Source: Planctomycetota bacterium
GTDB lineage: Bacteria > Planctomycetota > Planctomycetia > Gemmatales > Gemmataceae
NCBI GenBank assembly: GCA_021413735.1
Contig: JAIOPV010000057.1
Location: 1-64,000 of the forward strand
Reading direction: 5' to 3'
DNA length: 64,000 nt
A program made the translations under genes and the position numbers. Below are positions 1 through 64,000 of the stretch, piece after piece. The notes under the pieces were generated by a model. That model saw only the letters and a program-made list of their open reading frames with translations, made no database searches and was not told the DNA's origin. Within the stretch, counting starts at the first letter, position 1, and each line of letters begins with the position of its first letter.

Positions 1-913
1 TCGTGTGAGTCTGGCACCCAGCGGCCCGCTGTTCGTTGACAGATACACCGATCCCATGACACCGACCAAGGCACGGCTCGTCGAGGCGGGCAAGGGCGAA
101 GTCCGCAAGCTCGACACGAACCCGGTTCGCGAGAAGGATGGGTTCAAGTTCGGCAAGTTCGAGCGCGTGAAGATCCCCATGAAAGACGGCTTCGAGCTGG
201 AAGGCACGGTCACGTATCCGCCAGACTTCGACGCCACAAAGAAGCACCCGGTGTGGTTGTTCACCTATGCGGGTCCGCACATGCCGACGATTCGCGATGA
301 ATGGGGCGGGGGGCGAATCATGGAGAACTCGCTCGCCACGAACGGCATCATCGTGTTCCGTGTCGATCCGAGAAGTGCAAGCGGGAAGGGGGCACAGTCG
401 GCGTGGGCATGCTACAAACAGCTCGGCGTGCAGGAACTCAAGGACTTGGAAGAAGCGGTTGCGTGGCTGGCCGAGAAACCGGGGGTGGACGCGACGCGAG
501 TGGGCATCAGCGGGCACAGTTACGGTGGCTTCATGACTGCTTACGCGCTGACGCACTCGAAGACATTCACGGCCGGCATCGCGTCTGGTCCTGTAACCGA
601 CTGGAAACTGTACGATTCGATCTACACCGAGCGCTACATGCTGACGCCGATGGAGAACGCGGCTGGTTACGCGAAGTCGAGTTGCGTGACGGCGGCCAAG
701 AACCTGAGCGGCAAACTGCTCATCGTTCACGGCATGATGGACGACAACGTTCACATGCAGAACAGCGTGCAACTTACGGATGCGCTTCAACGCTCGGGCA
801 AGGAGTTCGAGATGATGTTTTACCCGCAGGCTCGGCACGGGATTGGCGGCGGGCACTATCTCAAGTTGCAGATGGAGTTCATTCGCCGCACGATGGGCGT
901 AAAAGCGAATTGA
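1..913 (+). CDS. Prolyl oligopeptidase family (S9, DPP-IV-like) serine peptidase, C-terminal part
   Basis: The reading frame is open at the left edge, so only the C-terminal catalytic part is present. It has an alpha/beta-hydrolase fold with the nucleophile elbow GHSYGG (Ser at about residue 172 counted from the GTG at base 5), a DDNVH segment carrying the acid (about 246-247) and the catalytic His in QARHG (about 278). This triad order and spacing are those of S9 peptidases, where the enzyme removes dipeptides or cleaves after proline in short peptides. The missing upstream part would hold the beta-propeller and any signal peptide. The gene is followed at once by a double-hairpin repeat. The family call is firm; the S9B versus S9C subgroup is inferred from the fragment only. 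Confidence 0.85.
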   Translation, partial: RVSLAPSGPLFVDRYTDPMTPTKARLVEAGKGEVRKLDTNPVREKDGFKFGKFERVKIPMKDGFELEGTVTYPPDFDATKKHPVWLFTYAGPHMPTIRDEWGGGRIMENSLATNGIIVFRVDPRSASGKGAQSAWACYKQLGVQELKDLEEAVAWLAEKPGVDATRVGISGHSYGGFMTAYALTHSKTFTAGIASGPVTDWKLYDSIYTERYMLTPMENAAGYAKSSCVTAAKNLSGKLLIVHGMMDDNVHMQNSVQLTDALQRSGKEFEMMFYPQARHGIGGGHYLKLQMEFIRRTMGVKAN

Positions 914-914
914 G

Positions 915-986
915 GCGAGCCACGGGGTTTATCCCCGTGGTCTTGTGACACGTTGAAAGACCACGGGGATAAACCCCGTGGCTCGC
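915..986. repeat. Double-hairpin inverted repeat, family A copy 1 (BIME-like)
   Basis: Two perfect 30-base arms (915-944 and 957-986) are inverted around a 12-base centre. Each arm is itself a hairpin: CCACGGGG-TTTAT-CCCCGTGG. The outer ends read GCGAGC/GCTCGC. This is the architecture of two REP units in opposite orientation. It begins one base after the stop codon of the peptidase gene and may also act as a terminator or mRNA stabiliser. A second copy lies at 2532-2607. Confidence 0.9.
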
Positions 987-1071
987 AAAGAAACCGCTTC
1001 TCGTCCTGCAATTCTCCGGGTATTGTTGAAGCGCTGCCCTCCAATCCCTCTCTGCTCCCCGGAGGTTATCC

Positions 1072-2523
1072 GTGTCCAGTCTCAATCGTCGCTCGTTCGT
1101 CAAGCACACGCTCGCTGCTGCCGCGACTGTCACCATCGCCGGCACCAAATCGTCAGGCAAAGTTCTCGGCGCAAACGACACCATTCGCGTCGCTGTTGCG
1201 GGTCTGAATGGTCGCGGCACTGCTCACACAGGTGCGTATCTCGGCATGAAGAATGTCGAGATCGTCGCGCTCGTGGACCCCGACAAACGCACCTACAAGA
1301 AGCACCTCGACCCCATCGCGGCCAAGAGCAAAGTCGCACCGCAAACTTTCACCGACATTCGCAAAGTCCTCGAAGACAAGGAACTGAACGCTGTCTCGAT
1401 TGCGACACCGAACCACTGGCACAGCCTCATGACGATCTGGGCGTGCGAGGCGGGGAAGGATGTCTACGTCGAGAAGCCGTGTTCGCACAACATTCACGAA
1501 GGCCGCATCGCGGTTGAAATGGCTCGCAAACACAAGTGTGTTGTGCAGCACGGCACGCAGAGTCGAAGCAGTCAGAGTTGGGAAGACCTCGCCGCGCTCG
1601 CCAAATCCGGCAAGCTCGGCAAACTGCTCGTGTCGCGTGGACTGTGCTACAAGGACGGCGGTACAGGCGGTTCAACCCGCGGTGATATCGGCACGAAACC
1701 CACCAAGGCCCCGCCTGCGGAACTCGATTTCAACATCTGGCTCGGGCCGGCGCAAGAGCAGGCTTACCACGAGAACATCGTTCCTTACCGCTGGCACTGG
1801 TTCTGGGATTTCGGCAACGGTGACGCTGGCAACCAGGGCGTTCACCAGATGGATATCGCCCGCTGGCTCATCCCCGGAGCGACATGGCCGAAGTCGGTCA
1901 TCAGCTTTGGTGGCCGTTACGCGAACAATGACCAGGGCCAGACGCCGAACGCACTCGTGAGCGTCTTCGATTACGGCGACACGCAACTGATCTTCGAGAC
2001 ACGCGGGTTGAAGTCACCGGCGTATCGCGGTCAGTCGGTCGGCAACATTCTCCACTTCGAGGAGGGTGTCGTCGCGGGCAACAAGTTCTACCCGAAGGGG
2101 CAGGGCGATGGCGAACCGGTGCCGAAGGTGACATCCGACGTGAAGATCAGCGGCGACCACTTTGGCAACTTCATCGACTGTGTCCGCAAGCGCGACACGA
2201 CGAAACTGCACGCCGAGCTTGAGGTCGGTCACGTTTCGAGTGGTCTGTGCCATCTCGGAAACATCAGCTACCGTCTCGGCAAGCAGACGGAGTACGATCC
2301 GAAGCTGGGCAAGCTCAGCGGCAACGAGTTTGGCACCGATGCGCTGACGCGAATGGCCGACCACCTGAAAGACAGCGGCATCAAGTTCGATGGGAAGAAC
2401 CTGTGTGTCGGTCGCAAACTCGACTTCGACGGCAAGGCGGAACGCTTCGTGAAAGACGCCGAGGCCGACGCACTTTTGACGCGAGCCTATCGCAAGCCGT
2501 TCGTGGTGCCCGAGAAAGTGTAA
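1072..2523 (+). CDS. Secreted Gfo/Idh/MocA-family NAD(P)-dependent oxidoreductase
   Basis: The 483-residue protein starts at a GTG preceded by GGAGG with a 6-base spacer. The N-terminus has a twin-arginine-like leader (NRRSFVKHTLAAAATVTIAG), so the enzyme is probably exported folded with its cofactor. Residues about 40-160 form a Rossmann fold with VAVAGLNGRGTAH as the dinucleotide loop and the family motif EKPCSHN. The C-terminal half has the GFO/IDH/MocA beta-sheet domain with WHWFWDFGNGDAGNQGVHQM, typical of the large planctomycete paralogue group. Members oxidise or reduce sugars, cyclitols or amino sugars; the substrate here cannot be read from sequence. The gene is bracketed by the two copies of the family A double-hairpin repeat. 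Confidence 0.9.
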   Translation: MSSLNRRSFVKHTLAAAATVTIAGTKSSGKVLGANDTIRVAVAGLNGRGTAHTGAYLGMKNVEIVALVDPDKRTYKKHLDPIAAKSKVAPQTFTDIRKVLEDKELNAVSIATPNHWHSLMTIWACEAGKDVYVEKPCSHNIHEGRIAVEMARKHKCVVQHGTQSRSSQSWEDLAALAKSGKLGKLLVSRGLCYKDGGTGGSTRGDIGTKPTKAPPAELDFNIWLGPAQEQAYHENIVPYRWHWFWDFGNGDAGNQGVHQMDIARWLIPGATWPKSVISFGGRYANNDQGQTPNALVSVFDYGDTQLIFETRGLKSPAYRGQSVGNILHFEEGVVAGNKFYPKGQGDGEPVPKVTSDVKISGDHFGNFIDCVRKRDTTKLHAELEVGHVSSGLCHLGNISYRLGKQTEYDPKLGKLSGNEFGTDALTRMADHLKDSGIKFDGKNLCVGRKLDFDGKAERFVKDAEADALLTRAYRKPFVVPEKV

Positions 2524-2531
2524 GTGATTTT

Positions 2532-2607
2532 GCGAGCCACGGGAGTTATCCTCGTGGCAGTTCTGATGTGCAATGAAAAAGCCACGGGGATCAACCCCGT
2601 GGCTCGC
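2532..2607. repeat. Double-hairpin inverted repeat, family A copy 2 (BIME-like)
   Basis: The right arm (2581-2607) repeats the family A hairpin CCACGGGG-ATCAA-CCCCGTGG and ends in GGCTCGC. The left arm (2532-2558) is the inverted partner with a few changes (CCACGGGAGTTATCCTCGTGG). The loop between arms is 22 bases. It lies between two convergent genes, so it could serve as a bidirectional terminator. The arms match copy 1 at 915-986 closely, but the centre is unrelated. Confidence 0.85.
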
Positions 2608-2628
2608 TTGCGAAGTCAGTCCATCGGA

Positions 2629-4506
2629 TCAGGAATCTTTCACATCACTGCCTTTGAACTCGACGCCAATCAGAGCGGTGACCGGCACGTTCTTCCCGTT
2701 GAACTCGGTCACGCCGCGTCGCAATTGCACTCGCCACAGCACCGGATCTTTCGAGGCCGTCACGGCGGGGATGACCTTTGTGTCGCTCGTGGCCGTGTAG
2801 ATGCAGTATTCGCGTGTTTCGCCGGGCCCGAGCGGCTTCAGATCGTTTTCTTGTTCTTTCTCGAACTGCCGACCCGAGGTGAATGGCCAGTCCACCAACC
2901 CTTGCGTGAATGGCTCTGGCTTCCCGGGAACCACAATCCGCGTCAGGGGCTGAGTGTTCTTCCGGTTGAACGCCGGATCCACCGGACAGAAATAGAGATC
3001 CTGGGAATTGTTCTTGATCTTCAGATGCAGGACCAGTGCTTTGTTGGGGCTTTGCCCAAGTGATTTCTTGCCGCTTTTATCCTCCTTCCACATGTCAAGG
3101 AGTCGCCGTTCTACTTTCACCGGCTCGATTTCAAGCTGCCCCACCTCGATCTTCTTTCCACTTGCGACCTCAGCTCGCAACTTGTCAGGAATTGGCCCAT
3201 CCGTCTTGAACCGATAGAGGCTCACTTTCTTGCGAGATGCGGGGTCGCCTTCACCGAACGTGTCCGGGATGTTCTCGAAGGGGTGGCCCGCAGGGGCATC
3301 ACCCGACTTGAGGAACAGCCCGTATAGAGCGAGGAGCGTCATCAGGATGGCGTATCCGGCGAGGCCATACACGACCGGCTTCGGAAACCCTGCTCCTCCT
3401 CCCGAGGGGGCTGCTGCGGACGGTTTCGCTCGTGGCGCCCTCGAAGTTGATTTGGCTGGTGCCGGTTCGCTGACTTCTTCCACCTGCTGCGGGGCTGCGG
3501 AAGAAGGCGGCGCGGGGAACGCCGAGCCGGATGTTGGCTGCGGGTACGCCGGAGCGGGTGCCGGAAAAGGTTGCGGATAGGCAGGCGCGGGTGCGGGGTA
3601 TTGTGCCGGAGCGGGGTATCCCGCTGCTGGTTGGAGTTGGTGAACGGGGCCGTTTTGTGCTGCGGGCGCAACCACTGGCTCAATTCCGGCCCAAGGATTT
3701 CCTGGATTGGCAGGGGCAGGCGCTGGAGCCGGCGGAGGCACAGCAACCACTGCGGGGCGTGCTGTTTGCTGTGCCGGCGCGGGGGAGTGAGCCGGCGGAC
3801 CGTCGAAACCACCGAATGGGTTCACGTCGAGTGCGGTGGCGTGAAGTCCTTGCGGTCCTGCTGCCGGGGCAGGCATCGGCGCGGGAGCTGGCACGGGTTG
3901 CGGAGCAGCGGCGGGTGGCTTCGCCTCGAATGTGAAGGGGCTGCCGCCCGGTGCCGGCGCGTATGGTTGCGGCACATGAACAGGAGCAGCAGGCGGTGGC
4001 GGGTTGTACGCTGGTGGCGGCACATACGGCGGAGGAGCATACGGTTGCGGTGCGCCGTAGGATGGCGGTGGACCGTATGAGGGCGGAGCGCCGTATGGCG
4101 GTGGTGGTTGGCTCGGCGCGAGATCGGGTAAACGCGGGATCGGCATCCGGTTGAAGCCTTGCGATCCGAAGACCTCGTCGTCGGATTCGTCGGGTTCGCT
4201 CAGAATGCTATCGGCGGCTTCCTTCGGCTGAATGTTGAAAACCGGTTCCGGCATCGGTGGAAGTTGCGACATCACCGGTGGCGGTGGCGGTGGCATCATC
4301 TGCGGTGCGGCAGGTGGAGGCGGAGCAGGTGGCGTGACAGGCGGTGACGCCGGTGGACCAGCGGCCGGCGCTCCTCCAGCAGTGACGGGGGCGAGGACGA
4401 CCTGCTTGCAGTGAGGGCAGCGAACGTGCTTGCCGAGCAGGTCAATCCCGACACCCATACGGCGACCGCAGAAGGGGCAAGGAAACGTCTGTGTTTGCGA
4501 TGACAT
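2629..4506 (-). CDS. Zinc-ribbon, proline-rich single-pass membrane protein of unknown function
   Basis: A 625-residue protein. Residues about 10-35 hold a zinc-ribbon pair, CPFCGRRMG and CPHCKQVV, likely binding one Zn. Residues about 45-370 are very rich in Pro, Ala, Gln and Tyr, with repeated PPPAY/PAPAYPQP units that should be unstructured. One membrane segment (VYGLAGYAILMTLLALYGLF) lies near residue 385-405, followed by an exported-looking globular domain of about 200 residues with beta-strand character (VLHLKIKNNSQDLYFCPVD). This domain resembles a DUF4352-like Ig fold, but that is inference. Zn-ribbon plus Pro-rich linker plus one TM is a common planctomycete layout with no established role. 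No operon partner is evident: the next gene on the same strand is 267 bases away with a repeat in between. Confidence 0.75.
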   Translation of the reverse strand: MSSQTQTFPCPFCGRRMGVGIDLLGKHVRCPHCKQVVLAPVTAGGAPAAGPPASPPVTPPAPPPPAAPQMMPPPPPPVMSQLPPMPEPVFNIQPKEAADSILSEPDESDDEVFGSQGFNRMPIPRLPDLAPSQPPPPYGAPPSYGPPPSYGAPQPYAPPPYVPPPAYNPPPPAAPVHVPQPYAPAPGGSPFTFEAKPPAAAPQPVPAPAPMPAPAAGPQGLHATALDVNPFGGFDGPPAHSPAPAQQTARPAVVAVPPPAPAPAPANPGNPWAGIEPVVAPAAQNGPVHQLQPAAGYPAPAQYPAPAPAYPQPFPAPAPAYPQPTSGSAFPAPPSSAAPQQVEEVSEPAPAKSTSRAPRAKPSAAAPSGGGAGFPKPVVYGLAGYAILMTLLALYGLFLKSGDAPAGHPFENIPDTFGEGDPASRKKVSLYRFKTDGPIPDKLRAEVASGKKIEVGQLEIEPVKVERRLLDMWKEDKSGKKSLGQSPNKALVLHLKIKNNSQDLYFCPVDPAFNRKNTQPLTRIVVPGKPEPFTQGLVDWPFTSGRQFEKEQENDLKPLGPGETREYCIYTATSDTKVIPAVTASKDPVLWRVQLRRGVTEFNGKNVPVTALIGVEFKGSDVKDS

Positions 4507-4683
4507 CGGGATGAATAGTTTGGGCCAGACCCGTCGCCCGTCGTGGGTCCGAGGGTCGAGAGGTTGAGAACGGTTTGCGGAAGGTGTATCTTACCTTGTC
4601 TTTCGACAAACACCAGAACGCAGTTTCTGTCAGTGTAAACGAATCTGCCGAAAGACTTCCGACTTTGTGGTGCCGAGTGCTGA

Positions 4684-4752
4684 TTTGTCCGAGCCCGAGC
4701 GCCAAGCGAGGAGTCAAGCGTGCCCCTCGCTTGGCGCTCGGGCTCGGACAAA
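4684..4752. repeat. Perfect 28-bp inverted repeat, family B
   Basis: Arms at 4684-4711 and 4725-4752 are perfect reverse complements (TTTGTCCGAGCCCGAGCGCC at the outer end of the left arm) around a 13-base loop. The element sits in the 267-base gap between two genes on the minus strand, with the downstream gene starting at 4506. It could form a long RNA stem and act as a terminator for the phosphatase gene. I saw no second copy in the window. Confidence 0.85.
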
Positions 4753-4773
4753 CCGCCTCCAAGAAAGCCCCAG

Positions 4774-6075
4774 TCAAATCACTCGCTTCACCACGACAAG
4801 CGTGCGGTCGTCGGCAACCGGAACACCCGCGGTGAACGTGCCGAACTCTCGCAAGATCGCGAGCAACAACTGCTCCGCCGTTTCGGGCGACCCCGGCAAC
4901 ACCGAGTCGAGCCGATCTGAGCCGAACACGTCACCGTCAGCGTTCACCGCTTCAATCACGCCATCGGTGAAGAATACCACCTGATCGCCCGGTTGCAGCG
5001 GCACCACCTGATCGGGATACAACTCGTCGGGCTTGATCCCCAACGGCAACCGCTGTGCGCGATTCAGATTCAGCCGGGAGTTATCATTCGCACGGACCAA
5101 TCGCGGCGGATTGTGGCCGGCACTCGCATACGAAAGCGTTCCAGCAGTCGGGTCGAACACAGCATAAAACGCGGTCATGAAGTTGCCGGTTTGCCGGGTG
5201 TAGTGCCGCGTCAGGTGGTCGTTCAGTTGCGTCAACAGTTCGCCTGGTTTTGTCGGCGGTTCGGGTCTCGTGTGAACGATGCTGTGTGCAATCGCCATCA
5301 ACACAGCCGCAGGCGCTCCGTGACCGCTTGCATCAGCGATGAGCACACCGAGTTTGCCACCGGGCAACGGGAAGAAGTCGTAGTAGTCGCCACCAGCTCG
5401 CTTCGCGGTCTGGTAATGCACAGCAACATCAAGTCCGGCGACGTGCGGCACATGCGGAGGCAACAACGACTTCTGAATGTCGGCGACCGTGCGAAGTTCG
5501 TAATCGACCGCGTCGTAGGCTTCTTTCACCGCTTGCGAAAGCACGAGCGTTTGCGTGGCGCGACCGAAGAGGTTACTGAGCAGAACCAGATCCGCGATGC
5601 GATCACGCGGGAAAGCGTCGGCTTCTTCGCGAGCCAGCACGACGACGTTCTGGGCGATTCCCTGCTCGAAGTGCGGAATCGCGAGGACCGAACGTTGCCC
5701 GCCGATGTACGCCGCTGCCGGGTCGTCCGGGTCGAGGGTGACATCTTCGAGAACGCGTGGTTGATCCGCATACACCAATTCGGCGAGCAGGCCGCCTTCG
5801 TGAACCGGGAGCCGATGCAATTCTTTCCAGGGGTTCACGGGGTCGCGCCACAAGTTGAAGCGAGTGACGCGATATTGCGGGAAGTGCAAGCCCCTTCGTG
5901 AAATGGTGAGTTGCCGGCTGACTGGGAACAACTGCGCCATGCGGCGAGCGAAGACGGCGTACATCTCCTGCGGGTCGGAGTAACGACTCAGTTCGCGCAT
6001 GACCTCGACGCTGGCCGCCAAACGGGCGCGCCAGTTTCGGGGTTCGGTCTCGAAGAAATCAGGTGCCACGGTCAT
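4774..6075 (-). CDS. GAF-like sensor plus SpoIIE/RsbU-type PP2C phosphatase
   Basis: A 433-residue protein starting at the ATG at 6075, which has GGAGG 7 bases upstream; a longer in-frame start at 6186 is less likely. Residues about 15-190 look like a GAF-type ligand or redox sensing domain (SDPQEMYAVFARRMAQLFPV ... RSVLAIPHF). A short helical linker (TVADIQKSLLPPHVP) leads into a PPM/SpoIIE phosphatase with AGGDYYDFF, IADASGHG, SAGHNPPRL, VVFFTDGVIEA and ADDRTLVVV, the metal-binding Asp motifs of the family. Such enzymes dephosphorylate STAS anti-anti-sigma proteins in partner switches. No STAS or RsbW-like gene is near it. It is divergent from the metallo-hydrolase gene with 186 bases between starts. 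Confidence 0.88.
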   Translation of the reverse strand: MTVAPDFFETEPRNWRARLAASVEVMRELSRYSDPQEMYAVFARRMAQLFPVSRQLTISRRGLHFPQYRVTRFNLWRDPVNPWKELHRLPVHEGGLLAELVYADQPRVLEDVTLDPDDPAAAYIGGQRSVLAIPHFEQGIAQNVVVLAREEADAFPRDRIADLVLLSNLFGRATQTLVLSQAVKEAYDAVDYELRTVADIQKSLLPPHVPHVAGLDVAVHYQTAKRAGGDYYDFFPLPGGKLGVLIADASGHGAPAAVLMAIAHSIVHTRPEPPTKPGELLTQLNDHLTRHYTRQTGNFMTAFYAVFDPTAGTLSYASAGHNPPRLVRANDNSRLNLNRAQRLPLGIKPDELYPDQVVPLQPGDQVVFFTDGVIEAVNADGDVFGSDRLDSVLPGSPETAEQLLLAILREFGTFTAGVPVADDRTLVVVKRVI

Positions 6076-6261
6076 GTTGCCGCCTCCGCGGCTGGATCGT
6101 GTATCAATCCGTTGAAGCCGCCAGACTTGTGCCCCCAGTAGAACCGCGATGCGCCAGGAACGCAACCCGCTGGGCCGATTTTTCACGCACTACTCACGGA
6201 ATTATTCCTGCCGCTTGACCAGTTGCTCAAATCCGACGACGATGCGTGCGGAGGAATCACC

Positions 6262-8169
6262 ATGCGTTCTCGCGTCACTCTTGCTTTGCTTTCCGTCCTG
6301 GCTGTCTCTGCTGCGGCCTGGTTTTCCGCAGCCGATCCGCAAGACGATGCTCCCAAATCGTGGGAAAAGCTCGGCGGGGGTATCTTCCGCTCGACGGCGA
6401 TGCCACACAGTTATGCCATCGTCTCGGGTGACAAGGCAATGCTCATCGACGCAGCTGCCTCTCCCGAAGTCGTCGCGAAACTTGGCGTGAAGTCCATCGA
6501 GGCTGTGCTGTTGACGCACCACCATCGCGACACGGCAGAGTTCGCTTCCGACTATCGCAAGAAGGGCTGGTCTGTCCGTGCTCCCAAGGAGTCGGCCGAC
6601 TGGCTCACACCCGACAACGTGGCGAAGTTCTGGAAGGACTCGATTCCGCTGCGGAACTCGCGCACGGCGTACTTCATGCTGCCGGTCGGGGTGGAAGGCG
6701 TCGATTGCACGATTGAAGAGAATAAGCCCCTCACGTTCGGCAAATGGAAGCTCAGGCCGGTTGCGACGCCGGGTCACTCGCGCGATCACTTCTCGTATCT
6801 CTGTGAACTCGCCGATAATCCGAAAGGCCCGACCATTCTCTTCTGCGGCGACGCTTTCTGTACCGAAGGCAAACTGTGGACACCGTACACAACAGACTGG
6901 GACCACTGGACCGATGTGGGCCTGAAGCCGATGGCGGAATCGCTGCGAAAAATAGCGAAACTGAAACCATCGACGCTGTGCCCGGCACACGGACCAGTTC
7001 TCTTGAAGGACGCCGCGAAGGCTCTCGAAGACACCGCGAAGCTGGTGGACGAGGCCGGTTTCCAGAAGAGTTTCGAGCGGTTCAGCAAGGATCGCCTCGG
7101 GAACCAGCCGAAGTACGAATTCCTCGTGCCGAAGGAGCAGGTCGCGAGCGGCGGCGACAAACCGTGGTCGAAAGTGTCGGACCATGTGTGGATCACGGGC
7201 AACACTTACGTCATCAAATCGAAGACTGGCGATGGTATCTTCGTCCTCGATCCTTGGGGGAAGAAGCTCGTCGAGCAGTTGGAAACGATCACGAAAGCCG
7301 AGAAGTTGGGTGCCATCGAACTCGTGGCGTTCAGCCACGCACATTACGACCACTTCGACGGCGTTCACGTCCTGAAAGAGCGCGACCGCTGCGAAGTGTG
7401 GTCGCTCGATCTGGTTGCGATTCCGTTGAAGGATCCGGTGAAACTGCGTGCCCCGTTTCTGGATCATCGACCGATCAAGTTCACCAAGGAACTCAAGGAC
7501 GGCGAAACGGCGACGTGGGGCGGCTACACGTTCAAGTTTCACCACTTGCCTGGGCAGTCGTGGTTCACGTCGGGCATCGAAGCCACCATCGACGGCAAAC
7601 GCTGCATGTTCACGGCCGACAATTTCTTCCACCAGGATCAATTCAGCGGCACGGGCGGCTGGATGGGCCTGAACCGCAGCTCGCCCGCTGTCTACGGCAC
7701 AAGCGCCGGCAAGGTGTTGGACATTGCCCCGGAGTGGGTGCTGGCGGAACACGGCGGTCCGTATGTCTTCGACAAGGAAGATTATCGCCGTCGGGTGAAG
7801 TGGGGCGAGGCAGCAGCGAAAGCCTGCAACGCAGTTTGCGTGAGCGGCGACCATCGTCGTGACTGGACACCGCACCGCGTGAGTGTCGAGCCGACCCTGA
7901 CGACCGCCAAGGCAGGCGACGAGATCACGGTGCAAGTCACGCTGTCGGAGTCTGGCCGCGACGACCCCGGCGCGACGGTCACGTTGCGGGGCAGGGGAGT
8001 GTTCGCCGACGAGACGTTGACCTTCGGGGCGGGTGCGAAGCAGACGAAGACCGTGAAACTAAAACTATCAGCAACGCTGCCGGCGGGGCGTCACGTGTTC
8101 TGGGTCCGCACCACGGACAAGACCGGGGGCGAGTTCGCCGATCCGTACTTTGCGGTCGATGTCAATTGA
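6262..8169 (+). CDS. Secreted protein with two metallo-beta-lactamase domains, the first degenerate
   Basis: A 635-residue protein; the ATG at 6262 has GGAGG 7 bases upstream and begins a signal peptide (MRSRVTLALLSVLAVSAAAW). The first MBL domain (about 40-280) has LTHHHRDTAE, where the last His of HxHxDH is Thr, then TPGHSRDH, FCGDAF and CPAHGP. The second (about 310-530) has the canonical SHAHYDHFDG, followed by HLPGQSW, FTADNFF and LAEHGGP. The C-terminal 100 residues form an Ig-like beta domain (VQVTLSESGRDDPGATVTL). Exported hydrolases of this fold act on lactones, sulfates or phosphodiesters; the substrate is unknown. The tandem arrangement suggests a pseudo-domain supporting one active domain, though partial metal binding in the first cannot be excluded. 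Confidence 0.85.
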   Translation: MRSRVTLALLSVLAVSAAAWFSAADPQDDAPKSWEKLGGGIFRSTAMPHSYAIVSGDKAMLIDAAASPEVVAKLGVKSIEAVLLTHHHRDTAEFASDYRKKGWSVRAPKESADWLTPDNVAKFWKDSIPLRNSRTAYFMLPVGVEGVDCTIEENKPLTFGKWKLRPVATPGHSRDHFSYLCELADNPKGPTILFCGDAFCTEGKLWTPYTTDWDHWTDVGLKPMAESLRKIAKLKPSTLCPAHGPVLLKDAAKALEDTAKLVDEAGFQKSFERFSKDRLGNQPKYEFLVPKEQVASGGDKPWSKVSDHVWITGNTYVIKSKTGDGIFVLDPWGKKLVEQLETITKAEKLGAIELVAFSHAHYDHFDGVHVLKERDRCEVWSLDLVAIPLKDPVKLRAPFLDHRPIKFTKELKDGETATWGGYTFKFHHLPGQSWFTSGIEATIDGKRCMFTADNFFHQDQFSGTGGWMGLNRSSPAVYGTSAGKVLDIAPEWVLAEHGGPYVFDKEDYRRRVKWGEAAAKACNAVCVSGDHRRDWTPHRVSVEPTLTTAKAGDEITVQVTLSESGRDDPGATVTLRGRGVFADETLTFGAGAKQTKTVKLKLSATLPAGRHVFWVRTTDKTGGEFADPYFAVDVN

Positions 8170-8186
8170 GAGATTGGTCTTCTGTC

Positions 8187-8237
8187 TTTGCCGCTTGCGG
8201 CGGCAGTTTCTCTTTGTGCTACGCCGCAAGCGGCAAA
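8187..8237. repeat. Inverted repeat, family C copy 1 (GCCGCTTGCGG type)
   Basis: Perfect 16-base arms, TTTGCCGCTTGCGGCG at 8187-8202 and its complement at 8222-8237, around 19 bases. The core GCCGCTTGCGG returns at 62423-62478 and, with changes, at 18146-18196. It lies 17 bases after the stop of the MBL gene. Confidence 0.85.
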
Positions 8238-8532
8238 ACAATCAAAGCCATCCAATCGAATCGGATCAACAATCGCCTGAACACTGCCGTGATTTTCGCC
8301 AGTTCCGGATTACTCGTCACAACCCGCAATCTCGGCACATCTTACGCTGGCGAACGCGCTCTAATCGCCGTGAGTTGGTTGCTGTTGAGGCTCGATCTTC
8401 ATATAACATTGGTGAGAGTTGATCGACTGTTCGGCCCGTGCGGGTCGGGCAAATGTTGCGTAGTTCCGCTCCCAACGTGTGGTCGGGTTCGGTCCAATTC
8501 CGTGGACTCGAACACACGCGAGGTTCCTCAGA
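8238..8532 (+). promoter_or_regulatory. Upstream region of the his genes with a candidate sigma70 promoter
   Basis: No gene is visible here. TTGCTG (8379-8384) and TATAAC (8402-8407) are separated by 17 bases and sit in the only locally AT-rich patch, giving a candidate promoter about 125 bases before the hisD start. I found no run of His codons, so a classical his attenuator is not supported. Confidence 0.35.
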
Positions 8533-9966
8533 ATGGCATCCCTCAAGCTGCGGCGAATCGACCTCACAGCGAACAACGCCACGGCCCAAATCACGAAACT
8601 CCGCGATCAGTTCCGATACGACTCCGAAGTGGTTTCCGCCGCCGGGAAGAAGCTCACCCTCGCCGTGTTTGGCGAAGCGCTCTCGCCAGTGCGAGCCGTC
8701 GAGCGAATCTGCACCGATGTCCGCGAGAAAGGCCTCTCCGCCGTCATCTCGTACACCGATCAGTTCGACAAGGTGAAACTCAAGCCGGACATGCTTCGCG
8801 TGAAGCCTGCCGAACTCGCGGAAGCTCACGCAGCGGTTGCCCCCGAGTTTCTCGAAGCAATTCGACAGGTGCAGTACAACGTCGTGCAGTTTCAGTCGGG
8901 CGTGTTGCACCGCGATGCAGTGATGCGGGTTTCGGAACGCCACGAGTTGCAACTCCGCTACCGACCACTCGACCGCGTCGGCGTGTACTGTCCCGGTGGT
9001 GCTGCTGCGTATCCTTCGACTCTCCTCATGACGGTGTGCCCGGCTCGAGCAGCGGGCGTCGAGCAGATCGTCGTGTGCATGCCGCCGAAGGACACGGGGG
9101 CGTACAACCGCGAAATGCTGGCGACATGCCACGAACTCGGCATCACCGAGGTTTACCGCATCGGTGGAGCGCAAGCTATCGCGGCGATGGCTTACGGCGT
9201 CGATGGTCTGCCTGCCGTGGACATGATCGTTGGACCTGGCAATCAGTATGTCGCGCTCGCCAAGAAGCACGTCTTTGGGCAGGTCGCCATCGACTGCATC
9301 GCTGGCCCCAGTGAAATCGTGGTCGCAGCCGACGATGCCGCTCATCCGGATTGGGTCGCTCTCGACCTGATCGCGCAGGCCGAGCACTCCCCCGGCGTCG
9401 CGGTGTTGGTGACGTGGTACGAACCGCTGATCGAGGAAGTGTTCGAGTCGATCCAGAAGAAGCTCGCGAAGCTGTCGCGTGCCGACCTCGCCCGCGATAG
9501 TCTCGAACGCTTCGGAGCGCTCGTGCTGGCTCCGGACAAGAAATCTGCGCTCGAATGCGTGAATGCACTGGCTCCCGAACACCTCCATATTCAGACTCGC
9601 GACCCGGAAGCGTTCGCGGAACAAGTTCGCAGTGCGGGGGCAGTGTTTCTTGGGCCGTTCACGCCGGTCGCAGTTGGCGACTACGCGGCTGGTCCGTCGC
9701 ACGTTCTTCCGACGGGCGGCACTGCTCGCTGGGCAAGCGGCCTCAACGCGAACGACTTCCGCAAGCGCACGAGCCTGATGCGGTTCACCCGCAACGGTCT
9801 TAAAGAGATAGCACCTGATGTGATCTTCCTCGCGAACACCGAAGGGCTGACGGCACACGCCGCGAGCGTCGAGATTCGCGCGAACAACAACGGACCCGAA
9901 GCTCGTCCGAAGCCGAAGGTTGATAAGGTCGCTGTTGCTGCTGCCGCTGCTGCCGCCAAAAAGTGA
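8533..9966 (+). CDS. hisD: Histidinol dehydrogenase
   Basis: A 477-residue enzyme that catalyses the last two steps of histidine synthesis, histidinol to histidine, with NAD and Zn. The chosen ATG at 8533 has GAGG 9 bases upstream and gives the usual N-terminus; an upstream in-frame start would add 18 poorly matching residues. Family motifs include YCPGGAAAYPSTLLM, GPGNQYVALAKK, DCIAGPSEIVV, IAQAEHSP, NALAPEHLHI and YAAGPSHVLPTGGTARW. The length exceeds the usual about 430 mainly because of an Ala/Lys/Pro-rich C-terminal tail of about 25 residues, which looks disordered. Its stop overlaps the hisC start by one base (TGATG), so translation is probably coupled. It is the first gene of hisD-hisC-hisB. 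Confidence 0.97.
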   Translation: MASLKLRRIDLTANNATAQITKLRDQFRYDSEVVSAAGKKLTLAVFGEALSPVRAVERICTDVREKGLSAVISYTDQFDKVKLKPDMLRVKPAELAEAHAAVAPEFLEAIRQVQYNVVQFQSGVLHRDAVMRVSERHELQLRYRPLDRVGVYCPGGAAAYPSTLLMTVCPARAAGVEQIVVCMPPKDTGAYNREMLATCHELGITEVYRIGGAQAIAAMAYGVDGLPAVDMIVGPGNQYVALAKKHVFGQVAIDCIAGPSEIVVAADDAAHPDWVALDLIAQAEHSPGVAVLVTWYEPLIEEVFESIQKKLAKLSRADLARDSLERFGALVLAPDKKSALECVNALAPEHLHIQTRDPEAFAEQVRSAGAVFLGPFTPVAVGDYAAGPSHVLPTGGTARWASGLNANDFRKRTSLMRFTRNGLKEIAPDVIFLANTEGLTAHAASVEIRANNNGPEARPKPKVDKVAVAAAAAAAKK

Positions 9967-11120
9967 TGAGTACGACTAACCCCTCCCCAACCCCTCCCCC
10001 AAGGGGAGAGGGGCTTCAGACCAATCCAACTCTGGCTCCCCCTTCCTTTTTAGGGAAGGGGGCTGGGGGGTTAGGTTCTTCAGTTCGGCCGAATGTTCTC
10101 GCCATGAAGGGCTACGCTCCCGGCGAGCAGCTCAACGACCCCGAAATCATCAAGCTGAACACGAACGAGAACCCGTATCCGCCAAGTCCGCGGGTTTTCG
10201 AGGCGATTCAAGCGACGCTCACCAGCAACAAACTCCGCAAGTATCCGGAACCGCTCGGTGACACGTTTCGCCGTGCCGCAGGGAAGGTGCTTGGCGTCGA
10301 TCCCGATTGCATCCTCATCGGCAACGGTTCTGACGACATCCTCACCATCCTGACGCGAACCTTCGTCCCCGAAGGCGGCTTGATCGCGAGCCCGACACCG
10401 AGCTACATCCTGTACAAGTCGCTCGCCGAGATTCAGGGGGCACGCTTTCAGACAGTTCCGTTCGATGAAAACTGGCACCTGCCACAGCCGTGGCCGATCA
10501 AAGGCGCGAATCTGACGTTCATCCCGAACCCGAACTCACCTTCTGGGACGATGGTTCCGAAAGTGCTGATGGAGTTGGTCAGGGCACAGGTTGCTCCTTA
10601 CCCTCTCGTCATCGACGAAGCGTACATCGACTTTGCTGACGATCGCGCCTCGTGGGTGCAGACTGTGAAGCATTGCGACAACCTCATCGTCACCCGGACT
10701 CTCAGCAAGTCGTACTCACTCGCGGGCATTCGGTTCGGATTCGCAATCGCATCCCCCGACATCATCCGCGAACTCACGAAGGTGAAAGACTCTTACAACT
10801 GCGACGTCCTGAGCCTCGCTGCCGCGACCGCTGCAATCGAAGACCAAGAATACTTCGCAGGAGTGCGTGCGAAGATCATCGCGACCCGTGAACGGATGCG
10901 GCCGGCGCTCACGGAACTCGGCTTCGACGTCACGCCAAGTCACGCGAACTTCCTGTGGTGTCGGCGCTCGGATCGTCCCTTGAAGCCGATCTACGAAGAA
11001 TTGAAACGTCGCAAGATTCTCGTGCGCTACATGAACTACGACGGCTACGACGGCCTGCGAATCTCCGTCGGCAGCGACGCCGAGATCGACAAGTTGCTCG
11101 CCGAACTGAAGTCACTCTAA
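9966..11120 (+). CDS. hisC: Histidinol-phosphate aminotransferase with a repeat-derived N-terminal extension
   Basis: A 384-residue PLP-dependent fold-type I aminotransferase converting imidazole-acetol phosphate and glutamate to histidinol phosphate. Motifs include LNTNENPYPPSP, LIGNGSDDIL, FIPNPNSPSGT, VIDEAYIDFA and TRTLSKSYSLAG, with the Schiff-base Lys at residue 248. The ATG at 9966 overlaps the hisD stop. Residues about 5-37 (Pro/Gly-rich, including TPPPRGEGLQ and LGKGAGGLG) are encoded by an inverted repeat (9976-10075). The normal HisC start would correspond to about SSVRPNVLAMKGY after it. No ATG, GTG or TTG lies in frame between the repeat and that point, so either the extension is translated or initiation is at the internal Met at 10104. 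Confidence 0.96.
   Translation: MSTTNPSPTPPPRGEGLQTNPTLAPPSFLGKGAGGLGSSVRPNVLAMKGYAPGEQLNDPEIIKLNTNENPYPPSPRVFEAIQATLTSNKLRKYPEPLGDTFRRAAGKVLGVDPDCILIGNGSDDILTILTRTFVPEGGLIASPTPSYILYKSLAEIQGARFQTVPFDENWHLPQPWPIKGANLTFIPNPNSPSGTMVPKVLMELVRAQVAPYPLVIDEAYIDFADDRASWVQTVKHCDNLIVTRTLSKSYSLAGIRFGFAIASPDIIRELTKVKDSYNCDVLSLAAATAAIEDQEYFAGVRAKIIATRERMRPALTELGFDVTPSHANFLWCRRSDRPLKPIYEELKRRKILVRYMNYDGYDGLRISVGSDAEIDKLLAELKSL
9976..10075. repeat. CCCCTCCCC/GGGGAGGGG-type inverted repeat inside hisC, family D
   Basis: The left part begins CTAACCCCTCCCCAACCCCT and contains CCCC-AAGG-GGAG hairpins. The right part (10035-10075) is its diverged reverse complement and ends GGGGGGTTAGG. The element is 100 bases long and is read through without a stop in the hisC frame, encoding a Pro/Gly-rich insert. 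Repeats of this C-rich type are known as intergenic elements in several bacterial genomes; presence inside a coding region is unusual. Confidence 0.8.
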
Positions 11121-11128
11121 ACCCAAGT

Positions 11129-11203
11129 TCTCACGTAAAGCCGCAAAGTCGCAAAGAGATTGGCTCCTTGGTTTTCTTTGTGGCTTCGCGGCTTTGCGTG
11201 AGA
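11129..11203. repeat. Inverted repeat of CGCAAAGCCGCAAAG type, family E
   Basis: Arms at 11129-11156 (TCTCACGTAAAGCCGCAAAG at its outer end) and 11176-11203 are reverse complements with 4 mismatches in 28 bases, around 19 bases. It fills most of the 98-base gap between hisC and hisB. It ends 15 bases before the hisB ATG, which has no clear Shine-Dalgarno sequence, so it could affect hisB translation. Confidence 0.85.
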
Positions 11204-11218
11204 TGATTTCTGAATGCC

Positions 11219-11806
11219 ATGCCACGAACCGCCACGATCAACCGCAAGACGGCCGAAACAGACATCCAGCTCTCGCTCAACCTCGACGGCAGCGGGAAGG
11301 TCGATGTGAACACGGGCGTCGGTTTCTTCGACCACATGCTGACGCATATCGGCAAGCACGGCATGTTCGACCTCACGGTGACGTGCAAGGGCGACACGCA
11401 CATCGACGCTCATCACACGGTCGAAGACGTTGGCATCTGTTTCGGCAAGGCGCTCGTGCAGGCTCTCGGCGACAAGGCCGGTATCCGTCGCTTCGGCGAT
11501 TGTGCCCTTCCAATGGATGAAACGCTCGCGCTCGCAGCGATTGATCTGAGTGGTCGGCCGTTTCTGGTGTGGAGTGCGGATGTGCCTCTCGAAACGCTCG
11601 GCACTTTCTCGTCGCAGTTGGCGGAAGAGTTCTGGCGAGCGGTTTCGTCGGCGGGATTGCTGACGCTTCATGTCGTATTGCAGCATGGACGCAACACGCA
11701 TCACATCGTGGAAGCGATCTTCAAGGCGTGTGCCCGAGCGCTGCGAGCCTCTGTCGAAATGGACCCGCGAGCCAGCGGCATCCCTTCAACCAAGGGTGTC
11801 CTCTGA
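11219..11806 (+). CDS. hisB: Imidazoleglycerol-phosphate dehydratase
   Basis: A 195-residue monofunctional enzyme, the standard length, which dehydrates imidazole glycerol phosphate to imidazole-acetol phosphate using bound Mn. The family signatures are present: FFDHMLTHIGKHG, DAHHTVEDVGICFG, RFGDCALPMDETLA and the second metal-binding repeat QHGRNTHHIVEAIFKACARA, then ASGIPSTKGVL at the C-terminus. The ATG at 11219 gives the canonical MPRTATINRKTAET start but has no convincing ribosome-binding site. The neighbouring repeat leaves little room for one. It follows hisC in the same direction and is probably co-transcribed with it. Confidence 0.97.
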   Translation: MPRTATINRKTAETDIQLSLNLDGSGKVDVNTGVGFFDHMLTHIGKHGMFDLTVTCKGDTHIDAHHTVEDVGICFGKALVQALGDKAGIRRFGDCALPMDETLALAAIDLSGRPFLVWSADVPLETLGTFSSQLAEEFWRAVSSAGLLTLHVVLQHGRNTHHIVEAIFKACARALRASVEMDPRASGIPSTKGVL

Positions 11807-11828
11807 CCACTGACCCCGGAAGGATTCG

Positions 11829-12434
11829 TTGAACTTCCTGGCGCATTTGCATCTGGCCGACCCAGAACCCGGACTCATGCTCGGTGGCATCGTCGCGGAC
11901 TTCGCACGCAATCCCGAGATCGCTCTGCTTCCCGAAGCTGTGCAAACCGGCGTTCGCCTCCATCGGCTCATCGACGGTTTCACTGATCGCCACCCCATCG
12001 TGCATCGCAGCAACGCTCGCATCTCGGCTCGCCTCGGCTGGTTCGCCGGCATCGTGATGGATGTCTATTACGACCACATCCTCGCTCGAAACTGGGAACG
12101 CTACTCGCCCGAACCGTTGCCCACGTTCGCGGGTCGATCGTATCAGGTGCTCGAAGACGCATTCTCCATCTCTCCGCCAGACGCACAGTGGTTCATTCGC
12201 CGCTTCATCGACGGTGACTATCTCGTTGGCTACTCGACCATCGAGGGGATCGAGCTGACGCTGGCTCGTCTTTCGGAACGAATCGCCGAGCGGATGCCGA
12301 AGCGAGCGCTGTGGCTGCCAGATGCGCTGCCTGATCTCGCTGCCGCCGACGCGGAACTGGCCGACGACTTTCACGCCTTCTATCCCGAATTGGTTGCGTT
12401 CGCTCAGGAATCGCGTCGCGGGTTCGTCACATGA
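11829..12434 (+). CDS. acpH: Acyl carrier protein phosphodiesterase-like protein (DUF479)
   Basis: A 201-residue protein. The TTG start at 11829 is preceded by GGAAGGA about 5 bases away. N-terminal motifs MNFLAHLHLADP, LGGIVADF and LHRLIDGFTDRHPIV, plus the central MDVYYDHILARNW, are those of the AcpH family, related to HD-domain phosphohydrolases; the His and Asp residues in these motifs probably bind the metal. E. coli AcpH removes the 4-phosphopantetheine arm from acyl carrier protein. It starts 22 bases after hisB and so probably sits at the end of the his transcript, although it has no role in histidine synthesis. The next 597 bases hold no gene. Confidence 0.82.
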   Translation: MNFLAHLHLADPEPGLMLGGIVADFARNPEIALLPEAVQTGVRLHRLIDGFTDRHPIVHRSNARISARLGWFAGIVMDVYYDHILARNWERYSPEPLPTFAGRSYQVLEDAFSISPPDAQWFIRRFIDGDYLVGYSTIEGIELTLARLSERIAERMPKRALWLPDALPDLAAADAELADDFHAFYPELVAFAQESRRGFVT

Positions 12435-12802
12435 TTCCGGATGGTTCCGGACGTGAAATAATGTGCGAGTAAGTTCAGCGCCTTTGTCACTGATCGCCGC
12501 AAGTTTTGGTGACTGAGTCAGTTGAGGTTCTGGAGCGTATGCTCTGATAAAGTTTCTTCCGGACGAATAAGATGGTTCCGGGTCTGGAATGGTTGGTTCC
12601 GGACATGGGGTGGGGGAGTAGCCCGGAACCAATGTGAAACGCTGAAACCGGACCTTTTCCTTGACTTCACGGCATGTGATACTTCTGAAGTTGGTCGTGC
12701 GGTTGGTTTAGCTCGCTGCATTGCAGCAGGACGATGTTGCGTCGTCCGAGAAAATGGCTTCTTCCGCGACTCGTGGACGGCTGTTTCTGCGGGGACTCCA
12801 CA

Positions 12803-12875
12803 TTTGAACATTGGAATTACCGGCCCACTGGATCTACCCGGCCAAACCGGGTGAGCCTCAATTCCAATGTTCAAA
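12803..12875. repeat. Inverted repeat with TTTGAACATTGGAATT arms
   Basis: Perfect 16-base arms at 12803-12818 and 12860-12875. The complementarity resumes outside with GGGGACTC/GAGTCCCC after a short mismatch. The 41-base centre is not gene-like but holds an inner ACCCGG/CCGGGT stem. It resembles a long stem-loop or a non-autonomous palindromic element. Confidence 0.75.
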
Positions 12876-12942
12876 TAAAGAGTCCCCGCCAGTGAGCCGG
12901 GCACAAACCAGGACATGAAGTAAACTCGCCGCACAACCAACA

Positions 12943-12977
12943 AACGCAGCCCATCCGCGAAAGGGATGGGCTGCGTT
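12943..12977 (+). terminator. Intrinsic terminator-like stem-loop
   Basis: A perfect 14-bp stem, AACGCAGCCCATCC (12943-12956) with GGATGGGCTGCGTT (12964-12977), and a 7-base loop, followed by the pyrimidine run CTTTCTC. The T-run is weak, so termination is likely but not certain. It is the right size to end a transcript coming from acpH or from the non-coding stretch. Confidence 0.55.
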
Positions 12978-12992
12978 CTTTCTCACATCCGC

Positions 12993-12998
12993 TACAAT
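12993..12998 (+). promoter_or_regulatory. Candidate -10 element for the radical SAM gene
   Basis: TACAAT lies just after the terminator-like stem and 33 bases before the proposed start codon at 13032. No good -35 hexamer is visible at 16-18 bases upstream, so the call rests on position and the -10 match alone. Confidence 0.25.
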
Positions 12999-13031
12999 CA
13001 GTTCTGTCCAGTCGCGCCGAAATATTGGGTC

Positions 13032-14888
13032 ATGCCGATGCTGAACACCGCTCTTCGAGATGCCGTGCTGCGAGTGCTGCCGCGGGTCAAAACGCCTGCC
13101 CAATACATTGGCGGCGAACTCAACTCCACGCCGAAAGATCACCGGCAAGTTCGCGGTAAGCTGTGCCTCTGCTTCCCCGATGCGTACACGATCGGAATGA
13201 GCCACCACGGTTTGCAGGTGCTCTACACGATCATGAACGCCGATCCGCAGTGGGCCTGCGAACGTGCGTTCGCTCCGTGGCTGGACTTCGAGGCAGCACT
13301 CCGCAAGCACCGTCTGCCACTGTACGGCCTCGAAAACTACACACCGTTGCGCGAGTTCGATCTGGTCGGGTTCAGCCTGCAATACGAGGTCTGCTACACG
13401 AACCTGCTCACGATGATCGACCTCGGCGGCATCCCGCACTTCTCGCGCGATCGCCTCGTCACCGATCCACTGGTTGTCGCTGGAGGTCCAGGGGCACAGA
13501 ACCCCGAGTTGCTGGCCCCGTTCGTGGATGTGTTCGTGATCGGCGACGGCGAGGAATCGTTGCCGTGGGTGATGGAAAAGTGGATGTCGCTGAAGGAAGT
13601 GGCCATCCGCGAAGGCGATACGAGCCACGCTCGCCGCATGGAGATGCTCGCCGAGTTGGTCGGTAGCACCGCGTGGGCATACGCTCCGGCCTTCTACGAA
13701 TTCGACTACCACGACGACGGCACAATTGCGACCGTGAACCGCACCCGCTCCGATGTGCCCATGCAGATCGAAAGCTGCACCATCGACCAGGATCTCGACG
13801 CGATTCCGCTGCCGACGAAGCCGGTCGTGTCGTTCGTGCAGACGCCGCACGACCGCATCGCCATCGAAATCATGCGAGGTTGCCCGTGGCAATGCCGTTT
13901 CTGTCAATCGACTGTCATCAAGCGGCCGTTGCGGGTGCGGAGTGTCGAAACGATCGTGCAGGCAGCGCTCGAAAGCTACCGCAACACGGGCATGAACGAG
14001 ATCAGTTTGCTGTCGCTGTCGAGCAGCGATTACCCGCACTTCGAGGAGTTGGTGCGGCGGATGCATGAGGTGTTCATGCCGTTGGGTGTGAACGTGTCGT
14101 TGCCGAGCTTGCGGGTGAATCACCAACTGCGCTCGGTGCCACAACTCATGCAGGGCTGGCGACGCGCCGGGATGACGCTTGCTCCCGAAGTGGCCCGCGA
14201 CGACATGCGAGTGCAGATTCGCAAGCCGATCAAGAACGACGACCTGATTGAAGGCTGTCGGGCGGCGTTCAAGGAAGGCATGTCTCACGTCAAGTTGTAC
14301 TTCCTGTGCGGGCTGCCCGGCGAACGGCACGTCGATCTCGATGGAATCGTCGATCTGGCGGAAACCATCAGCCGGGTGGGGCGTGAGTTCGGCGGGCGGG
14401 ACAAGGAAGTGATCGCGTCCGTGTCGAATTTCATCCCGAAGCCGCACACGCCATATCAGTGGAACGGGATGCAGACACGCGAATACTTCCGCTGGGCAGG
14501 CGATTATCTGCACCGTCGCAAGCGAGTGAAGGCCGTGAAAATCAAGCAGCACGACATCGAGACGAGTCTGCTTGAGGGCATCCTGACGCGAGGTGATCGG
14601 CGTGTGAGTCCGGGGCTGTACGAAGCCTGGAAACGCGGTGCCCGCTTCGACGGCTGGAAGGAATGTTACAACCCGCAACTGTGGTGGCAGGCTTTCAGCG
14701 ATCTTGGCATTGATGTTGATTTCTACCGCACAAGGCAGCGTCCGGTTGGCGAGAAATTGCCGTGGGACCATGTGAACGTGAAGAAGGGTCGCGCTTATCT
14801 GGAGAAGGAACAGGCCCGGAGCGTGGTACAGCTTGGCGTGATGGCTGAGGCTGTCGGCGAAAAGGGACCAACTGGCTGCGGTGGCTAA
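13032..14888 (+). CDS. B12-binding-domain radical SAM protein (TIGR03960-like)
   Basis: A 618-residue protein from the ATG at 13032; an in-frame start at 12966 lies inside the terminator stem and is unlikely. Residues about 20-200 resemble the B12-binding-like fold of this family (LCLCFPDAYTIGMSHHGLQ, VVAGGPGAQNPE, GDGEESLPWVM). The radical SAM core follows with the cluster motif RGCPWQCRFCQ (Cys spacing CxxxCxxC), which binds the 4Fe-4S cluster and SAM. Later motifs APEVARDDMR and KLYFLCGLPGE fit the TIM-barrel. In many bacteria this protein is fused or next to a TIGR03936/DUF2344 partner and lies near Rne/Rng or ribosomal genes; neither is seen here. The reaction is not established. Confidence 0.85.
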   Translation: MPMLNTALRDAVLRVLPRVKTPAQYIGGELNSTPKDHRQVRGKLCLCFPDAYTIGMSHHGLQVLYTIMNADPQWACERAFAPWLDFEAALRKHRLPLYGLENYTPLREFDLVGFSLQYEVCYTNLLTMIDLGGIPHFSRDRLVTDPLVVAGGPGAQNPELLAPFVDVFVIGDGEESLPWVMEKWMSLKEVAIREGDTSHARRMEMLAELVGSTAWAYAPAFYEFDYHDDGTIATVNRTRSDVPMQIESCTIDQDLDAIPLPTKPVVSFVQTPHDRIAIEIMRGCPWQCRFCQSTVIKRPLRVRSVETIVQAALESYRNTGMNEISLLSLSSSDYPHFEELVRRMHEVFMPLGVNVSLPSLRVNHQLRSVPQLMQGWRRAGMTLAPEVARDDMRVQIRKPIKNDDLIEGCRAAFKEGMSHVKLYFLCGLPGERHVDLDGIVDLAETISRVGREFGGRDKEVIASVSNFIPKPHTPYQWNGMQTREYFRWAGDYLHRRKRVKAVKIKQHDIETSLLEGILTRGDRRVSPGLYEAWKRGARFDGWKECYNPQLWWQAFSDLGIDVDFYRTRQRPVGEKLPWDHVNVKKGRAYLEKEQARSVVQLGVMAEAVGEKGPTGCGG

Positions 14889-14912
14889 CGGGATTCAATT
14901 GAAGGAGCGACC

Positions 14913-15257
14913 GTGGCGAAGGATCCTCTCGAACCGAAACGTTGTGCTGTTCTTCTCGGCGCACTCGCTGCGCCTGAGCGATTGAAGATTGTGCGTTTTC
15001 TCGCCGAGGGGCCGCGTAATGTCACCGAGATTGTGGCCATGCTCGGGCTGAAGGAAAAAGCCGTGAACGTGTCACACCATTTGGCGGTACTCAAGAACGC
15101 GGGGCTGATTCGCGGCACAAAGCGAGGTCGATTCGTTCACTACGCACTTCGTCCCGGTATGCTCGAAGAAGCCGAGGCCACGGGCGTTCCTCGTGAGGCG
15201 TTGAACCTCGGCTGCTGCAAACTGGAGTTGCCGGAGTGCGAGAAGAAAGCAGAGTGA
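14913..15257 (+). CDS. ArsR-family winged-helix transcriptional regulator
   Basis: A 114-residue protein from a GTG at 14913 with AGGAG upstream. The HTH spans about residues 15-95: LAAPERLKIVRFLAEGPRNV, then the recognition region VSHHLAVLKNAGLI and the wing GTKRGRFVHYALRPG. ArsR proteins are dimeric repressors, often released by metals. The classical alpha-3 ELCVCDL metal site is absent. The C-terminal tail carries GCCKLELPEC, three Cys that could form a different metal or redox site. It begins 24 bases after the radical SAM gene, so it may be co-transcribed. It converges with the following membrane protein gene, with only 6 bases between. Confidence 0.88.
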   Translation: MAKDPLEPKRCAVLLGALAAPERLKIVRFLAEGPRNVTEIVAMLGLKEKAVNVSHHLAVLKNAGLIRGTKRGRFVHYALRPGMLEEAEATGVPREALNLGCCKLELPECEKKAE

Positions 15258-15263
15258 GGTCCG

Positions 15264-16661
15264 CTAGGTTCGCCGCGCCCACAAGCGAACCGCGAGATGA
15301 ATCACGACCCACGTTCCCAGTGCGGAGAACACGATCTGTTCGAGATACGGCACAATGTATGACGGCCACGGGCCGACCGTCCACATTCCGATCGCAAGCA
15401 AGAAACCAAACGCGGACAACAACACGAAATCCACGCGAGTACGGGGGCGCTGCACGAGTAACCGACCGAGTAGCCAGAAGCCCGGCACAAGGAAGGGCAC
15501 GAACCACCGGATCGACAGGCAACCCCCGCCACGGTTATCCGAGAGAACTGCGTACATCCCAAACGTCGCCACGCACCAAGCGAGCAGCGAGATGAGTTCG
15601 ATTTGTTGGCGGGTGGGAGTTAGCACACGCCAGCCACCCGCCAACGCGAGGAATAGCGGCAGATTGCACGTCAGTAATCCTTTGTAGCTGAACAGCAACT
15701 CCCAAATGTAGATGACGAACCCGTGAGGCGTATGCCGCCAGAATCCGGTCATGTTCGATGGATCGAACGGGCTGCCGGGCCAGTTGAGAAACTCAGGAAC
15801 CATGCCAAGCGGCACCCAGACGCGGCCGACAGAATACGTCAGTGCGTGGTGAGTCGCGATCCAGGGAGCTGCGGCGAGCAGGAACATCCCAACGGCAGCG
15901 ATCCGTCGTGTGCGGAGGAATAGACCGATCGCCGCACATGCCAGTAACGATGGTCCGCCGCCTAGGTCGAGAGTGTAGCCGAAGCCCGCGAAAGTTCCGG
16001 CGAGAGCAAGTGATCCCCACGCGATTCGCGGCAGAGCTTGCGCTGTGCGAAGTAGGAACACGGCCAACCCCGCAAGCGCCGCAGTCTGCGGCAGCGACGG
16101 GTTGACATGCCGGGTGTATCCGGGCAACACCGTGGCGAGTGCGAATGAACCCAGCCAGATGAGACGCAAGCCTGCCGGCAGGCCGATGAGCCGTCCGAGA
16201 ACCCACATGAAACCGACCGCGACCGCGTAACTGATCCCGGAACTCAGAGTGGTTGCCGTGCGGCAGAACACATCCGGCCGTTCAGCGGGCGAGGGCAAAC
16301 CCACGAACATCAGCACACGGTATGCTCCGGCGGTCAGGATCGCGAGAATCGGCGGTTTATCGGAATAGAAGTGTCCGTCGATCCGCACCTTGTCGAGCGT
16401 CCCACCTGTCTCGATGTTTGGGATATCGGGATTGTAAGGCGGCATCCCCCGAGCGAGGAGACCGAACGACGGCGTCGCGAAAATGGAATCATCGATGCAG
16501 AGGGTTCCACGGTCGACTAGCGATTCCGTGGTCGCCAGACGGGAACCATCGTTGAAGCCACCGGCGTAGGGCAACGCTCCGACCGCAGCCAGTGAGAACG
16601 CCAGCCCGGCGAGAACCCACGTGGTTGCGGTGTGGTCTGCCCAGCGAATCAATCTCCTCAT
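15264..16661 (-). CDS. Polytopic membrane protein, possible GT-C type glycosyltransferase
   Basis: A 465-residue protein with about ten predicted membrane helices. The first extracytoplasmic loop carries FYSDKPPIL, the type of acidic/KPP motif found in dolichol/undecaprenyl-phosphate-mannose-type GT-C enzymes (PMT/ArnT-like). That points to transfer of a lipid-linked sugar to a protein or glycan outside the membrane; this is inference from one motif and topology. The ATG at 16661 overlaps the stop of the DUF1501 gene in TGATG, so the two are translationally coupled. A GTG at 16664 is an alternative. The C-terminus is short (VRLWARRT). Confidence 0.65.
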   Translation of the reverse strand: MRRLIRWADHTATTWVLAGLAFSLAAVGALPYAGGFNDGSRLATTESLVDRGTLCIDDSIFATPSFGLLARGMPPYNPDIPNIETGGTLDKVRIDGHFYSDKPPILAILTAGAYRVLMFVGLPSPAERPDVFCRTATTLSSGISYAVAVGFMWVLGRLIGLPAGLRLIWLGSFALATVLPGYTRHVNPSLPQTAALAGLAVFLLRTAQALPRIAWGSLALAGTFAGFGYTLDLGGGPSLLACAAIGLFLRTRRIAAVGMFLLAAAPWIATHHALTYSVGRVWVPLGMVPEFLNWPGSPFDPSNMTGFWRHTPHGFVIYIWELLFSYKGLLTCNLPLFLALAGGWRVLTPTRQQIELISLLAWCVATFGMYAVLSDNRGGGCLSIRWFVPFLVPGFWLLGRLLVQRPRTRVDFVLLSAFGFLLAIGMWTVGPWPSYIVPYLEQIVFSALGTWVVIHLAVRLWARRT

Positions 16662-18130
16662 CACTGTAGCAGTTCTTTGATGACGTGCTGTTCCTCGACG
16701 CCGGTGAGTCGCTGATCGAGTCCCTGGAATTTGAAACTGAACTTCGAGTGGTCGATACCGAGACAGTGCAGCACGGTCGCATTCAAGTCGTTCACATGCG
16801 CCGGATTCTCGGTGACGTTGTAGCTGAAATCGTCCGTCTCACCGTAAACCTGTCCGCCCTTAATGCCTCCGCCCGCGAGCCACATACAGAAGTTTCGCGG
16901 GTGGTGATCGCGACCGTAGTTCGTCTTCGTCAGCGTTCCCTGGCTATACACCGTTCGCCCGAATTCGCCGCCGCACACAACCAGTGTGCTGTCGAGCAAT
17001 CCCTTGCGTTTCAGGTCCGCGAGAAGCGCTGCCGTTGGCTGATCGACATCGCGGCACTGTGAGCGAATGTCGGCCGGCAGGCTACCGTGTTGATCCCAGC
17101 CGCGATGGAGAATCTGCACGGCACGCACGCCGCGTTCCACCAGCCGACGCGCGAGCAACGCACTCGCGGCGAACGAACCGGGCTTCCGCACTTCCGGACC
17201 GTAACTGTCGAGCACCTTCTCGGGTTCCTTGCTCAAGTCAGTCAGTTCAGGCACGGACGTTTGCATCCGAAACGCCATCTCGTACTGCGCAATGCGGGTC
17301 AGCGTTTCGGGGTCGCCGTAGTTGTCGAACGTCTTGCGGTTCAGGGCACCGAGTGTGTCGAGCATGGCCCGGCGATTCGCCTCACTGACGCCGTCTGGGT
17401 TCTGCACATACAGCACAGGATCGCCAACGCTTCGCAATGCGACGCCGCTGTACTTCCCCGGCAAGAAGCCACTGGCCCACATTCGCGAGAACAAGGCCTG
17501 GGCTGCCGTGCCCGATGACCAGTAGGGCGTGAACACGACGAACGCCGGCAGGTCGTTGCTGACGCTGCCGAGGCCGTAACTGAGCCACGATCCGATGCTC
17601 GGCTTGCCAGGAACCTCGCTGCCGGTCATCACGAACGTGCACGCTGGATCGTGGTTGATCGCGTTCGTGTGAACGGTCTTCACGAGTGCCATGTCGTCAG
17701 CGAACTTCGCAGTGTGCGGCAACAGTTCACTGATCCACATGCCACACTTGCCGTGCTGCGAGAACTTAAACATCGACGGTGCAATGGGAAGACGACCTTG
17801 GCCGCTGGTCATGGTGGTGATGCGCTGACCTTTGCGAATGCTGTCGGGAAGGTCTTCGTTGAAGCGATCTGTGAGCTTGGGCTTGTAGTCGAACGTGTCG
17901 AGTTGGCTGGGGCCACCGTTCAGGTGCAGGTAGATGACGGCCTTCGCCTTCGGGGGGAAGTTCGGGAAGCCAGGTAGCGGTGGATGAATGCGATCAGCGG
18001 GTTTGACCTCTGCAGCGCTCGCGGCGCGACCGGCGAGCGTGGCCAGCGCGAGGCCACCGAGACGCATTCCGGACGACCCGAAGAACTGTCGGCGGGTTTG
18101 GTGCAGTTGGTGTTCGATGAGTGGGTGCAT
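16661..18130 (-). CDS. DUF1501 (sulfatase-like fold) secreted protein
   Basis: A 489-residue protein from the ATG at 18130 ([21 protein letters not shown]). The leader has TRRQFF followed by [15 protein letters not shown], a twin-arginine signal. The body has the DUF1501 hallmarks [45 protein letters not shown] and GRDHHPRNF, with His/Asp residues placed as in the alkaline phosphatase/sulfatase superfamily. DUF1501 proteins in planctomycetes are almost always paired with PSCyt1/DUF1549/DUF1553 proteins, as here; their substrate is not known. The start lies 22 bases downstream of the DUF1553 stop, with an inverted repeat (family C) filling the junction. The upstream ORF extension to 18223 is read through that repeat and is rejected. 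Confidence 0.9.
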
Positions 18131-18145
18131 GGTATCTCTTTTGTC

Positions 18146-18196
18146 AAGCCGCTTACGGCTTCGCAACCAGTATGCCTGCGAAGCCGCAAGCGGCTT
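18146..18196. repeat. Inverted repeat, family C-like copy, at the DUF1553/DUF1501 junction
   Basis: Arms AAGCCGCTTACGGCTTCGCA (18146-18165) and its complement (18177-18196) differ by one base, with an 11-base centre. Each arm is itself a small hairpin (AGCCGC/GCGGCT type). The stop codon of the DUF1553 gene (18153-18155 on the minus strand) lies within it. The last 15 or so codons of that gene are read from the element. Confidence 0.85.
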
Positions 18197-21100
18197 TAAA
18201 CTTACACGTCGCGACGTCGACATCCGACGCTACGCCCCGTGGCTTCGACTCACCGACCCGGACCACCTTTTGCGCAGCAACGGGATCAGCCTCGAATAGC
18301 GCCCGTTGATTGTGGAGTGCGGCTGTGACGAGGCGAATCTCTTCTCGCTCGGGCAGTCGCGATAACACCGTGCGATACAGAAACGTGATGCGTTCCCTGG
18401 TGCTCGGGCCACCTTCCGCGATTGTGCGTTCTGCGAGTGCCCGCGCTGCCTCGAAGTGCTGCACATCGTTGAGCAATTGCAGTGCTTGGAGCGGCGTGTT
18501 CGTGCGGTCGCGGACGGCACACAACTGCTCGCGATTTGTGGCGTCGAAGTTCGTCAGGAACGGGGCAGGGGCCGTCCGCTTGATGAACACGTAGAGACTC
18601 CGCCGATACAGTGCCGCGCCGTGATCTTGGAGGTAGTAGCGAGTGTTGCTGTCGCCGTAGCCGATCGGTTCCCAGATGTTCGGCGGTTGATACGGATTGA
18701 CACCGCGACCGCCCAACTCGAAGTTCATCAGGCCGCTCGTGAAGAGGGCGTTGTCGCGAAGTTGCTCCGCATCGAGTCGGAAACGCGGACCACGCGACAG
18801 CAGCCGATTATCGTGATCCTTCGCACGATCCGCAGGTGATTGCCTGGCATCGCGGCGGAACGCTTCCGACATCACTAGCATCTTCACGAAACGCTTGGTA
18901 TCCCAGCTGCTCTCGCGATACTCAGAGGCGAGCCAATCGAGCAATTCGGGATGGCTTGGCGGTTCGCCCTGTGAGCCAAAGTCGCTGCTCGTTCGCACTA
19001 AACCCATGCCGAAGAACTGCTGCCAGAGTCGGTTCACCGCGACCCGAGCCGTCAGCGGATTTTCCGGGCTAACGATCCACTGTGCGAGGTCGAGCCGCGT
19101 CGGTCGCACGCCGGGTTTCGTCTTCAGTGGCGGCAGAGCCGCGGGAACGCCCGGCAGCACTTTGTCGCCGGCTTTGTCGTACTGACCGCGAAGCATCACG
19201 AACGCATCACGCGGCACGTCAAGATCGCGGAAGACCATCGTCCCTGGAATGGCGTCGGCAGCCGCATAGTGATCGGCTCGGGCTTTCTCCCAGACAAGTT
19301 GTGCCGCTGCGAGTTCATCTGTCACGGGTCTCGCCACGAATGCGAGATAAAACGCACGCAGTTTCGCGACAGCCTCGGGTGTGGGCTTCTTGTCGGGGCC
19401 ACCGACAACGACCGCGTTCAACTCACCGGGCAGTTCCGGCGGTGCCTTGCCGCCAAGCCCATGCCACCACACCTTGAACGACGCCAACGGATCAGTCGCG
19501 GGAGCCAATTCGCCTGTGAAAGTGGCCGCGTCCCAGAATGCCACGCCTCCGTATTCTTGGAGGCCGACCGACGTGATGAGTTGCCCTTCCTTCAAGCCGA
19601 GATCAGCCGTGCTGACGCTCAGTTTCGCCCACTGACCAGGAGCGGGAAGTGCTCCATGTCGCGTGCCAAGGCCACCGCCGCCATAAGGATTAGTGGCGCT
19701 TGGCTCCGCACCCCACCACATCTTCTTCGCGCCGCTGATTTGCACCGCGACCGCACGCGGCGGACTGTGCGGATCAAGTCGCACCCACACCTCGAAGGTG
19801 CCGTTCGCGGGAACGACGATCGGACGCAGTTTCGGCTGGAACGAATCCTCGTGAAAGAACGAGTTCGATTGTCGCAAAACCCGCCGCCCCGACTTCGCCC
19901 CGAACGCGGGATCAGCGACCCAATTCGCGGCGTTGCGTGTCGTGTTGCGATTCGTTGAGCCGAGCGGGAAGGTGTCGTCGAACAAGATATCTGTCACCGC
20001 TCGACGTTCGGGAACTGTCTTCGCGTCGGCGGGATCGGCGTACTCCGCTGCGAGTGCGGCGAGTTCGAGGCGTTTGCGGGCGTCGGTCTCGGCTTTCGCG
20101 GCTGCTTCGAGCGTCGCTTTCTGCACGGCCGAAGGCAGTTTGACGAATGGGCCGGTCGTGCTGATGTTGCTGTCTAACGCGGGATCGGCCGAACTGTAGA
20201 AGAACGAGTACAGCGAATAAAACTCCTTGGCTGAGATCGGATCGAACTTGTGGTCGTGGCACACAGCACACCCCGCCGTGAGGCCGAGCCAGGCCTGTAC
20301 TGTCGTACTCGTGCGATCCACGGCGTTGCGATACAGCCACTCCACGTCGATCGACCCGCCTTCGCCCGTGGTCACGTTGCAGCGGTTGAAGCCGGTCGCG
20401 GCCAGTTGATCCGGCGTCGGGTTCGGCAGCAGATCACCTGCGAGTTGCCACAGCGTGAACTTGTCGAACGGCAAATTCTCGTTGAACGCCTTTACCACCC
20501 AGTCGCGGTACGCCCACATCTGGCGCTCGTTGTCGAGGTGCAGCCCGTGCGTGTCGGCGTAGCGTGCGATGTCGAGCCAGTGCCGGGCCATCTCTTCGCC
20601 AAAGCGTGAACTCGCGAGGTAGCGGTCCACCATCTTTTCGTAGGCGTTTGGCGACTTGTCCGCGAGGTATTCATCGACTTCCTTGATGCTCGGTGGCAAT
20701 CCCGTCAGCGCGAATGACACTCGACGAATGAGCGTTTCGTGGTTGGCTTCTGGGGTCGGTTGCAGACCTGCCCGGTTGAGTTTAGCGAGGACGAAGGCGT
20801 CGATGACGGCCGAATGGCGGTTCCCCGTCTGCAACGCTGGTCGTGTGATCGGCTCGAAACTCCAGTGCTTCTGATACTTCGCCCCCTGTTCGATCCACAG
20901 CCGAAGCGTTTCCTTTTGGGCTGCGGTCAGCTTCTTGTTCGAGTCGGCGGGTGGCATCTGAAGGTCAGCATCGGCAGACGTGATTCGTGCCCACACTTCG
21001 CTGTGCTTCAGATCTCCGGGCTTGATCGCCGCTTCTCCCTTGCGTTGTTCAAACGCGCCCTCGGGCGTATCGAGCCGCAGTTTCGCCTTGCGTGCCTTCG

Positions 21101-21287
21101 CGTCGAAGCCGTGACAGGCGAAGCATGCATCGGACAGAATTGGCCGTACATCGCGGTTGAACTCGATGCCGCCACCACTGGCGGGTCCCTTCGTCGAGGC
21201 AGGTCGTGGTTCGGGTGCTGGGCTGGGATCAGGGCGCTTGATCCCGTACAGAGCGAGGACGAGAAACAGGGTTGTGAGCGGCTGCAT
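18153..21287 (-). CDS. PSCyt1-DUF1549-DUF1553 secreted cytochrome-like protein, C-terminus apparently truncated
   Basis: A 1044-residue protein from the ATG at 21287 ([15 protein letters not shown] signal); a start at 21335 is possible. Order: a PSCyt1 haem motif ACFACHGFD (Cys55, Cys58, His59), PSCyt2/DUF1549 with [13 protein letters not shown] and [12 protein letters not shown], a second [11 protein letters not shown] near residue 335, a beta-rich insert of about 250 residues, and PSD1/DUF1553 with [38 protein letters not shown] and [14 protein letters not shown]. The family normally ends with an ELAAWT...LNLDE-type helix after the VGES segment. Here the protein passes from [17 protein letters not shown] into repeat-encoded residues and stops. 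It is followed by DUF1501, its usual partner, in an operon. Confidence 0.9.
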
Positions 21288-21410
21288 ATCGAATAACCGA
21301 GAGAGTGCGTTGGTGAGAGAACTTGATGGGACCATTCCACAGGTGCGTTGTCAACCATAGAAGCCGCAACTCAGGGAGTCACGTTTGAAAAACCATCGAC
21401 TGGGATTCCA

Positions 21411-21440
21411 TTACGGGGTAAAGTTGGTGTTACACATAAT
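21411..21440 (+). promoter_or_regulatory. Candidate promoter before the 55-codon ORF
   Basis: TTACGG (21411-21416) and CATAAT (21435-21440) are 18 bases apart in an AT-rich island (TAATTTATTATTTC) that stands out from the GC-rich surroundings. It lies in the divergent gap between the DUF1553 gene and the rightward genes. Confidence 0.3.
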
Positions 21441-21470
21441 TTATTATTTCTGCATTTGCCGAGGTGGATC

Positions 21471-21638
21471 GTGTCTCATCCTTCTCCGGTGCCGAAACAC
21501 GGCAAACGAGCGTTCACGCTGATGACGCCTCCGCCGGGAAACTCCAGTTCGGAGAAGTTCAACACCAAGAGCGAGATGACCGCTCAGATCAAGCCGTCGG
21601 GATCGAAGCCGTTCAAGTTTGAAGTGGAATCGAAATGA
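21471..21638 (+). CDS. Small hypothetical protein, 55 residues
   Basis: A GTG at 21471 has GAGGTG about 6 bases upstream and an AT-rich candidate promoter before it. The product starts MSHPSPVPKHGKRAFTLMT and is basic, Pro/Ser/Lys-rich, without a signal peptide, Cys or membrane segment. The longer frame from 21348 would include the AT-rich promoter region and is less likely. I do not recognise the family. It is followed 75 bases later by the leucine-rich-repeat gene, with which it may be transcribed. Confidence 0.5.
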   Translation: MSHPSPVPKHGKRAFTLMTPPPGNSSSEKFNTKSEMTAQIKPSGSKPFKFEVESK

Positions 21639-21713
21639 ACGCCTCGCGTGGGCAGTGCATTTCGCAATAAAACAGTTCGAGCCATGCCAGCCATCCTCTC
21701 CGGGAACATCAAG

Positions 21714-22604
21714 ATGCGATCCGTCGGCAAATTCTCGTGTGTGTTGGGGCTTTCACTCCTCGCGAGCGCCAGCTTCGCGACTGAAGAGGACGCGATCAAG
21801 AGCGTCACTGCTGCGGGCGGCAAAGTGACATACGACAAGGTCGGCAAGAAGAAGGGCGTCGGCGGGGTCGTCCTGAGCGGGGCGAAAGTCACCGACGCGA
21901 CCATGGCGGATTTGCTTCAGTTCCCCGCATTGACGCGGGTCGAGATCAAGAACGCCACGAAGGTGACGCCGGACGGTGCCAAGGAACTCGGCAAGGTGAA
22001 GCAGCTCCAGACACTCGATGCGACCGGTGCGTTCGTGTCCGACGATTTCGCGAAGTCGATTGCCGCAGCGACTTCGATCACCGAATTGAAACTTGAGGGT
22101 GGCTCGTTGACGGATGATGGCGTGAAGGAGCTCGCCGCACTCACGAAATTGACCACGCTTACCGTGGCCCAGAACAAGAAGATTCGCGGCACGACGGTTC
22201 CAGCTCTCGTTGCGGTGAAGGGTCTGAAGTATCTGACGATCTCCAACTGCGAACTCGGTGACCTTGCCGGTTGGAGTGCCATCAAAGGGTTGAGCACCCT
22301 CGCACTAACGCAAGCAGTCGTGAATGACGCCGGGTTGAAGGAAATTGCCAAGATGACACAACTGAAATCGTTGAGTCTGCTCGGCTCGCCGATCACAGAT
22401 GCGGGGCTGGCGGAACTCAAGACTTTGAAGGCTCTCGAAAGTCTTAACCTTGTTGATACGAACATCACGGAGAAAGCCGTCCCGATTCTGTCGGCGATGA
22501 AGAAGCTCGACTTCCTGACAATTCGCGAGAAGCAGGTCGGCAAGGATGGCGTGGCAGCGTTGAAGAAGGCGCTCCCTAATTGCGATGTCAATGCCATGCC
22601 GTGA
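21714..22604 (+). CDS. Secreted leucine-rich-repeat protein
   Basis: A 296-residue protein from the ATG at 21714, which starts a clean signal peptide (MRSVGKFSCVLGLSLLASASFA); upstream ATGs at 21684 and earlier would bury it. Residues about 75-290 form eight or nine repeats of about 23 residues of the type LTxLxLxxxxITDxGLxEL (for example QLKSLSLLGSPITDAGLAEL), the cysteine-poor LRR class common in planctomycetes. Such repeats make a curved beta-sheet binding surface; the ligand is unknown. The kinase gene starts 146 bases downstream in the same direction. Confidence 0.88.
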   Translation: MRSVGKFSCVLGLSLLASASFATEEDAIKSVTAAGGKVTYDKVGKKKGVGGVVLSGAKVTDATMADLLQFPALTRVEIKNATKVTPDGAKELGKVKQLQTLDATGAFVSDDFAKSIAAATSITELKLEGGSLTDDGVKELAALTKLTTLTVAQNKKIRGTTVPALVAVKGLKYLTISNCELGDLAGWSAIKGLSTLALTQAVVNDAGLKEIAKMTQLKSLSLLGSPITDAGLAELKTLKALESLNLVDTNITEKAVPILSAMKKLDFLTIREKQVGKDGVAALKKALPNCDVNAMP

Positions 22605-22750
22605 TGGGTAGCAGTACAGGGAAGCGGGGACGAAGAAGACAAAGTCCGAAATCGGGCACGGGCACGGACAAAGACGGATCGGAGAGCCGGTCTGACTTCC
22701 CCTTCCGCCTTCGCCCCGTCGATGCAGATTCGAGCGCAGGAACCAGCAAA

Positions 22751-25700
22751 ATGCCCGACGACAACTCTCTCCTTCCTCCCGCGCTTCCCGGCACAGTGAC
22801 GCGTACGGTCACCGCCAAGGGAACCCCAGGCACAGTTCCCCAGGACACAGGCACGGGCGCAGCTCCCGAAACCGCCCCTGCCGGAACGATCGTCGTCTCG
22901 GGCGCTGGTCAGAACAACACGATCGAGGTGCTTGTCAGCGTGCCCGGGTACGAAATTCTCGGCGAGTTGGGCCGCGGCGGAATGGGTGTTGTTTACAAAG
23001 CTCGGCAGCAATCGCTGAATCGGTTGGTCGCGTTGAAGATGATCCTTGGAGCGGGCACGGGTGATAGCCCAGCTGTCATTCGCTTTCTGACGGAAGCCGA
23101 AGCCGTCGCTGCGATCCGACATCCGAACGTGGTTCAAGTCTACGATCACGGGCAGAGCTGCGGTCAGCCGTTCATGGCGCTCGAATACCTCGCAGGCGGG
23201 ACGCTGGCCGACAAAATTCGCGACGGTAAGCGCCTTGAAGCACGAGAGGCCGCTGGGGTTGTGGAGAAGATCGCACGCGGGCTTCAAGCCGCCCACGGGC
23301 AGGGAATCATTCATCGCGACATTAAACCCGGCAACGTTCTGTTCGATGAGGGAGGCGAACCGAAGGTAGCAGACTTCGGACTCGCCAAGCGAGCAGACTC
23401 GGACCTCACGCGGACCGGCGCCATCATGGGCACGCCAGCGTACATGGCTCCCGAGCAAGCTGATGGCCACACGCGCGAAGTCGGGCCTGCTGCGGATGTG
23501 TGGTCGGTGGGTGTGATTCTGTATGAGTGTTTGACCGGAACACGGCCATTCGTCGCGAAGCGAACCGACGAACTGCTCGTGAAAGTGCTGATGTCAGACC
23601 CCGACACGTTGCGCTCGCGAAGTGCCGACGTCCCGCGTGATCTGGAAACGATCTGCCTCAAGTGCCTGGAGAAGAATCCCGCTCGCCGCTATACGTCGGC
23701 GCTCGCGCTGGCGCAAGACCTCGAACGATTCCAGGCTGGCGAGTCGATCCTCGCACGACCCGAAAGCGCCCTCCAGAAAGCCTGGCGGCGAGTTCGTCGG
23801 CGAGGATTAACCATCAGTCTTGTCGCGGCGCTGCTGATCGCGCTTGGGGTCGCGTCCTGGCTCGTGATTCAATCTTCGTCGCATCGCCGAGTGAACGATC
23901 TCTCCCGGCAGGTCGATGAGGGTTTGAAGGCGGCCGAATGGCCCGAGGGACACCGCGATGCGATGGAGCAACTCGTCGGGCAACTCGAAACGCTCGACCC
24001 CGCACAGGCGGAGTCCGCGCGCGCGAAACTCCTGGATCGCGTTGCTGGGCGAATCCGCTCCGTTCTGACTCGTTCGCGGGTCACACCGGCAGATGTCCAG
24101 ATGGTTGAGGCCGAACTGGGTTGGATCGCTTCTCGTGATGACGCGCTGGCGAAGCAACTCGAAACGGAAATCCATGGTCGGCTCCGCGGCTGGCAAGCGA
24201 CCGCCGAACTCGTTCCGCCATTCGCCGACACGACGGCTGTACTCGACCCTGGAAGCGTCCGAAGTGGGCCCGGAGGATTGTTCCCAGTAACCGGGCAGAA
24301 GCTCGGAAGCCCGACCCGCACGCTGCTTCGGTCGATAGGTGAGGTTCGATTCGAGACGGAGTTTGGCGCCGGGTGGTACGGTGCCCATGAGATTGGCGTT
24401 GCAATCGACGTGTCGCCTGGGTCGAGCGGTTATCAATTTGTGTTCACCGCGACGGGGCGGCGCTTGCCCAACGAACTTGCGGAAACCGTTCGCACACCGG
24501 GTACCAAGGTCACGCGCGAGACGTTCCAGGAAACACAGGGTCACGGCGAAGTCCGCATCTTGCGTGATGGAGCCGTGCTTCGTCAGCAATCGCTCACACT
24601 TCCGACCGGGCCGTTGCAAATCTCGGCGGAACGCGATGGCGACCGTCTCTGGGTGCAAGTCAACCAATCCGAACCGCTCGTATTCCACGACGTGGCGCCG
24701 ATCGTGGGGCGTGCGGATTCGGTCTTTGGGCTGGTGTGGCCCGATGCTGTTCCGTTACTCCGATTGCGGACGTCGAATCGTCCGGTTCCTCGTGAACCCA
24801 GTCGGTTGGAGAAGGCCGACGACCTTCTCTCACGTGGCGAATACGCGGCTGCGTTGTTGCTCTATCAACAGCAGACACGCTCGGGTGACGCGGGTATTGC
24901 GACTGAAGCACGCTGCAAGGCGGGGCTGTGCTTGGTTGGGCTGAATCGCGTGGATGATGCGGCGATCGAGTTCGAGTCGGTTGCTGTCGCGTCCGGAGAC
25001 CGTTGGCCCGTCATGGCCGTGGCACAGTTGGCGCTGATCCGACTTCAGCAGAAGCGATTTGAAGACGCGAACTCGCTGTTCTCCGTCGCTGCGGTGCGAA
25101 GTACGCCAGAACAGGTTGCTCGCTATGTGCCGGCGGCAGTGAGGTTGCAGTTTCTCAGCCAGCCGGGATTGCCCGCGAGTTCCTATGTGCTTCCGACGGA
25201 AGCGACTGTGCGCCGTGCTGAGGCTCTTTACACGCTCTACGAACTGCTCGGCGATCAGCATTCGCTGCCGATACAGCGCTACGACCTCGGGCGAGCGCAC
25301 GCGCTGATTGGCGAGAACGAAAAGGCCGAACGCGATTTCGGAGACCTGCTTCGCGTCGCGACTTCAAATCCAGGAACTGCGAGCGGTCGCTTCTGGCTCA
25401 CTCCTTGGAGCATTCGCTGGCTTGGGTGGATCAAAACTCGCCAGGATGGAGCCGACCCGGCACTTTGGTCGCTGGCTCCTGCGCTTCGCATCTTGGGCCT
25501 GCAAGAAGCGAAGCCTACCGATCCAATCCCGCCTGGTTCTAATGGCGTTGTGGTTGCGCTGGCGCGTCTCCATGCGATGGCCGGCAGGCGAGACATCGCA
25601 GAGGCTTACGTTGAGCAGGTCGTGAACGCCCCGTTCGAGGATCTGGCGCACGGTTACATTTGGCACGCGGAAGCCTGGCTAATGCGTGGGTTCTTCGCTG

Positions 25701-26443
25701 CCGACAAAGGCGACGAGGCCAAGGCTCGCGAATCGTGGAAACGCGCCACATTCGAGTCGTACATGGCGTTACGGAACAAGGCCGGGGTCAAGGGTACAGC
25801 CACCGATAACCGGGGCGTTTTCCTTTACTATCGTCTGCTCACCGGCTCGCTTTCGGGGGAGATGACCAACGAGGAAGCGACCGAGATCTGGCAGCGGCTT
25901 CTGCTTCTTGTCACAGATGATCCACTGATGACGCAGATGGCCGCGACCATGCAGTTCAACCCGTCGATCTTGAAGGGAATGTGGGCGTCGCCGCGTGGTC
26001 GGGAGTGGGCGAGGAAGGTCGTGTTCCTCGACATGCACCCGGTTGAGTTCACCCGCATTCCGATGCGGCTGATCGGTTACGAGAAACTTCGCCAGGACCT
26101 CTGCGACGGCAAGCCAACCCCCGAGCAGGACGAGATTCTGTGGCAGACCGTGCTTCGCTTTGGCGATCTCTTCTTCGAGGGGAAACTCTCCAAGGTGCAG
26201 ATGTTCCCGCTGGCGCTCGCGTGGAAGGGCACGGCAGGTTCGCTCGGCTGGGGAGCGCTTGCTTCTGCGGTGACACCCGAGGCGCGCGGTCCACTTGCTT
26301 ATGCCATGGGATTGCGATTCGTGAAGTTGAACAAGCCGGCCGACGCTCGTGGAATGTTCAAGACCGCGATTGCCGACGCACCTGCGAAATCGCCACTGTC
26401 ACGCCTCGCGGCGGAAGAACTCGCCAAACTCGAAGGAAAATAG
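22751..26443 (+). CDS. Hanks-type Ser/Thr protein kinase with transmembrane segment and large extracytoplasmic region
   Basis: A 1230-residue protein from the ATG at 22751 (AGGAA about 9 bases upstream). After a Thr/Pro/Gly-rich disordered N-terminus, the kinase domain spans about residues 67-335: GELGRGGMGVVYKA, ALKM (Lys96), HRDIKPGN (Asp190), ADFGLAKR, GTPAYMAPEQ, then AADVWSVGVILYE. The catalytic residues are intact. A single TM (SLVAALLIALGVASWLVI) lies at about 353-372. The outside part has a concanavalin-like beta domain (about 510-690), then helical TPR-like repeats (about 690-1230; for example EAERDFGDLLRVA-type units and a final LNKPADARGMFKTA). This fits a receptor kinase reading an envelope signal. 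No obvious substrate gene is adjacent; the preceding LRR gene is a possible partner. Confidence 0.92.
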   Translation: MPDDNSLLPPALPGTVTRTVTAKGTPGTVPQDTGTGAAPETAPAGTIVVSGAGQNNTIEVLVSVPGYEILGELGRGGMGVVYKARQQSLNRLVALKMILGAGTGDSPAVIRFLTEAEAVAAIRHPNVVQVYDHGQSCGQPFMALEYLAGGTLADKIRDGKRLEAREAAGVVEKIARGLQAAHGQGIIHRDIKPGNVLFDEGGEPKVADFGLAKRADSDLTRTGAIMGTPAYMAPEQADGHTREVGPAADVWSVGVILYECLTGTRPFVAKRTDELLVKVLMSDPDTLRSRSADVPRDLETICLKCLEKNPARRYTSALALAQDLERFQAGESILARPESALQKAWRRVRRRGLTISLVAALLIALGVASWLVIQSSSHRRVNDLSRQVDEGLKAAEWPEGHRDAMEQLVGQLETLDPAQAESARAKLLDRVAGRIRSVLTRSRVTPADVQMVEAELGWIASRDDALAKQLETEIHGRLRGWQATAELVPPFADTTAVLDPGSVRSGPGGLFPVTGQKLGSPTRTLLRSIGEVRFETEFGAGWYGAHEIGVAIDVSPGSSGYQFVFTATGRRLPNELAETVRTPGTKVTRETFQETQGHGEVRILRDGAVLRQQSLTLPTGPLQISAERDGDRLWVQVNQSEPLVFHDVAPIVGRADSVFGLVWPDAVPLLRLRTSNRPVPREPSRLEKADDLLSRGEYAAALLLYQQQTRSGDAGIATEARCKAGLCLVGLNRVDDAAIEFESVAVASGDRWPVMAVAQLALIRLQQKRFEDANSLFSVAAVRSTPEQVARYVPAAVRLQFLSQPGLPASSYVLPTEATVRRAEALYTLYELLGDQHSLPIQRYDLGRAHALIGENEKAERDFGDLLRVATSNPGTASGRFWLTPWSIRWLGWIKTRQDGADPALWSLAPALRILGLQEAKPTDPIPPGSNGVVVALARLHAMAGRRDIAEAYVEQVVNAPFEDLAHGYIWHAEAWLMRGFFAADKGDEAKARESWKRATFESYMALRNKAGVKGTATDNRGVFLYYRLLTGSLSGEMTNEEATEIWQRLLLLVTDDPLMTQMAATMQFNPSILKGMWASPRGREWARKVVFLDMHPVEFTRIPMRLIGYEKLRQDLCDGKPTPEQDEILWQTVLRFGDLFFEGKLSKVQMFPLALAWKGTAGSLGWGALASAVTPEARGPLAYAMGLRFVKLNKPADARGMFKTAIADAPAKSPLSRLAAEELAKLEGK

Positions 26444-26529
26444 CGGTTGTTGGCTCTGGCCGTTGATAGCACCAACGCAGACGGATAGACTCATCTTGTC
26501 TGGTTCACCCGCCGCGACCGGAACCCCCG

Positions 26530-28959
26530 ATGCCGATCACACGTTTTCTGCTCCTCACAGTCAGCTGCCTTGCCGCGATTCTCTCACCCTCCGTTACCGC
26601 ACCGCCAGTTTCCCCGCCTGCACCCGTTCAAGACGACTTCGACAAGACCGTGCAGCCGTATTTCGCCGAACACTGCAATCGCTGCCACGACGCGAAGAAG
26701 CAGAAAGGCGATTTCCGCCTCGACACGCTTTCACGCGACTTCACCGCTGGCACCTCCACCATGAAGTGGATGGAAATAATCGAGCGAATCAACACGGGCG
26801 AGATGCCGCCGAAGGGCGAACGCCAGCCGAAGCCCGACGACACCGCACGGATTGTCGAAGCGATCACCGCGAAGCTCCGTGAGGGCGAAGCAACACGCCT
26901 CGCCAAGCGTGAGAAGGTCGCGTTCCATCGACTGACTCGCGAAGAGTACGCGAACACCGTGCGCGATTTGCTCGGCGTCACCTTCGATGCGACCGACCCG
27001 AATGGCCTTCCCGACGACCCCGAATGGCACGGCTTCGAGCGAATCGGCAGCGTGCTGTCGCTGTCGCCGTCGCACATCGAGAAGTACCTTAACGCAGCCG
27101 AAACTGTGCTGGCGGAAGCATTCCCCGACAAGGCACCCGAGAAGTTCACCCGCAAGAAGGACGCGATCGACCTTCGCACTGGCGACCGTGCTTCATTGAC
27201 AGCCGCAGGCCTGGCCGACAAAGTTCGCGTCGATCTCTGGCCGGGTGCCGACATCCAGGGGCGTGTCGGTCCGGGGATCGCGCTGCCAGCGGCGGGATAC
27301 TACAAGATTCGCGTGAAACTCAGCGGCCTGAAGCCGCCCGGCGGGCACGCACCACACCTCGCGTTCTACGCCGTGAACCTCGACCGGATGCTTCACGAGC
27401 AAGACGTGATCGCAGCGGAAGACAAGCCCATCACGATCGAGTTCACGACACACTTGCCAGCCGGGAACCACAACTATCGGATGTCGAACGACGTGCCTGG
27501 GCCGTCGAACTTGCCGCGTTCAGGGAGAGCTGATCCGCGACGCCCGTTCTTCAGCATCAAGGACGGTCGGCGACCGTGGCAGATCAAGCTCACCGACGAA
27601 GCCGGCGAACCTCTGATGCCGTTCTTGATCGTCGATTCGGTGGAGTGGGAAGGGCCGATCATCGAGCCAGGACCGACGTTCGCCCAGAAGAATTACATGC
27701 CGAAGGAGAAGGGCAACGCGGCGCAACTTCGCGAGATGCTGACGCGGTTCGCGACGCTGGCATTCCGCCGCCCTGCAACGGCCGCGGAGGTTGAGAAGTT
27801 CGCGAAGTTGGTGGAAAGCGAGGTCGCGAGTGGCGAGAAGTTCGAAGCCGCAGTGAAGACGGGACTCGTCGCGATTCTTTGCTCGAAGGATCACCTTTAC
27901 CTCGTGGAAGGGGCTGCCGACCGCACGAAACTCAACACCTGGGAACTCGCATCGCGGTTGTCGTACTTCCTCTGGAGTACGATGCCGGACGAAGAACTAC
28001 TTCGGGTTGCCAAGGACGGAACTTTGCTCCGCCCCGAGATGTTGAAGACGCAAGTAGCGCGAATGCTTCGCGATCCGAAGTCGGCCCGATTCGCGGAGGC
28101 GTTTCCACGTCAGTGGCTGCAACTGCGAATGGTCGGAATGTTCCCGCCCGACAAGAAGCTGTACCCCGATTACGACGAGTATCTGCAGAAGAGCATGATC
28201 GGCGAAACGACTGCGTTCTTCCGCGAAGTCCTCGACAAGAACCTCAGTTTGCGTGAGTTTCTTGATTCGGACTGGACGATGCTCAACGCACGACTCGCGG
28301 ATCATTACGGTATCGCAGGCGTGACCGACGACCGATTCCAGAGAGTGTCGCTGAAACAAGGCGATCACCGTGGCGGATTGCTCACCCAGGCCGCGATTCT
28401 GTCGCTGACTTCCGATGGCACCCGACACCGCCCGGTTCATCGTGGGAAGTGGGTGATGGAGTCGATTCTCGGGAAGTCGCCACCGCCGCCGCCAGCGAAC
28501 GTGAAGCCGATTGAGCCGACGCCCCCGACGCAGCCGAAGGCGACGATTCGCATGAAGCTCGACGCGCACCGTAACGATCCGAACTGTGCCGCGTGCCACA
28601 AGAAGATCGACCCGCTTGGCCTCGCGTTCGACAACTACGACGCGATTGGTCGCTGGCGCACGGAAGAAATCTCCAACGACGGCAGTGGTGATAATCCAAA
28701 GGTGGATGCAAGCGGTGAACTCACTGACGGCCGGAAGTTCACCGACCCGCCCGCGTTCAAGAAGTTGCTCGTTGCGGACATGGACAAGTTCAATGCGGCG
28801 TTCGTGGAGAAGCTGGCGATGTTCGCGATTCGCCGAACGACGACGCTCGCCGATCACGCTGAGTTGGCGAAGATTGCCGCGAAGGGCAAGGCCGCCGATT
28901 ACAAGCTAGCCGCGACAGTGGAAGCACTCGTGCTTTCCGATTTGTTCCAACACCGATAG
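26530..28959 (+). CDS. DUF1587/DUF1592/DUF1588/DUF1585 planctomycete cytochrome-like secreted protein
   Basis: An 809-residue protein with a signal peptide ([20 protein letters not shown]). A PSCyt1-like haem motif CNRCHD (Cys49, Cys52, His53) is followed by PSD3/DUF1587 ([18 protein letters not shown]), PSD5/DUF1595 ([16 protein letters not shown]), PSD4/DUF1592 ([18 protein letters not shown]), PSCyt3/DUF1588 with [17 protein letters not shown] and a second haem motif [12 protein letters not shown] (Cys686, Cys689, His690), then PSD2/DUF1585 at the C-terminus. All domains expected for the family are present and in order. The family occurs with DUF1552 proteins, and that gene follows here, 95 bases downstream across an inverted repeat. 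Function is unproven; oxidative chemistry on polymers has been suggested for the group. Confidence 0.93.
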
Positions 28960-28970
28960 AAGCCATCCCA

Positions 28971-29023
28971 CTCCCTTGCGGTCGCAGCTCGCACAAACAT
29001 GGCGAGCCGCGACCGCAAGGGAG
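28971..29023. repeat. 22-bp inverted repeat (CTCCCTTGCGGTCGC type), family F
   Basis: Arms at 28971-28992 and 29002-29023 are reverse complements with one mismatch around 9 bases. The inner ends are GCTCGC/GCGAGC, the same hexamer that closes family A. It sits between the DUF1592 and DUF1552 genes, inside a probable operon. Confidence 0.85.
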
Positions 29024-29054
29024 CGGGCCATCAAACCCGCAGGAATCCCGTCCG

Positions 29055-30431
29055 ATGAGCAATATTCTGGGACAGAAGTGGCTGCTGAACCGCCGGCACT
29101 TCCTGCGTGGGGCAGGGGCCGCTGTCGCGCTTCCGCTGCTGAACTGCATGACGCCGCTGCGAGCCGCAGACACGATCACAAAGCCACGTCGCAGTGTTTT
29201 CATCTACATCCCTAACGGCGTGAATGTGCTGACCTGGCAGATCACCAAGCCGGGGGCGGATTACGAGTTCAGCGAACCGCTCAAGGCTCTCGAAAAGCAT
29301 CGGGCGGTCGTCACGCCGATCAGCGGATTGCACCACCCGCACGGCATCGGTCAGGCTCACGAGTGCGCCAAAATTTGGCTCACCGGCGCGAAGATTAGTC
29401 AGGAAGGCGGCGCGTTCAGGAACACCGTCTCGTGCGATCAACTCATGGCTGACGTGACCGCGCCGCACACGCGGTTCAGTTCGTTGGAACTGTCGATTTC
29501 CCGCGGCGACACCACGCTCGGCTGGTCCCGCGACGGTGTTCCGCTGCCTGCCGAAGACAATCCACGAACCGTCTTCAACCGCCTGTTCGGAGCTGAACCC
29601 GGCGGCATCGACGTGCAACGCCGCAAGCTCAACCGCCGGCACAGTGTGCTCGATGCGGTGCTAACCGACGCGAAGACGTTCCGCACGAATCTCGGTGGCG
29701 ACGACCGCACGAAACTTGACGAATACCTGCACGCGGTTCGTGATGTCGAGATTCGCACGGAACGCCTCGATGCCTGGCTGAACGTGCCAAAACCCACGGT
29801 TGATAAGGCGACTGGCGAGAAGCTGACGCGGAACGTGTCGAAGGCGGAAGCCGGCGAGTATTACCGCACGATGTACGACCTGATCGTGCTGACGCTCCGC
29901 ACCGACATGACCCGCGTCGTGACCTACATGAGCGGCAGCGAGAGCAACGGGCTGGCGATTCCCGAGATCGGCATTCCGCAGACAAGGCACGAGCTGTCGC
30001 ACCACAATGGCGACCCCGAGCAGATGGCACGGTTGTCTCGCAGCGATGCGTTCATTGCCGAGCAGTACGCATACTTCCTCGACCAACTCCAGACCGTGAA
30101 AGACGGCGACGCGGCGTTGCTCGATCAGACGATGGTGCTGTTCGGCAGCGGCATGAGCTACGGGCACAGTCACGGCAACGCGAACCTTCCGCTCGTGCTG
30201 GCTGGCGGCAAGGCGCTCGGACTGAAGCACGGCAAGCACCTCGACTTCAACTTGCCGAAGCTCAAGAAGTACGACCTGGCCACGCCGGGCGCACACTACG
30301 GCGTCTGTTCGCGACCGATTGACGAGAAGGCCCGACTCTCGAATCTGCTGCTGACGATGGCGAACAAGATGGGCGTCGAAACCGAGAAGTTCGCGGACAG
30401 CACCGCACCGCTGACCGAAATCCTCGCGTGA
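29055..30431 (+). CDS. DUF1552 secreted protein
   Basis: A 458-residue protein. The leader [20 protein letters not shown] is of the twin-arginine type. Family features include [70 protein letters not shown] and [23 protein letters not shown], with conserved His and Asp residues suggesting a metal site related to the DUF1501/sulfatase-like fold. It is the standard companion of the DUF1592-type cytochrome protein just upstream. Export by the TAT route suggests it folds or acquires a cofactor in the cytoplasm. Confidence 0.92.
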
Positions 30432-30442
30432 TTTGAAAGACC

Positions 30443-30532
30443 AGCCACGGATGAACACAGATGAAACACGGATAAAACAGGACAAAGAGGTTCTTGTCTT
30501 TATCCGTGTTTCATCTGTGTTCATCCGTGGCT
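30443..30532. repeat. Perfect 34-bp inverted repeat (CCACGGATGAACACAGATG type), family G
   Basis: Arms at 30443-30476 and 30499-30532 are perfect reverse complements; the 22-base centre adds GACAA/TTGTC pairing. The arm contains short internal direct repeats (GATGAACACAGATGAAACAC), a pattern common in interspersed elements of many bacteria. It lies between the DUF1552 stop and the next gene and ends CCGTGGCTCGC, matching the right end of family A. Confidence 0.9.
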
Positions 30533-30567
30533 CGCTTTGTTTTTCTGCCTCCCTCCGGAATCGCGTC

Positions 30568-31683
30568 ATGTCCAGGCTTCTCGCTCCCGTTTTCCTGTTT
30601 GCGATGCTCGGAACCACCAAAGCGGCAGAGCCGCCGTTCCGCATCGACGGCGGAGACGAAAAGTTGCCCTGGTTTCAGTTGAAGGCCGGGAAGTTTCCGC
30701 CCGAAGGATCGGCACACGCCGTGTCGGGCGAGTTGATCGCGCTGGATCATGTCAACCGCACGGGTCTGCTTCGCCCCGATCGCGACGACACGCAACGCCG
30801 CGGTGACTGGGACATCGCACGCCCCTTCGTAATGTTGCCATTCGGCTCGTTCAGCTATCACGGTGCGCCCGCCGAACTGCGTGACATTCCCATCGGCACG
30901 CACCTTCACGGCCAGTTCTACGCCGACCCACAACAGCCCCCCGCGAAGAAGGGCCAACCGCTGCCGCCAGCGACGTTCACCCGTGCCATCAAGTTCGAGG
31001 ATGACTTCAGCTTTAACGCTCGGCAGGGGCGAAGTTGGCGGGTCGATGGGGTCGCGGCAGACCTCGGAACGCTTACGCTCACGGGCATCGACAAGGACGG
31101 CAAAGCCGATCCGAAGCCGATCACCTTCAAGATCGGAGCGACGACGCGAGTTTGGAAAGGGAAGGGTTTCGGCACTCTCGCTGATATTGCCGCTGGGCAG
31201 ACCGTGCAGGTGAATCTCACGGTCTGCACGCTGAAGGGTCCGGGCCGCGTCAGCGATATCTGGCTCGATGCCGAGAGCCGTTCTGTGGCAACCGCTCATC
31301 AGTTAGAGGTTCATCGACTCTTCCAGCGCGAACATGGACTCGCGGGCTGGGTCGTCGCCGTGGACAACAAAAAGGGCATCGTCGAAGTGCTGTTGTTCGG
31401 CGGGTTCGACCCGAAGCTGGTTGATGCGTTCACCCCGCAGGGCACTGCAGCCGCAGCCGTCGCGGAAGACTCGCTTCGCACCTGGGACCAGATCAACGAC
31501 GTGAAGCGTGGGCCGGTTGTCGCTGTCGATCGCGGCACCCCAGCGTTCGGAAGCAGCGGCGTTCGCGTGCAGTTCAAGCCCTCGGCGTTGCTCGAAGGCT
31601 ATCGCCCTGGCCGCGTTGTTCGGCTGTTCTCGGGCGAATGGAAGGTCGATGACCTGCCCCGCGAAGAACGCCTCTATCCGTGA
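30568..31683 (+). CDS. Secreted protein of unknown function, paralogue of the next gene
   Basis: A 371-residue protein from the ATG at 30568 (MSRLLAPVFLFAMLGTTKAA signal peptide). The in-frame ORF extends back into the inverted repeat at 30443-30532, which is not accepted as coding. The body is beta-rich with short strands and KVGD/AAGQTV-like turns (TTRVWKGKGFGTLADIAAGQ), suggesting repeated small beta-barrel domains. It aligns by eye with the product of 31708-32667 over most of its length (GELIALDHVNRTG with GELVSIDLKTRTG; IWLDAESRSV with IFLDDESRDV). I do not recognise a named family. The position after DUF1552 suggests an envelope or extracellular role. Confidence 0.75.
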   Translation: MSRLLAPVFLFAMLGTTKAAEPPFRIDGGDEKLPWFQLKAGKFPPEGSAHAVSGELIALDHVNRTGLLRPDRDDTQRRGDWDIARPFVMLPFGSFSYHGAPAELRDIPIGTHLHGQFYADPQQPPAKKGQPLPPATFTRAIKFEDDFSFNARQGRSWRVDGVAADLGTLTLTGIDKDGKADPKPITFKIGATTRVWKGKGFGTLADIAAGQTVQVNLTVCTLKGPGRVSDIWLDAESRSVATAHQLEVHRLFQREHGLAGWVVAVDNKKGIVEVLLFGGFDPKLVDAFTPQGTAAAAVAEDSLRTWDQINDVKRGPVVAVDRGTPAFGSSGVRVQFKPSALLEGYRPGRVVRLFSGEWKVDDLPREERLYP

Positions 31684-31707
31684 TTCACTCCCACCAAGGA
31701 TTCCCCG

Positions 31708-32667
31708 ATGCGTTGGCTTCTCCCGCTCGTACTGTTCTCCACTTTCGTCATTGCCGACGATAAGCCGCCGGTGCCGCTGTTAAAGATCACGCCCGGCAAA
31801 GTTATCATTCCCACTGACAAGATGCGACGCCCCTGGGGTGAACTCGTCAGCATCGACCTCAAGACGCGCACCGGCACTTTCCGCAATGAAGGCGATGACG
31901 TCGTGATGCCGTTCACCGTGATGCCGTATGCCGAGCTACTTCATCACGCCACACGCGGCGACCTGCAAGACTTCAAGGTCGGCGAACGGGCCATCTTCCG
32001 CCTGCACGAAGATGCTGAGGGCAAATGGGTGAACCTCACGTACATTCAGGACGAGATGAATTTCCAGGCGGGGCACAAAGAATATTACTGGGTCGATACC
32101 ATCGACGAGAAGGCCGGCAAGATCACGTTCACGCAGGCGAACGCCGACAAATCGTTCACGCGACAAACGGGTCTCGTTCTCGAAACGGACGCGAACACGC
32201 GATACTGGAAGAAGGGCAAAGCAGCGGCGTTTGCGGACATCAAGGTTGGCGACAAGTTGCTCGCCAAGACGCACGGCCTCGGCAAAGGTAAGACCCGCAT
32301 GTGCTGGGAAATCTTCCTCGACGACGAGAGCCGCGACGTGTTCAAGACCGAGCAGCAGGCTGTTCACCTGAAGCGGATGGAAACTGAAGGGCTGCCCGGC
32401 TACATCGACGCGGCCGAGGAGAATACACTGAAACTGACGCTGTTCTCCGAGGGTACGGACGTGGCGAAGAAACTGAAGGCTGGGCAAAAGGTGGAGGTTG
32501 CGCCTGCGGGGGCGGATCGCAAGCCGACGGTCGAAGGCATGGCCGGCACGTTAAAGACGATCACCGCCAAGGGCAACTTGTACGAGGCAGTTATCACGAT
32601 GAAGGCGGGCACCGCAGGCTTCAAGCCGACCGCGTTGGCTCGGCTGTGGGCCGCAAAGCCCGAGTGA
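31708..32667 (+). CDS. Secreted protein of unknown function, paralogue of the preceding gene
   Basis: A 319-residue protein with a short signal peptide (MRWLLPLVLFSTFVIA). Repeated segments of the type DIKVGDKLLAK and DFKVGERAIF recur about every 70-90 residues, suggesting tandem OB-like or barrel domains. It shares collinear motifs with the 30568-31683 product, so the two arose by duplication. It starts 24 bases after that gene and ends 26 bases before the sialate O-acetylesterase gene, which fits one transcript. There are no catalytic signatures or Cys pairs; a structural or binding role is the simplest reading. Confidence 0.75.
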   Translation: MRWLLPLVLFSTFVIADDKPPVPLLKITPGKVIIPTDKMRRPWGELVSIDLKTRTGTFRNEGDDVVMPFTVMPYAELLHHATRGDLQDFKVGERAIFRLHEDAEGKWVNLTYIQDEMNFQAGHKEYYWVDTIDEKAGKITFTQANADKSFTRQTGLVLETDANTRYWKKGKAAAFADIKVGDKLLAKTHGLGKGKTRMCWEIFLDDESRDVFKTEQQAVHLKRMETEGLPGYIDAAEENTLKLTLFSEGTDVAKKLKAGQKVEVAPAGADRKPTVEGMAGTLKTITAKGNLYEAVITMKAGTAGFKPTALARLWAAKPE

Positions 32668-32693
32668 TCGGCACCATGTACGAGGACTGACCC

Positions 32694-34703
32694 ATGACTC
32701 CGCGCCGCACCGAGTTGTTTGCTCTGCTCGTGGTGTGTGTCGGGCCGGTCGTCGCGTTCGCACAGCCAACGGGACCGCAACCGTGGTGGCCGACGCAACC
32801 GCGAGCACTGCCGTTCGTGCATCCGCTGTTCTCCGATGGCTGCATCATTCAACGGGACATCGCCGCCCCCGTCTGGGGGTGGAGCAAACCCGGCGACCGC
32901 GTCAGCGTGAGCGTTGATGGCAAGGCGTCGGGTGAAGTCGCGGTTGCGGCAGCCGATGGCCGCTGGTCAACGAAGATCGGGCCGTTCCAAGCTGGTGGGC
33001 CGCACACCATTGCGATCGACTGCGGCACTCGGAAAGAGACGTTGAAGGATGTGCTTTTCGGCGACGTCTGGCTGTGTTCGGGTCAGTCGAACATGAACTG
33101 GCCCGTGCGGCTCGCGAACAACGCTGAGGAAGAACTCAAGACCGCGAAGCACCCACACATCCGCTCGTTCACGGTGGGATTTTATCCTTCGCTCGTGCCG
33201 ATGCAGCTTCCACCCGCGGCGAAATGGGAAGCCTGCACGCCCGAGAATGCTCGCAACTTCACGGCGGTCGGCTACTTCTTCGCTCGCGAAATCCACGCCA
33301 CGCAGAAGGTTCCCATCGGCATCATTCACGCATCGGTTGGGGCGACTGCTGCCGAGGCGTGGGTCAGCGGCGGCGCACTTCAGCGACACATGCCGTTCGA
33401 CTTCAAAGATCGCCTGGCGGAACTGGAAAAGGCCGCTGGTCCCAACACGGATTATTTCGCCGAGTTGGAGAAGTGGACCGCCACGGCCGACCCAGGCAAC
33501 GCGAAGAAGTACACCTCCGACGCCGACCTCAACACGAGCGAATGGATTGATGTGGCGGTTCCGAAGCCGTGGGGCGACGCGGGGCTGAAGGATGTGCACG
33601 GCCTCGTGTGGTTTCGACACACGGTGAACGTGCCTGAGAAATGGGAAGGCAAGGACATTTCGTTGTCGCTGTCGATCATCAACGACTCGGACGTTGTTTG
33701 GTTCAACGGCACGCTCATCGGCGCGACGCAGACCCCTGGCACGGGTCGAACCTACTCGGTAGATGGCAAGCTGGTTCGTGCTGGCAACAACTTCCTGACC
33801 GTGGCCGTCGTGAACAAAGCTGACCCGGCTGGCTTCTGCTCGAACGCAGCGAACATGGTGATGCGATGCCCGTCACTTGCCGCAGAACCAGCCGTCAAAC
33901 TTGCAGGAACGTGGAAGGCGAAACCGGCCGTGAAACTGGCCGATCTTGCACCGATGCCCACACCGCGAGTCGGGCACTACAAGACGATCACGAGCTTTTA
34001 CAACGGCATGATCGCGCCGCTGGCCCCGTTCGCGATCAAGGGCGCACTGTGGTATCAGGGCGAAGCGAACTGGCCGTTCTGGTTGCAGTATCGCCGACTG
34101 CTGCCAACGCTCATCGAGGACTGGCGGGAACGGTTCGGCGTCGGTGACTTCCCATTTCTGGTCGTGTCGCTGGCTGGTTACAACGCAGTGCAGACGAAGC
34201 CGACCGAACCCGGATGGGCGGAGATTCGCGAGTCGCAGTGGCGAACCGTGCGGCGTGTGCCGAACACCGGGCTCGCCATGACCATCGACATCGGCGACGC
34301 CAAAGACATTCACCCACGCAACAAGCAAGAGGCGGGTCGGCGGCTCTCGCTTGTCGCTCGCAATCTCGTGTACGGTGAGAAGGAGCTGGTTTGCTCGGGG
34401 CCGGAGTTCACCGAGATGATGATTGAACCGAAGCAGACTGACCGCATCAGGCTGTATTTCAAGCATCTCGGCGGCGGCTTGATGATACGCGCGGGCGACA
34501 AGACACTGACAGGGTTCGCTGTTGCGGGAGCCGACAAGAACTTTGTCTGGGCCGAGGCTGTGATTGACGGCGATACTGTTGTTGTGTCGTCGCCGGATGT
34601 GCCTGCTCCGAAGTACGTGCGTTACGGTTGGGCGTCGAATCCGCTGGTGAACCTGTATAACAAGGCAGGATTGCCAGCGATTCCTTTCCGCACGGACGAG
34701 TGA
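32694..34703 (+). CDS. Secreted sialate O-acetylesterase family (SGNH) esterase
   Basis: A 669-residue protein with a signal peptide (MTPRRTELFALLVVCVGPVVAFA). An N-terminal beta domain (about 40-120) precedes the SGNH nucleophile block DVWLCSGQSNMNWPV (about residues 125-139). GALWYQGEANW (about residues 449-459) marks block III, and the catalytic Asp/His pair is expected near DIGDAKDIHPRNK. A galactose-binding-like jelly roll (about 285-380; GLVWFRHTVNVPEKWEGK) is inserted between the two halves of the esterase domain, as in many family members. The enzyme deacetylates sialic acids or other acetylated glycans. Its stop overlaps the start of the acyltransferase gene by 4 bases, placing acetyl removal and acyl transfer functions side by side. 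Confidence 0.9.
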   Translation: MTPRRTELFALLVVCVGPVVAFAQPTGPQPWWPTQPRALPFVHPLFSDGCIIQRDIAAPVWGWSKPGDRVSVSVDGKASGEVAVAAADGRWSTKIGPFQAGGPHTIAIDCGTRKETLKDVLFGDVWLCSGQSNMNWPVRLANNAEEELKTAKHPHIRSFTVGFYPSLVPMQLPPAAKWEACTPENARNFTAVGYFFAREIHATQKVPIGIIHASVGATAAEAWVSGGALQRHMPFDFKDRLAELEKAAGPNTDYFAELEKWTATADPGNAKKYTSDADLNTSEWIDVAVPKPWGDAGLKDVHGLVWFRHTVNVPEKWEGKDISLSLSIINDSDVVWFNGTLIGATQTPGTGRTYSVDGKLVRAGNNFLTVAVVNKADPAGFCSNAANMVMRCPSLAAEPAVKLAGTWKAKPAVKLADLAPMPTPRVGHYKTITSFYNGMIAPLAPFAIKGALWYQGEANWPFWLQYRRLLPTLIEDWRERFGVGDFPFLVVSLAGYNAVQTKPTEPGWAEIRESQWRTVRRVPNTGLAMTIDIGDAKDIHPRNKQEAGRRLSLVARNLVYGEKELVCSGPEFTEMMIEPKQTDRIRLYFKHLGGGLMIRAGDKTLTGFAVAGADKNFVWAEAVIDGDTVVVSSPDVPAPKYVRYGWASNPLVNLYNKAGLPAIPFRTDE

Positions 34704-36013
34704 GCCACGCAATGGGAGCCCGTCCACTCTCCGACGACCGCTACCACGCACTCGATAGTCTGCGTGGCTTCGCGATGTTCCTGGGAATTCTGCTGCACGC
34801 AGGCATCTCGTTCATGGCGAATCCGCCCGCGTTCTGGCCCGTCCGCGATAACGACCCCACGCCGCTCGCCGATGTGTTTCTGCTCGCGACGCACGACTTC
34901 CGAATGCAGCTCTTCTTTCTCCTCGCTGGGTTCTTCGGCTGCCTGCTTTATCAACGCTACGCCCTCCGCGGCTTGATCCTCCATCGGATCAAGCGAGTGC
35001 TGATTCCGTTCGTTCTGGCGTTGCTGTTCATCGTGCCGACCGTACAAGCGGTGCTGCTGTTCACTGAGATCGAGAACGTGCGGGTTGGCTCGGTGCGAGG
35101 CGATGCGTCTGCGCTTCGCGAATACGCGGCGAGGTTGGTTGAAGCGAACCCGAACGCAACGACGGGGCAGATCATCGCCGATTTCTTCCTGTCCGGCGAG
35201 TGGCTGACGCGGTTGATCTTTGCTCACCTGTGGTTCCTGTACTACCTGCTCATCTTCTACGCGGCGGTGACCGTCCTCGCTCCGGTTCTGGGGCGACTCA
35301 CAGGCACGCGGTTCCTGGTGAATATCGATGCGGCGTTTAGGAGGATGGTCGCGGGCCGCGGTCGGGTTATCGTCCCAGCGATGCTCACATTTCCGCTGAT
35401 GCTGAGCATGCACTGGATCGTCGATACGCCCTCGCGATGGTCGCCGCAGTGGCACATCCTCGGGTATTACTTCTGGTTCTTTGCGTTCGGCTGGATGCTG
35501 TTTCGACATCGCGATCTCGTCACCATCTTTGGTCGCGGATGGCGGTTCAATCTGGTCATGGCCAACATGCTGCTGTTCCCCGCGATGATTGTGCTGGTGA
35601 TTGCGGGTGCGAAGGCTGAAAAGGCCGGCGAGGATGTGATGGCCATGAAGCTCGGCGGCTTCGCGGTGTCGGTGGTGTACACTTGGTTGATGATCGTCGG
35701 GCTGTGGGGTGCGTTCCTGCACTACTTCAGTCGCGAACGTGCCTGGGTGCGATACTTGGCAGATGCGTCGTACTGGTGTTACCTCGTGAGCATCACCCCG
35801 ATTGTGCTTCTTCAGTTTTGGGTGAAGGACTGGCCGATGGCTGGCGTTCTTAAATTTGGCATCGTTGCGCTCCTGACGATGCTCGTCTTGCTGGCAAGCT
35901 ATGAGTGGTGCGTGCGCTACACGTTCATCGGGGCGATTCTGAACGGCCGGAAGTATCGGATTCGTGTAGATGCAGTTGAAAAGCCGACTGTGTTGGCGGA
36001 AGTGCGAAACTAG
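34700..36013 (+). CDS. Acyltransferase 3 family integral membrane protein
   Basis: A 437-residue protein with about ten membrane helices. The N-terminal RYHALDSLRGFAMFLGILLHAG is the acyltransferase 3/OpgC signature, in which the conserved Arg and His lie in or near helix 1. The FRMQLFFLLAGFFGCLL segment follows, and the last helices end in a basic cytoplasmic tail. Family members acylate or succinylate periplasmic glucans, exopolysaccharide or lipids. The GTG at 34700 overlaps the previous stop (GTGA); an ATG at 34712 is the alternative start. Coupling to the sialate O-acetylesterase gene suggests both act on the same surface glycan, which is inference. Confidence 0.85.
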   Translation: MSHAMGARPLSDDRYHALDSLRGFAMFLGILLHAGISFMANPPAFWPVRDNDPTPLADVFLLATHDFRMQLFFLLAGFFGCLLYQRYALRGLILHRIKRVLIPFVLALLFIVPTVQAVLLFTEIENVRVGSVRGDASALREYAARLVEANPNATTGQIIADFFLSGEWLTRLIFAHLWFLYYLLIFYAAVTVLAPVLGRLTGTRFLVNIDAAFRRMVAGRGRVIVPAMLTFPLMLSMHWIVDTPSRWSPQWHILGYYFWFFAFGWMLFRHRDLVTIFGRGWRFNLVMANMLLFPAMIVLVIAGAKAEKAGEDVMAMKLGGFAVSVVYTWLMIVGLWGAFLHYFSRERAWVRYLADASYWCYLVSITPIVLLQFWVKDWPMAGVLKFGIVALLTMLVLLASYEWCVRYTFIGAILNGRKYRIRVDAVEKPTVLAEVRN

Positions 36014-36046
36014 CGTGACGTGATTGTCACAATCCCCGACGTGGTG

Positions 36047-36075
36047 TTGCCGTCGCATTCCGGGTCGGCGATACT
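36047..36075 (+). promoter_or_regulatory. Candidate sigma70 promoter for the vWA operon
   Basis: TTGCCG (36047-36052) and GATACT (36070-36075) with a 17-base spacer lie about 90 bases before the GTG start at 36166. A small palindrome GTGAC-6-GTCAC at 36015-36030 is just upstream and could be an operator. Confidence 0.35.
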
Positions 36076-36165
36076 GGTAAAGGACTCGGACCTCTCCCGA
36101 TTCACGCAGTTCTTGCGACCCATGGCGAAAACGTCCGCCAAGTAACTACCCTGGCATCTACACCC

Positions 36166-39100
36166 GTGATTGTGTTCGCTGACTTCACACCATTTCTTGC
36201 TGCCGGTGCCGCCACCGCTGCCATCGGCCTGCCCGTTCTCATTCACCTGCTGTTCCGCAAGCGTTACCAGATCGTTCCGTGGGCCGCGATGCGGTTCCTG
36301 ATCCTCGCCGAACGCCGACACCGTCGCCGAATCGACCAGTGGATTCTGCTCATACTCCGGGCACTCGCGCTGCTACTTCCGCTGTGTGCCATGATCGCCG
36401 CAACTAAGTGGGCCGAACCGCTCTGGCAAGCGATCAAGCCAGGTGCCACCGAGACCATCACCAACATTCCGCGCACGCACCACGTCATCGTGCTCGACGC
36501 TTCGCTGAGCATGACGACACGCACCGACGATGGGCAGTCGCGTTTCGAGAAAGCAATTGCACAGGCTGAATCGCTCATCCGTTCCGGTGGGGCCGGGGAC
36601 GGCTACTCCGTTCTCGTAATCCCGAACGACGGACAACCGCTCGTTCCAGGGCCGTCAAACGACATCGACAAAATCATTGCCGAGTTGAAGTCAGTGAAGC
36701 CGACCCACGCGCCGGCCGATACCGCATCTGCACTCGGCGCAATCGCCGACATCATTGCGCGATCACCACGCGCCTACCCGCGCCGACAAGTCACGTTCCT
36801 CACAGACATGCAGCGCTCGGCGTGGGCCAACGCACTCCCCAAAACCGACACGACCGCACCCGATATCTGGCAGCGCATTGTCGGTCGGTCGGATGTCGTC
36901 GTCGTGGATGTCGCTCGGTCCGATCTGGATAACGTCGCGGTCACGTCGGTGGAACTGACCGATCCGCTGCCGTTCGTTGACTCGCCAGGCGTTGTGAGTG
37001 CGGTAGTCGCGAACTTCGGGCGTGCTGAAAAGCGTGATGTGCGGGTTCAGCTTTTGCTCGGGCGGCCATCGGCTGGAGCCGACTCACTCGTTCCGGTCGA
37101 ACAGCAAACGGTGAAGCTCATCCCGGCCGGCGGACGCACCACGGTGGTGTTCGGGGCGGAAGGGCAGGTGCGGTTCCGCGAGAAGGGTATTCACGTTCTT
37201 CAAGTGAAGATGCTCGAACCGGACGAGCTGCCCGCCGACGATTCCCGTGCGCTCGCTGTCTCGGTCCGCGATGGGATTCACGCGATTCTGATTGATGGCA
37301 AACCCGACCCGCTTCCGCTGCGTCGAGCGACAGGTTACCTCGCGCGAGCGCTGTTTCCACCCGAAGCGAAGCCAGCCAACACGCCAGCCCGACCGCGCGT
37401 GATGACGCCAGCGGAGTTCGCGGACCCGACGGTTGGCGATCTCACGGGTATCGACTGCGTTTATGTGTGCGATGTGCCGACACCGACCGCCGATCTTGCC
37501 ATGAAGCTCGACGGCGTGCTGAAACGCGGTGGCGGTGTTGTGATCGGACTCGGCCCGAACGCGGCTGCCAACCGCGCGATGTACAACCAGGTTCTGTTCA
37601 ACGAAGGCAACGGAATTCTGCCCGGTCCGCTCGGCGAAGTGGTTGTGAGTGGTCCTGCTGCCGCCGGGTTCCGATTCGCTGCCGACGAAGAAGAGTACGC
37701 CAAACCGCCACTTCGCTTCTTTCAGGACGAGAAGATTCGTGGTGGGCTTATCATGGCTCCCTTCCGCGGCTACATTCGTCTCGATCCGCCATCGGACGCT
37801 CGAACTCGCCGCATCCTGTCTTTCGTTCCCGCGACCGCTCCGGCCGTCGCTCCGCCGGGCACGATAGCACGAAAACCAGATGCCGCGATCGCCGAGTGGA
37901 CCCGCCATCGTGGGCGCGTTGTGGTGTATACCAGTTCGTTCAACGAGGACTGGAACGACTGGCCGCCGCTTCCGTCATACTTGATGTTCCAGCAAGAGTT
38001 TCTCCGGTTTGTCGCCGCGAGTCCGGATCGACACACAGTGCAAGTTTTCGATCCGATTGAGGAGTTCTACCCGCCTGCTGCAGCCGGACTCACGGCTACG
38101 CTTGCAGGTCCGGACGGCATTTCCGCGACGCTTCCTCTCGCGATGCAGGACGAAGCCGGTGTCGCGCGATTCACAGCAACCAGACTGAGCGGTCTGTATC
38201 GGCTGCGGTTGGAAGGGCATTCGGAACGGGTGTTCGCGGTGAATGTGCCAGAGGGTACCGCGAGTGGCGGCAGCGAGTCCGACCTGAAGCGAATCGATTC
38301 TGCGGAACTACGCTCGATTGGCCCGGTGCAGGTGGTTCCAGATTTCAACGACGCGAAGGCGAGTTCCGAGAGCGGCGCTGTTCTCGTGTCGTCACCCAAG
38401 CCGCACGGCCCGATGATCGCTCGGTTCGTGGTGATGTTCGCGCTGGCCGTACTGGCGTTAGAGTTGTTCCTCGCGTGGCGCTGGGGTCCGGCTCGTGCGG
38501 TTGGTGCTGGCAGTGCAAGCGGCTCTGCTCGCCCAGTCGAACGCAAGTTCTACCTCCGCGTTCTCAGCACCGCAGCAGCCTTGGTTCCGCTCGCGTTTGC
38601 AATCACGATTTTGGGAACGCTGATCCATTACGAACGCACGGGGAATCTGCTTGGGTTCCTGCCACCGCCGGCACGGGAATCGGTGGAAGTTGCTGCTGGC
38701 GTTCCGGCAGCGCAACCCGGCGAAGGCACCAAGTGGCGGCTCGACGGGTTCACGGCGTTCGTGCGGAACAGCCTGATCGATCGTCGTCTCGTGCTGGCTC
38801 TCGCTGCTGTGGTGGGTGTCCTCACGGTCGTCGTGTATCGGCTCGAACGTCGGGCTGTTTCGGGGTTCCATCGCCTGGTCGTGCCGGGGTTATTGCGGCT
38901 CTCGGTCTTCCTGCTTGCGCTGTTCGTGCTGTTACCGCAACTTCGCCTCGCGTTCGACCGAGAAGGTTGGCCGGAAGTAGTGATCCTGATCGACACATCG
39001 GGCAGCATGGGGCACTTCGATGAGTTCAAAGACCCCGCTGTTAAGGCGAAGGCGGAAGAATTGGCGAAGCTGCACGACCTGCCTGCGGCACCGCACCGCC

Positions 39101-41208
39101 TGGCACTCGCCCGAATCCTGATGACGCACAAGGATGGCCCCTGGCTCGAACGACTGCTGAAGGAAAAGGAAGTTAAGGTTCACATTTACGCGGTGGATTC
39201 GACCACGCGAGTCGTGTCGCAACTTTACGAACCCGAGGACATTTCCACGGCTGACAAGGCGTTGCGTGAACTCGTGTGGGATGACGCGAAGAACGACAAG
39301 AAGGGCGGCTATCGTGATCTCGGCAACGAGTCGCGACTGGGTGACGGTGTCGAAGCGGTGTTGAAAGCGTTCCGGGGTGGTTCGCTCGCCGCGATCATCA
39401 TGCTGACCGATGGCGTGACAACAGCGGGCGACGATTTGCCCAAGGCTGCACGAGAAGCTGCGCGAGCAGGTGTGCCTTTGTACTTCGTCGGCGTTGGCGA
39501 TGCCTGGGAAGTGCCCGATCTCGAATTGACCGATCTTCAGGCTGACGACACCGTGACGGTCGGGGATCGGATTGTCTTCGATGCCAGGCTCGTGGCTCGC
39601 GGTCAGGTTCCCGGCAACCCGGTGAACGTAACGCTGTACGAAAAGGGCAAATCACCCGACACCGGCAAGCGAATCACGGTCACGCCTGACCCCAACGGTA
39701 ACCGTGTTCCCGTGACGATTGCGCACACCCCGACCGAAGCGGGTGAGAAGACTTACGTGCTGGAAGTGCAGTCGGTCGCCGGCGAAACGGATCTGACTAA
39801 CAATCGCCTCGAACGCACGGTGTTGGTCACCGACTCGAAACGCGTGCGGGTACTCTACATCGAAGGTTATCCACGATACGATTTCCGATTCGTCAAGGTG
39901 CTGCTCGAACGTGAGTCGGAACGATCTGTCGGCGGCAAGGGGTTCTCTGTCGAGGTGTTGCTGCTGAACTCTTCCGTGGGCTGGGCGGGAATTGACCGCT
40001 CCGTGTTCTCGGGCGATTTCCCGACACGAGATCAACTCTTTGGGTACGACGTCGTTGTGCTTGGCGATGTAAACCCGAAGCAACTCGTGCGGTTCCCCGG
40101 AGCATTCCAGAACTTCGCGGACTTCGTGAAGATCAAGGGCGGCGGACTGCTCTTCCTTTCGGGCGAGCACGGCACCCCGGCAGCGTTCGCTGACACGCCG
40201 CTGGCCGACGTGCTGCCGGTGACCACGGACGCGAACCCTCGGCCAGCCGAAGACCCCGCGCTCGTGGAGGGATACCGCCCACGAATCACCCCCGCTGGCA
40301 GGCAGCACCCGTTGTTCCGCTTCTCGCCCGATGATGTCGAATCTGCGGCGATCTGGAATCGACTTCAGCCGCTGTACTGGGCCGCGAAGGGTTATCGCCG
40401 CAAGCCAAACACGGTGGTACTCGCGGAGCATCCCGACCGACCCGCAGAGGGCGGACCAGCCGGCGCGAACCAGCCTCTCGTGATTCAGTCGTTCGCTGGG
40501 GCGGGGCCAGTGTTGTTCCTGGGCTTCGACGATACGTGGCGCTGGCGATACCGCAACGACGAGGAACATTTCGACCGTTTCTGGGTACAGGCGGTCAAGG
40601 TGTTGTCGCGTTCGCGAGTGCGGCGAATCGAACTGAAGGTGTCGCCAAAGGTGGATTTTCGACGCGATGAGAAGATGACCGTAGTGGTGCGCTTTCCGGT
40701 TGAGGCACCCGCGCCGCCAGCCGGTCAACCCGTCCGGGTGGCACTTACTCGGAGTCCACTTCCGAACTCCGATGGCACGCCTGGTGCTGGTCAAGCAGAG
40801 ACCTCGACGCTGACCCTGGCGCGAGTTCCTGGCCCCGGTGTGCAATACGAAACAGTTGTGACGCGAACGCCCGAAGGCGAGTATCGTTTCATCCTCACCG
40901 ATCCGGAAACGCAAGGCGGTATCTCGGCACCGTCGGCCGTGGCGCGAGTGTTGCCGCCGCTGAACGAGCGTGACCGCGTGCAACTGAACAAGGCGGATCT
41001 CACGTCGGCGGCACAAGTCTCGAATGGTGGCTTCTACACGCTCGCGACGGCCAATCAACTCTTCGACGACTTGAAGAACCTTCAGCGTGTGCCGTTGAAT
41101 CAGCCCTGTCCGCCGGTGGAGTTGTGGAACAGTCCCGCAGTGTATCTGTTGATCGCGCTTCTGCTCTCGGCTGAGTGGCTTTTGCGGAAGCGTGAACGCC
41201 TGTTATGA
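36166..41208 (+). CDS. Giant membrane protein fusing two von Willebrand A modules (BatA-like)
   Basis: A 1680-residue protein from a GTG. Residues 1-80 are the BatA-type N-terminal domain with two TMs (LPVLIHLLFRKRYQIVPWAA). vWA domain 1 carries the MIDAS start DASLS (Asp111), then LTDMQRSAW. A CARDB-like beta region and a helix near 750-770 end the first half. The second half starts about 790 with further TMs and vWA domain 2 with DTSGSMG (Asp943), ITVTPDPNGN-type beta domains and a glutamine-amidotransferase-like segment (DVVVLGDVNPKQLV, GGGLLFLSGEHG, about 1295-1350). A last TM (VYLLIALLLSAEWLL) ends the protein. Planctomycetes usually encode these halves separately. The downstream DUF4175-like gene is the normal partner; no MoxR ATPase is seen in the window. 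Confidence 0.88.
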   Translation: MIVFADFTPFLAAGAATAAIGLPVLIHLLFRKRYQIVPWAAMRFLILAERRHRRRIDQWILLILRALALLLPLCAMIAATKWAEPLWQAIKPGATETITNIPRTHHVIVLDASLSMTTRTDDGQSRFEKAIAQAESLIRSGGAGDGYSVLVIPNDGQPLVPGPSNDIDKIIAELKSVKPTHAPADTASALGAIADIIARSPRAYPRRQVTFLTDMQRSAWANALPKTDTTAPDIWQRIVGRSDVVVVDVARSDLDNVAVTSVELTDPLPFVDSPGVVSAVVANFGRAEKRDVRVQLLLGRPSAGADSLVPVEQQTVKLIPAGGRTTVVFGAEGQVRFREKGIHVLQVKMLEPDELPADDSRALAVSVRDGIHAILIDGKPDPLPLRRATGYLARALFPPEAKPANTPARPRVMTPAEFADPTVGDLTGIDCVYVCDVPTPTADLAMKLDGVLKRGGGVVIGLGPNAAANRAMYNQVLFNEGNGILPGPLGEVVVSGPAAAGFRFAADEEEYAKPPLRFFQDEKIRGGLIMAPFRGYIRLDPPSDARTRRILSFVPATAPAVAPPGTIARKPDAAIAEWTRHRGRVVVYTSSFNEDWNDWPPLPSYLMFQQEFLRFVAASPDRHTVQVFDPIEEFYPPAAAGLTATLAGPDGISATLPLAMQDEAGVARFTATRLSGLYRLRLEGHSERVFAVNVPEGTASGGSESDLKRIDSAELRSIGPVQVVPDFNDAKASSESGAVLVSSPKPHGPMIARFVVMFALAVLALELFLAWRWGPARAVGAGSASGSARPVERKFYLRVLSTAAALVPLAFAITILGTLIHYERTGNLLGFLPPPARESVEVAAGVPAAQPGEGTKWRLDGFTAFVRNSLIDRRLVLALAAVVGVLTVVVYRLERRAVSGFHRLVVPGLLRLSVFLLALFVLLPQLRLAFDREGWPEVVILIDTSGSMGHFDEFKDPAVKAKAEELAKLHDLPAAPHRLALARILMTHKDGPWLERLLKEKEVKVHIYAVDSTTRVVSQLYEPEDISTADKALRELVWDDAKNDKKGGYRDLGNESRLGDGVEAVLKAFRGGSLAAIIMLTDGVTTAGDDLPKAAREAARAGVPLYFVGVGDAWEVPDLELTDLQADDTVTVGDRIVFDARLVARGQVPGNPVNVTLYEKGKSPDTGKRITVTPDPNGNRVPVTIAHTPTEAGEKTYVLEVQSVAGETDLTNNRLERTVLVTDSKRVRVLYIEGYPRYDFRFVKVLLERESERSVGGKGFSVEVLLLNSSVGWAGIDRSVFSGDFPTRDQLFGYDVVVLGDVNPKQLVRFPGAFQNFADFVKIKGGGLLFLSGEHGTPAAFADTPLADVLPVTTDANPRPAEDPALVEGYRPRITPAGRQHPLFRFSPDDVESAAIWNRLQPLYWAAKGYRRKPNTVVLAEHPDRPAEGGPAGANQPLVIQSFAGAGPVLFLGFDDTWRWRYRNDEEHFDRFWVQAVKVLSRSRVRRIELKVSPKVDFRRDEKMTVVVRFPVEAPAPPAGQPVRVALTRSPLPNSDGTPGAGQAETSTLTLARVPGPGVQYETVVTRTPEGEYRFILTDPETQGGISAPSAVARVLPPLNERDRVQLNKADLTSAAQVSNGGFYTLATANQLFDDLKNLQRVPLNQPCPPVELWNSPAVYLLIALLLSAEWLLRKRERLL

Positions 41209-41256
41209 TTTGAAGCTGAGCGTGACCGATCTGCCTGGTAGTGAACGAGAACCATC

Positions 41257-44200
41257 ATGGCCCTTGTCCTTCGTCCGCCGACGAGCCGTGAATCACTCAC
41301 CGACACCCTCGGCGACATCGGGCGTTCCCGGAAACTGGTGGGCGTCCTCACGGGGCTGTTCGCGTTCGTCGGGTTCACGCTCGGCGCGGTTCTGATCGCT
41401 TGCATCCTCGACACAGCTTTCCATCTCTCGGCGCTTTCGCGCGCATTCGCACTTGTCGGCATTCTCTCACTTGCGGGCATCGTCTGGATTCGTGGCGTCA
41501 CGCGGTCACTCTCGCTTCGTTCCGACCCGCTCGCCGTCGCTCTTGAACTCGAAGAGAAGTACCCGGCGTTGAACGATGCCTTGGCCTCGGCAGTATCGTT
41601 CCTTGAATCGGACAACTCCGAAGAACGTGGAGTGTCACCTCGGCTCGAAGAGGTTGTCGTGAAGTCCGCGAAGAAAGCGGCGAACCGGCACAACTTCGAT
41701 CGGCTCATTCCGTCGGGCCGCTGCTGGCGGATGGCGTGGACGTGCGGTGCGATTATCGCCGTGTCGGTTCCGCTCGTGTTGGTGGATGTCGAGCGTGCCG
41801 CCGTGGGTCTCGTTCGCCTCGCCGATCCGTTCGGGCTGCACACATATCCGACGAAGACTCGCGTTGAAGTGCTGGTTCCTGCGGAACTGCCAATGCGGAT
41901 GCCGAAGGGCGAACCATTCAATCTCAAGTTCGTTGTGCGGGGTGTCATGAAGGATCGAGCGGTGGTCACGTATCGAATCGTGGGCGGCGAAGAGTTCGAG
42001 GAGCAGTATCCGCTTGCAATAGGCAACGACCCGAAGTTCCCTCGTGCCGCAGTGGTGACAGCCCGCATCGAAGCCGCTCGTATTCCGGCGTCATTCACCT
42101 TCAAGATCGCATCGAACGACTACGATTCCGAATGGTATCGCGTGGATGTGGTGCCGCCGCCGCGACTCGTGCCGATTCCTGGCCCTGGCGGTGGTCGGCC
42201 GAGTCCGCAGTTCCACATCACGCCACCTGCGTACACAGATCTGCCGAGCCTCGATCTGCCGGATGGGGCATCCGTCATCGAGATTCCGGTTGGCACCGTC
42301 GTCGCAATGCGTGCAACGACTGATGTGCGACTCGCTTCCGCATCGCTCGTATTTACAGGCGATAAAACCGCTGTATCAAACGTCGCCAATTTCGCTGGCA
42401 TCGGGAATTTGAATGCGTTTGCGGCGGTTGGTATGCAGTCACTCGCGGACGAAATCGGCAGTGACATCCCGTTGTCACTCGACGAAACCGGCAAGGGTCT
42501 GGGTGCGGTTTTCTCACCGTCGATGTCCGGAATGTATGCGTTCAAACTGACAGACGACACCGGGCTGACGGGCACGCGGCTACTCGAAATTCGCCTCATC
42601 CCCGACCCGGCTCCGATAGTCACGCTTCGCCGCCCAGTCGTCGGCAAAGACCCGCAAGTGCTGACGCAGGCCGCGAACATTACGTTGCACATCACCAGCG
42701 ACGACAAAGTCTACGCCGTGCGACGAACGTTCCTCGAATACCGCGTCGGACGCGACCCGACCATCCGCACGATATCGCTTCACGATGTCCGAGAAACGAC
42801 AGAGTCGCTGCCGAGCGTTCTTGGTGGCCTCGGAGTTTTGGTCCATCTTCGCCCGCTGGTCACCGAAACGAAGCTGAATCTGCCGTTAAAGTCATTCACA
42901 CGCGATGGCACCAACCCACTCCGCGAAGGTGACGCGCTCTTCCTTCGCGGCGCTGCTGACGACTGGGATGATATCACCCCCGCGAAGCAGCCAGGCCGCA
43001 GTGCCGAGTTCGAGATTCGGATTGCGTCGCGGGAATCAGTCGAGGCGTGGCTCGAACGCGAACTCGCGATCATGCGGCCTGATCTCATCCGAGTGCGGAA
43101 CCAACAACGCGAAGCACGGCAGAAAGCTGGCGAGGCGATACCGCAAGCCGATGGGTCGCTCGTGCCGGCCGACCGCGATCGGCTTCTCGCTTCAGAGCAA
43201 ACGCAGCGACTAGTTCGTGGGAAGATAGCCGACGCGAACGATGGCTTGCGAACGAAGGCTGAAGTGCTACTCGAAACGGTTCGGGCGAATTCGCTGCCGA
43301 GGTCTAACACCACAGATCGGGTTGCACTCGTTGCGGAGGCGCTCGGGCGGCTCGCAGATCGCGACTTACCCGTGATCGAACCGACGCTTTCTGATGCCCG
43401 TCAGATGGGTGGGCAGCCACCGCGAGCCGGGCAGGATCAGCTTGTTCCTGACCTTCTGAAGCGTGCCATGCGCCATCAGAAGGCCGTCGAAGATGGGCTG
43501 ACGGATTTGCTCGATCTGCTTTCCGTGTGGGGTGGGGCAGTCGAGATTCGCGGCGAAGCGCGAGTACTGCGTGACTTCATCCAGCAGCAAACGGCCGATG
43601 TCGAAAAACTCGGGACGAACCCACCGCCGAGCGACCTCGACCGGGCAGGCACACGAGCCGAGCAAGCTTCCGATCAGGCCAATCAGTTGATGACTCGTGC
43701 CGATCGGCTCGCTGCCGAGAAGGACAAAGAAACTTCCAAACACCGCTCGATGGCCGAGACGAAAGCCAGCGAAGCTGTGGCTCTCCGTGCGAAGGCCGAC
43801 GCGCTACCGCCGGGCACGCCAGACAAGTCCGCGATGAACGCGAAAGCAACTCTCCTCGAAAGCGAAGCGAAAGAGTGGGTGACCGCTGCGGAGAAGGCCG
43901 CCGCCGAAGCAACGGCGCTGCGAAAGGCGATTCAGGCGGCCGAGGGGCAGAGTCTACCAGATGGTCTGCGAGAGGCCGCTCTGAACATTCGCCGAGATAA
44001 CCGGTCGCGAGGCGTTGATCGGCTTCGCACTGCTGTTACTCGCCTTGATCGCCTCATTGAAGCGCTTACCGAGAAGCCGACCGACACGGCTCCCGATCTG
44101 ACAAAGCCAAAGAAAGCGGCCGACGACATCGACAGTCTCGCAGCGGCACAAGATGACCTCCGCACCCGGTCCGCCGAAGCTGCGAAGATCACTGACCCCG

Positions 44201-45231
44201 CCAAGCGAGCACTTGAATTGGACAAGCTCGCAGCCGAGCAAGACAAGCTCCTCGAACGCGGCAAGGAACTGCTCCAACGGTTGACGCGAGATCGAGTGGA
44301 CCGCCCGGCGCGAGATGTGCGCGCAGCCCTCGACAGCATGGAAGCCGCTCGCAACGATTTGGAAAGCGGCAACCCAGGCATTCGCGCCCAGAACGACGCA
44401 ATTGAACGGCTCGACAACGCACGCGACCGGCTCGACGCGGCCGCTTCCGCTGCACCGCAGCAACTCAGCGACGAGAAGCGTCGGAAGATGGCCGAGAAAG
44501 TGCAAGCGCTGATGGAACGACAGAAGGCCACGGTTGCTGAAGCCGAACGCATTCACAAACTCGTCGTGACGAGCAAAGAATGGAACCGCGACGCACTCAC
44601 GGCTTACGGTGATCTCGCGGAGAAGCGTCAGCTCCCAATCATGGAAGAAGTGCGGGCACTGGAGAAAGAGTTCGCTCAACTGCCGGTGCTCGCCAGAGTG
44701 CTCACCGAGTCTTCGGGGGCGATGGACGCAGCCGCCAAAAAGATTACGAACCGCTTGCAGGACATCGACCCAACTGTCGCTTTTGATGCTGATCTTGAGA
44801 AGGAGAGCGACCGGAAAGTGCTGCGACCGATGGGTCTGGCGCTTCGCAGGCTGGAGCAACTGCTCGACGCTCTCAAGCAGGAAGACCCGAAGTCGGTCGC
44901 GAAAAAAGATCCACCGTCGAAGTCGCCGAACCCCATGACCTCGCCACCAGCCGGCGGTGGCGACCGCGACATCGTTCCCCCGCTGGCACAGCTCAAGGTC
45001 CTGCGTTCGCTTCAAGCAGAACTCAACGAGAGAACCGCTGAGTTCGCGAAACTTCACCCGGACCCAGATAAACTGTCAGAGGATGAGAAGGCGGAGCTGA
45101 AAGAAATCGAGGATGCCCAGCGAGAAATGGCGGTCCTCTTCGAGCAGATGGCGAAGTTGTTCCAGGAAGCCAAGCAAGAGTTGTCCGAGAACCCCGCGAA
45201 GCCCGACAAACCCGAGCCGGAGAAGCCATGA
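41257..45231 (+). CDS. DUF4175-like membrane-anchored coiled-coil protein
   Basis: A 1324-residue protein. Two or three TMs near the N-terminus (about 27-50, 60-80 and 155-175) anchor it. Residues about 200-550 are beta-rich with Ig-like strands (FTFKIASNDYDSEWYRVDVV). From about 600 to the end it is almost entirely helical and charged, with heptad-like coiled coil (for example RADRLAAEKDKETSKHRSMA and AAQDDLRTRSAEAAKITDPA). This is the layout of DUF4175 proteins found beside MoxR/BatA-type genes. The role is unknown; a scaffold for the vWA protein is a reasonable inference. It starts 48 bases after the vWA gene, and its stop overlaps the next start by 4 bases (ATGA). Confidence 0.8.
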   Translation: MALVLRPPTSRESLTDTLGDIGRSRKLVGVLTGLFAFVGFTLGAVLIACILDTAFHLSALSRAFALVGILSLAGIVWIRGVTRSLSLRSDPLAVALELEEKYPALNDALASAVSFLESDNSEERGVSPRLEEVVVKSAKKAANRHNFDRLIPSGRCWRMAWTCGAIIAVSVPLVLVDVERAAVGLVRLADPFGLHTYPTKTRVEVLVPAELPMRMPKGEPFNLKFVVRGVMKDRAVVTYRIVGGEEFEEQYPLAIGNDPKFPRAAVVTARIEAARIPASFTFKIASNDYDSEWYRVDVVPPPRLVPIPGPGGGRPSPQFHITPPAYTDLPSLDLPDGASVIEIPVGTVVAMRATTDVRLASASLVFTGDKTAVSNVANFAGIGNLNAFAAVGMQSLADEIGSDIPLSLDETGKGLGAVFSPSMSGMYAFKLTDDTGLTGTRLLEIRLIPDPAPIVTLRRPVVGKDPQVLTQAANITLHITSDDKVYAVRRTFLEYRVGRDPTIRTISLHDVRETTESLPSVLGGLGVLVHLRPLVTETKLNLPLKSFTRDGTNPLREGDALFLRGAADDWDDITPAKQPGRSAEFEIRIASRESVEAWLERELAIMRPDLIRVRNQQREARQKAGEAIPQADGSLVPADRDRLLASEQTQRLVRGKIADANDGLRTKAEVLLETVRANSLPRSNTTDRVALVAEALGRLADRDLPVIEPTLSDARQMGGQPPRAGQDQLVPDLLKRAMRHQKAVEDGLTDLLDLLSVWGGAVEIRGEARVLRDFIQQQTADVEKLGTNPPPSDLDRAGTRAEQASDQANQLMTRADRLAAEKDKETSKHRSMAETKASEAVALRAKADALPPGTPDKSAMNAKATLLESEAKEWVTAAEKAAAEATALRKAIQAAEGQSLPDGLREAALNIRRDNRSRGVDRLRTAVTRLDRLIEALTEKPTDTAPDLTKPKKAADDIDSLAAAQDDLRTRSAEAAKITDPAKRALELDKLAAEQDKLLERGKELLQRLTRDRVDRPARDVRAALDSMEAARNDLESGNPGIRAQNDAIERLDNARDRLDAAASAAPQQLSDEKRRKMAEKVQALMERQKATVAEAERIHKLVVTSKEWNRDALTAYGDLAEKRQLPIMEEVRALEKEFAQLPVLARVLTESSGAMDAAAKKITNRLQDIDPTVAFDADLEKESDRKVLRPMGLALRRLEQLLDALKQEDPKSVAKKDPPSKSPNPMTSPPAGGGDRDIVPPLAQLKVLRSLQAELNERTAEFAKLHPDPDKLSEDEKAELKEIEDAQREMAVLFEQMAKLFQEAKQELSENPAKPDKPEPEKP

Positions 45232-46043
45232 TTCGCGTGACGTGTTTCGCTGTGTTGCTGCTCGGGATGATGTCGACAGTCCAGGCACAGCTTCCCGTTG
45301 CGCCGCCGCCGCGAGAAATCCGCGACGACGGAACTCGTGATCCACTTCCCGTCCCCGAAGTGGTGAAAAAAGAGAACCCGCTCGACGTGGTTGAGCGGAT
45401 CATCAAGAATTCCAAGGAAGTCGGCGACAAACTCGCCATGACCGACACCAGCACCGATACCCGCAAAACTCAGGACAAGATCCTCAAGGACATCGACGCT
45501 CTGCTGAATCAGGACGACCCACCTCCGATGTCCGACAAGGATAAGGACAAAGACAAGGATAAGGACAAAGAGAAGAACAAAGATAACAACCCCATGCCGA
45601 TGGGGAAGGACGATATGCCCCCACCCAAGAAGATGGAGCCGATGACCGGACCATCAACGGGAACCGGTGGCACCGACACCGGCATGGCGGACCCACAACC
45701 GATGGGCGACCAACCGACGGAACGCCGACCGCGACAAGGTGGCGCTAAGAAGCAAGAAGCGAAGCCGAAAGATTCGGGCGCCAAACCGAAGGAAAGGGAG
45801 CCGATGGGGACAGCATCGAAAGAACCGTCGAAGGATCCCACGGGTGGCCAGAGGCCCGACGACAAGGGCGGTAAACTGGGGAACACTCTGCTTCCTTCCG
45901 AGGACGACGTGGTGAAACAAGTGTGGGGCCACCTGCCGGACAAACTTCGGCAACAGGCCACGCAGTACTACAAGGAGGAGATCAGCGCACGATACGCTGA
46001 CCTCCTGAAGATGTACTACTCGTCGTTGTCCGAGAAGAAGTGA
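45228..46043 (+). CDS. Secreted low-complexity protein with a Lys-Asp repeat tract
   Basis: A 271-residue protein with a signal peptide (MIRVTCFAVLLLGMMSTVQAQ). Residues about 100-125 contain an alternating DKDKDKDKDK tract, followed by Pro/Met/Gly- and Lys-rich segments. A conserved-looking helical C-terminus (LPSEDDVVKQVWGHLPDKLR ... YADLLKMYYSSLSEKK) ends the protein. The C-terminal motif is typical of small proteins at the end of planctomycete DUF4175 operons. It probably binds a partner outside the membrane, with the charged tract as a spacer; this is inference. It overlaps the DUF4175 gene by 4 bases, so translation is coupled. Confidence 0.8.
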   Translation: MIRVTCFAVLLLGMMSTVQAQLPVAPPPREIRDDGTRDPLPVPEVVKKENPLDVVERIIKNSKEVGDKLAMTDTSTDTRKTQDKILKDIDALLNQDDPPPMSDKDKDKDKDKDKEKNKDNNPMPMGKDDMPPPKKMEPMTGPSTGTGGTDTGMADPQPMGDQPTERRPRQGGAKKQEAKPKDSGAKPKEREPMGTASKEPSKDPTGGQRPDDKGGKLGNTLLPSEDDVVKQVWGHLPDKLRQQATQYYKEEISARYADLLKMYYSSLSEKK

Positions 46044-46087
46044 TCCGAAAGCCGCGTGGCGTTCTTGTTTCATTTTGGTGATCGTTT

Positions 46088-47248
46088 ATGCCGCTTCCCA
46101 TTTCTCGTCGCGATTGCCTGCGTCTCGGAGCGACCGGAGCCACGGCCGGCGTTCTCGGTCTGGTGGGGCACGCGCAGCCACAACCTGATCCCGGAGCGAA
46201 GTCAGACTTCGCGAGCAACAGCAAGTCCGGGGCGGAGTTCATCAATCAGGACACACAAGCCGCCATCGACCGCGGGCTTGACTTCATCGCGCGAAATCAG
46301 TTGGCCGATGGTTCCTTCCGCGTCTCGGAACACCGACCAAGCGACCATCTCGCCGGTGCGGTCGTCGGGATCTCCTCGTTGGCCGGACTCGCATTGATGG
46401 CGGCGGGCAATCAGCCAGGTCGCGGGAAGTATGGCAAGACCGTGTCGCGAGCGGTGGAATACGTTTCCAGTATGGCCAACGGGCACCACACGGGTTTTCT
46501 CACGACGCCCGACAGTCAGGCTCTCGCTCGCCTCGCGAACAATCCTGCCCCGATGTACAGCCACGGCTTCGGCACGCTCTTTCTGTCTGAAGTCTGCGGA
46601 ATGCTTCCGTCGGCCGGGCGGGACACCAAACTTCGCGGTGCCCTCGAACAAGCGGTTGCGTTCACCGTCTCCGCTCAAAACGCGCTGGGCGGATGGCGCT
46701 ACGAACCGTTGGTTCAGTTCGCCGATGTGTCCGTGACGACTGCTCAGATGATGGCATTGCGTGCGGCCCGGAACGCCGGCGTGTTTGTCGCTGCGAACGT
46801 GGTCAAAAAGGGAGCGGATTTCATCAAGGGCTGTCAGATGCAGGATGGTGGATTCAGCTACTTGAAAGGGCAGGGGGGGGGCTCTGCGTTCGCTCGAACT
46901 GCGGCGTCGATCGTCGGGCTGTATTCCGCGGGCATCTACGAAGGCGATGCGGTCTCAAAGGGCTTGAAGTATCTGCAACAGTTCACTCCGGGTCGGCAGG
47001 TTTCGCCTCGCGAGGTACCCCCGCCACACTACTGGTATGGGCAGTATTACGCAGCCCTCGCCATGTGGACGGCGGGCGATAACTACTGGAGCGCGTGGCT
47101 GCCAGCGATCCGCGATGAACTGCTCGCCAAGGCACGAGCGAGCGGCGGCATGTGGGTCGATGTGAACTACGGGAACGTCTACGCTACCGCGATGGCGTTA
47201 ATCGTGCTTCAGTTGCCGAACAACTACCTCCCGATCTTGCAGAAGTAG
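46088..47248 (+). CDS. Secreted prenyltransferase/squalene-oxidase-repeat protein
   Basis: A 386-residue protein with a twin-arginine leader (ISRRDCLRLGATGATAG). The mature part is an alpha/alpha toroid with repeats containing the signature QNALGGWRY, QMQDGGFSY and GLDFIARNQLADGSF, as in squalene cyclase-like and alpha-2-macroglobulin complement-like domains. The Asp-rich catalytic motif of cyclases (DxDD) is not seen, so enzymatic cyclisation is doubtful. Planctomycetes carry many such exported proteins beside vWA/DUF4175 operons. It is 44 bases downstream of the preceding gene and probably co-transcribed with it. Confidence 0.82.
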   Translation: MPLPISRRDCLRLGATGATAGVLGLVGHAQPQPDPGAKSDFASNSKSGAEFINQDTQAAIDRGLDFIARNQLADGSFRVSEHRPSDHLAGAVVGISSLAGLALMAAGNQPGRGKYGKTVSRAVEYVSSMANGHHTGFLTTPDSQALARLANNPAPMYSHGFGTLFLSEVCGMLPSAGRDTKLRGALEQAVAFTVSAQNALGGWRYEPLVQFADVSVTTAQMMALRAARNAGVFVAANVVKKGADFIKGCQMQDGGFSYLKGQGGGSAFARTAASIVGLYSAGIYEGDAVSKGLKYLQQFTPGRQVSPREVPPPHYWYGQYYAALAMWTAGDNYWSAWLPAIRDELLAKARASGGMWVDVNYGNVYATAMALIVLQLPNNYLPILQK

Positions 47249-47332
47249 CGATGCTTCGCGTCGCGGAATGCTCAGTGAGGTTGACACGCACCCGCACCGT
47301 CCAGATGATAGGTCAGTGGAGACCCACGACGG

Positions 47333-47734
47333 ATGACCCCAAGCCGGCTGCTTCTGCTGTTCCTTGTACTGCTCCAATCGGGGTTGGCGGCAGGGCACGC
47401 GCACGATCACGTCTGCTCTGCGAACCGTGAATTCCACCCAGATAGCCCACACGTTCACGCTCACCAACTGCTTGATTTCCTGGCACTGGATACGGACGAC
47501 CAACGCAGCGAAGACAGCGAGGAGCACGAGTCTGATGCGTTCGAAGTGTCGGCCCTCACAACCCCAGGGCCACAATCGAGCCCCGAAGTCACCGCCGCCG
47601 ATTTGCCTGAAATCACGGTTCCCGGAACCGTCGCGGCTTCCACTGTCGCAGCCCCGTTTCTGATTGGACTGCCCCCTTCCATCGCTGGTCCGCCTCGACC
47701 GCTCTACCTCACTTTCTGCAACTTCCGGAATTGA
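47333..47734 (+). CDS. Small secreted His/Asp-rich protein at the head of the RND efflux locus
   Basis: A 133-residue protein with a signal peptide (MTPSRLLLLFLVLLQSGLAA) followed by GHAHDHVCSANREFH and DSPHVHAHQLLDFL, giving six His within about 27 residues of the mature N-terminus, plus Asp/Glu-rich and Thr/Pro-rich stretches. The C-terminus contains GLPPSIAGPPRPLY. Small His-rich periplasmic proteins are common at the front of czc/cus-like operons, where they may chelate the metal; that role is inferred from position and composition. It lies 136 bases ahead of the adaptor gene. No family name is recognised. Confidence 0.7.
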   Translation: MTPSRLLLLFLVLLQSGLAAGHAHDHVCSANREFHPDSPHVHAHQLLDFLALDTDDQRSEDSEEHESDAFEVSALTTPGPQSSPEVTAADLPEITVPGTVAASTVAAPFLIGLPPSIAGPPRPLYLTFCNFRN

Positions 47735-47870
47735 TCCGCGAACTGGGACCGAACCCGGTGCGGATCGCCTGCGCGCCGATCCCATCTCGCCAGTTCGTCC
47801 GTCGTTCGGATGCTCTGGAAGCGTCGAATCACCACCATTCGTTCACATGCCCGGCGTGGCAAGGTGCCTC

Positions 47871-49256
47871 ATGCGTTGGCGTTTGATCCTCCGCAGTCTG
47901 GCGATGCTTCTGCTCCTTGCGGGGCTCGGTGCCGGCGCGTGGACCCAGCGGCACCGCTGGGAGCAACCAGCCATTCCCGATGCTGCACCGCACACGGGCT
48001 CTCCACCTCCCGAGATTCTGAGTGTGAAGCTCAGCGATGAGGCCGTACAAGGGCTGGCACTCCGCAGCCAGGAAGCCAAGCTCGAAGACTATCCGCGAGT
48101 GATTGAAGTGCCCGGCGTCATCATCGACTCACCGGGCCGTTCGCCCCGTGCTGTGTCGTCGCCGGTTGCGGGGGTCATCACGCGAATTTTTGTTTCGCCT
48201 GGCGAAGCGATCCGCCCGGGCAGTGCGCTGTTCACAATCCAACTCGCGAGCGAGTTCGTCCAGAGCACGCAGACCGATCTGGCACGATTCGCGAAGGATC
48301 TGATTGCTGCCAACATTCGACGAGATCAAACGGCCAAGCTCGTCGCCGCGGGAACCAAGGCGGGAATCGAACTGGTCGAAGACGAGAATCAGGTTCGCCG
48401 GCTCACGACGCAGGTGGAAGGACATCGCCGACAGCTCGCGGTATTCGGCCTTGATGCGAAGGATGTGAAGCGTGCCGAAGCTGGCGACGCTGTGACCGAG
48501 ATCACGATCTCGGCTCCGCTCAGCGAAGTGACCGCCGGCGGGATGAGCCTCATTCCCAGCGACCCATCTGCGTTCGCGTACGAGCTTGAGTCGTTGGCGG
48601 TTGCGCCTGGGCAGGGGGTAACGGGTGGTCAACTCCTCGCACGCCTCGCGGATTATCGCGAACTGCTGATTGAAGGTCGCGCCTTCGAGACTGAGTCGTC
48701 CTTGGTTGCCGACGCCACGGGAGAAGGCAAGCCCGTCGGTGTGGACTTCCTCGAACCAGCGACCAAGAGCGGACCGGACGCTGAGTTGAAACTTGTGATT
48801 CGGTCGATCGGGAAAACGGACCCCGCGAGCCGCACGTTCCCGTTTTACGCGGCGCTTACGAACGACGCGAAGCCCTACGAACGCGGCGGGAAAACATATC
48901 TCGCGTGGCGCTACCGTGCGGGTCGGCAGGTGCGGTTGCGTGTTCCGATGGGAACCATCCCGAAAGTGTTCGTGCTGCCTGCTGCCGCAGTCGTGCGCGA
49001 AGGTGCGGATACTTACGTCTTCCGCCAGAACGGCGACACGTTCGCACGCAAGGCTGTCGTCATTGTCGCTGAGGATCGGTTGAACGTGGCCATCGCGCCC
49101 GGCAACGGAATCGAGGCTGGAGTGTACGTGCTGCGGAACAATGCGGCTGCCGTGAACCGTGCGTTGAAGGCTGTCCAGGCGCGTGGCTTCGGAGGCACCG
49201 GCGGCAAGAAGGGTCACTGGCACGCGGACGGTTCCTTCCACGAAACGGACGATTGA
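47871..49256 (+). CDS. RND efflux periplasmic adaptor (HlyD/CusB-like membrane fusion protein)
   Basis: A 461-residue protein; the ATG at 47871 has AAGGTG just upstream and begins a basic signal anchor (MRWRLILRSLAMLLLLAGLG). An ATG at 47847 is possible, but the much longer frame overlaps the previous gene and is rejected. The beta-barrel/lipoyl half (SSPVAGVITRIFVSPGEAIR) flanks an alpha-helical hairpin (about 130-220), then the barrel and membrane-proximal domain with VFVLPAAAVVREGADTYVFR. The extreme C-terminus has GKKGHWHADGSFHETDD, a His-rich tail that could sense or pass metal. It links the inner-membrane pump to an outer-membrane channel. The stop codon lies in the first of two palindromic repeats that precede the pump. 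Confidence 0.9.
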   Translation: MRWRLILRSLAMLLLLAGLGAGAWTQRHRWEQPAIPDAAPHTGSPPPEILSVKLSDEAVQGLALRSQEAKLEDYPRVIEVPGVIIDSPGRSPRAVSSPVAGVITRIFVSPGEAIRPGSALFTIQLASEFVQSTQTDLARFAKDLIAANIRRDQTAKLVAAGTKAGIELVEDENQVRRLTTQVEGHRRQLAVFGLDAKDVKRAEAGDAVTEITISAPLSEVTAGGMSLIPSDPSAFAYELESLAVAPGQGVTGGQLLARLADYRELLIEGRAFETESSLVADATGEGKPVGVDFLEPATKSGPDAELKLVIRSIGKTDPASRTFPFYAALTNDAKPYERGGKTYLAWRYRAGRQVRLRVPMGTIPKVFVLPAAAVVREGADTYVFRQNGDTFARKAVVIVAEDRLNVAIAPGNGIEAGVYVLRNNAAAVNRALKAVQARGFGGTGGKKGHWHADGSFHETDD

Positions 49257-49328
49257 ATGAGAACGTGACCTATCGCGTTTTCATTCACCGAACCGAATGA
49301 GAACGTGACCTGTCGCGTTTTCATTCAC
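49255..49328 (+). promoter_or_regulatory. Two tandem 34-base palindromic repeats between adaptor and pump genes
   Basis: Copies at 49255-49288 and 49295-49328 differ at one base (A/G) and are separated by 6 bases. Each has GAATGAGAACG and CGTTTTCATTC as a stem (11 bp in RNA with one G-U pair) around a 10-base loop. The second copy abuts the GGGGTGAG ribosome-binding region of the pump gene. They could form mRNA hairpins controlling pump translation or be protein-binding operators. Confidence 0.7.
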
Positions 49329-49343
49329 GGGGTGAGAACAACG

Positions 49344-52300
49344 ATGCTCGATTCCGTCATTCGTGCGGCACTGCGTTACCGGGTCCTTGTGGTCCTTGGT
49401 GCGCTCACCGTCATGCTGTACGGGACGTACCTCGCGACAACGTTGCCGATCGACGTGCTGCCTCCATTGGATCGGCCGCGTGTGGTGTTACTCGTCGAGT
49501 GTACTGGCATGGCTTCGGAGGAAGTTGAGGCTCGCGTTGCTCACCCCATCGAAACGGCAATCCTTGGAGCGAACGGCGTCGAGGCTGTGCGTGGGCAATG
49601 CACAGCGGGGTTGGCGGTCATCTATGCCGAGTTCGATTGGGATTTCGAGATTCGCGCCGCCCGGCAAACCGTGCAGGAGCGGCTCGCGACTGTCTTGCCT
49701 CAGCTGCCTCCCGGAATTCGCCCGCAGATGATGCCGACGAGTTCGATCATGGGGCAGATCATGCAAGTCGGGGTCACGTCGAAGGACGGCACAACGAAAC
49801 CGATGGAACTCGGCACGATCGTAAACTGGGTCATTCGCCCGCGATTGCTGAAGATTCCCGGCGTGGCGGAGGTCATTGTTCTGGGCGGTGAGAAGAAGCA
49901 GTATCAGGTGTTGCTCAACCCCGACGCCCTGCGGAAATACGAGGTGACGGTGCCCGAAGTCGAGGCCGCGTTGAAGGCGAGCAACCTCAACACGACGGGC
50001 GGGTTTGACATTCGCGGTGATGTCGAGCGACCGATTCGCGTGCTCGCACAACTCGGCCCCGACCCAGCGAAAGTGGTCGCAGATCTTCTTCTCGTGGTGG
50101 TGAAGCCTGCGCCAGCAATCCCGCACGAACACGAAGAAGGCAAGGCAGGCTCGTTGATTGCCTCAGCAGGCACGGCACGCCCGATTCTGTTACATCAGGT
50201 TGCGCGAGTAGTCGAAGGGCCGGAACTGAAGCGGGGCGACGCGAGTGTTGATGGCTTCCCTGGTGTGGTCATTACAGTGGTGAAGCAACCGCACGCTGAC
50301 ACGAGAGCGGTCACTGCGCAGGTTCACGCGGCGATTCGGGAGTTGGAGCCAACGTTCCCCAAAGATGTGGTCGTGAATCACGAGTTGTTTCAGCTCAAGA
50401 ACTTCATTGACCGAGCCGTTTACAATGTCGGCGAAGCGCTTGTCGTGGGTGCTGGTCTTGTGCTGATTGTCCTCACATTGTTCCTGATGAATGTGCGGAC
50501 CACGTTCATTTCGCTGACGGCGATACCACTTTCACTCGCAGTCACGGCGATCGTCTTCAAGCTGATCGGACACATCACTGGAACCGAGCTTTCGATCAAT
50601 GTGATGACGCTCGGCGGCATTGCCGTTGCGATGGGTGAGTTGGTGGATGATGCCATCGTGGACGTCGAGAACATCTTTCGCCGCCTTCGAGAGAACAATG
50701 CGAAGGCAGAAGGCGGAAGACTAAATCCTCTGCGTGTCGTGTACGAGGCGAGCCGTGAAATTCGCTCGGCGATCGTGTTCGGCACTCTTGTTGTCGTGCT
50801 CGTTTTCCTGCCGTTGTTCGCACTTTCTGGCGTTGAGGGTCGGCTCTTTGCGACACTCGGACTCGCCTACATCGTATCGATTCTCGCGTCGCTGCTCGTG
50901 TCGGTCACTGTTACACCTGTCGCCGCGTATTACCTGCTCGCGAACTCTCGGGCGGTTCACGCTGAACGCGACGGACCACTGCTCCGATTGCTCAAAATCC
51001 TGGCGCGTCCCCTGATTCGTTTCAGCATGAAGCATCCCGTGCTGCTGCTGTTTCTGACCTGGGCTGCGGTCGGTGTCGCGGGCTGGCAGATGTCGCAACT
51101 CGGGGCAGACTTCCTTCCGCCGTTCGACGAAGGCAGCGTACAAGTGAACGTCAGCTTGCCAACAGGCTCATCGTTGGAAGCCATGAATAACGTGTGCCGG
51201 ATGATTGACACGCGACTTGCTGTCCTTCAGAAATCGAAGGAGAAGGCGACCAACCTGGTTCTCCATTTCTCGCGGCGAGCTGGACGTGCGGAGCGCGACG
51301 AACACGCCGAGCCCGTGAACCGCGCCGAGTACATTCTCAGCATGAACCCGGAATCCGGGTTGCCGCGACAGGAGGCCATTAAGCGGATTCTCGCGGACTT
51401 GAAAGAAGCCGCTCCGGGGGCGGATGTCGAAGCCGAGCAACCTCTCGCACACATGATTTCGCACATGGTTTCAGGTGTGTACGCACAGGTCGCGATCAAG
51501 ATTTACGGGGATGATCTCGATGTGCTGCGGCGAGAAGCAGAGCGAGTGAAAACGACCATCAGCAGCATTCCGGGAGTGACGCCGCCGGTGATCGAGATGC
51601 AGCAGGCGACCGGCGAGGTTCACATTCGGTTGCGGCCCGCTGATCTGGCATACCACGGACTGACTCGCGACGAAGTGGCGTCCGTGGTGAAGACCGCACT
51701 ACAAGGTGAAGAGGTTTCGCAGGTGATCGAGGGACAACGGCGATTCGACCTCATCGTAAGGCTTGACGATCAGTTCAGGACCGACATGCCCAGGCTTGGG
51801 AAGCTACGAATCGAACGCATCGGGCGACCGCCGGTGCTTCTCGGCGAAGTGGCCGATATTGGCGACAGCGTGGGACCGAATGCGGTGAACCGCGAGAACG
51901 TTCGTCGTCGAATCATCATTCGCTGCAACGTTCAAGGCCGCGATTTGGCATCGGTTGTCCAGGACATTCAGAAGCAAGTCACGGCTCAGGTTGTGCCGAG
52001 CATGCCGCCGGGATACACGGTCGATTACGGCGGGCAGTTCGAGAGCCAACAGCGGGCAACACGCTTGATTTCCATCCTGGCTCTGCTCTCGGTCGTGGGA
52101 ATGTTCGCCGTGCTGATGGTGCTGTTCCCATCGGTGCGGATCGTGTTGCAAATTTTGAACGCGCTTCCGACTGCCTTCATCGGTGGCGTGTTGGCGCTTG
52201 TGCTGACGAACCAAACGCTAACGGTGGCGAGTCTGGTTGGGTTCATCTCACTTGGTGGTATCGCGGTTCGCAATGGCATCTTGCTCGTCTCTCACTACAT

Positions 52301-52658
52301 GCACTTGATGCGTGAAGAAGGCCAGAAGTTCACAGATGAGATGGTGCTGCGGGGCAGCCTGGAGCGGTTGGCGCCTGTGTTGATGACTGCGCTCACGGCG
52401 GGTATCGCCCTCGTGCCGCTCGTCCTCGATGGACTGAAGCCGGGGCGTGAGATTCTCTACCCCGTGGCGACGGTGATTCTTGGCGGGCTGCTCACCTCGA
52501 CGTTCTGCGAGTTCTTGATTCACCCTGGGCTGTTCTGGCGTTTCAGCGGTCGGGATGCTGAACGCCTTGCACAGTTCGGGTTGTCTGACGATCCACTGGC
52601 GGATGCACCGCGAGCGGACACCAACGCGACCGATGTTCGGTCGCGTTCTGAAGTCTGA
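49344..52658 (+). CDS. Heavy-metal efflux (HME) RND transporter, CzcA/CusA family
   Basis: A 1104-residue inner-membrane pump from the ATG at 49344 with GGTGAG upstream. TM1 (VLVVLGALTVMLYGTYLATT) is followed by TLPIDVLPPLDRPRV and the HME motif MASEEVEARVAHPIE. The proton-relay region in TM4 reads AMGELVDDAIVDVEN (about residues 427-441), a variant of the CzcA/CusA sequence. The second half has ALTAGIALVPLVLDGLKPGREILYPVATV. The docking loops are between TM1-2 and TM7-8. The variant does not match the classical Zn/Co or Cu/Ag patterns, so the metal is not assigned. An internal HEHEE stretch near residue 256 could bind metal. Neighbouring genes give the adaptor and His-rich partners; no outer-membrane channel gene is present. 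Confidence 0.93.
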   Translation: MLDSVIRAALRYRVLVVLGALTVMLYGTYLATTLPIDVLPPLDRPRVVLLVECTGMASEEVEARVAHPIETAILGANGVEAVRGQCTAGLAVIYAEFDWDFEIRAARQTVQERLATVLPQLPPGIRPQMMPTSSIMGQIMQVGVTSKDGTTKPMELGTIVNWVIRPRLLKIPGVAEVIVLGGEKKQYQVLLNPDALRKYEVTVPEVEAALKASNLNTTGGFDIRGDVERPIRVLAQLGPDPAKVVADLLLVVVKPAPAIPHEHEEGKAGSLIASAGTARPILLHQVARVVEGPELKRGDASVDGFPGVVITVVKQPHADTRAVTAQVHAAIRELEPTFPKDVVVNHELFQLKNFIDRAVYNVGEALVVGAGLVLIVLTLFLMNVRTTFISLTAIPLSLAVTAIVFKLIGHITGTELSINVMTLGGIAVAMGELVDDAIVDVENIFRRLRENNAKAEGGRLNPLRVVYEASREIRSAIVFGTLVVVLVFLPLFALSGVEGRLFATLGLAYIVSILASLLVSVTVTPVAAYYLLANSRAVHAERDGPLLRLLKILARPLIRFSMKHPVLLLFLTWAAVGVAGWQMSQLGADFLPPFDEGSVQVNVSLPTGSSLEAMNNVCRMIDTRLAVLQKSKEKATNLVLHFSRRAGRAERDEHAEPVNRAEYILSMNPESGLPRQEAIKRILADLKEAAPGADVEAEQPLAHMISHMVSGVYAQVAIKIYGDDLDVLRREAERVKTTISSIPGVTPPVIEMQQATGEVHIRLRPADLAYHGLTRDEVASVVKTALQGEEVSQVIEGQRRFDLIVRLDDQFRTDMPRLGKLRIERIGRPPVLLGEVADIGDSVGPNAVNRENVRRRIIIRCNVQGRDLASVVQDIQKQVTAQVVPSMPPGYTVDYGGQFESQQRATRLISILALLSVVGMFAVLMVLFPSVRIVLQILNALPTAFIGGVLALVLTNQTLTVASLVGFISLGGIAVRNGILLVSHYMHLMREEGQKFTDEMVLRGSLERLAPVLMTALTAGIALVPLVLDGLKPGREILYPVATVILGGLLTSTFCEFLIHPGLFWRFSGRDAERLAQFGLSDDPLADAPRADTNATDVRSRSEV

Positions 52659-52681
52659 TTCCTTTCCCACGGAGTTTTGCA

Positions 52682-53182
52682 ATGAGTGCGAAGATGTTAG
52701 CCGCGACCATTCTTGGGTTCGGCCTGATCTGGGCGACCGGATGCGACAGCAAAAAAGACGCGACACAGAAGGCTGCTGAGGAGAAGAAACCCAAGGAAGC
52801 CAAGGAAGACAAGCACGACGATCACGGTCCTGGTCCGCACAAGGGGGTGATCTTCGATTGCGGGAAGTGGCACGTCGAGTTCAAGCCGGACCACGCAAAG
52901 AAGGAAGCAACCGTCTGGATTTACGGGCTGGATCAGAAGACTCCCACACCGATCAAGGCCGACAAGGTTCGGCTCGTGGTGTCGAACACAACCCCGAAGA
53001 TTGAGATCGACCTGCTGCCGACGGACAAGGGTGCTGACGGAGCAGCGCACACCTTCACCGGGAAGCACGACGGTTTCGGAGTTGAGAAGGAGTACAAGGG
53101 AACGGTGAGCTTCCAGGTCGATGGCAAGCCGTATAGCGAAGAGTTCTCGGAAGAACCCGAGAAGAAAGAAGAGAAGAAGTAA
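52682..53182 (+). CDS. Putative lipoprotein of the efflux locus
   Basis: A 166-residue protein with a lipobox (LIWATGC, Cys21) after MSAKMLAATILGFG, so it is probably anchored to a membrane. A Lys/Glu-rich linker leads to KHDDHGPGPHKGV, a His/Asp cluster that could bind metal. A small beta domain follows (WHVEFKPDHAKKEATVWIYG ... HTFTGKHDGFG) and a Lys/Glu-rich tail. It begins 23 bases after the RND pump gene, in the same transcript. Similar small proteins accompany RND metal efflux operons in planctomycetes; a periplasmic metal-delivery or sensing role is inferred, not shown. Confidence 0.75.
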   Translation: MSAKMLAATILGFGLIWATGCDSKKDATQKAAEEKKPKEAKEDKHDDHGPGPHKGVIFDCGKWHVEFKPDHAKKEATVWIYGLDQKTPTPIKADKVRLVVSNTTPKIEIDLLPTDKGADGAAHTFTGKHDGFGVEKEYKGTVSFQVDGKPYSEEFSEEPEKKEEKK

Positions 53183-53197
53183 GCGAGTTCACCATTG

Positions 53198-53232
53198 GTG
53201 TAGCGGTCGCCCCATCAAGGCGATCGCTACAC
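53198..53232. terminator. Bidirectional terminator-like stem between convergent genes
   Basis: GTGTAGCGGTCGCC (53198-53211) pairs with GGCGATCGCTACAC (53219-53232), 13 of 14 positions, around the loop CCATCAA, followed by GTTTTG. It lies between the lipoprotein gene and a leftward gene whose stop codon (53227-53229) is in the stem, so it could end both transcripts. Confidence 0.6.
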
Positions 53233-54090
53233 GTTTTGCTCCAACAGTTCGCGGTACACGCCAAGTAATCGTTCCCGCACGGGTTGCCCGCGTTGAAACA
53301 CAACGCGTTGCAACTCGGCGTACTCCGCACGCCCACGCAGCGTCTCGATCTTGATGGGCGTGAAACCGTAACTCGCGAGATCGTAGGGACTCGCTCGCAT
53401 GTCGATTTCGCGAGCTTCGCGTGCAACATCGAACGCATCGGCCTGCACATCCGACGCGCAGAATGGCGCGATCTTGTATGCGAACTTGTACAGATCCATG
53501 TTCACATGCAAGCAGCCTGCTTGGTCGTGGTCGGTGGTGGCGGCACGGGTCAATTCCCAGCGATTCCGAGGCACGGCGGCAGGCGTGAAGAAGCGATAAG
53601 CGTCGTAGTGCGAACACCGTAAAGATTGGCTTTCCACGACGGCGTCGGTTTCTTCGTGGCTGAGTCGCAGGGGCACATACGGATGCCGCACGTTCGGATC
53701 GCGATACACCATCGCCCACTCGTGAAGCCCCGAGCAGCCGAATGCAGGCTCGCGCGTCAGCGTCGCTTCGAGATATTGCGTCGCCCAACGGAGGTAGCCG
53801 AGACGCTGTTGTGGAAACGCTGTCCCCGAGAGTGACAACCCGTTGTCACTGACCGAGAATTCGTTCCACGGGACATCTTCGTGGGTTGCGTCAGTGAGAA
53901 CGCGATCACAACCAGGCGACCATCTCATCAGGTGTGCGGGCCGGAACGAGAAATACTCGAACAGGAAATCGTAAACTGGATGCTTTTGCTGCCGGCTCAT
54001 TCGCTGAAGGCGTGCGTCAGCCCACGGGCGCACCCGATCGAGATAGAGGCGGCGTTCGTGGTCCCATATCGTGCGCGGAATCACCGTCAT
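53227..54090 (-). CDS. Conserved protein resembling those annotated as 3-methyladenine DNA glycosylase
   Basis: A 287-residue soluble protein from the ATG at 54090; a TTG at 54108 with GGAG upstream is an alternative. The motif HPVYDFLFEYFSFRPAHLMR and the following WSPG are the hallmark of a family found in actinobacteria and planctomycetes that databases often label 3-methyladenine DNA glycosylase, although I know of no direct proof. Other conserved parts are CSGLHEWAMVYRD, RCSHYDAYRFFTPAA, QAGCLHVNMDLYKFAYKIAP and ASPYDLASYGFTPIKIET. There is no signal peptide or TM. The frequent His, Trp and Asp suggest a metal- or nucleotide-binding enzyme. It has no operon partner; it is convergent with the efflux locus and divergent from the Wsp-like cluster. 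Confidence 0.6.
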   Translation of the reverse strand: MTVIPRTIWDHERRLYLDRVRPWADARLQRMSRQQKHPVYDFLFEYFSFRPAHLMRWSPGCDRVLTDATHEDVPWNEFSVSDNGLSLSGTAFPQQRLGYLRWATQYLEATLTREPAFGCSGLHEWAMVYRDPNVRHPYVPLRLSHEETDAVVESQSLRCSHYDAYRFFTPAAVPRNRWELTRAATTDHDQAGCLHVNMDLYKFAYKIAPFCASDVQADAFDVAREAREIDMRASPYDLASYGFTPIKIETLRGRAEYAELQRVVFQRGQPVRERLLGVYRELLEQNV

Positions 54091-54204
54091 AATCCGAACA
54101 CCCGGCAAATTTCTCCGCGACCCCGCTAGGGTCGCTGCTTAACGTCTTCCCTTTTCCATCTTATCCGTGTGAAATGATCGAACACCCACAGGACAGCGCA
54201 CGCC

Positions 54205-55365
54205 ATGGCCGACACGTTCCCGATCAAAGTCTTGCTCGTCGACGATCAGGCCATCATCGGCGAAACCCTTCGTCGGATGCTGGCCTCTGAGCCGAACCTC
54301 GAATATCGCTTCTGCTCCGACCCGGCCCTCGCCATCGACGCGGCCAACGAATTCCAGCCGACGGTCATTTTGCAAGACCTCGTGATGCCCGAAATCGACG
54401 GGCTTCAGCTTGTGCGATTCTTCCGGGCGAACTCCGCCACGCGAGACACGCCGCTCGTTGTGCTTTCGAGTAAAGAGGAGCCTGTCATCAAGGCGAAGGC
54501 GTTCGCGCTTGGGGCGAACGACTACATGGTGAAGCTCCCCGACAAGCTCGAAGTGCTGGCTCGCATCCGGTATCACTCACGCGGCTACATCAACCTCCTT
54601 GAGCGTAACGACGCTTATCGCAGGCTCGCGGAAAGTCAGCGTGAACTCGCGGCGGAAGTGAATCGCGCTGCACGTTACGTTCAATCGCTTCTGCCGGCTC
54701 CGCTCACGACCGGCCCGGTTCGCACGACCTGGAAATTCGTGCCGTCGGCGCACCTCGCGGGCGATATGTTCGGCTATCACTGGCTCGACCCCGACAATCT
54801 CGCCATCTATCTGTTGGATGTCAGCGGTCACGGTGTCGGCTCGGCGTTGCTGGCGGTTTCGGCTGCGAACGTGCTTTCAACAGGCGGCTTGCCCGGAGTT
54901 GATCTTCGCGCACCCGGACAGGTGATGACGAAGATCAACGAGATGTTCCAGATGGACCGTCAAGACGGGAAATACTTCACGATGTGGTACGGCGTGTTTC
55001 GTCCGAGCGACCGCCAACTGCTGTACTGCAACGCTGGCCACCCACCGGCGCTGCTCTGTTCCGGGACTGCTGTCACGGAACTGGAAGTGGACGGCCCAGC
55101 GGTCGGCATGGTGCCTGACTTGCCCTATGACACGCACAAGGTTCAGGTGAGCGAAGGCTCCACGCTCTTGATTTACAGCGACGGCGTTTTCGAGATCGAG
55201 CGTGCGTCTGGCCCGATGTGGCAATATGGAGACTTCATCGCACACATCACGCCTGAACTCGCTCGCGGCGGGAACTTGATCGAACGACACCTCGAGTTCG
55301 TGCGCAGCATGCACACGGGCGACGTTCTCGGCGACGACTTCTCGATGGTCGAAGTGCGCCTCTGA
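54205..55365 (+). CDS. WspR-type receiver fused to SpoIIE/RsbU-type PP2C phosphatase
   Basis: A 386-residue response regulator. The receiver (1-120) has VLLVDDQAIIG, the phospho-acceptor Asp58 in VILQDLVMPEIDGL and Lys110 in GANDYMVKLPD. The stretch continuing ARIRYHSRGYINLLERNDAY is that of Pseudomonas WspR. After a helical linker (about 130-165) comes a PP2C domain instead of GGDEF: LAGDMFGYHWL, LDVSGHGVGSALL, YCNAGHPPALL, LIYSDGVFEIE and GDDFSMVEVRL retain the metal-binding Asp residues. Phosphorylation by the CheA-type kinase encoded downstream is expected to switch the phosphatase. The likely target is a STAS-type protein, not in this window. It precedes the MCP gene by 148 bases, at the front of the cluster rather than at the end as wspR is. 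Confidence 0.9.
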   Translation: MADTFPIKVLLVDDQAIIGETLRRMLASEPNLEYRFCSDPALAIDAANEFQPTVILQDLVMPEIDGLQLVRFFRANSATRDTPLVVLSSKEEPVIKAKAFALGANDYMVKLPDKLEVLARIRYHSRGYINLLERNDAYRRLAESQRELAAEVNRAARYVQSLLPAPLTTGPVRTTWKFVPSAHLAGDMFGYHWLDPDNLAIYLLDVSGHGVGSALLAVSAANVLSTGGLPGVDLRAPGQVMTKINEMFQMDRQDGKYFTMWYGVFRPSDRQLLYCNAGHPPALLCSGTAVTELEVDGPAVGMVPDLPYDTHKVQVSEGSTLLIYSDGVFEIERASGPMWQYGDFIAHITPELARGGNLIERHLEFVRSMHTGDVLGDDFSMVEVRL

Positions 55366-55436
55366 TTCGCGTGTCGCGATGGGTGGAATCGGCCGTAACG
55401 GTGGTGACGCCTGCCTCGCACGGGACTCCAGAGGCT

Positions 55437-55465
55437 TTGGGGAAACCGGCTAGACTGGATAAGAT
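55437..55465 (+). promoter_or_regulatory. Candidate promoter for the chemosensory operon
   Basis: TTGGGG (55437-55442) and TAAGAT (55460-55465), 17 bases apart, precede the MCP start by about 50 bases. Both hexamers are moderate matches. If real, the array genes can be transcribed separately from the REC-PP2C gene. Confidence 0.3.
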
Positions 55466-55513
55466 GAGCGAGTACGATCGACTTAACTGCACCAACTCCT
55501 CGCGGTCGCTCCC

Positions 55514-57166
55514 ATGATTCGTCTCCGCGATATTTCGCTACGCACAAAACTGAACTCGCTCCTGCTCGGGTACACCATCACCGTTGCGTCGGTTATGGGA
55601 ATGACCGGGTATCTCCTTTCGAATTACCGCGTTGGCGGTGTTCTCTACCGCGAAATCGGTGAACAGAAGGAGATGTTAAATGAGATGTCGCCTCCGATCC
55701 TCATGATCCGGACCGAGTACATCGCCCTCCAAGAACTGGAATCCGCATCCGACCCGAACGACATCAAACGCCTCGTTGGCGCTTTTCATGCTGCTGAAGC
55801 GGATTACCTCAAACGGCGGGAACACTGGCTCGCACGGCCACTCGACCCAACTATTCGGCGGGTGGTCGAAACGACCGCACACCAGCCCGCAATGGAGATT
55901 TTCCGGATCGCGAATGACGAGTATATTCCTGCCATTCGCGGCGATGCGGCAGCTCGAGCAAAGGCTTCCAAGATTCTTCGAGAGCAGATCGCACCCCTCT
56001 TCCGTGAACACGTCAAATCGGTTGAAGAAGCGACCCGCTTTCTCGAAACGTCAATCACCGCGAACATCGCTGAGACGTCGCGCGAGGTCCGTTGGTGGGC
56101 CAATTTTTCAGCCATTCTCAGCGTGGTGTCTGTCTCGTGCTTCGGCGTCATCGGCTGGTTCATCATCCGGAATATCGCCAAGTCCGCGGAGACTCTCATC
56201 GTTCGAGTGAACGAAATGGCTGGCGGAGCAGGCGACCTGACAGCTCGACTATCCGTAGATGCGAAGGACGAGATGGGTCAACTGGCAGGTGGCATCAACT
56301 CCCTCATCGGAAAGATTCAGGGCATCGTTGGCAAGGCACGGGAGTCGAGCCTGCAACTCCTCTCGGTCGCGTCTGAGATCGCGGCAACGGCTCGCAACCA
56401 GGAACAGACCGTCAACAACCTGAGCGCTTCGACAACGCAAGTGGCTGCGTCCGTCCGCGAGATTTCCGCCACGAGCAAGGATCTGTCGGGAACAATGAAC
56501 GAGGTCAGTCAGTCCGCCGGGCACGCCGCAGACCTTGCAACTCGTGGCCGCGATAACACGACGAAGATGGCCACCGAGATGAGGCAGTTGGTCGAATCGA
56601 CCGCGTCGGTTTCCGCCAAGCTCAACATGATCCGCGAGAAGGCCGACAGCATCAACGCTGTGGTCACCACCATCACGAAGGTCGCGGATCAGACGAATCT
56701 GCTGTCGATTAACGCGGCCATCGAAGCCGAGAAAGCTGGCGAGTACGGGCGTGGCTTCCTTGTCGTTGCTCGTGAAATCCGTCGCCTCGCGGATCAAACC
56801 GCCGTGGCCACGCTGGACATCGAGACGATGGTGAAGCACATGCAGGACGCAGTTTCGGCTGGCGTCATGCAAATGGACAAGTTCGCCGACGAGGTTCGCT
56901 CTGGAGTCGGGCAGGTGACGAAGATTAACCAGATGACGTGGGAGATCATCACCGAAGTTCAGGGACTCAGTGGGCGTTTCCAGTTGGTGAATGACGGCAT
57001 GAAGAACCAGTCGATTGGTGCAGGACAGATCAACGACGCGATGACGCAGATCGCAGAAGCGGCCCGTCGCACGGTGCAGTCGATTCAGGAATTCGAGAAG
57101 GCGACAACCCACCTTCGCGGCTCTGTGGAAGGTCTCAACGCCGAGATTTGCCAGTTCAAAACGTGA
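55514..57166 (+). CDS. Methyl-accepting chemotaxis protein, WspA-like
   Basis: A 550-residue receptor. TM1 (LLLGYTITVASVMGMTGYLL, about 17-36) and TM2 (SAILSVVSVSCFGVIGWFII, about 197-216) bracket a periplasmic domain of about 160 residues that looks like a helical bundle. A HAMP domain follows (NEMAGGAGDLTARLSVDAKD). The signalling hairpin tip reads NLLSINAAIEAEKAGEYGRG, continuing FLVVAREIRRLADQTAVATLD, the WspA form of the tip. It should sit in the membrane in an array with the CheW and CheA proteins. In Pseudomonas, WspA senses surface contact or envelope stress; the signal here is unknown. The start ATG has no strong ribosome-binding site. It is followed 9 bases later by the first CheW gene. 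Confidence 0.92.
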   Translation: MIRLRDISLRTKLNSLLLGYTITVASVMGMTGYLLSNYRVGGVLYREIGEQKEMLNEMSPPILMIRTEYIALQELESASDPNDIKRLVGAFHAAEADYLKRREHWLARPLDPTIRRVVETTAHQPAMEIFRIANDEYIPAIRGDAAARAKASKILREQIAPLFREHVKSVEEATRFLETSITANIAETSREVRWWANFSAILSVVSVSCFGVIGWFIIRNIAKSAETLIVRVNEMAGGAGDLTARLSVDAKDEMGQLAGGINSLIGKIQGIVGKARESSLQLLSVASEIAATARNQEQTVNNLSASTTQVAASVREISATSKDLSGTMNEVSQSAGHAADLATRGRDNTTKMATEMRQLVESTASVSAKLNMIREKADSINAVVTTITKVADQTNLLSINAAIEAEKAGEYGRGFLVVAREIRRLADQTAVATLDIETMVKHMQDAVSAGVMQMDKFADEVRSGVGQVTKINQMTWEIITEVQGLSGRFQLVNDGMKNQSIGAGQINDAMTQIAEAARRTVQSIQEFEKATTHLRGSVEGLNAEICQFKT

Positions 57167-57175
57167 TGCCACCCT

Positions 57176-57637
57176 ATGCTCGCGCTAATGTTTCAAGTCG
57201 GTCGCGATACGGTCGCGGTGGACGTTCGCCGCGTGCGTGAGGTCGTGCCTCGCGTGCAGCTCTCGGCCGTCAACGGTGGGCCGGCGTGGATGGCCGGCGT
57301 GTTCGTGTATCGCGGGCAGGTCGTCCCGGTGGTCGATCTTCACAAGCTCACCGGAGCCGGCGAGTGCCCACCACACCTGAGCAGCCGAATCATCCTGTTG
57401 CCGTGGCCGGTCGATGCCCCGGAATCGCTGGTCGGGCTGCTCGCCACGCAGGTCGCCGAGATTCGCGAAATAGCGGTCGGCAATGTGCAGCCCATTCCAG
57501 GCACACCCGGACAGCCCGGTCTCGGGCCAGCGCTTCCCGATGGACATGGTATCATCCGTATCCTCAACCCCGATTGGTTGCTGTCGCAGATCGCAGCCAG
57601 TTCGGGCGGCATGATTGTCGCGGGGATTGCAGGATGA
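57176..57637 (+). CDS. cheW: CheW coupling protein, WspB-like
   Basis: A 153-residue single CheW domain: MLALMFQVGRDTVAVDVRRV, PAWMAGVFVYRGQVVPVVDL and GLLATQVAEIREI are the two SH3-like subdomains. The short length and the extended PGTPGQPGLGPALPD loop match WspB. It links receptor and kinase. The ATG at 57176 lies 9 bases after the MCP stop. The gene ends in ATGA, overlapping the CheR start, so they are translated together. Confidence 0.9.
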   Translation: MLALMFQVGRDTVAVDVRRVREVVPRVQLSAVNGGPAWMAGVFVYRGQVVPVVDLHKLTGAGECPPHLSSRIILLPWPVDAPESLVGLLATQVAEIREIAVGNVQPIPGTPGQPGLGPALPDGHGIIRILNPDWLLSQIAASSGGMIVAGIAG

Positions 57638-58887
57638 GCCTCCTTCGAGTGGAAACGAGCGTGCGGGAACGGCTGGGGCTCGACCCGAGTTCGCTCGGCG
57701 TGTCTGCGTTGCCGAAAGCCATCGAACAGCGGATGAAGGCACGCGGCGTTCTCACTCCCGAGGATTACGTCGGGCTTCTCTCCGCGGACTCCAGCGAAGC
57801 CAATTCGCTCGCGGCGGAACTCGTCGTGTCCGAAACATGGTTCTTTCGCGGTGGTCGGGCGCTCTTCCACAAGATGGCTGAGTTCGTCGCGAGTCGTGCG
57901 GCAAATCGGGTCGGGCACCCGGTTCGCATCCTCAGCATTCCGTGCAGCACCGGCGAGGAGCCGTATTCGCTTGCGATTGCGTTTCACGAACACTTCATTC
58001 CAGCAGAACATTACAAGATCGACGCGGTTGATGTCTCAACTCGTCATCTCGAACGAGCCGCCCGCGCCCGGTTCTCGGCGTTCTCGTTTCGCGAAGGTGG
58101 CAGCGACATCCGACCCGCATACTTCCGGCAGGACGGGGATCGTTGGGAACTGCTGCCCTATCTTCGGCAGTTGGTCCACTTCCGCAACGCGAACCTCACC
58201 GACCCCTCGTTTCTCCTCTCGGAACAGCCTTACGATCTGATCGTCTGCAGGAACGTGTTCATCTACCTGACGCCGGATGGTCGGCATCGTGCGATGGCAT
58301 CTCTTGACCGTCTCCTCACACTCGACGGTTTGTTGTGCCTGACTCCTGGCGAAGCGGACCGCTTGCCGCCTGGTCAGTTCGCCCCTGCGGCACCGGGCGA
58401 GTTCGGTCTGTATCGCCGAGTGTGCGCTGATAACCTTGCCCCCGCGTTCCGAACACCGGCACCGATTCCGCCTCCGCCGGCACGGATGAGTTACGTTCCC
58501 ACGCCCGTCACGATCCCGCCTCCCGCACCGAAGCCAGTGCCGGCGCTTCTGAGCGTGGCCCCGGCTGCTCCGCGTGTTCCGACTCTGGAAGCGGCGCGAG
58601 CGCTTGCTGACGCGGGGCGGTTGACCGAGGCACGCACGGCATGTACGCGATTACTGAGCGAGTCTGGTGTGTCGGCGAACGTCTACACGCTGCTGGGCAC
58701 GATCCATCTCGCAGAAGGGCACGGCGACGACGCTACAGAGGCGTTTCGGCGAGCACTCTACCTCGATCCGGACCACACTGAGGCGATTTCGCACATGATC
58801 GTCATTTGCGACCGTAAAGGGAACGCGACGCAAGCGGCCGCATTTCGCCGTCGGCTCGCACGACAGCCTCGGGGGGATGCGAAGTGA
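57634..58887 (+). CDS. cheR: CheR methyltransferase with C-terminal TPR, WspC-like
   Basis: A 417-residue SAM-dependent methyltransferase that methylates Glu residues of the receptor. The N-terminal all-alpha CheR domain (to about 70; VVSETWFFRGG) is followed by the SAM-binding fold with ILSIPCSTGEEPYSLAIA, KIDAVDVSTRHLERA and DLIVCRNVFIYLTP. A Pro-rich linker (APIPPPPA) leads to a TPR region (about 310-410; TLLGTIHLAEGHGDDATEAF) as in WspC, likely for docking. The ATG at 57634 overlaps the previous stop (ATGA). A longer frame beginning at 57286 lies inside the CheW gene and is rejected. The gene ends with GTGA shared with the next gene. Confidence 0.93.
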   Translation: MSLLRVETSVRERLGLDPSSLGVSALPKAIEQRMKARGVLTPEDYVGLLSADSSEANSLAAELVVSETWFFRGGRALFHKMAEFVASRAANRVGHPVRILSIPCSTGEEPYSLAIAFHEHFIPAEHYKIDAVDVSTRHLERAARARFSAFSFREGGSDIRPAYFRQDGDRWELLPYLRQLVHFRNANLTDPSFLLSEQPYDLIVCRNVFIYLTPDGRHRAMASLDRLLTLDGLLCLTPGEADRLPPGQFAPAAPGEFGLYRRVCADNLAPAFRTPAPIPPPPARMSYVPTPVTIPPPAPKPVPALLSVAPAAPRVPTLEAARALADAGRLTEARTACTRLLSESGVSANVYTLLGTIHLAEGHGDDATEAFRRALYLDPDHTEAISHMIVICDRKGNATQAAAFRRRLARQPRGDAK

Positions 58888-59549
58888 ATACCGCACTTCC
58901 AGTGATCGCGACCGAGATGTGCTGGAACCGTATCGGGGTCCGCGGTGATCGATCGTGCCCCGAACTGGCGAAGGTCACGCACTGCCACAACTGCCCCGTG
59001 TTTGCCGCGGCTGGTCGGCGGTTTCTCGATGCTCCGTCGCCAGCAGATTACCTCGACGAATGGACGGTCAGGCTCGCCGATCCCGAGGATCGCGCCGCGT
59101 TGGATCAACACAGCGTTCTCGTGTTTCGCCTCGGTGATGAATGGCTCGCGCTGCCTGTTGGTGTTCTGGTGGAAGTCACACGGCCACGAACACCGCACCG
59201 CATTCCGCATCGTGGCGGATTGCTGGCAGGCATGGTCAACATTCGCGGTGAACTGCATCTCTGCGTGCGACTCGATCTGCTTCTCGGAGTTGCCACCACG
59301 TCCGAAACACGGCCTAACCCCAATCCACGACTGATCGTGATTCGCAGGGAATCCGAGGGGTGGGCGTTCGCGGCTGATGAAGTTGATCAGGTTCACCGTG
59401 TGCCGGGTCGCAGCCTCAATCCGCCGGCCCCGACGCTCTCGCGAGCACTCACTAAACTCACACGCGGTGTCTTCACGCTCGGCAATCGCCCGGTTGGGTT
59501 GCTCGATGATGCCCGTGTATTCCAGACCATCCGGGAGCGCGTTCGATGA
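58884..59549 (+). CDS. cheW: CheW coupling protein with N-terminal Cys motif, WspD-like
   Basis: A 221-residue protein from a GTG overlapping the cheR stop. Residues 13-40 read CWNRIGVRGDRSCPEL then HCHNCPV, giving Cys13, Cys25, Cys34 and Cys37 with His33 and His35, a spacing of CX11CX8CX2C. The rest is a CheW domain (VLVFRLGDEWLALPVGVLVE, AGMVNIRGELHLCVRLDLLL). WspD has the same Cys-containing N-terminus, so this fits the ortholog call. Function of the Cys cluster is not known; it could bind Zn or an Fe-S cluster. The stop overlaps the CheA start by 4 bases. Confidence 0.9.
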   Translation: MNTALPVIATEMCWNRIGVRGDRSCPELAKVTHCHNCPVFAAAGRRFLDAPSPADYLDEWTVRLADPEDRAALDQHSVLVFRLGDEWLALPVGVLVEVTRPRTPHRIPHRGGLLAGMVNIRGELHLCVRLDLLLGVATTSETRPNPNPRLIVIRRESEGWAFAADEVDQVHRVPGRSLNPPAPTLSRALTKLTRGVFTLGNRPVGLLDDARVFQTIRERVR

Positions 59550-62413
59550 ACGGTATCGACCCCGGCATGTTCGAGCTATTTCGCGAAGAGGTGCGGTCTC
59601 ACGCCGACACGCTCTCGCGTGGTCTGCTCGATGTCGAAGCGGACCCAGGCAACCCGACCCGCATCGAACCTTTGATGCGTGCTGCCCACTCCATCAAGGG
59701 TGCGTGTCGCATCGTCGGAATCGACCTTGGCGTTCGGCTCTCGCACGTCATGGAAGATGCCCTCGTTGCTGCTCAACACGGACACATCCGGCTTGCATCC
59801 TCTGACATCGACAACCTCCTGCGCGGCTCCGATCTCCTCTCGGGATTGGCAGAAGTGACCCCGGCCACGGCGAGTGCCTGGGCGACGTCCAACGCAGCTG
59901 CGGTCGAAGCAATGGAGCCTGTCTTTGTCGCGATGGCAACGGGCAAACCCGCGCCAGTTTTGGCCAGCGGAGGGCGGCAGTCCCCTGTTGAAACGAAAGC
60001 AGAAACGAAAACAGAAGAAACAGGAGGTTCACCCCCCTCGCTCGCCAAGACAGAACCCGCTGCGGCTCCCGTTACTGCAGACTTCCCACCAGTGCCGGCG
60101 TTCGATCCCGTTACGATTTCCGCAGCGCCTCTCGTCCTCTCAGCAGAGCATTCGATGCTCGACCTGTTCCGTGAGGAGCTGCGTTCACATCTGCTGAGTG
60201 TCGATAGCGGAGATGCTGACGCCATTCTCGAAAGCCTCAAGCAGATTCGCGGCGCGGCTCGAATCGTGAAGTGCGTGCCCGTGGAGCAGGTTGCCATCGC
60301 CGTGTCGGGGTTCATGTCTGCTGCTCGCGCCAGCGGTGCCTCACCGACAATGCCAGCGGTCAACTGGTTGAAGTTCGCGGTATCAACAATGGCAGGAGCC
60401 ATCAGCACCGACGACGAGACGTTCCTCGACTGGCTGACGAACGCAAGCCCTGCGCTTGCTCAAATCGCGGACGTCTTCACGAATGCCAAGAGCGTGCGAA
60501 CTCCGAGCGCGAAGGACAGCGCTATCGTGGCAGTGTCACCACAGCCCACCGTGGTCGAACCTGAAGTCGCTCCTCGGCATGTCGTGGCGAAGCCTGAACC
60601 AACTCCGATTCCGGTTCCAGCCACGAACGGAAGCCAGCTCCCCGCTGTCCCGGAACCGGCTGCGGCAGCGCCCGTCGAGGCTGTTGTTCGCGTCACGGCT
60701 CAGAGCTTGAATCGGCTGATGGGGCTTGCGGGCGAATCGCTCGTGCAGGCTCGCTGGCTGCCATCATTTTCTGCGTCGCTCCTCAGTTTGCGGAAGCAGC
60801 ACGATCGACTCGCGATTCAACTCGACGCTGCGTTCCACGCGGCTGCGGCGGGCAACGATCCAGAAGAACTCGCACGCGCCATCGCCGAAGCTCGCCGACA
60901 GGCAACCGTTTGTCGTGCTTCGCTCAACGACAAGACGGCAGATTTCGACGATCACGCAGCACGCGGCGAAGACCTGAACACGCGGCTGTATCGCGAAGTC
61001 ATCATCAGCCGAATGCGGCCATTTGGTGACGGTGTTCACGGGCTTCCTCGGCTGGTTCGCGACATGGCTCGCACACTCGGCAAGGAAGCGAAACTCATCA
61101 TCGACGGCGAGAAGACAGAAGTCGATCGCGACATCCTGGAGAAGCTGGAATCACCGTTGTCGCACTTGATCCGCAACGCGGTCGATCATGGCATCGAATC
61201 AACGGAAGCGCGGGTCGCGGCTGGCAAGGCTGTGGCTGGTACGATTCGTCTGGAAGCGAGACACCGTGCCGGAATGCTTCAGGTTACGATCACCGACGAC
61301 GGCGGCGGTGTGAACCTCGACAAGCTCCGCAAGAAGATCGTTGATCGCGGCTTGAACTCGGACGAGCTGGTTCGCCAAATGCAGGACGCGGAGTTGCTGG
61401 AGTTCCTGTTCCTGCCCGGCTTCAGCACCGCGACAACAGTAACCGAATTTTCGGGTCGCGGCGTCGGGCTTGACGTGGTGCAGGACACCATTCGGAAAGT
61501 CGGCGGCAGCGTCCGAATCAGTTCGCAACCGGGTCGTGGCACGACGTTCCATCTGCAACTTCCGCTGACGCTTTCGGTGATTCGTGCGGTCGTCGTGAAC
61601 GCGGCGGGTGAGCCGTATGCTTTCCCGCACAATCGTATCGACCGACTACTTCGAGTTCCCCGCTCGGCAGTGCGCTCGCTGGAACATCGGCAGTTCGTCA
61701 CGGTTGATGGGCAGAATGTCGGGCTGGTCGTCGCGGCTCAACTGCTGGATTTGCCAGCAACGCCAACCCCGGGCGACGAGCTTGCCGTCGTGCTTCTGAG
61801 CGATGCAACTGGCACCTATGGGCTCGTGATCGACTCGTTCCGTGGCGAACAGGATCTCGTCGTTCGGCCACTTGACCCGCGACTTGGGAAGGTGCCGAAC
61901 TTGAGTGCTGCCGCGATTCTCGATGATGGCTCGCCGGTGCTAATCGTAGATGTGGAGGACTTGTTGCGTTCGATGGATCAGTACATCCAGACGGGAGCGT
62001 TGAGCCGTTGCGACACTCGCCCGACGGGTCCGAGCCGCAAGAAGCGTGTGCTGATCGTGGATGATTCGATCACGGTTCGCGAGGTCGAACGGCAACTGCT
62101 GCTGCACAAGGGTTACGACGTGGTTGTCGGCGTGGACGGCATGGACGGCTGGAACAAGGTGCGTTCGGATCGCTTCGATCTGTTGGTGAGCGACATCGAC
62201 ATGCCACGCATGACGGGGCTTCAACTCGTCACTGCGGTGCGAAGCGACGCTCAGTTACGTGACCTTCCGGTGGTGATCGTGTCGTACAAGGAACGCGAGG
62301 AAGACCGCAATCGTGGCCTGGAAGTCGGCGCGAACTGCTACCTGACCAAGAGTAGTTTCCACGACAATCGCTTCATTGAGGCCGTGGAGGATCTGATCGG
62401 CCCCGCGATGTGA
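59546..62413 (+). CDS. cheA: Hybrid CheA histidine kinase with C-terminal receiver, WspE-like
   Basis: A 955-residue kinase. Domain order: Hpt (1-110) with phospho-acceptor His48 in RAAHSIKGACRIVG; an Ala/Pro-rich linker; a second Hpt-like segment (about 200-290) with ESLKQIRGAARIVK where the His is Lys232; dimerisation; then the HATPase with N-box LIRNAVDHGIES, TDDGGGVN and GRGVGLDVV, a CheW-like domain, and a receiver (KRVLIVDDSITV, VSDIDMPRMTG with Asp883, VSYKEREEDRNRGLEVGANC). The receiver tail SYKEREEDRNRG matches WspE. The kinase should phosphorylate the REC-PP2C protein and CheB. Its own receiver may be a phosphate sink. It is the last gene of the overlapping block and is followed by an inverted repeat. 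Confidence 0.94.
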   Translation: MNGIDPGMFELFREEVRSHADTLSRGLLDVEADPGNPTRIEPLMRAAHSIKGACRIVGIDLGVRLSHVMEDALVAAQHGHIRLASSDIDNLLRGSDLLSGLAEVTPATASAWATSNAAAVEAMEPVFVAMATGKPAPVLASGGRQSPVETKAETKTEETGGSPPSLAKTEPAAAPVTADFPPVPAFDPVTISAAPLVLSAEHSMLDLFREELRSHLLSVDSGDADAILESLKQIRGAARIVKCVPVEQVAIAVSGFMSAARASGASPTMPAVNWLKFAVSTMAGAISTDDETFLDWLTNASPALAQIADVFTNAKSVRTPSAKDSAIVAVSPQPTVVEPEVAPRHVVAKPEPTPIPVPATNGSQLPAVPEPAAAAPVEAVVRVTAQSLNRLMGLAGESLVQARWLPSFSASLLSLRKQHDRLAIQLDAAFHAAAAGNDPEELARAIAEARRQATVCRASLNDKTADFDDHAARGEDLNTRLYREVIISRMRPFGDGVHGLPRLVRDMARTLGKEAKLIIDGEKTEVDRDILEKLESPLSHLIRNAVDHGIESTEARVAAGKAVAGTIRLEARHRAGMLQVTITDDGGGVNLDKLRKKIVDRGLNSDELVRQMQDAELLEFLFLPGFSTATTVTEFSGRGVGLDVVQDTIRKVGGSVRISSQPGRGTTFHLQLPLTLSVIRAVVVNAAGEPYAFPHNRIDRLLRVPRSAVRSLEHRQFVTVDGQNVGLVVAAQLLDLPATPTPGDELAVVLLSDATGTYGLVIDSFRGEQDLVVRPLDPRLGKVPNLSAAAILDDGSPVLIVDVEDLLRSMDQYIQTGALSRCDTRPTGPSRKKRVLIVDDSITVREVERQLLLHKGYDVVVGVDGMDGWNKVRSDRFDLLVSDIDMPRMTGLQLVTAVRSDAQLRDLPVVIVSYKEREEDRNRGLEVGANCYLTKSSFHDNRFIEAVEDLIGPAM

Positions 62414-62422
62414 GCGTTTGGT

Positions 62423-62478
62423 TTTCGCCGCTTGCGGGGTAGCGCCGAACCGGTGTGCGCTACCCGCAAGCGGCGAAA
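62423..62478. repeat. Inverted repeat, family C copy, between cheA and cheB
   Basis: Arms TTTCGCCGCTTGCGGGGTAG (start of 62423-62445) and its complement (62457-62478) match perfectly apart from one extra G. The loop is 11 bases. It shares the GCCGCTTGCGG core with 8187-8237 and lies in the only long gap within the wsp-like block. Confidence 0.85.
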
Positions 62479-62541
62479 TCAAAAACCCATTCAAAGGCAC
62501 TTCATCTCGAAAGCGGCTCGCCGAACCCTTAAACTTGAAGA

Positions 62542-63567
62542 ATGCGAATCGCCATTGTCAACGACCTGTCCATCGCACGCGAAGTGCTCAGACGATTGGT
62601 GCTGTCCGTGTCGGGGCACACCATCGCGTGGGTAGCGAAGGATGGCGATGAGGCCGTGAAACTCGCCACAGCCGACACCCCTGATGTGATCCTCATGGAT
62701 CTCATCATGCCGCGACTGAACGGCGTCGAGGCCACCAGGCAGATCATGAAGGTTGCGCCGTGCCCGATTCTCGTCGTCACCGCAACTGTCTCCGGGAACT
62801 ACGATCTCGTGATTCAAGCGATGGGTGCCGGCGCGATTGACGCTGCCGAAACGCCTGTCATCGGTGGCGGCGGAATGATTCAGAACGGGGAGAAACTCCT
62901 CGCCCGGCTCGCGAAACTCGGAGCTGCGCTGGGAACCGTCACCCGATCCTGGATGGCGGTCACCATTCCGACCGCCGCACCAGTCGGGAATCTTCCTCCA
63001 CTCGTTCTTCTCGGCGCATCAACGGGAGGGCCGGATGCTCTCGCAGAAGTCGTGTCTGCATTCCCTGCGAGCTTCCCTGCTGCCGTCGTGATTGTTCAGC
63101 ACATTGCCGCCGAGTTCACGCCAGGGTTAGTGCAGCAACTCGCGATGAAGACTCCCTTACCAGTTCGCATCGCCAGAGATGGCGACCGACCCACGAGCGG
63201 CACGATCCTCGTCGCAGCGAGTAACGATCACCTCGAAATGACATCGGAACGCACGCTTCGCTACACGCCCGATCCGAAGAACTACCCGTATCGGCCGTCA
63301 GTCGATGTTCTTTTTTCGCGGGTGGCGGCGAACTGGCCTCAACCTGGCGTCGCTGTGCTGTTCACCGGAATGGGCACCGACGGAGCCAACGGCCTGCTCC
63401 AACTGCGTTCACTCTTGTGGTACACAATCGCACAAGACGAGGCGACGTGTGTGGTTTACGGGATGCCCAAGGCTGCAGCTGAGAAGCGAGCGGCGGTCGA
63501 GGTGCTGCCGTTGAGGCACATCGGGTCGGCGGTTGTCGCGAAGATTCTCACGTCACAAAAACGGTAG
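62542..63567 (+). CDS. cheB: CheB methylesterase response regulator, WspF-like
   Basis: A 341-residue protein. The receiver (1-110) starts MRIAIVNDLS, in which an Asn replaces the first of the usual two acidic residues, as in WspF, and has Asp53 in VILMDLIMPRLNG. The methylesterase domain (about 150-335) has the triad Ser160 (GASTGGPD), His187 (VQHIAAEF) and Asp280 (FTGMGTDGA). It removes receptor methyl groups and also competes for CheA phosphate, giving adaptation. It is separated from cheA by 128 bases containing a family C inverted repeat, while all earlier junctions from WspB to WspE overlap. The start has no clear ribosome-binding site; an AAG run directly precedes the ATG. Confidence 0.93.
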   Translation: MRIAIVNDLSIAREVLRRLVLSVSGHTIAWVAKDGDEAVKLATADTPDVILMDLIMPRLNGVEATRQIMKVAPCPILVVTATVSGNYDLVIQAMGAGAIDAAETPVIGGGGMIQNGEKLLARLAKLGAALGTVTRSWMAVTIPTAAPVGNLPPLVLLGASTGGPDALAEVVSAFPASFPAAVVIVQHIAAEFTPGLVQQLAMKTPLPVRIARDGDRPTSGTILVAASNDHLEMTSERTLRYTPDPKNYPYRPSVDVLFSRVAANWPQPGVAVLFTGMGTDGANGLLQLRSLLWYTIAQDEATCVVYGMPKAAAEKRAAVEVLPLRHIGSAVVAKILTSQKR

Positions 63568-63676
63568 TCGCAACGATTCTTCGGATTCTTTGGTCAGTTC
63601 GCCAACGTCTCCTGCACGTCTTGCGTTGGCAACAACAACGACTCGACTCGGTTCTCGAAAAACATCGGGCACATCC

Positions 63677-64000
63677 ATGAAATCTTCATTCGGCATTGCC
63701 GGACTCGCCACTCTTGCGCTCGCAGTTGCGGCAATCCCGGCCGCTGCGGTCGATCAAAAGGCCGCCGTTCAGAACCTCGTCCCGTTTCCGCATGAACCAC
63801 CGTCGCCGCTCCCGGACCTCTCAGCAACGGCCATCGGTGCTGTTGTCGAAGCGAACGGCGGCACACTCCCGATGACTGGCGCTGGATTGACCACAGCGCT
63901 CGCCAAACTTGGGTCGGTCGTGCAGCTCTCGTTCCCGTTCTCGGCCGTGGCGCTCGACTCGGGGCTATCGCATCCGCGAGTGGTACTCACACTGCGAATG
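63677..64000 (+). CDS. Secreted protein of unknown function, 5' part only
   Basis: An open frame of 108 codons from the ATG at 63677 runs off the right edge of the window without a stop. It has a clear signal peptide (MKSSFGIAGLATLALAVAAI followed by PAAAVDQ). The following sequence is rich in Pro, Ala and Ser (PHEPPSPLPDLSATA) and then more regular, with beta-strand character (VVQLSFPFSAVALDSG). No family is recognised. It lies 110 bases downstream of the cheB-type gene on the same strand but has no obvious link to it. Confidence 0.7.
   Translation, partial: MKSSFGIAGLATLALAVAAIPAAAVDQKAAVQNLVPFPHEPPSPLPDLSATAIGAVVEANGGTLPMTGAGLTTALAKLGSVVQLSFPFSAVALDSGLSHPRVVLTLRM

Follow-up and report, generated by a model that had tools for sequence, protein, structure and literature searches.

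The DNA analysed here, referred to as the window, is a stretch of 64,000 nt from a Planctomycetota bacterium of the Gemmataceae (GCA_021413735.1, contig JAIOPV010000057.1, positions 1–64,000 of the forward strand), whose genome is available as a 9.8-Mb draft, an incomplete assembly. It carries a gene for an RND periplasmic adaptor followed by a gene for an RND pump (Table 1). The adaptor start, like all gene positions used in this study, was taken from a codon-usage gene finder written for the analysis and is therefore rough. The pump scored 679.2 bits against the CusA/CzcA family of NCBIfam (TIGR00914), slightly below the cut-off of 701.45, and by this sub-threshold family match it likely exports a heavy metal. 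Upstream of the adaptor lies a 133-aa open reading frame containing histidine (47333–47734), a candidate member of the efflux operon, and downstream of the pump lies a gene for a putative lipoprotein of 166 aa (52682–53182); a Pfam scan gave no match for either. Where single places have to be named, G000 denotes the genome containing the window and G008 its nearest relative, with C for contig and L for locus.

Table 1. Features of the adaptor–pump junction, in window coordinates
Feature	Position	Strand	Basis or remark
RND periplasmic adaptor gene (HlyD_3)	47871..49256	+	PF13437, E 4.7e-11
R1 copy 1	49255..49288	- (consensus strand)	covariance model 59.1 bits; fold; column alignment
Inserted DNA, approximate	49257..49335		net 78 nt longer than closest relative, about two 40-nt units; ends uncertain by a few bases
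R1 copy 2	49295..49328	- (consensus strand)	one difference from copy 1; fold; column alignment
Shine-Dalgarno-like GGGGTGA	49329..49335	+	in or at edge of inserted DNA; anti-SD duplex
RND pump gene (ACR_tran)	49344..52658	+	Pfam; best NCBIfam match CusA/CzcA

Between the two genes lie two palindromes of 34 nt, placed, as the original prediction had it, from the adaptor stop to the Shine-Dalgarno (SD) sequence of the pump and differing at one base. They are direct repeats, identical at 33 of 34 positions (97%) and spaced 40 nt start to start. The adaptor stop codon (TGA, 49254–49256) overlaps the start of copy 1, and copy 2 runs directly into the GGGGTGA sequence, which is separated from the pump ATG by 8 nt. 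A 33-nt pattern with up to three mismatches matched the window only at these two copies, and none of 100 shuffled controls contained two matches. Each copy was predicted to fold as RNA into a hairpin, of 15 bp for copy 1 (-19.2 kcal/mol, z = -7.9) and 14 bp for copy 2 (-18.6 kcal/mol, z = -5.2). The hairpin proposed originally was thus recovered, though its 11-bp stem was an underestimate, since G-U pairs lengthen it. Folded jointly, the two copies could alternatively form a single long hairpin (-51.2 kcal/mol for a folded stretch of 107 nt, z = -6.6). In the predicted fold, the SD sequence paired with the start region and not with the palindromes. The duplex of GGGGTGA with an anti-SD sequence was calculated at -10.9 kcal/mol; the pump sites of relatives gave -3.9 to -11.0 kcal/mol. 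Because both copies carry the same private variants, with a 40-nt period and a single difference, copy 2 most likely arose from copy 1 by duplication in place.

Both palindromes belong to a dispersed family, here called R1. A pair private to the window was considered, as an exact 12-mer was found at three places only, but a relaxed pattern then revealed the family. The third of these exact places (L003) was rejected as a copy, its sequence being unlike R1. A 13-nt half-site, with one mismatch allowed, occurred 180 times in the draft genome, compared with 12 occurrences of the reversed control. A covariance model built from 19 copies gave at least 138 genome matches, counting both strands, corresponding to at least 77 sites. 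Only 150 of the 6,540 initial candidates were scored in this search, and weak copies may therefore have escaped the count. Such a spread is largely what the original prediction had described as the mark of a repeat family, namely many copies in unrelated spots. Five sites (the window, C84, C93, C132 and C22) hold two or three copies spaced 40–41 nt. The consensus is approximately CAATTGGGTGRATGAGAACTCGRCAGGYCGCGTTCTCATYCAATTGG, and the window copies correspond to its minus strand. An Rfam search up to E 1 returned no match.

An alignment of 72 copies, which omits those with indels and part of the additional tandem copies, showed how the stem varies. The centre and inner arm were nearly constant. 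Columns 11/40 changed from A-T to G-C in 26 of the 72 copies, and columns 23/28 from G-C to A-T in 23. Changes on both sides with pairing kept were found at 8 of the 15 stem pairs. Such two-sided changes filled 64 cells, against 22.6 in shuffled alignments (none of 500 shuffles reached 64), and at most 8 when one arm was slid by 1–3 columns. As the paired changes keep the pairing, it is the hairpin, beyond mere sequence, that is kept in R1.

The distribution of the family is narrow. The covariance model, applied to 41 genomes (the source genome and 40 relatives), found R1 only in the source genome and at one place in G008. A pattern search allowing up to three mismatches in 95 genomes of the bacterial family gave 55 strand matches in the source genome, one in G008 and none in the other 93. 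The single G008 place follows a tRNA-like sequence, as read from the letters rather than by a tRNA search. One R1 copy used as query had no match in plasmid and phage collections, and the exact core pattern had none in GTDB contigs, although the source genome may be left out of both. A literature search turned up no description of the family, which does not prove that none exists. We regard R1 as a new, species-specific family of the REP/MITE-like type, ordinary in kind and unusual in its preference for places before start codons.

Comparison with relatives identified sites that lack the element. Seven congeners supplied eight orthologous pump loci. In these, 6–12 nt separate the last codon of the adaptor from the ATG of the pump, compared with 90 nt here, and none of the eight junctions contains R1. 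A joined query of 19 genes with R1 nearby yielded 18 with a clear G008 orthologue, and none of the 18 orthologous start regions contained R1; in G008 as a whole, one place was found with confidence. Lengths could be compared with G008 at 12 sites. Nine differed by 37–41 nt, one (L046) by 34 nt, and the two double-copy sites by 78 nt. At L104 and L085, G008 carries other sequence, so that these two do not count as cleanly empty, and some other of the 18 comparisons align poorly. R1 thus resembles a MITE in that it is mobile and non-autonomous and that relatives have the corresponding sites empty. One further insertion (L116, G000:C66:20377) lies at a pair of transketolase-like genes and appears to supply a new stop for the upstream gene; in the G008 counterpart, the two genes overlap at ATGCGTGA.

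The empty sites also indicate where the element enters. In 7 of 14 sites, the match to the empty site starts again exactly at column 41 of the model; in the other 7, the insertion point is blurred. The letters at resumption were CAAT, CAAA, CAAC (twice), CACC, CGAC and, at the window site, again CAAT. Since homology resumes at this fixed column, the data suggest that R1, in consensus orientation, entered immediately 5′ of a CRAY-like target already present there. Target duplication was not apparent, as the left and right flanks of a single copy resembled each other no more closely than did flanks taken from different copies or shuffled flanks. Measured on the empty site, the two flanks overlapped by -1 to 6 nt at 8 of the 14 sites, with values further below zero at the remaining 6.

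R1 sites are distributed unevenly with respect to genes. By setting, of the sites found (at least 77), 33 have divergent, 32 tandem and 4 convergent genes on their two sides, 5 were called inside genes and 3 are at locus ends. Eight of the 77 were dropped from placement (5 called inside genes and 6 at locus ends, 3 being both), leaving 69. Of these, 41 lie 10–50 nt upstream of a start codon, a zone accounting for 16.0% of the 59,536 background intergenic bases (p ≈ 3 × 10−16, binomial test). The background was 464 kb, consisting of the window and 20 stretches of 20 kb hand-picked from long contigs. Divergent regions were favoured (33/69 vs 29% of bases, p = 0.0009), and the deficit in convergent regions was not significant (4/69 vs 11.5% of bases, p = 0.09). 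Eighteen of the 69 sites lie within 50 nt of a stop codon. Target-like motifs were not enriched before starts (3.9–5.1 per kb at 10–50 nt vs 4.1–6.2 elsewhere), and the strand of the element was not associated with the sign of the local GC skew (28, 18, 19 and 12 sites). The 10–50 nt preference was equally strong in copies near the consensus (19/34) and in diverged copies (22/35), which fits both insertion bias and selection. If R1 were pure junk, its placement at start codons would still need one or the other.

A second palindrome family in the same genome, CGCCGCTTGCGGCGTAGC...GCTACGCCGCAAGCGGCG, is about 50 nt long and has a copy in the window at about 18143–18198. Of 27 palindromic matches, 2 at locus edges were dropped. 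Among the remaining 25, 24 are found no more than 33 nt past a stop codon; 13 are between convergent genes and none between divergent genes. These are probably terminator- or REP-like 3′ hairpins. Because the second family takes 3′ ends, the placement of R1 is a property of R1 and not of palindromes in this genome. G008 has a palindrome family of its own (TTTAGCCGCGACCC, 72 half-sites, L200–L229), mostly between tandem genes and near the upstream stop; one copy precedes an Hsp70-like gene, a place occupied by R1 in the species of the window. A third palindrome, GTCGGGATGCCGAC...GTCGGCATCCCGAC, with only five exact half-sites in the genome, was seen inside an R1 loop (L030, 98–184; G000:C195) and near R1 (L087, about 1814–1899; G000:C132).

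The genes next to R1 were varied in function. Of 51 neighbours, 40 were scanned with Pfam, the window pump being scanned separately. They include ribosomal protein L25, QueA, a translational GTPase, a class I tRNA synthetase (methionine type) and Rho, as well as an amino-acid kinase, D-Ala ligase, transketolase, polyprenyl synthetases and kinases. Several belong to families of unknown function, and others had no Pfam match. The original prediction had proposed looking for the same motif upstream of other metal genes; no metal-related family name occurred among the 40 scanned neighbours. The neighbours of R1 are not a regulon.

We consider it likely that the pair is a tandem of two R1 units, and that R1 itself is a mobile but non-autonomous palindrome, about 40 nt long, which multiplied recently in this planctomycete. 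Since the hairpin has spread to about 80 places, mostly before unrelated genes, the pair is best read as a recent insertion and not as a dedicated pump switch. A first unit would have landed in the short adaptor–pump junction, at a target overlapping the adaptor stop codon, and would then have been duplicated in place. The unit may have moved as a single-stranded hairpin handled by an HUH-type or similar enzyme. IS200/IS605 elements are handled by Y1 HUH enzymes, and R1 resembles elements so handled in its 40-nt unit, its pair-kept hairpin, its fixed insertion side and the absence of a visible target duplication. The draft genome has 11 Y1_Tnp genes, and the 34,885 bases around them, reaching out to about 1.5 kb, contained no R1 match; an association with RAYTs was rejected for this reason.

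Known small repeats offer partial parallels. REP elements tagged with GTAG or CGTC are described as palindromes of 20–40 nt that are extragenic, high in copy number and often species-specific; they are located 3′ of coding regions, where the neighbouring genes are unidirectional or convergent, and can give stop codons to flanking genes (BMC Genomics 2013, PMC3733652). The placement of the second family agrees with this account. R1 shares the short palindrome, the number of sites (at least 77) and the mostly extragenic location, with 5 sites called inside a gene. It differs from these REPs in lacking the GTAG/CGTC foot, the 72 copies being TTGG-like on one side and RTTG-like on the other strand. 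Its tandems are direct and not inverted, it lies before start codons, often between divergent genes, and its copies were not seen next to any Y1 transposase gene. In Planctomycetes and Acidobacteria, the hairpins associated with class 3 TnpA-Y1 can reach high copy number, are presumed to be moved by HUH enzymes, have a CnGA foot and flank a transposase gene (PMC6006769). R1 has no CnGA adjoining its stem on either strand and was not found flanking a transposase gene.

Correia repeat enclosed elements of Neisseria are small mobile inverted repeats, some of them 5′ of genes, which can be bound or cut by RNase III and can change neighbouring expression; a 105-bp form is mentioned, and the elements have promoters, a core that is conserved and, in some cases, an IHF site (PMC2649163). 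R1 is likewise a small mobile inverted repeat lying 5′ of genes, but is shorter than the Correia elements, each 40-nt unit containing a single 34-nt hairpin. REPs of E. coli that lie no more than 15 nt from a stop codon are reported to stall ribosomes (PMC12306157). The window hairpin, starting at the adaptor stop codon, is similar to these; R1 sites in general are unlike the stop-proximal REPs described there, a minority lying at stops (18/69) and most at starts.

A different reading is that R1 has been recruited genome-wide as a mobile 5′-leader hairpin, its start-proximal copies, including that of the pump, tuning or insulating translation or mRNA decay. The 41 of 69 sites lying 10–50 nt before starts and the stems kept by compensatory changes would fit such a role, as would the 3′ position of the second family, which makes position family-specific; insertion bias, however, would give the same placement. 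Within 60 nt of a gene, R1 showed no orientation bias (27 opposite, 23 same), and G-U exceeded A-C wobbles in the mRNA sense by only 15 to 8 (p = 0.21). R1 is, moreover, species-specific and precedes unrelated genes. We regard this reading as possible but doubtful.

Control confined to the metal pump is far less credible. Strong hairpins directly upstream of the SD sequence are what an operon-specific RNA element (an attenuator, a thermometer or a riboswitch-like structure) would look like, but the 8/8 orthologous junctions lacking R1, its presence before unrelated genes, the absence of an Rfam match up to E 1 and the predicted pairing of the SD sequence with the start region, not the palindromes, make such an element very improbable. 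Dedicated pump control, as originally predicted, is thus unsupported, since R1 precedes unrelated genes at 77 or more sites and is absent from the eight orthologous junctions; the hairpins before ribosome-binding sites, the other part of that prediction, stand. A dimeric repressor bound at two operators inside the operon, for which near-identical palindromes 40 nt (about four helical turns) apart would be suited, is highly unlikely, because the two arms change together in a way that keeps the hairpin and not one half-site sequence, R1 copies precede unrelated genes, and all eight copies of the orthologous operon lack R1.

Returning to the insertion of a mobile palindrome, its effect on the pump can be outlined. 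A start a few bases after an upstream stop usually means translational coupling. The insertion would have converted a near-overlapping, probably translationally coupled junction into an 87-nt leader with stable hairpins. The pump would then start from its own GGGGTGA, a site either kept or gained with the insertion, and the hairpin would perhaps slow ribosomes at the adaptor stop. Judged from the junction sequences, R1 probably uncoupled the pump from the adaptor, and pump translation may be lower after insertion. An effect of RNA folding on translation stays plausible, because R1 hairpins sit before ribosome-binding sites as a family-wide habit (41/69).

Bacterial small palindromic repeats are mostly known from 3′ ends. 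We tentatively suggest, as an idea with rather low odds, that the mechanism of R1 itself delivers hairpins to the leaders upstream of translation starts, for example via single-stranded DNA opened by transcription. Ribosome access to dozens of unrelated genes would thereby have been rewired in a single species, with the other palindrome family at 3′ ends. Small palindromic repeats that, like R1, lie before starts provide a test case for placement by mechanism versus selection, and a close relative with empty sites lets the effect of a hairpin before a ribosome-binding site be asked directly. They also carry a warning: a hairpin beside a ribosome-binding site in one genome need not regulate that gene.
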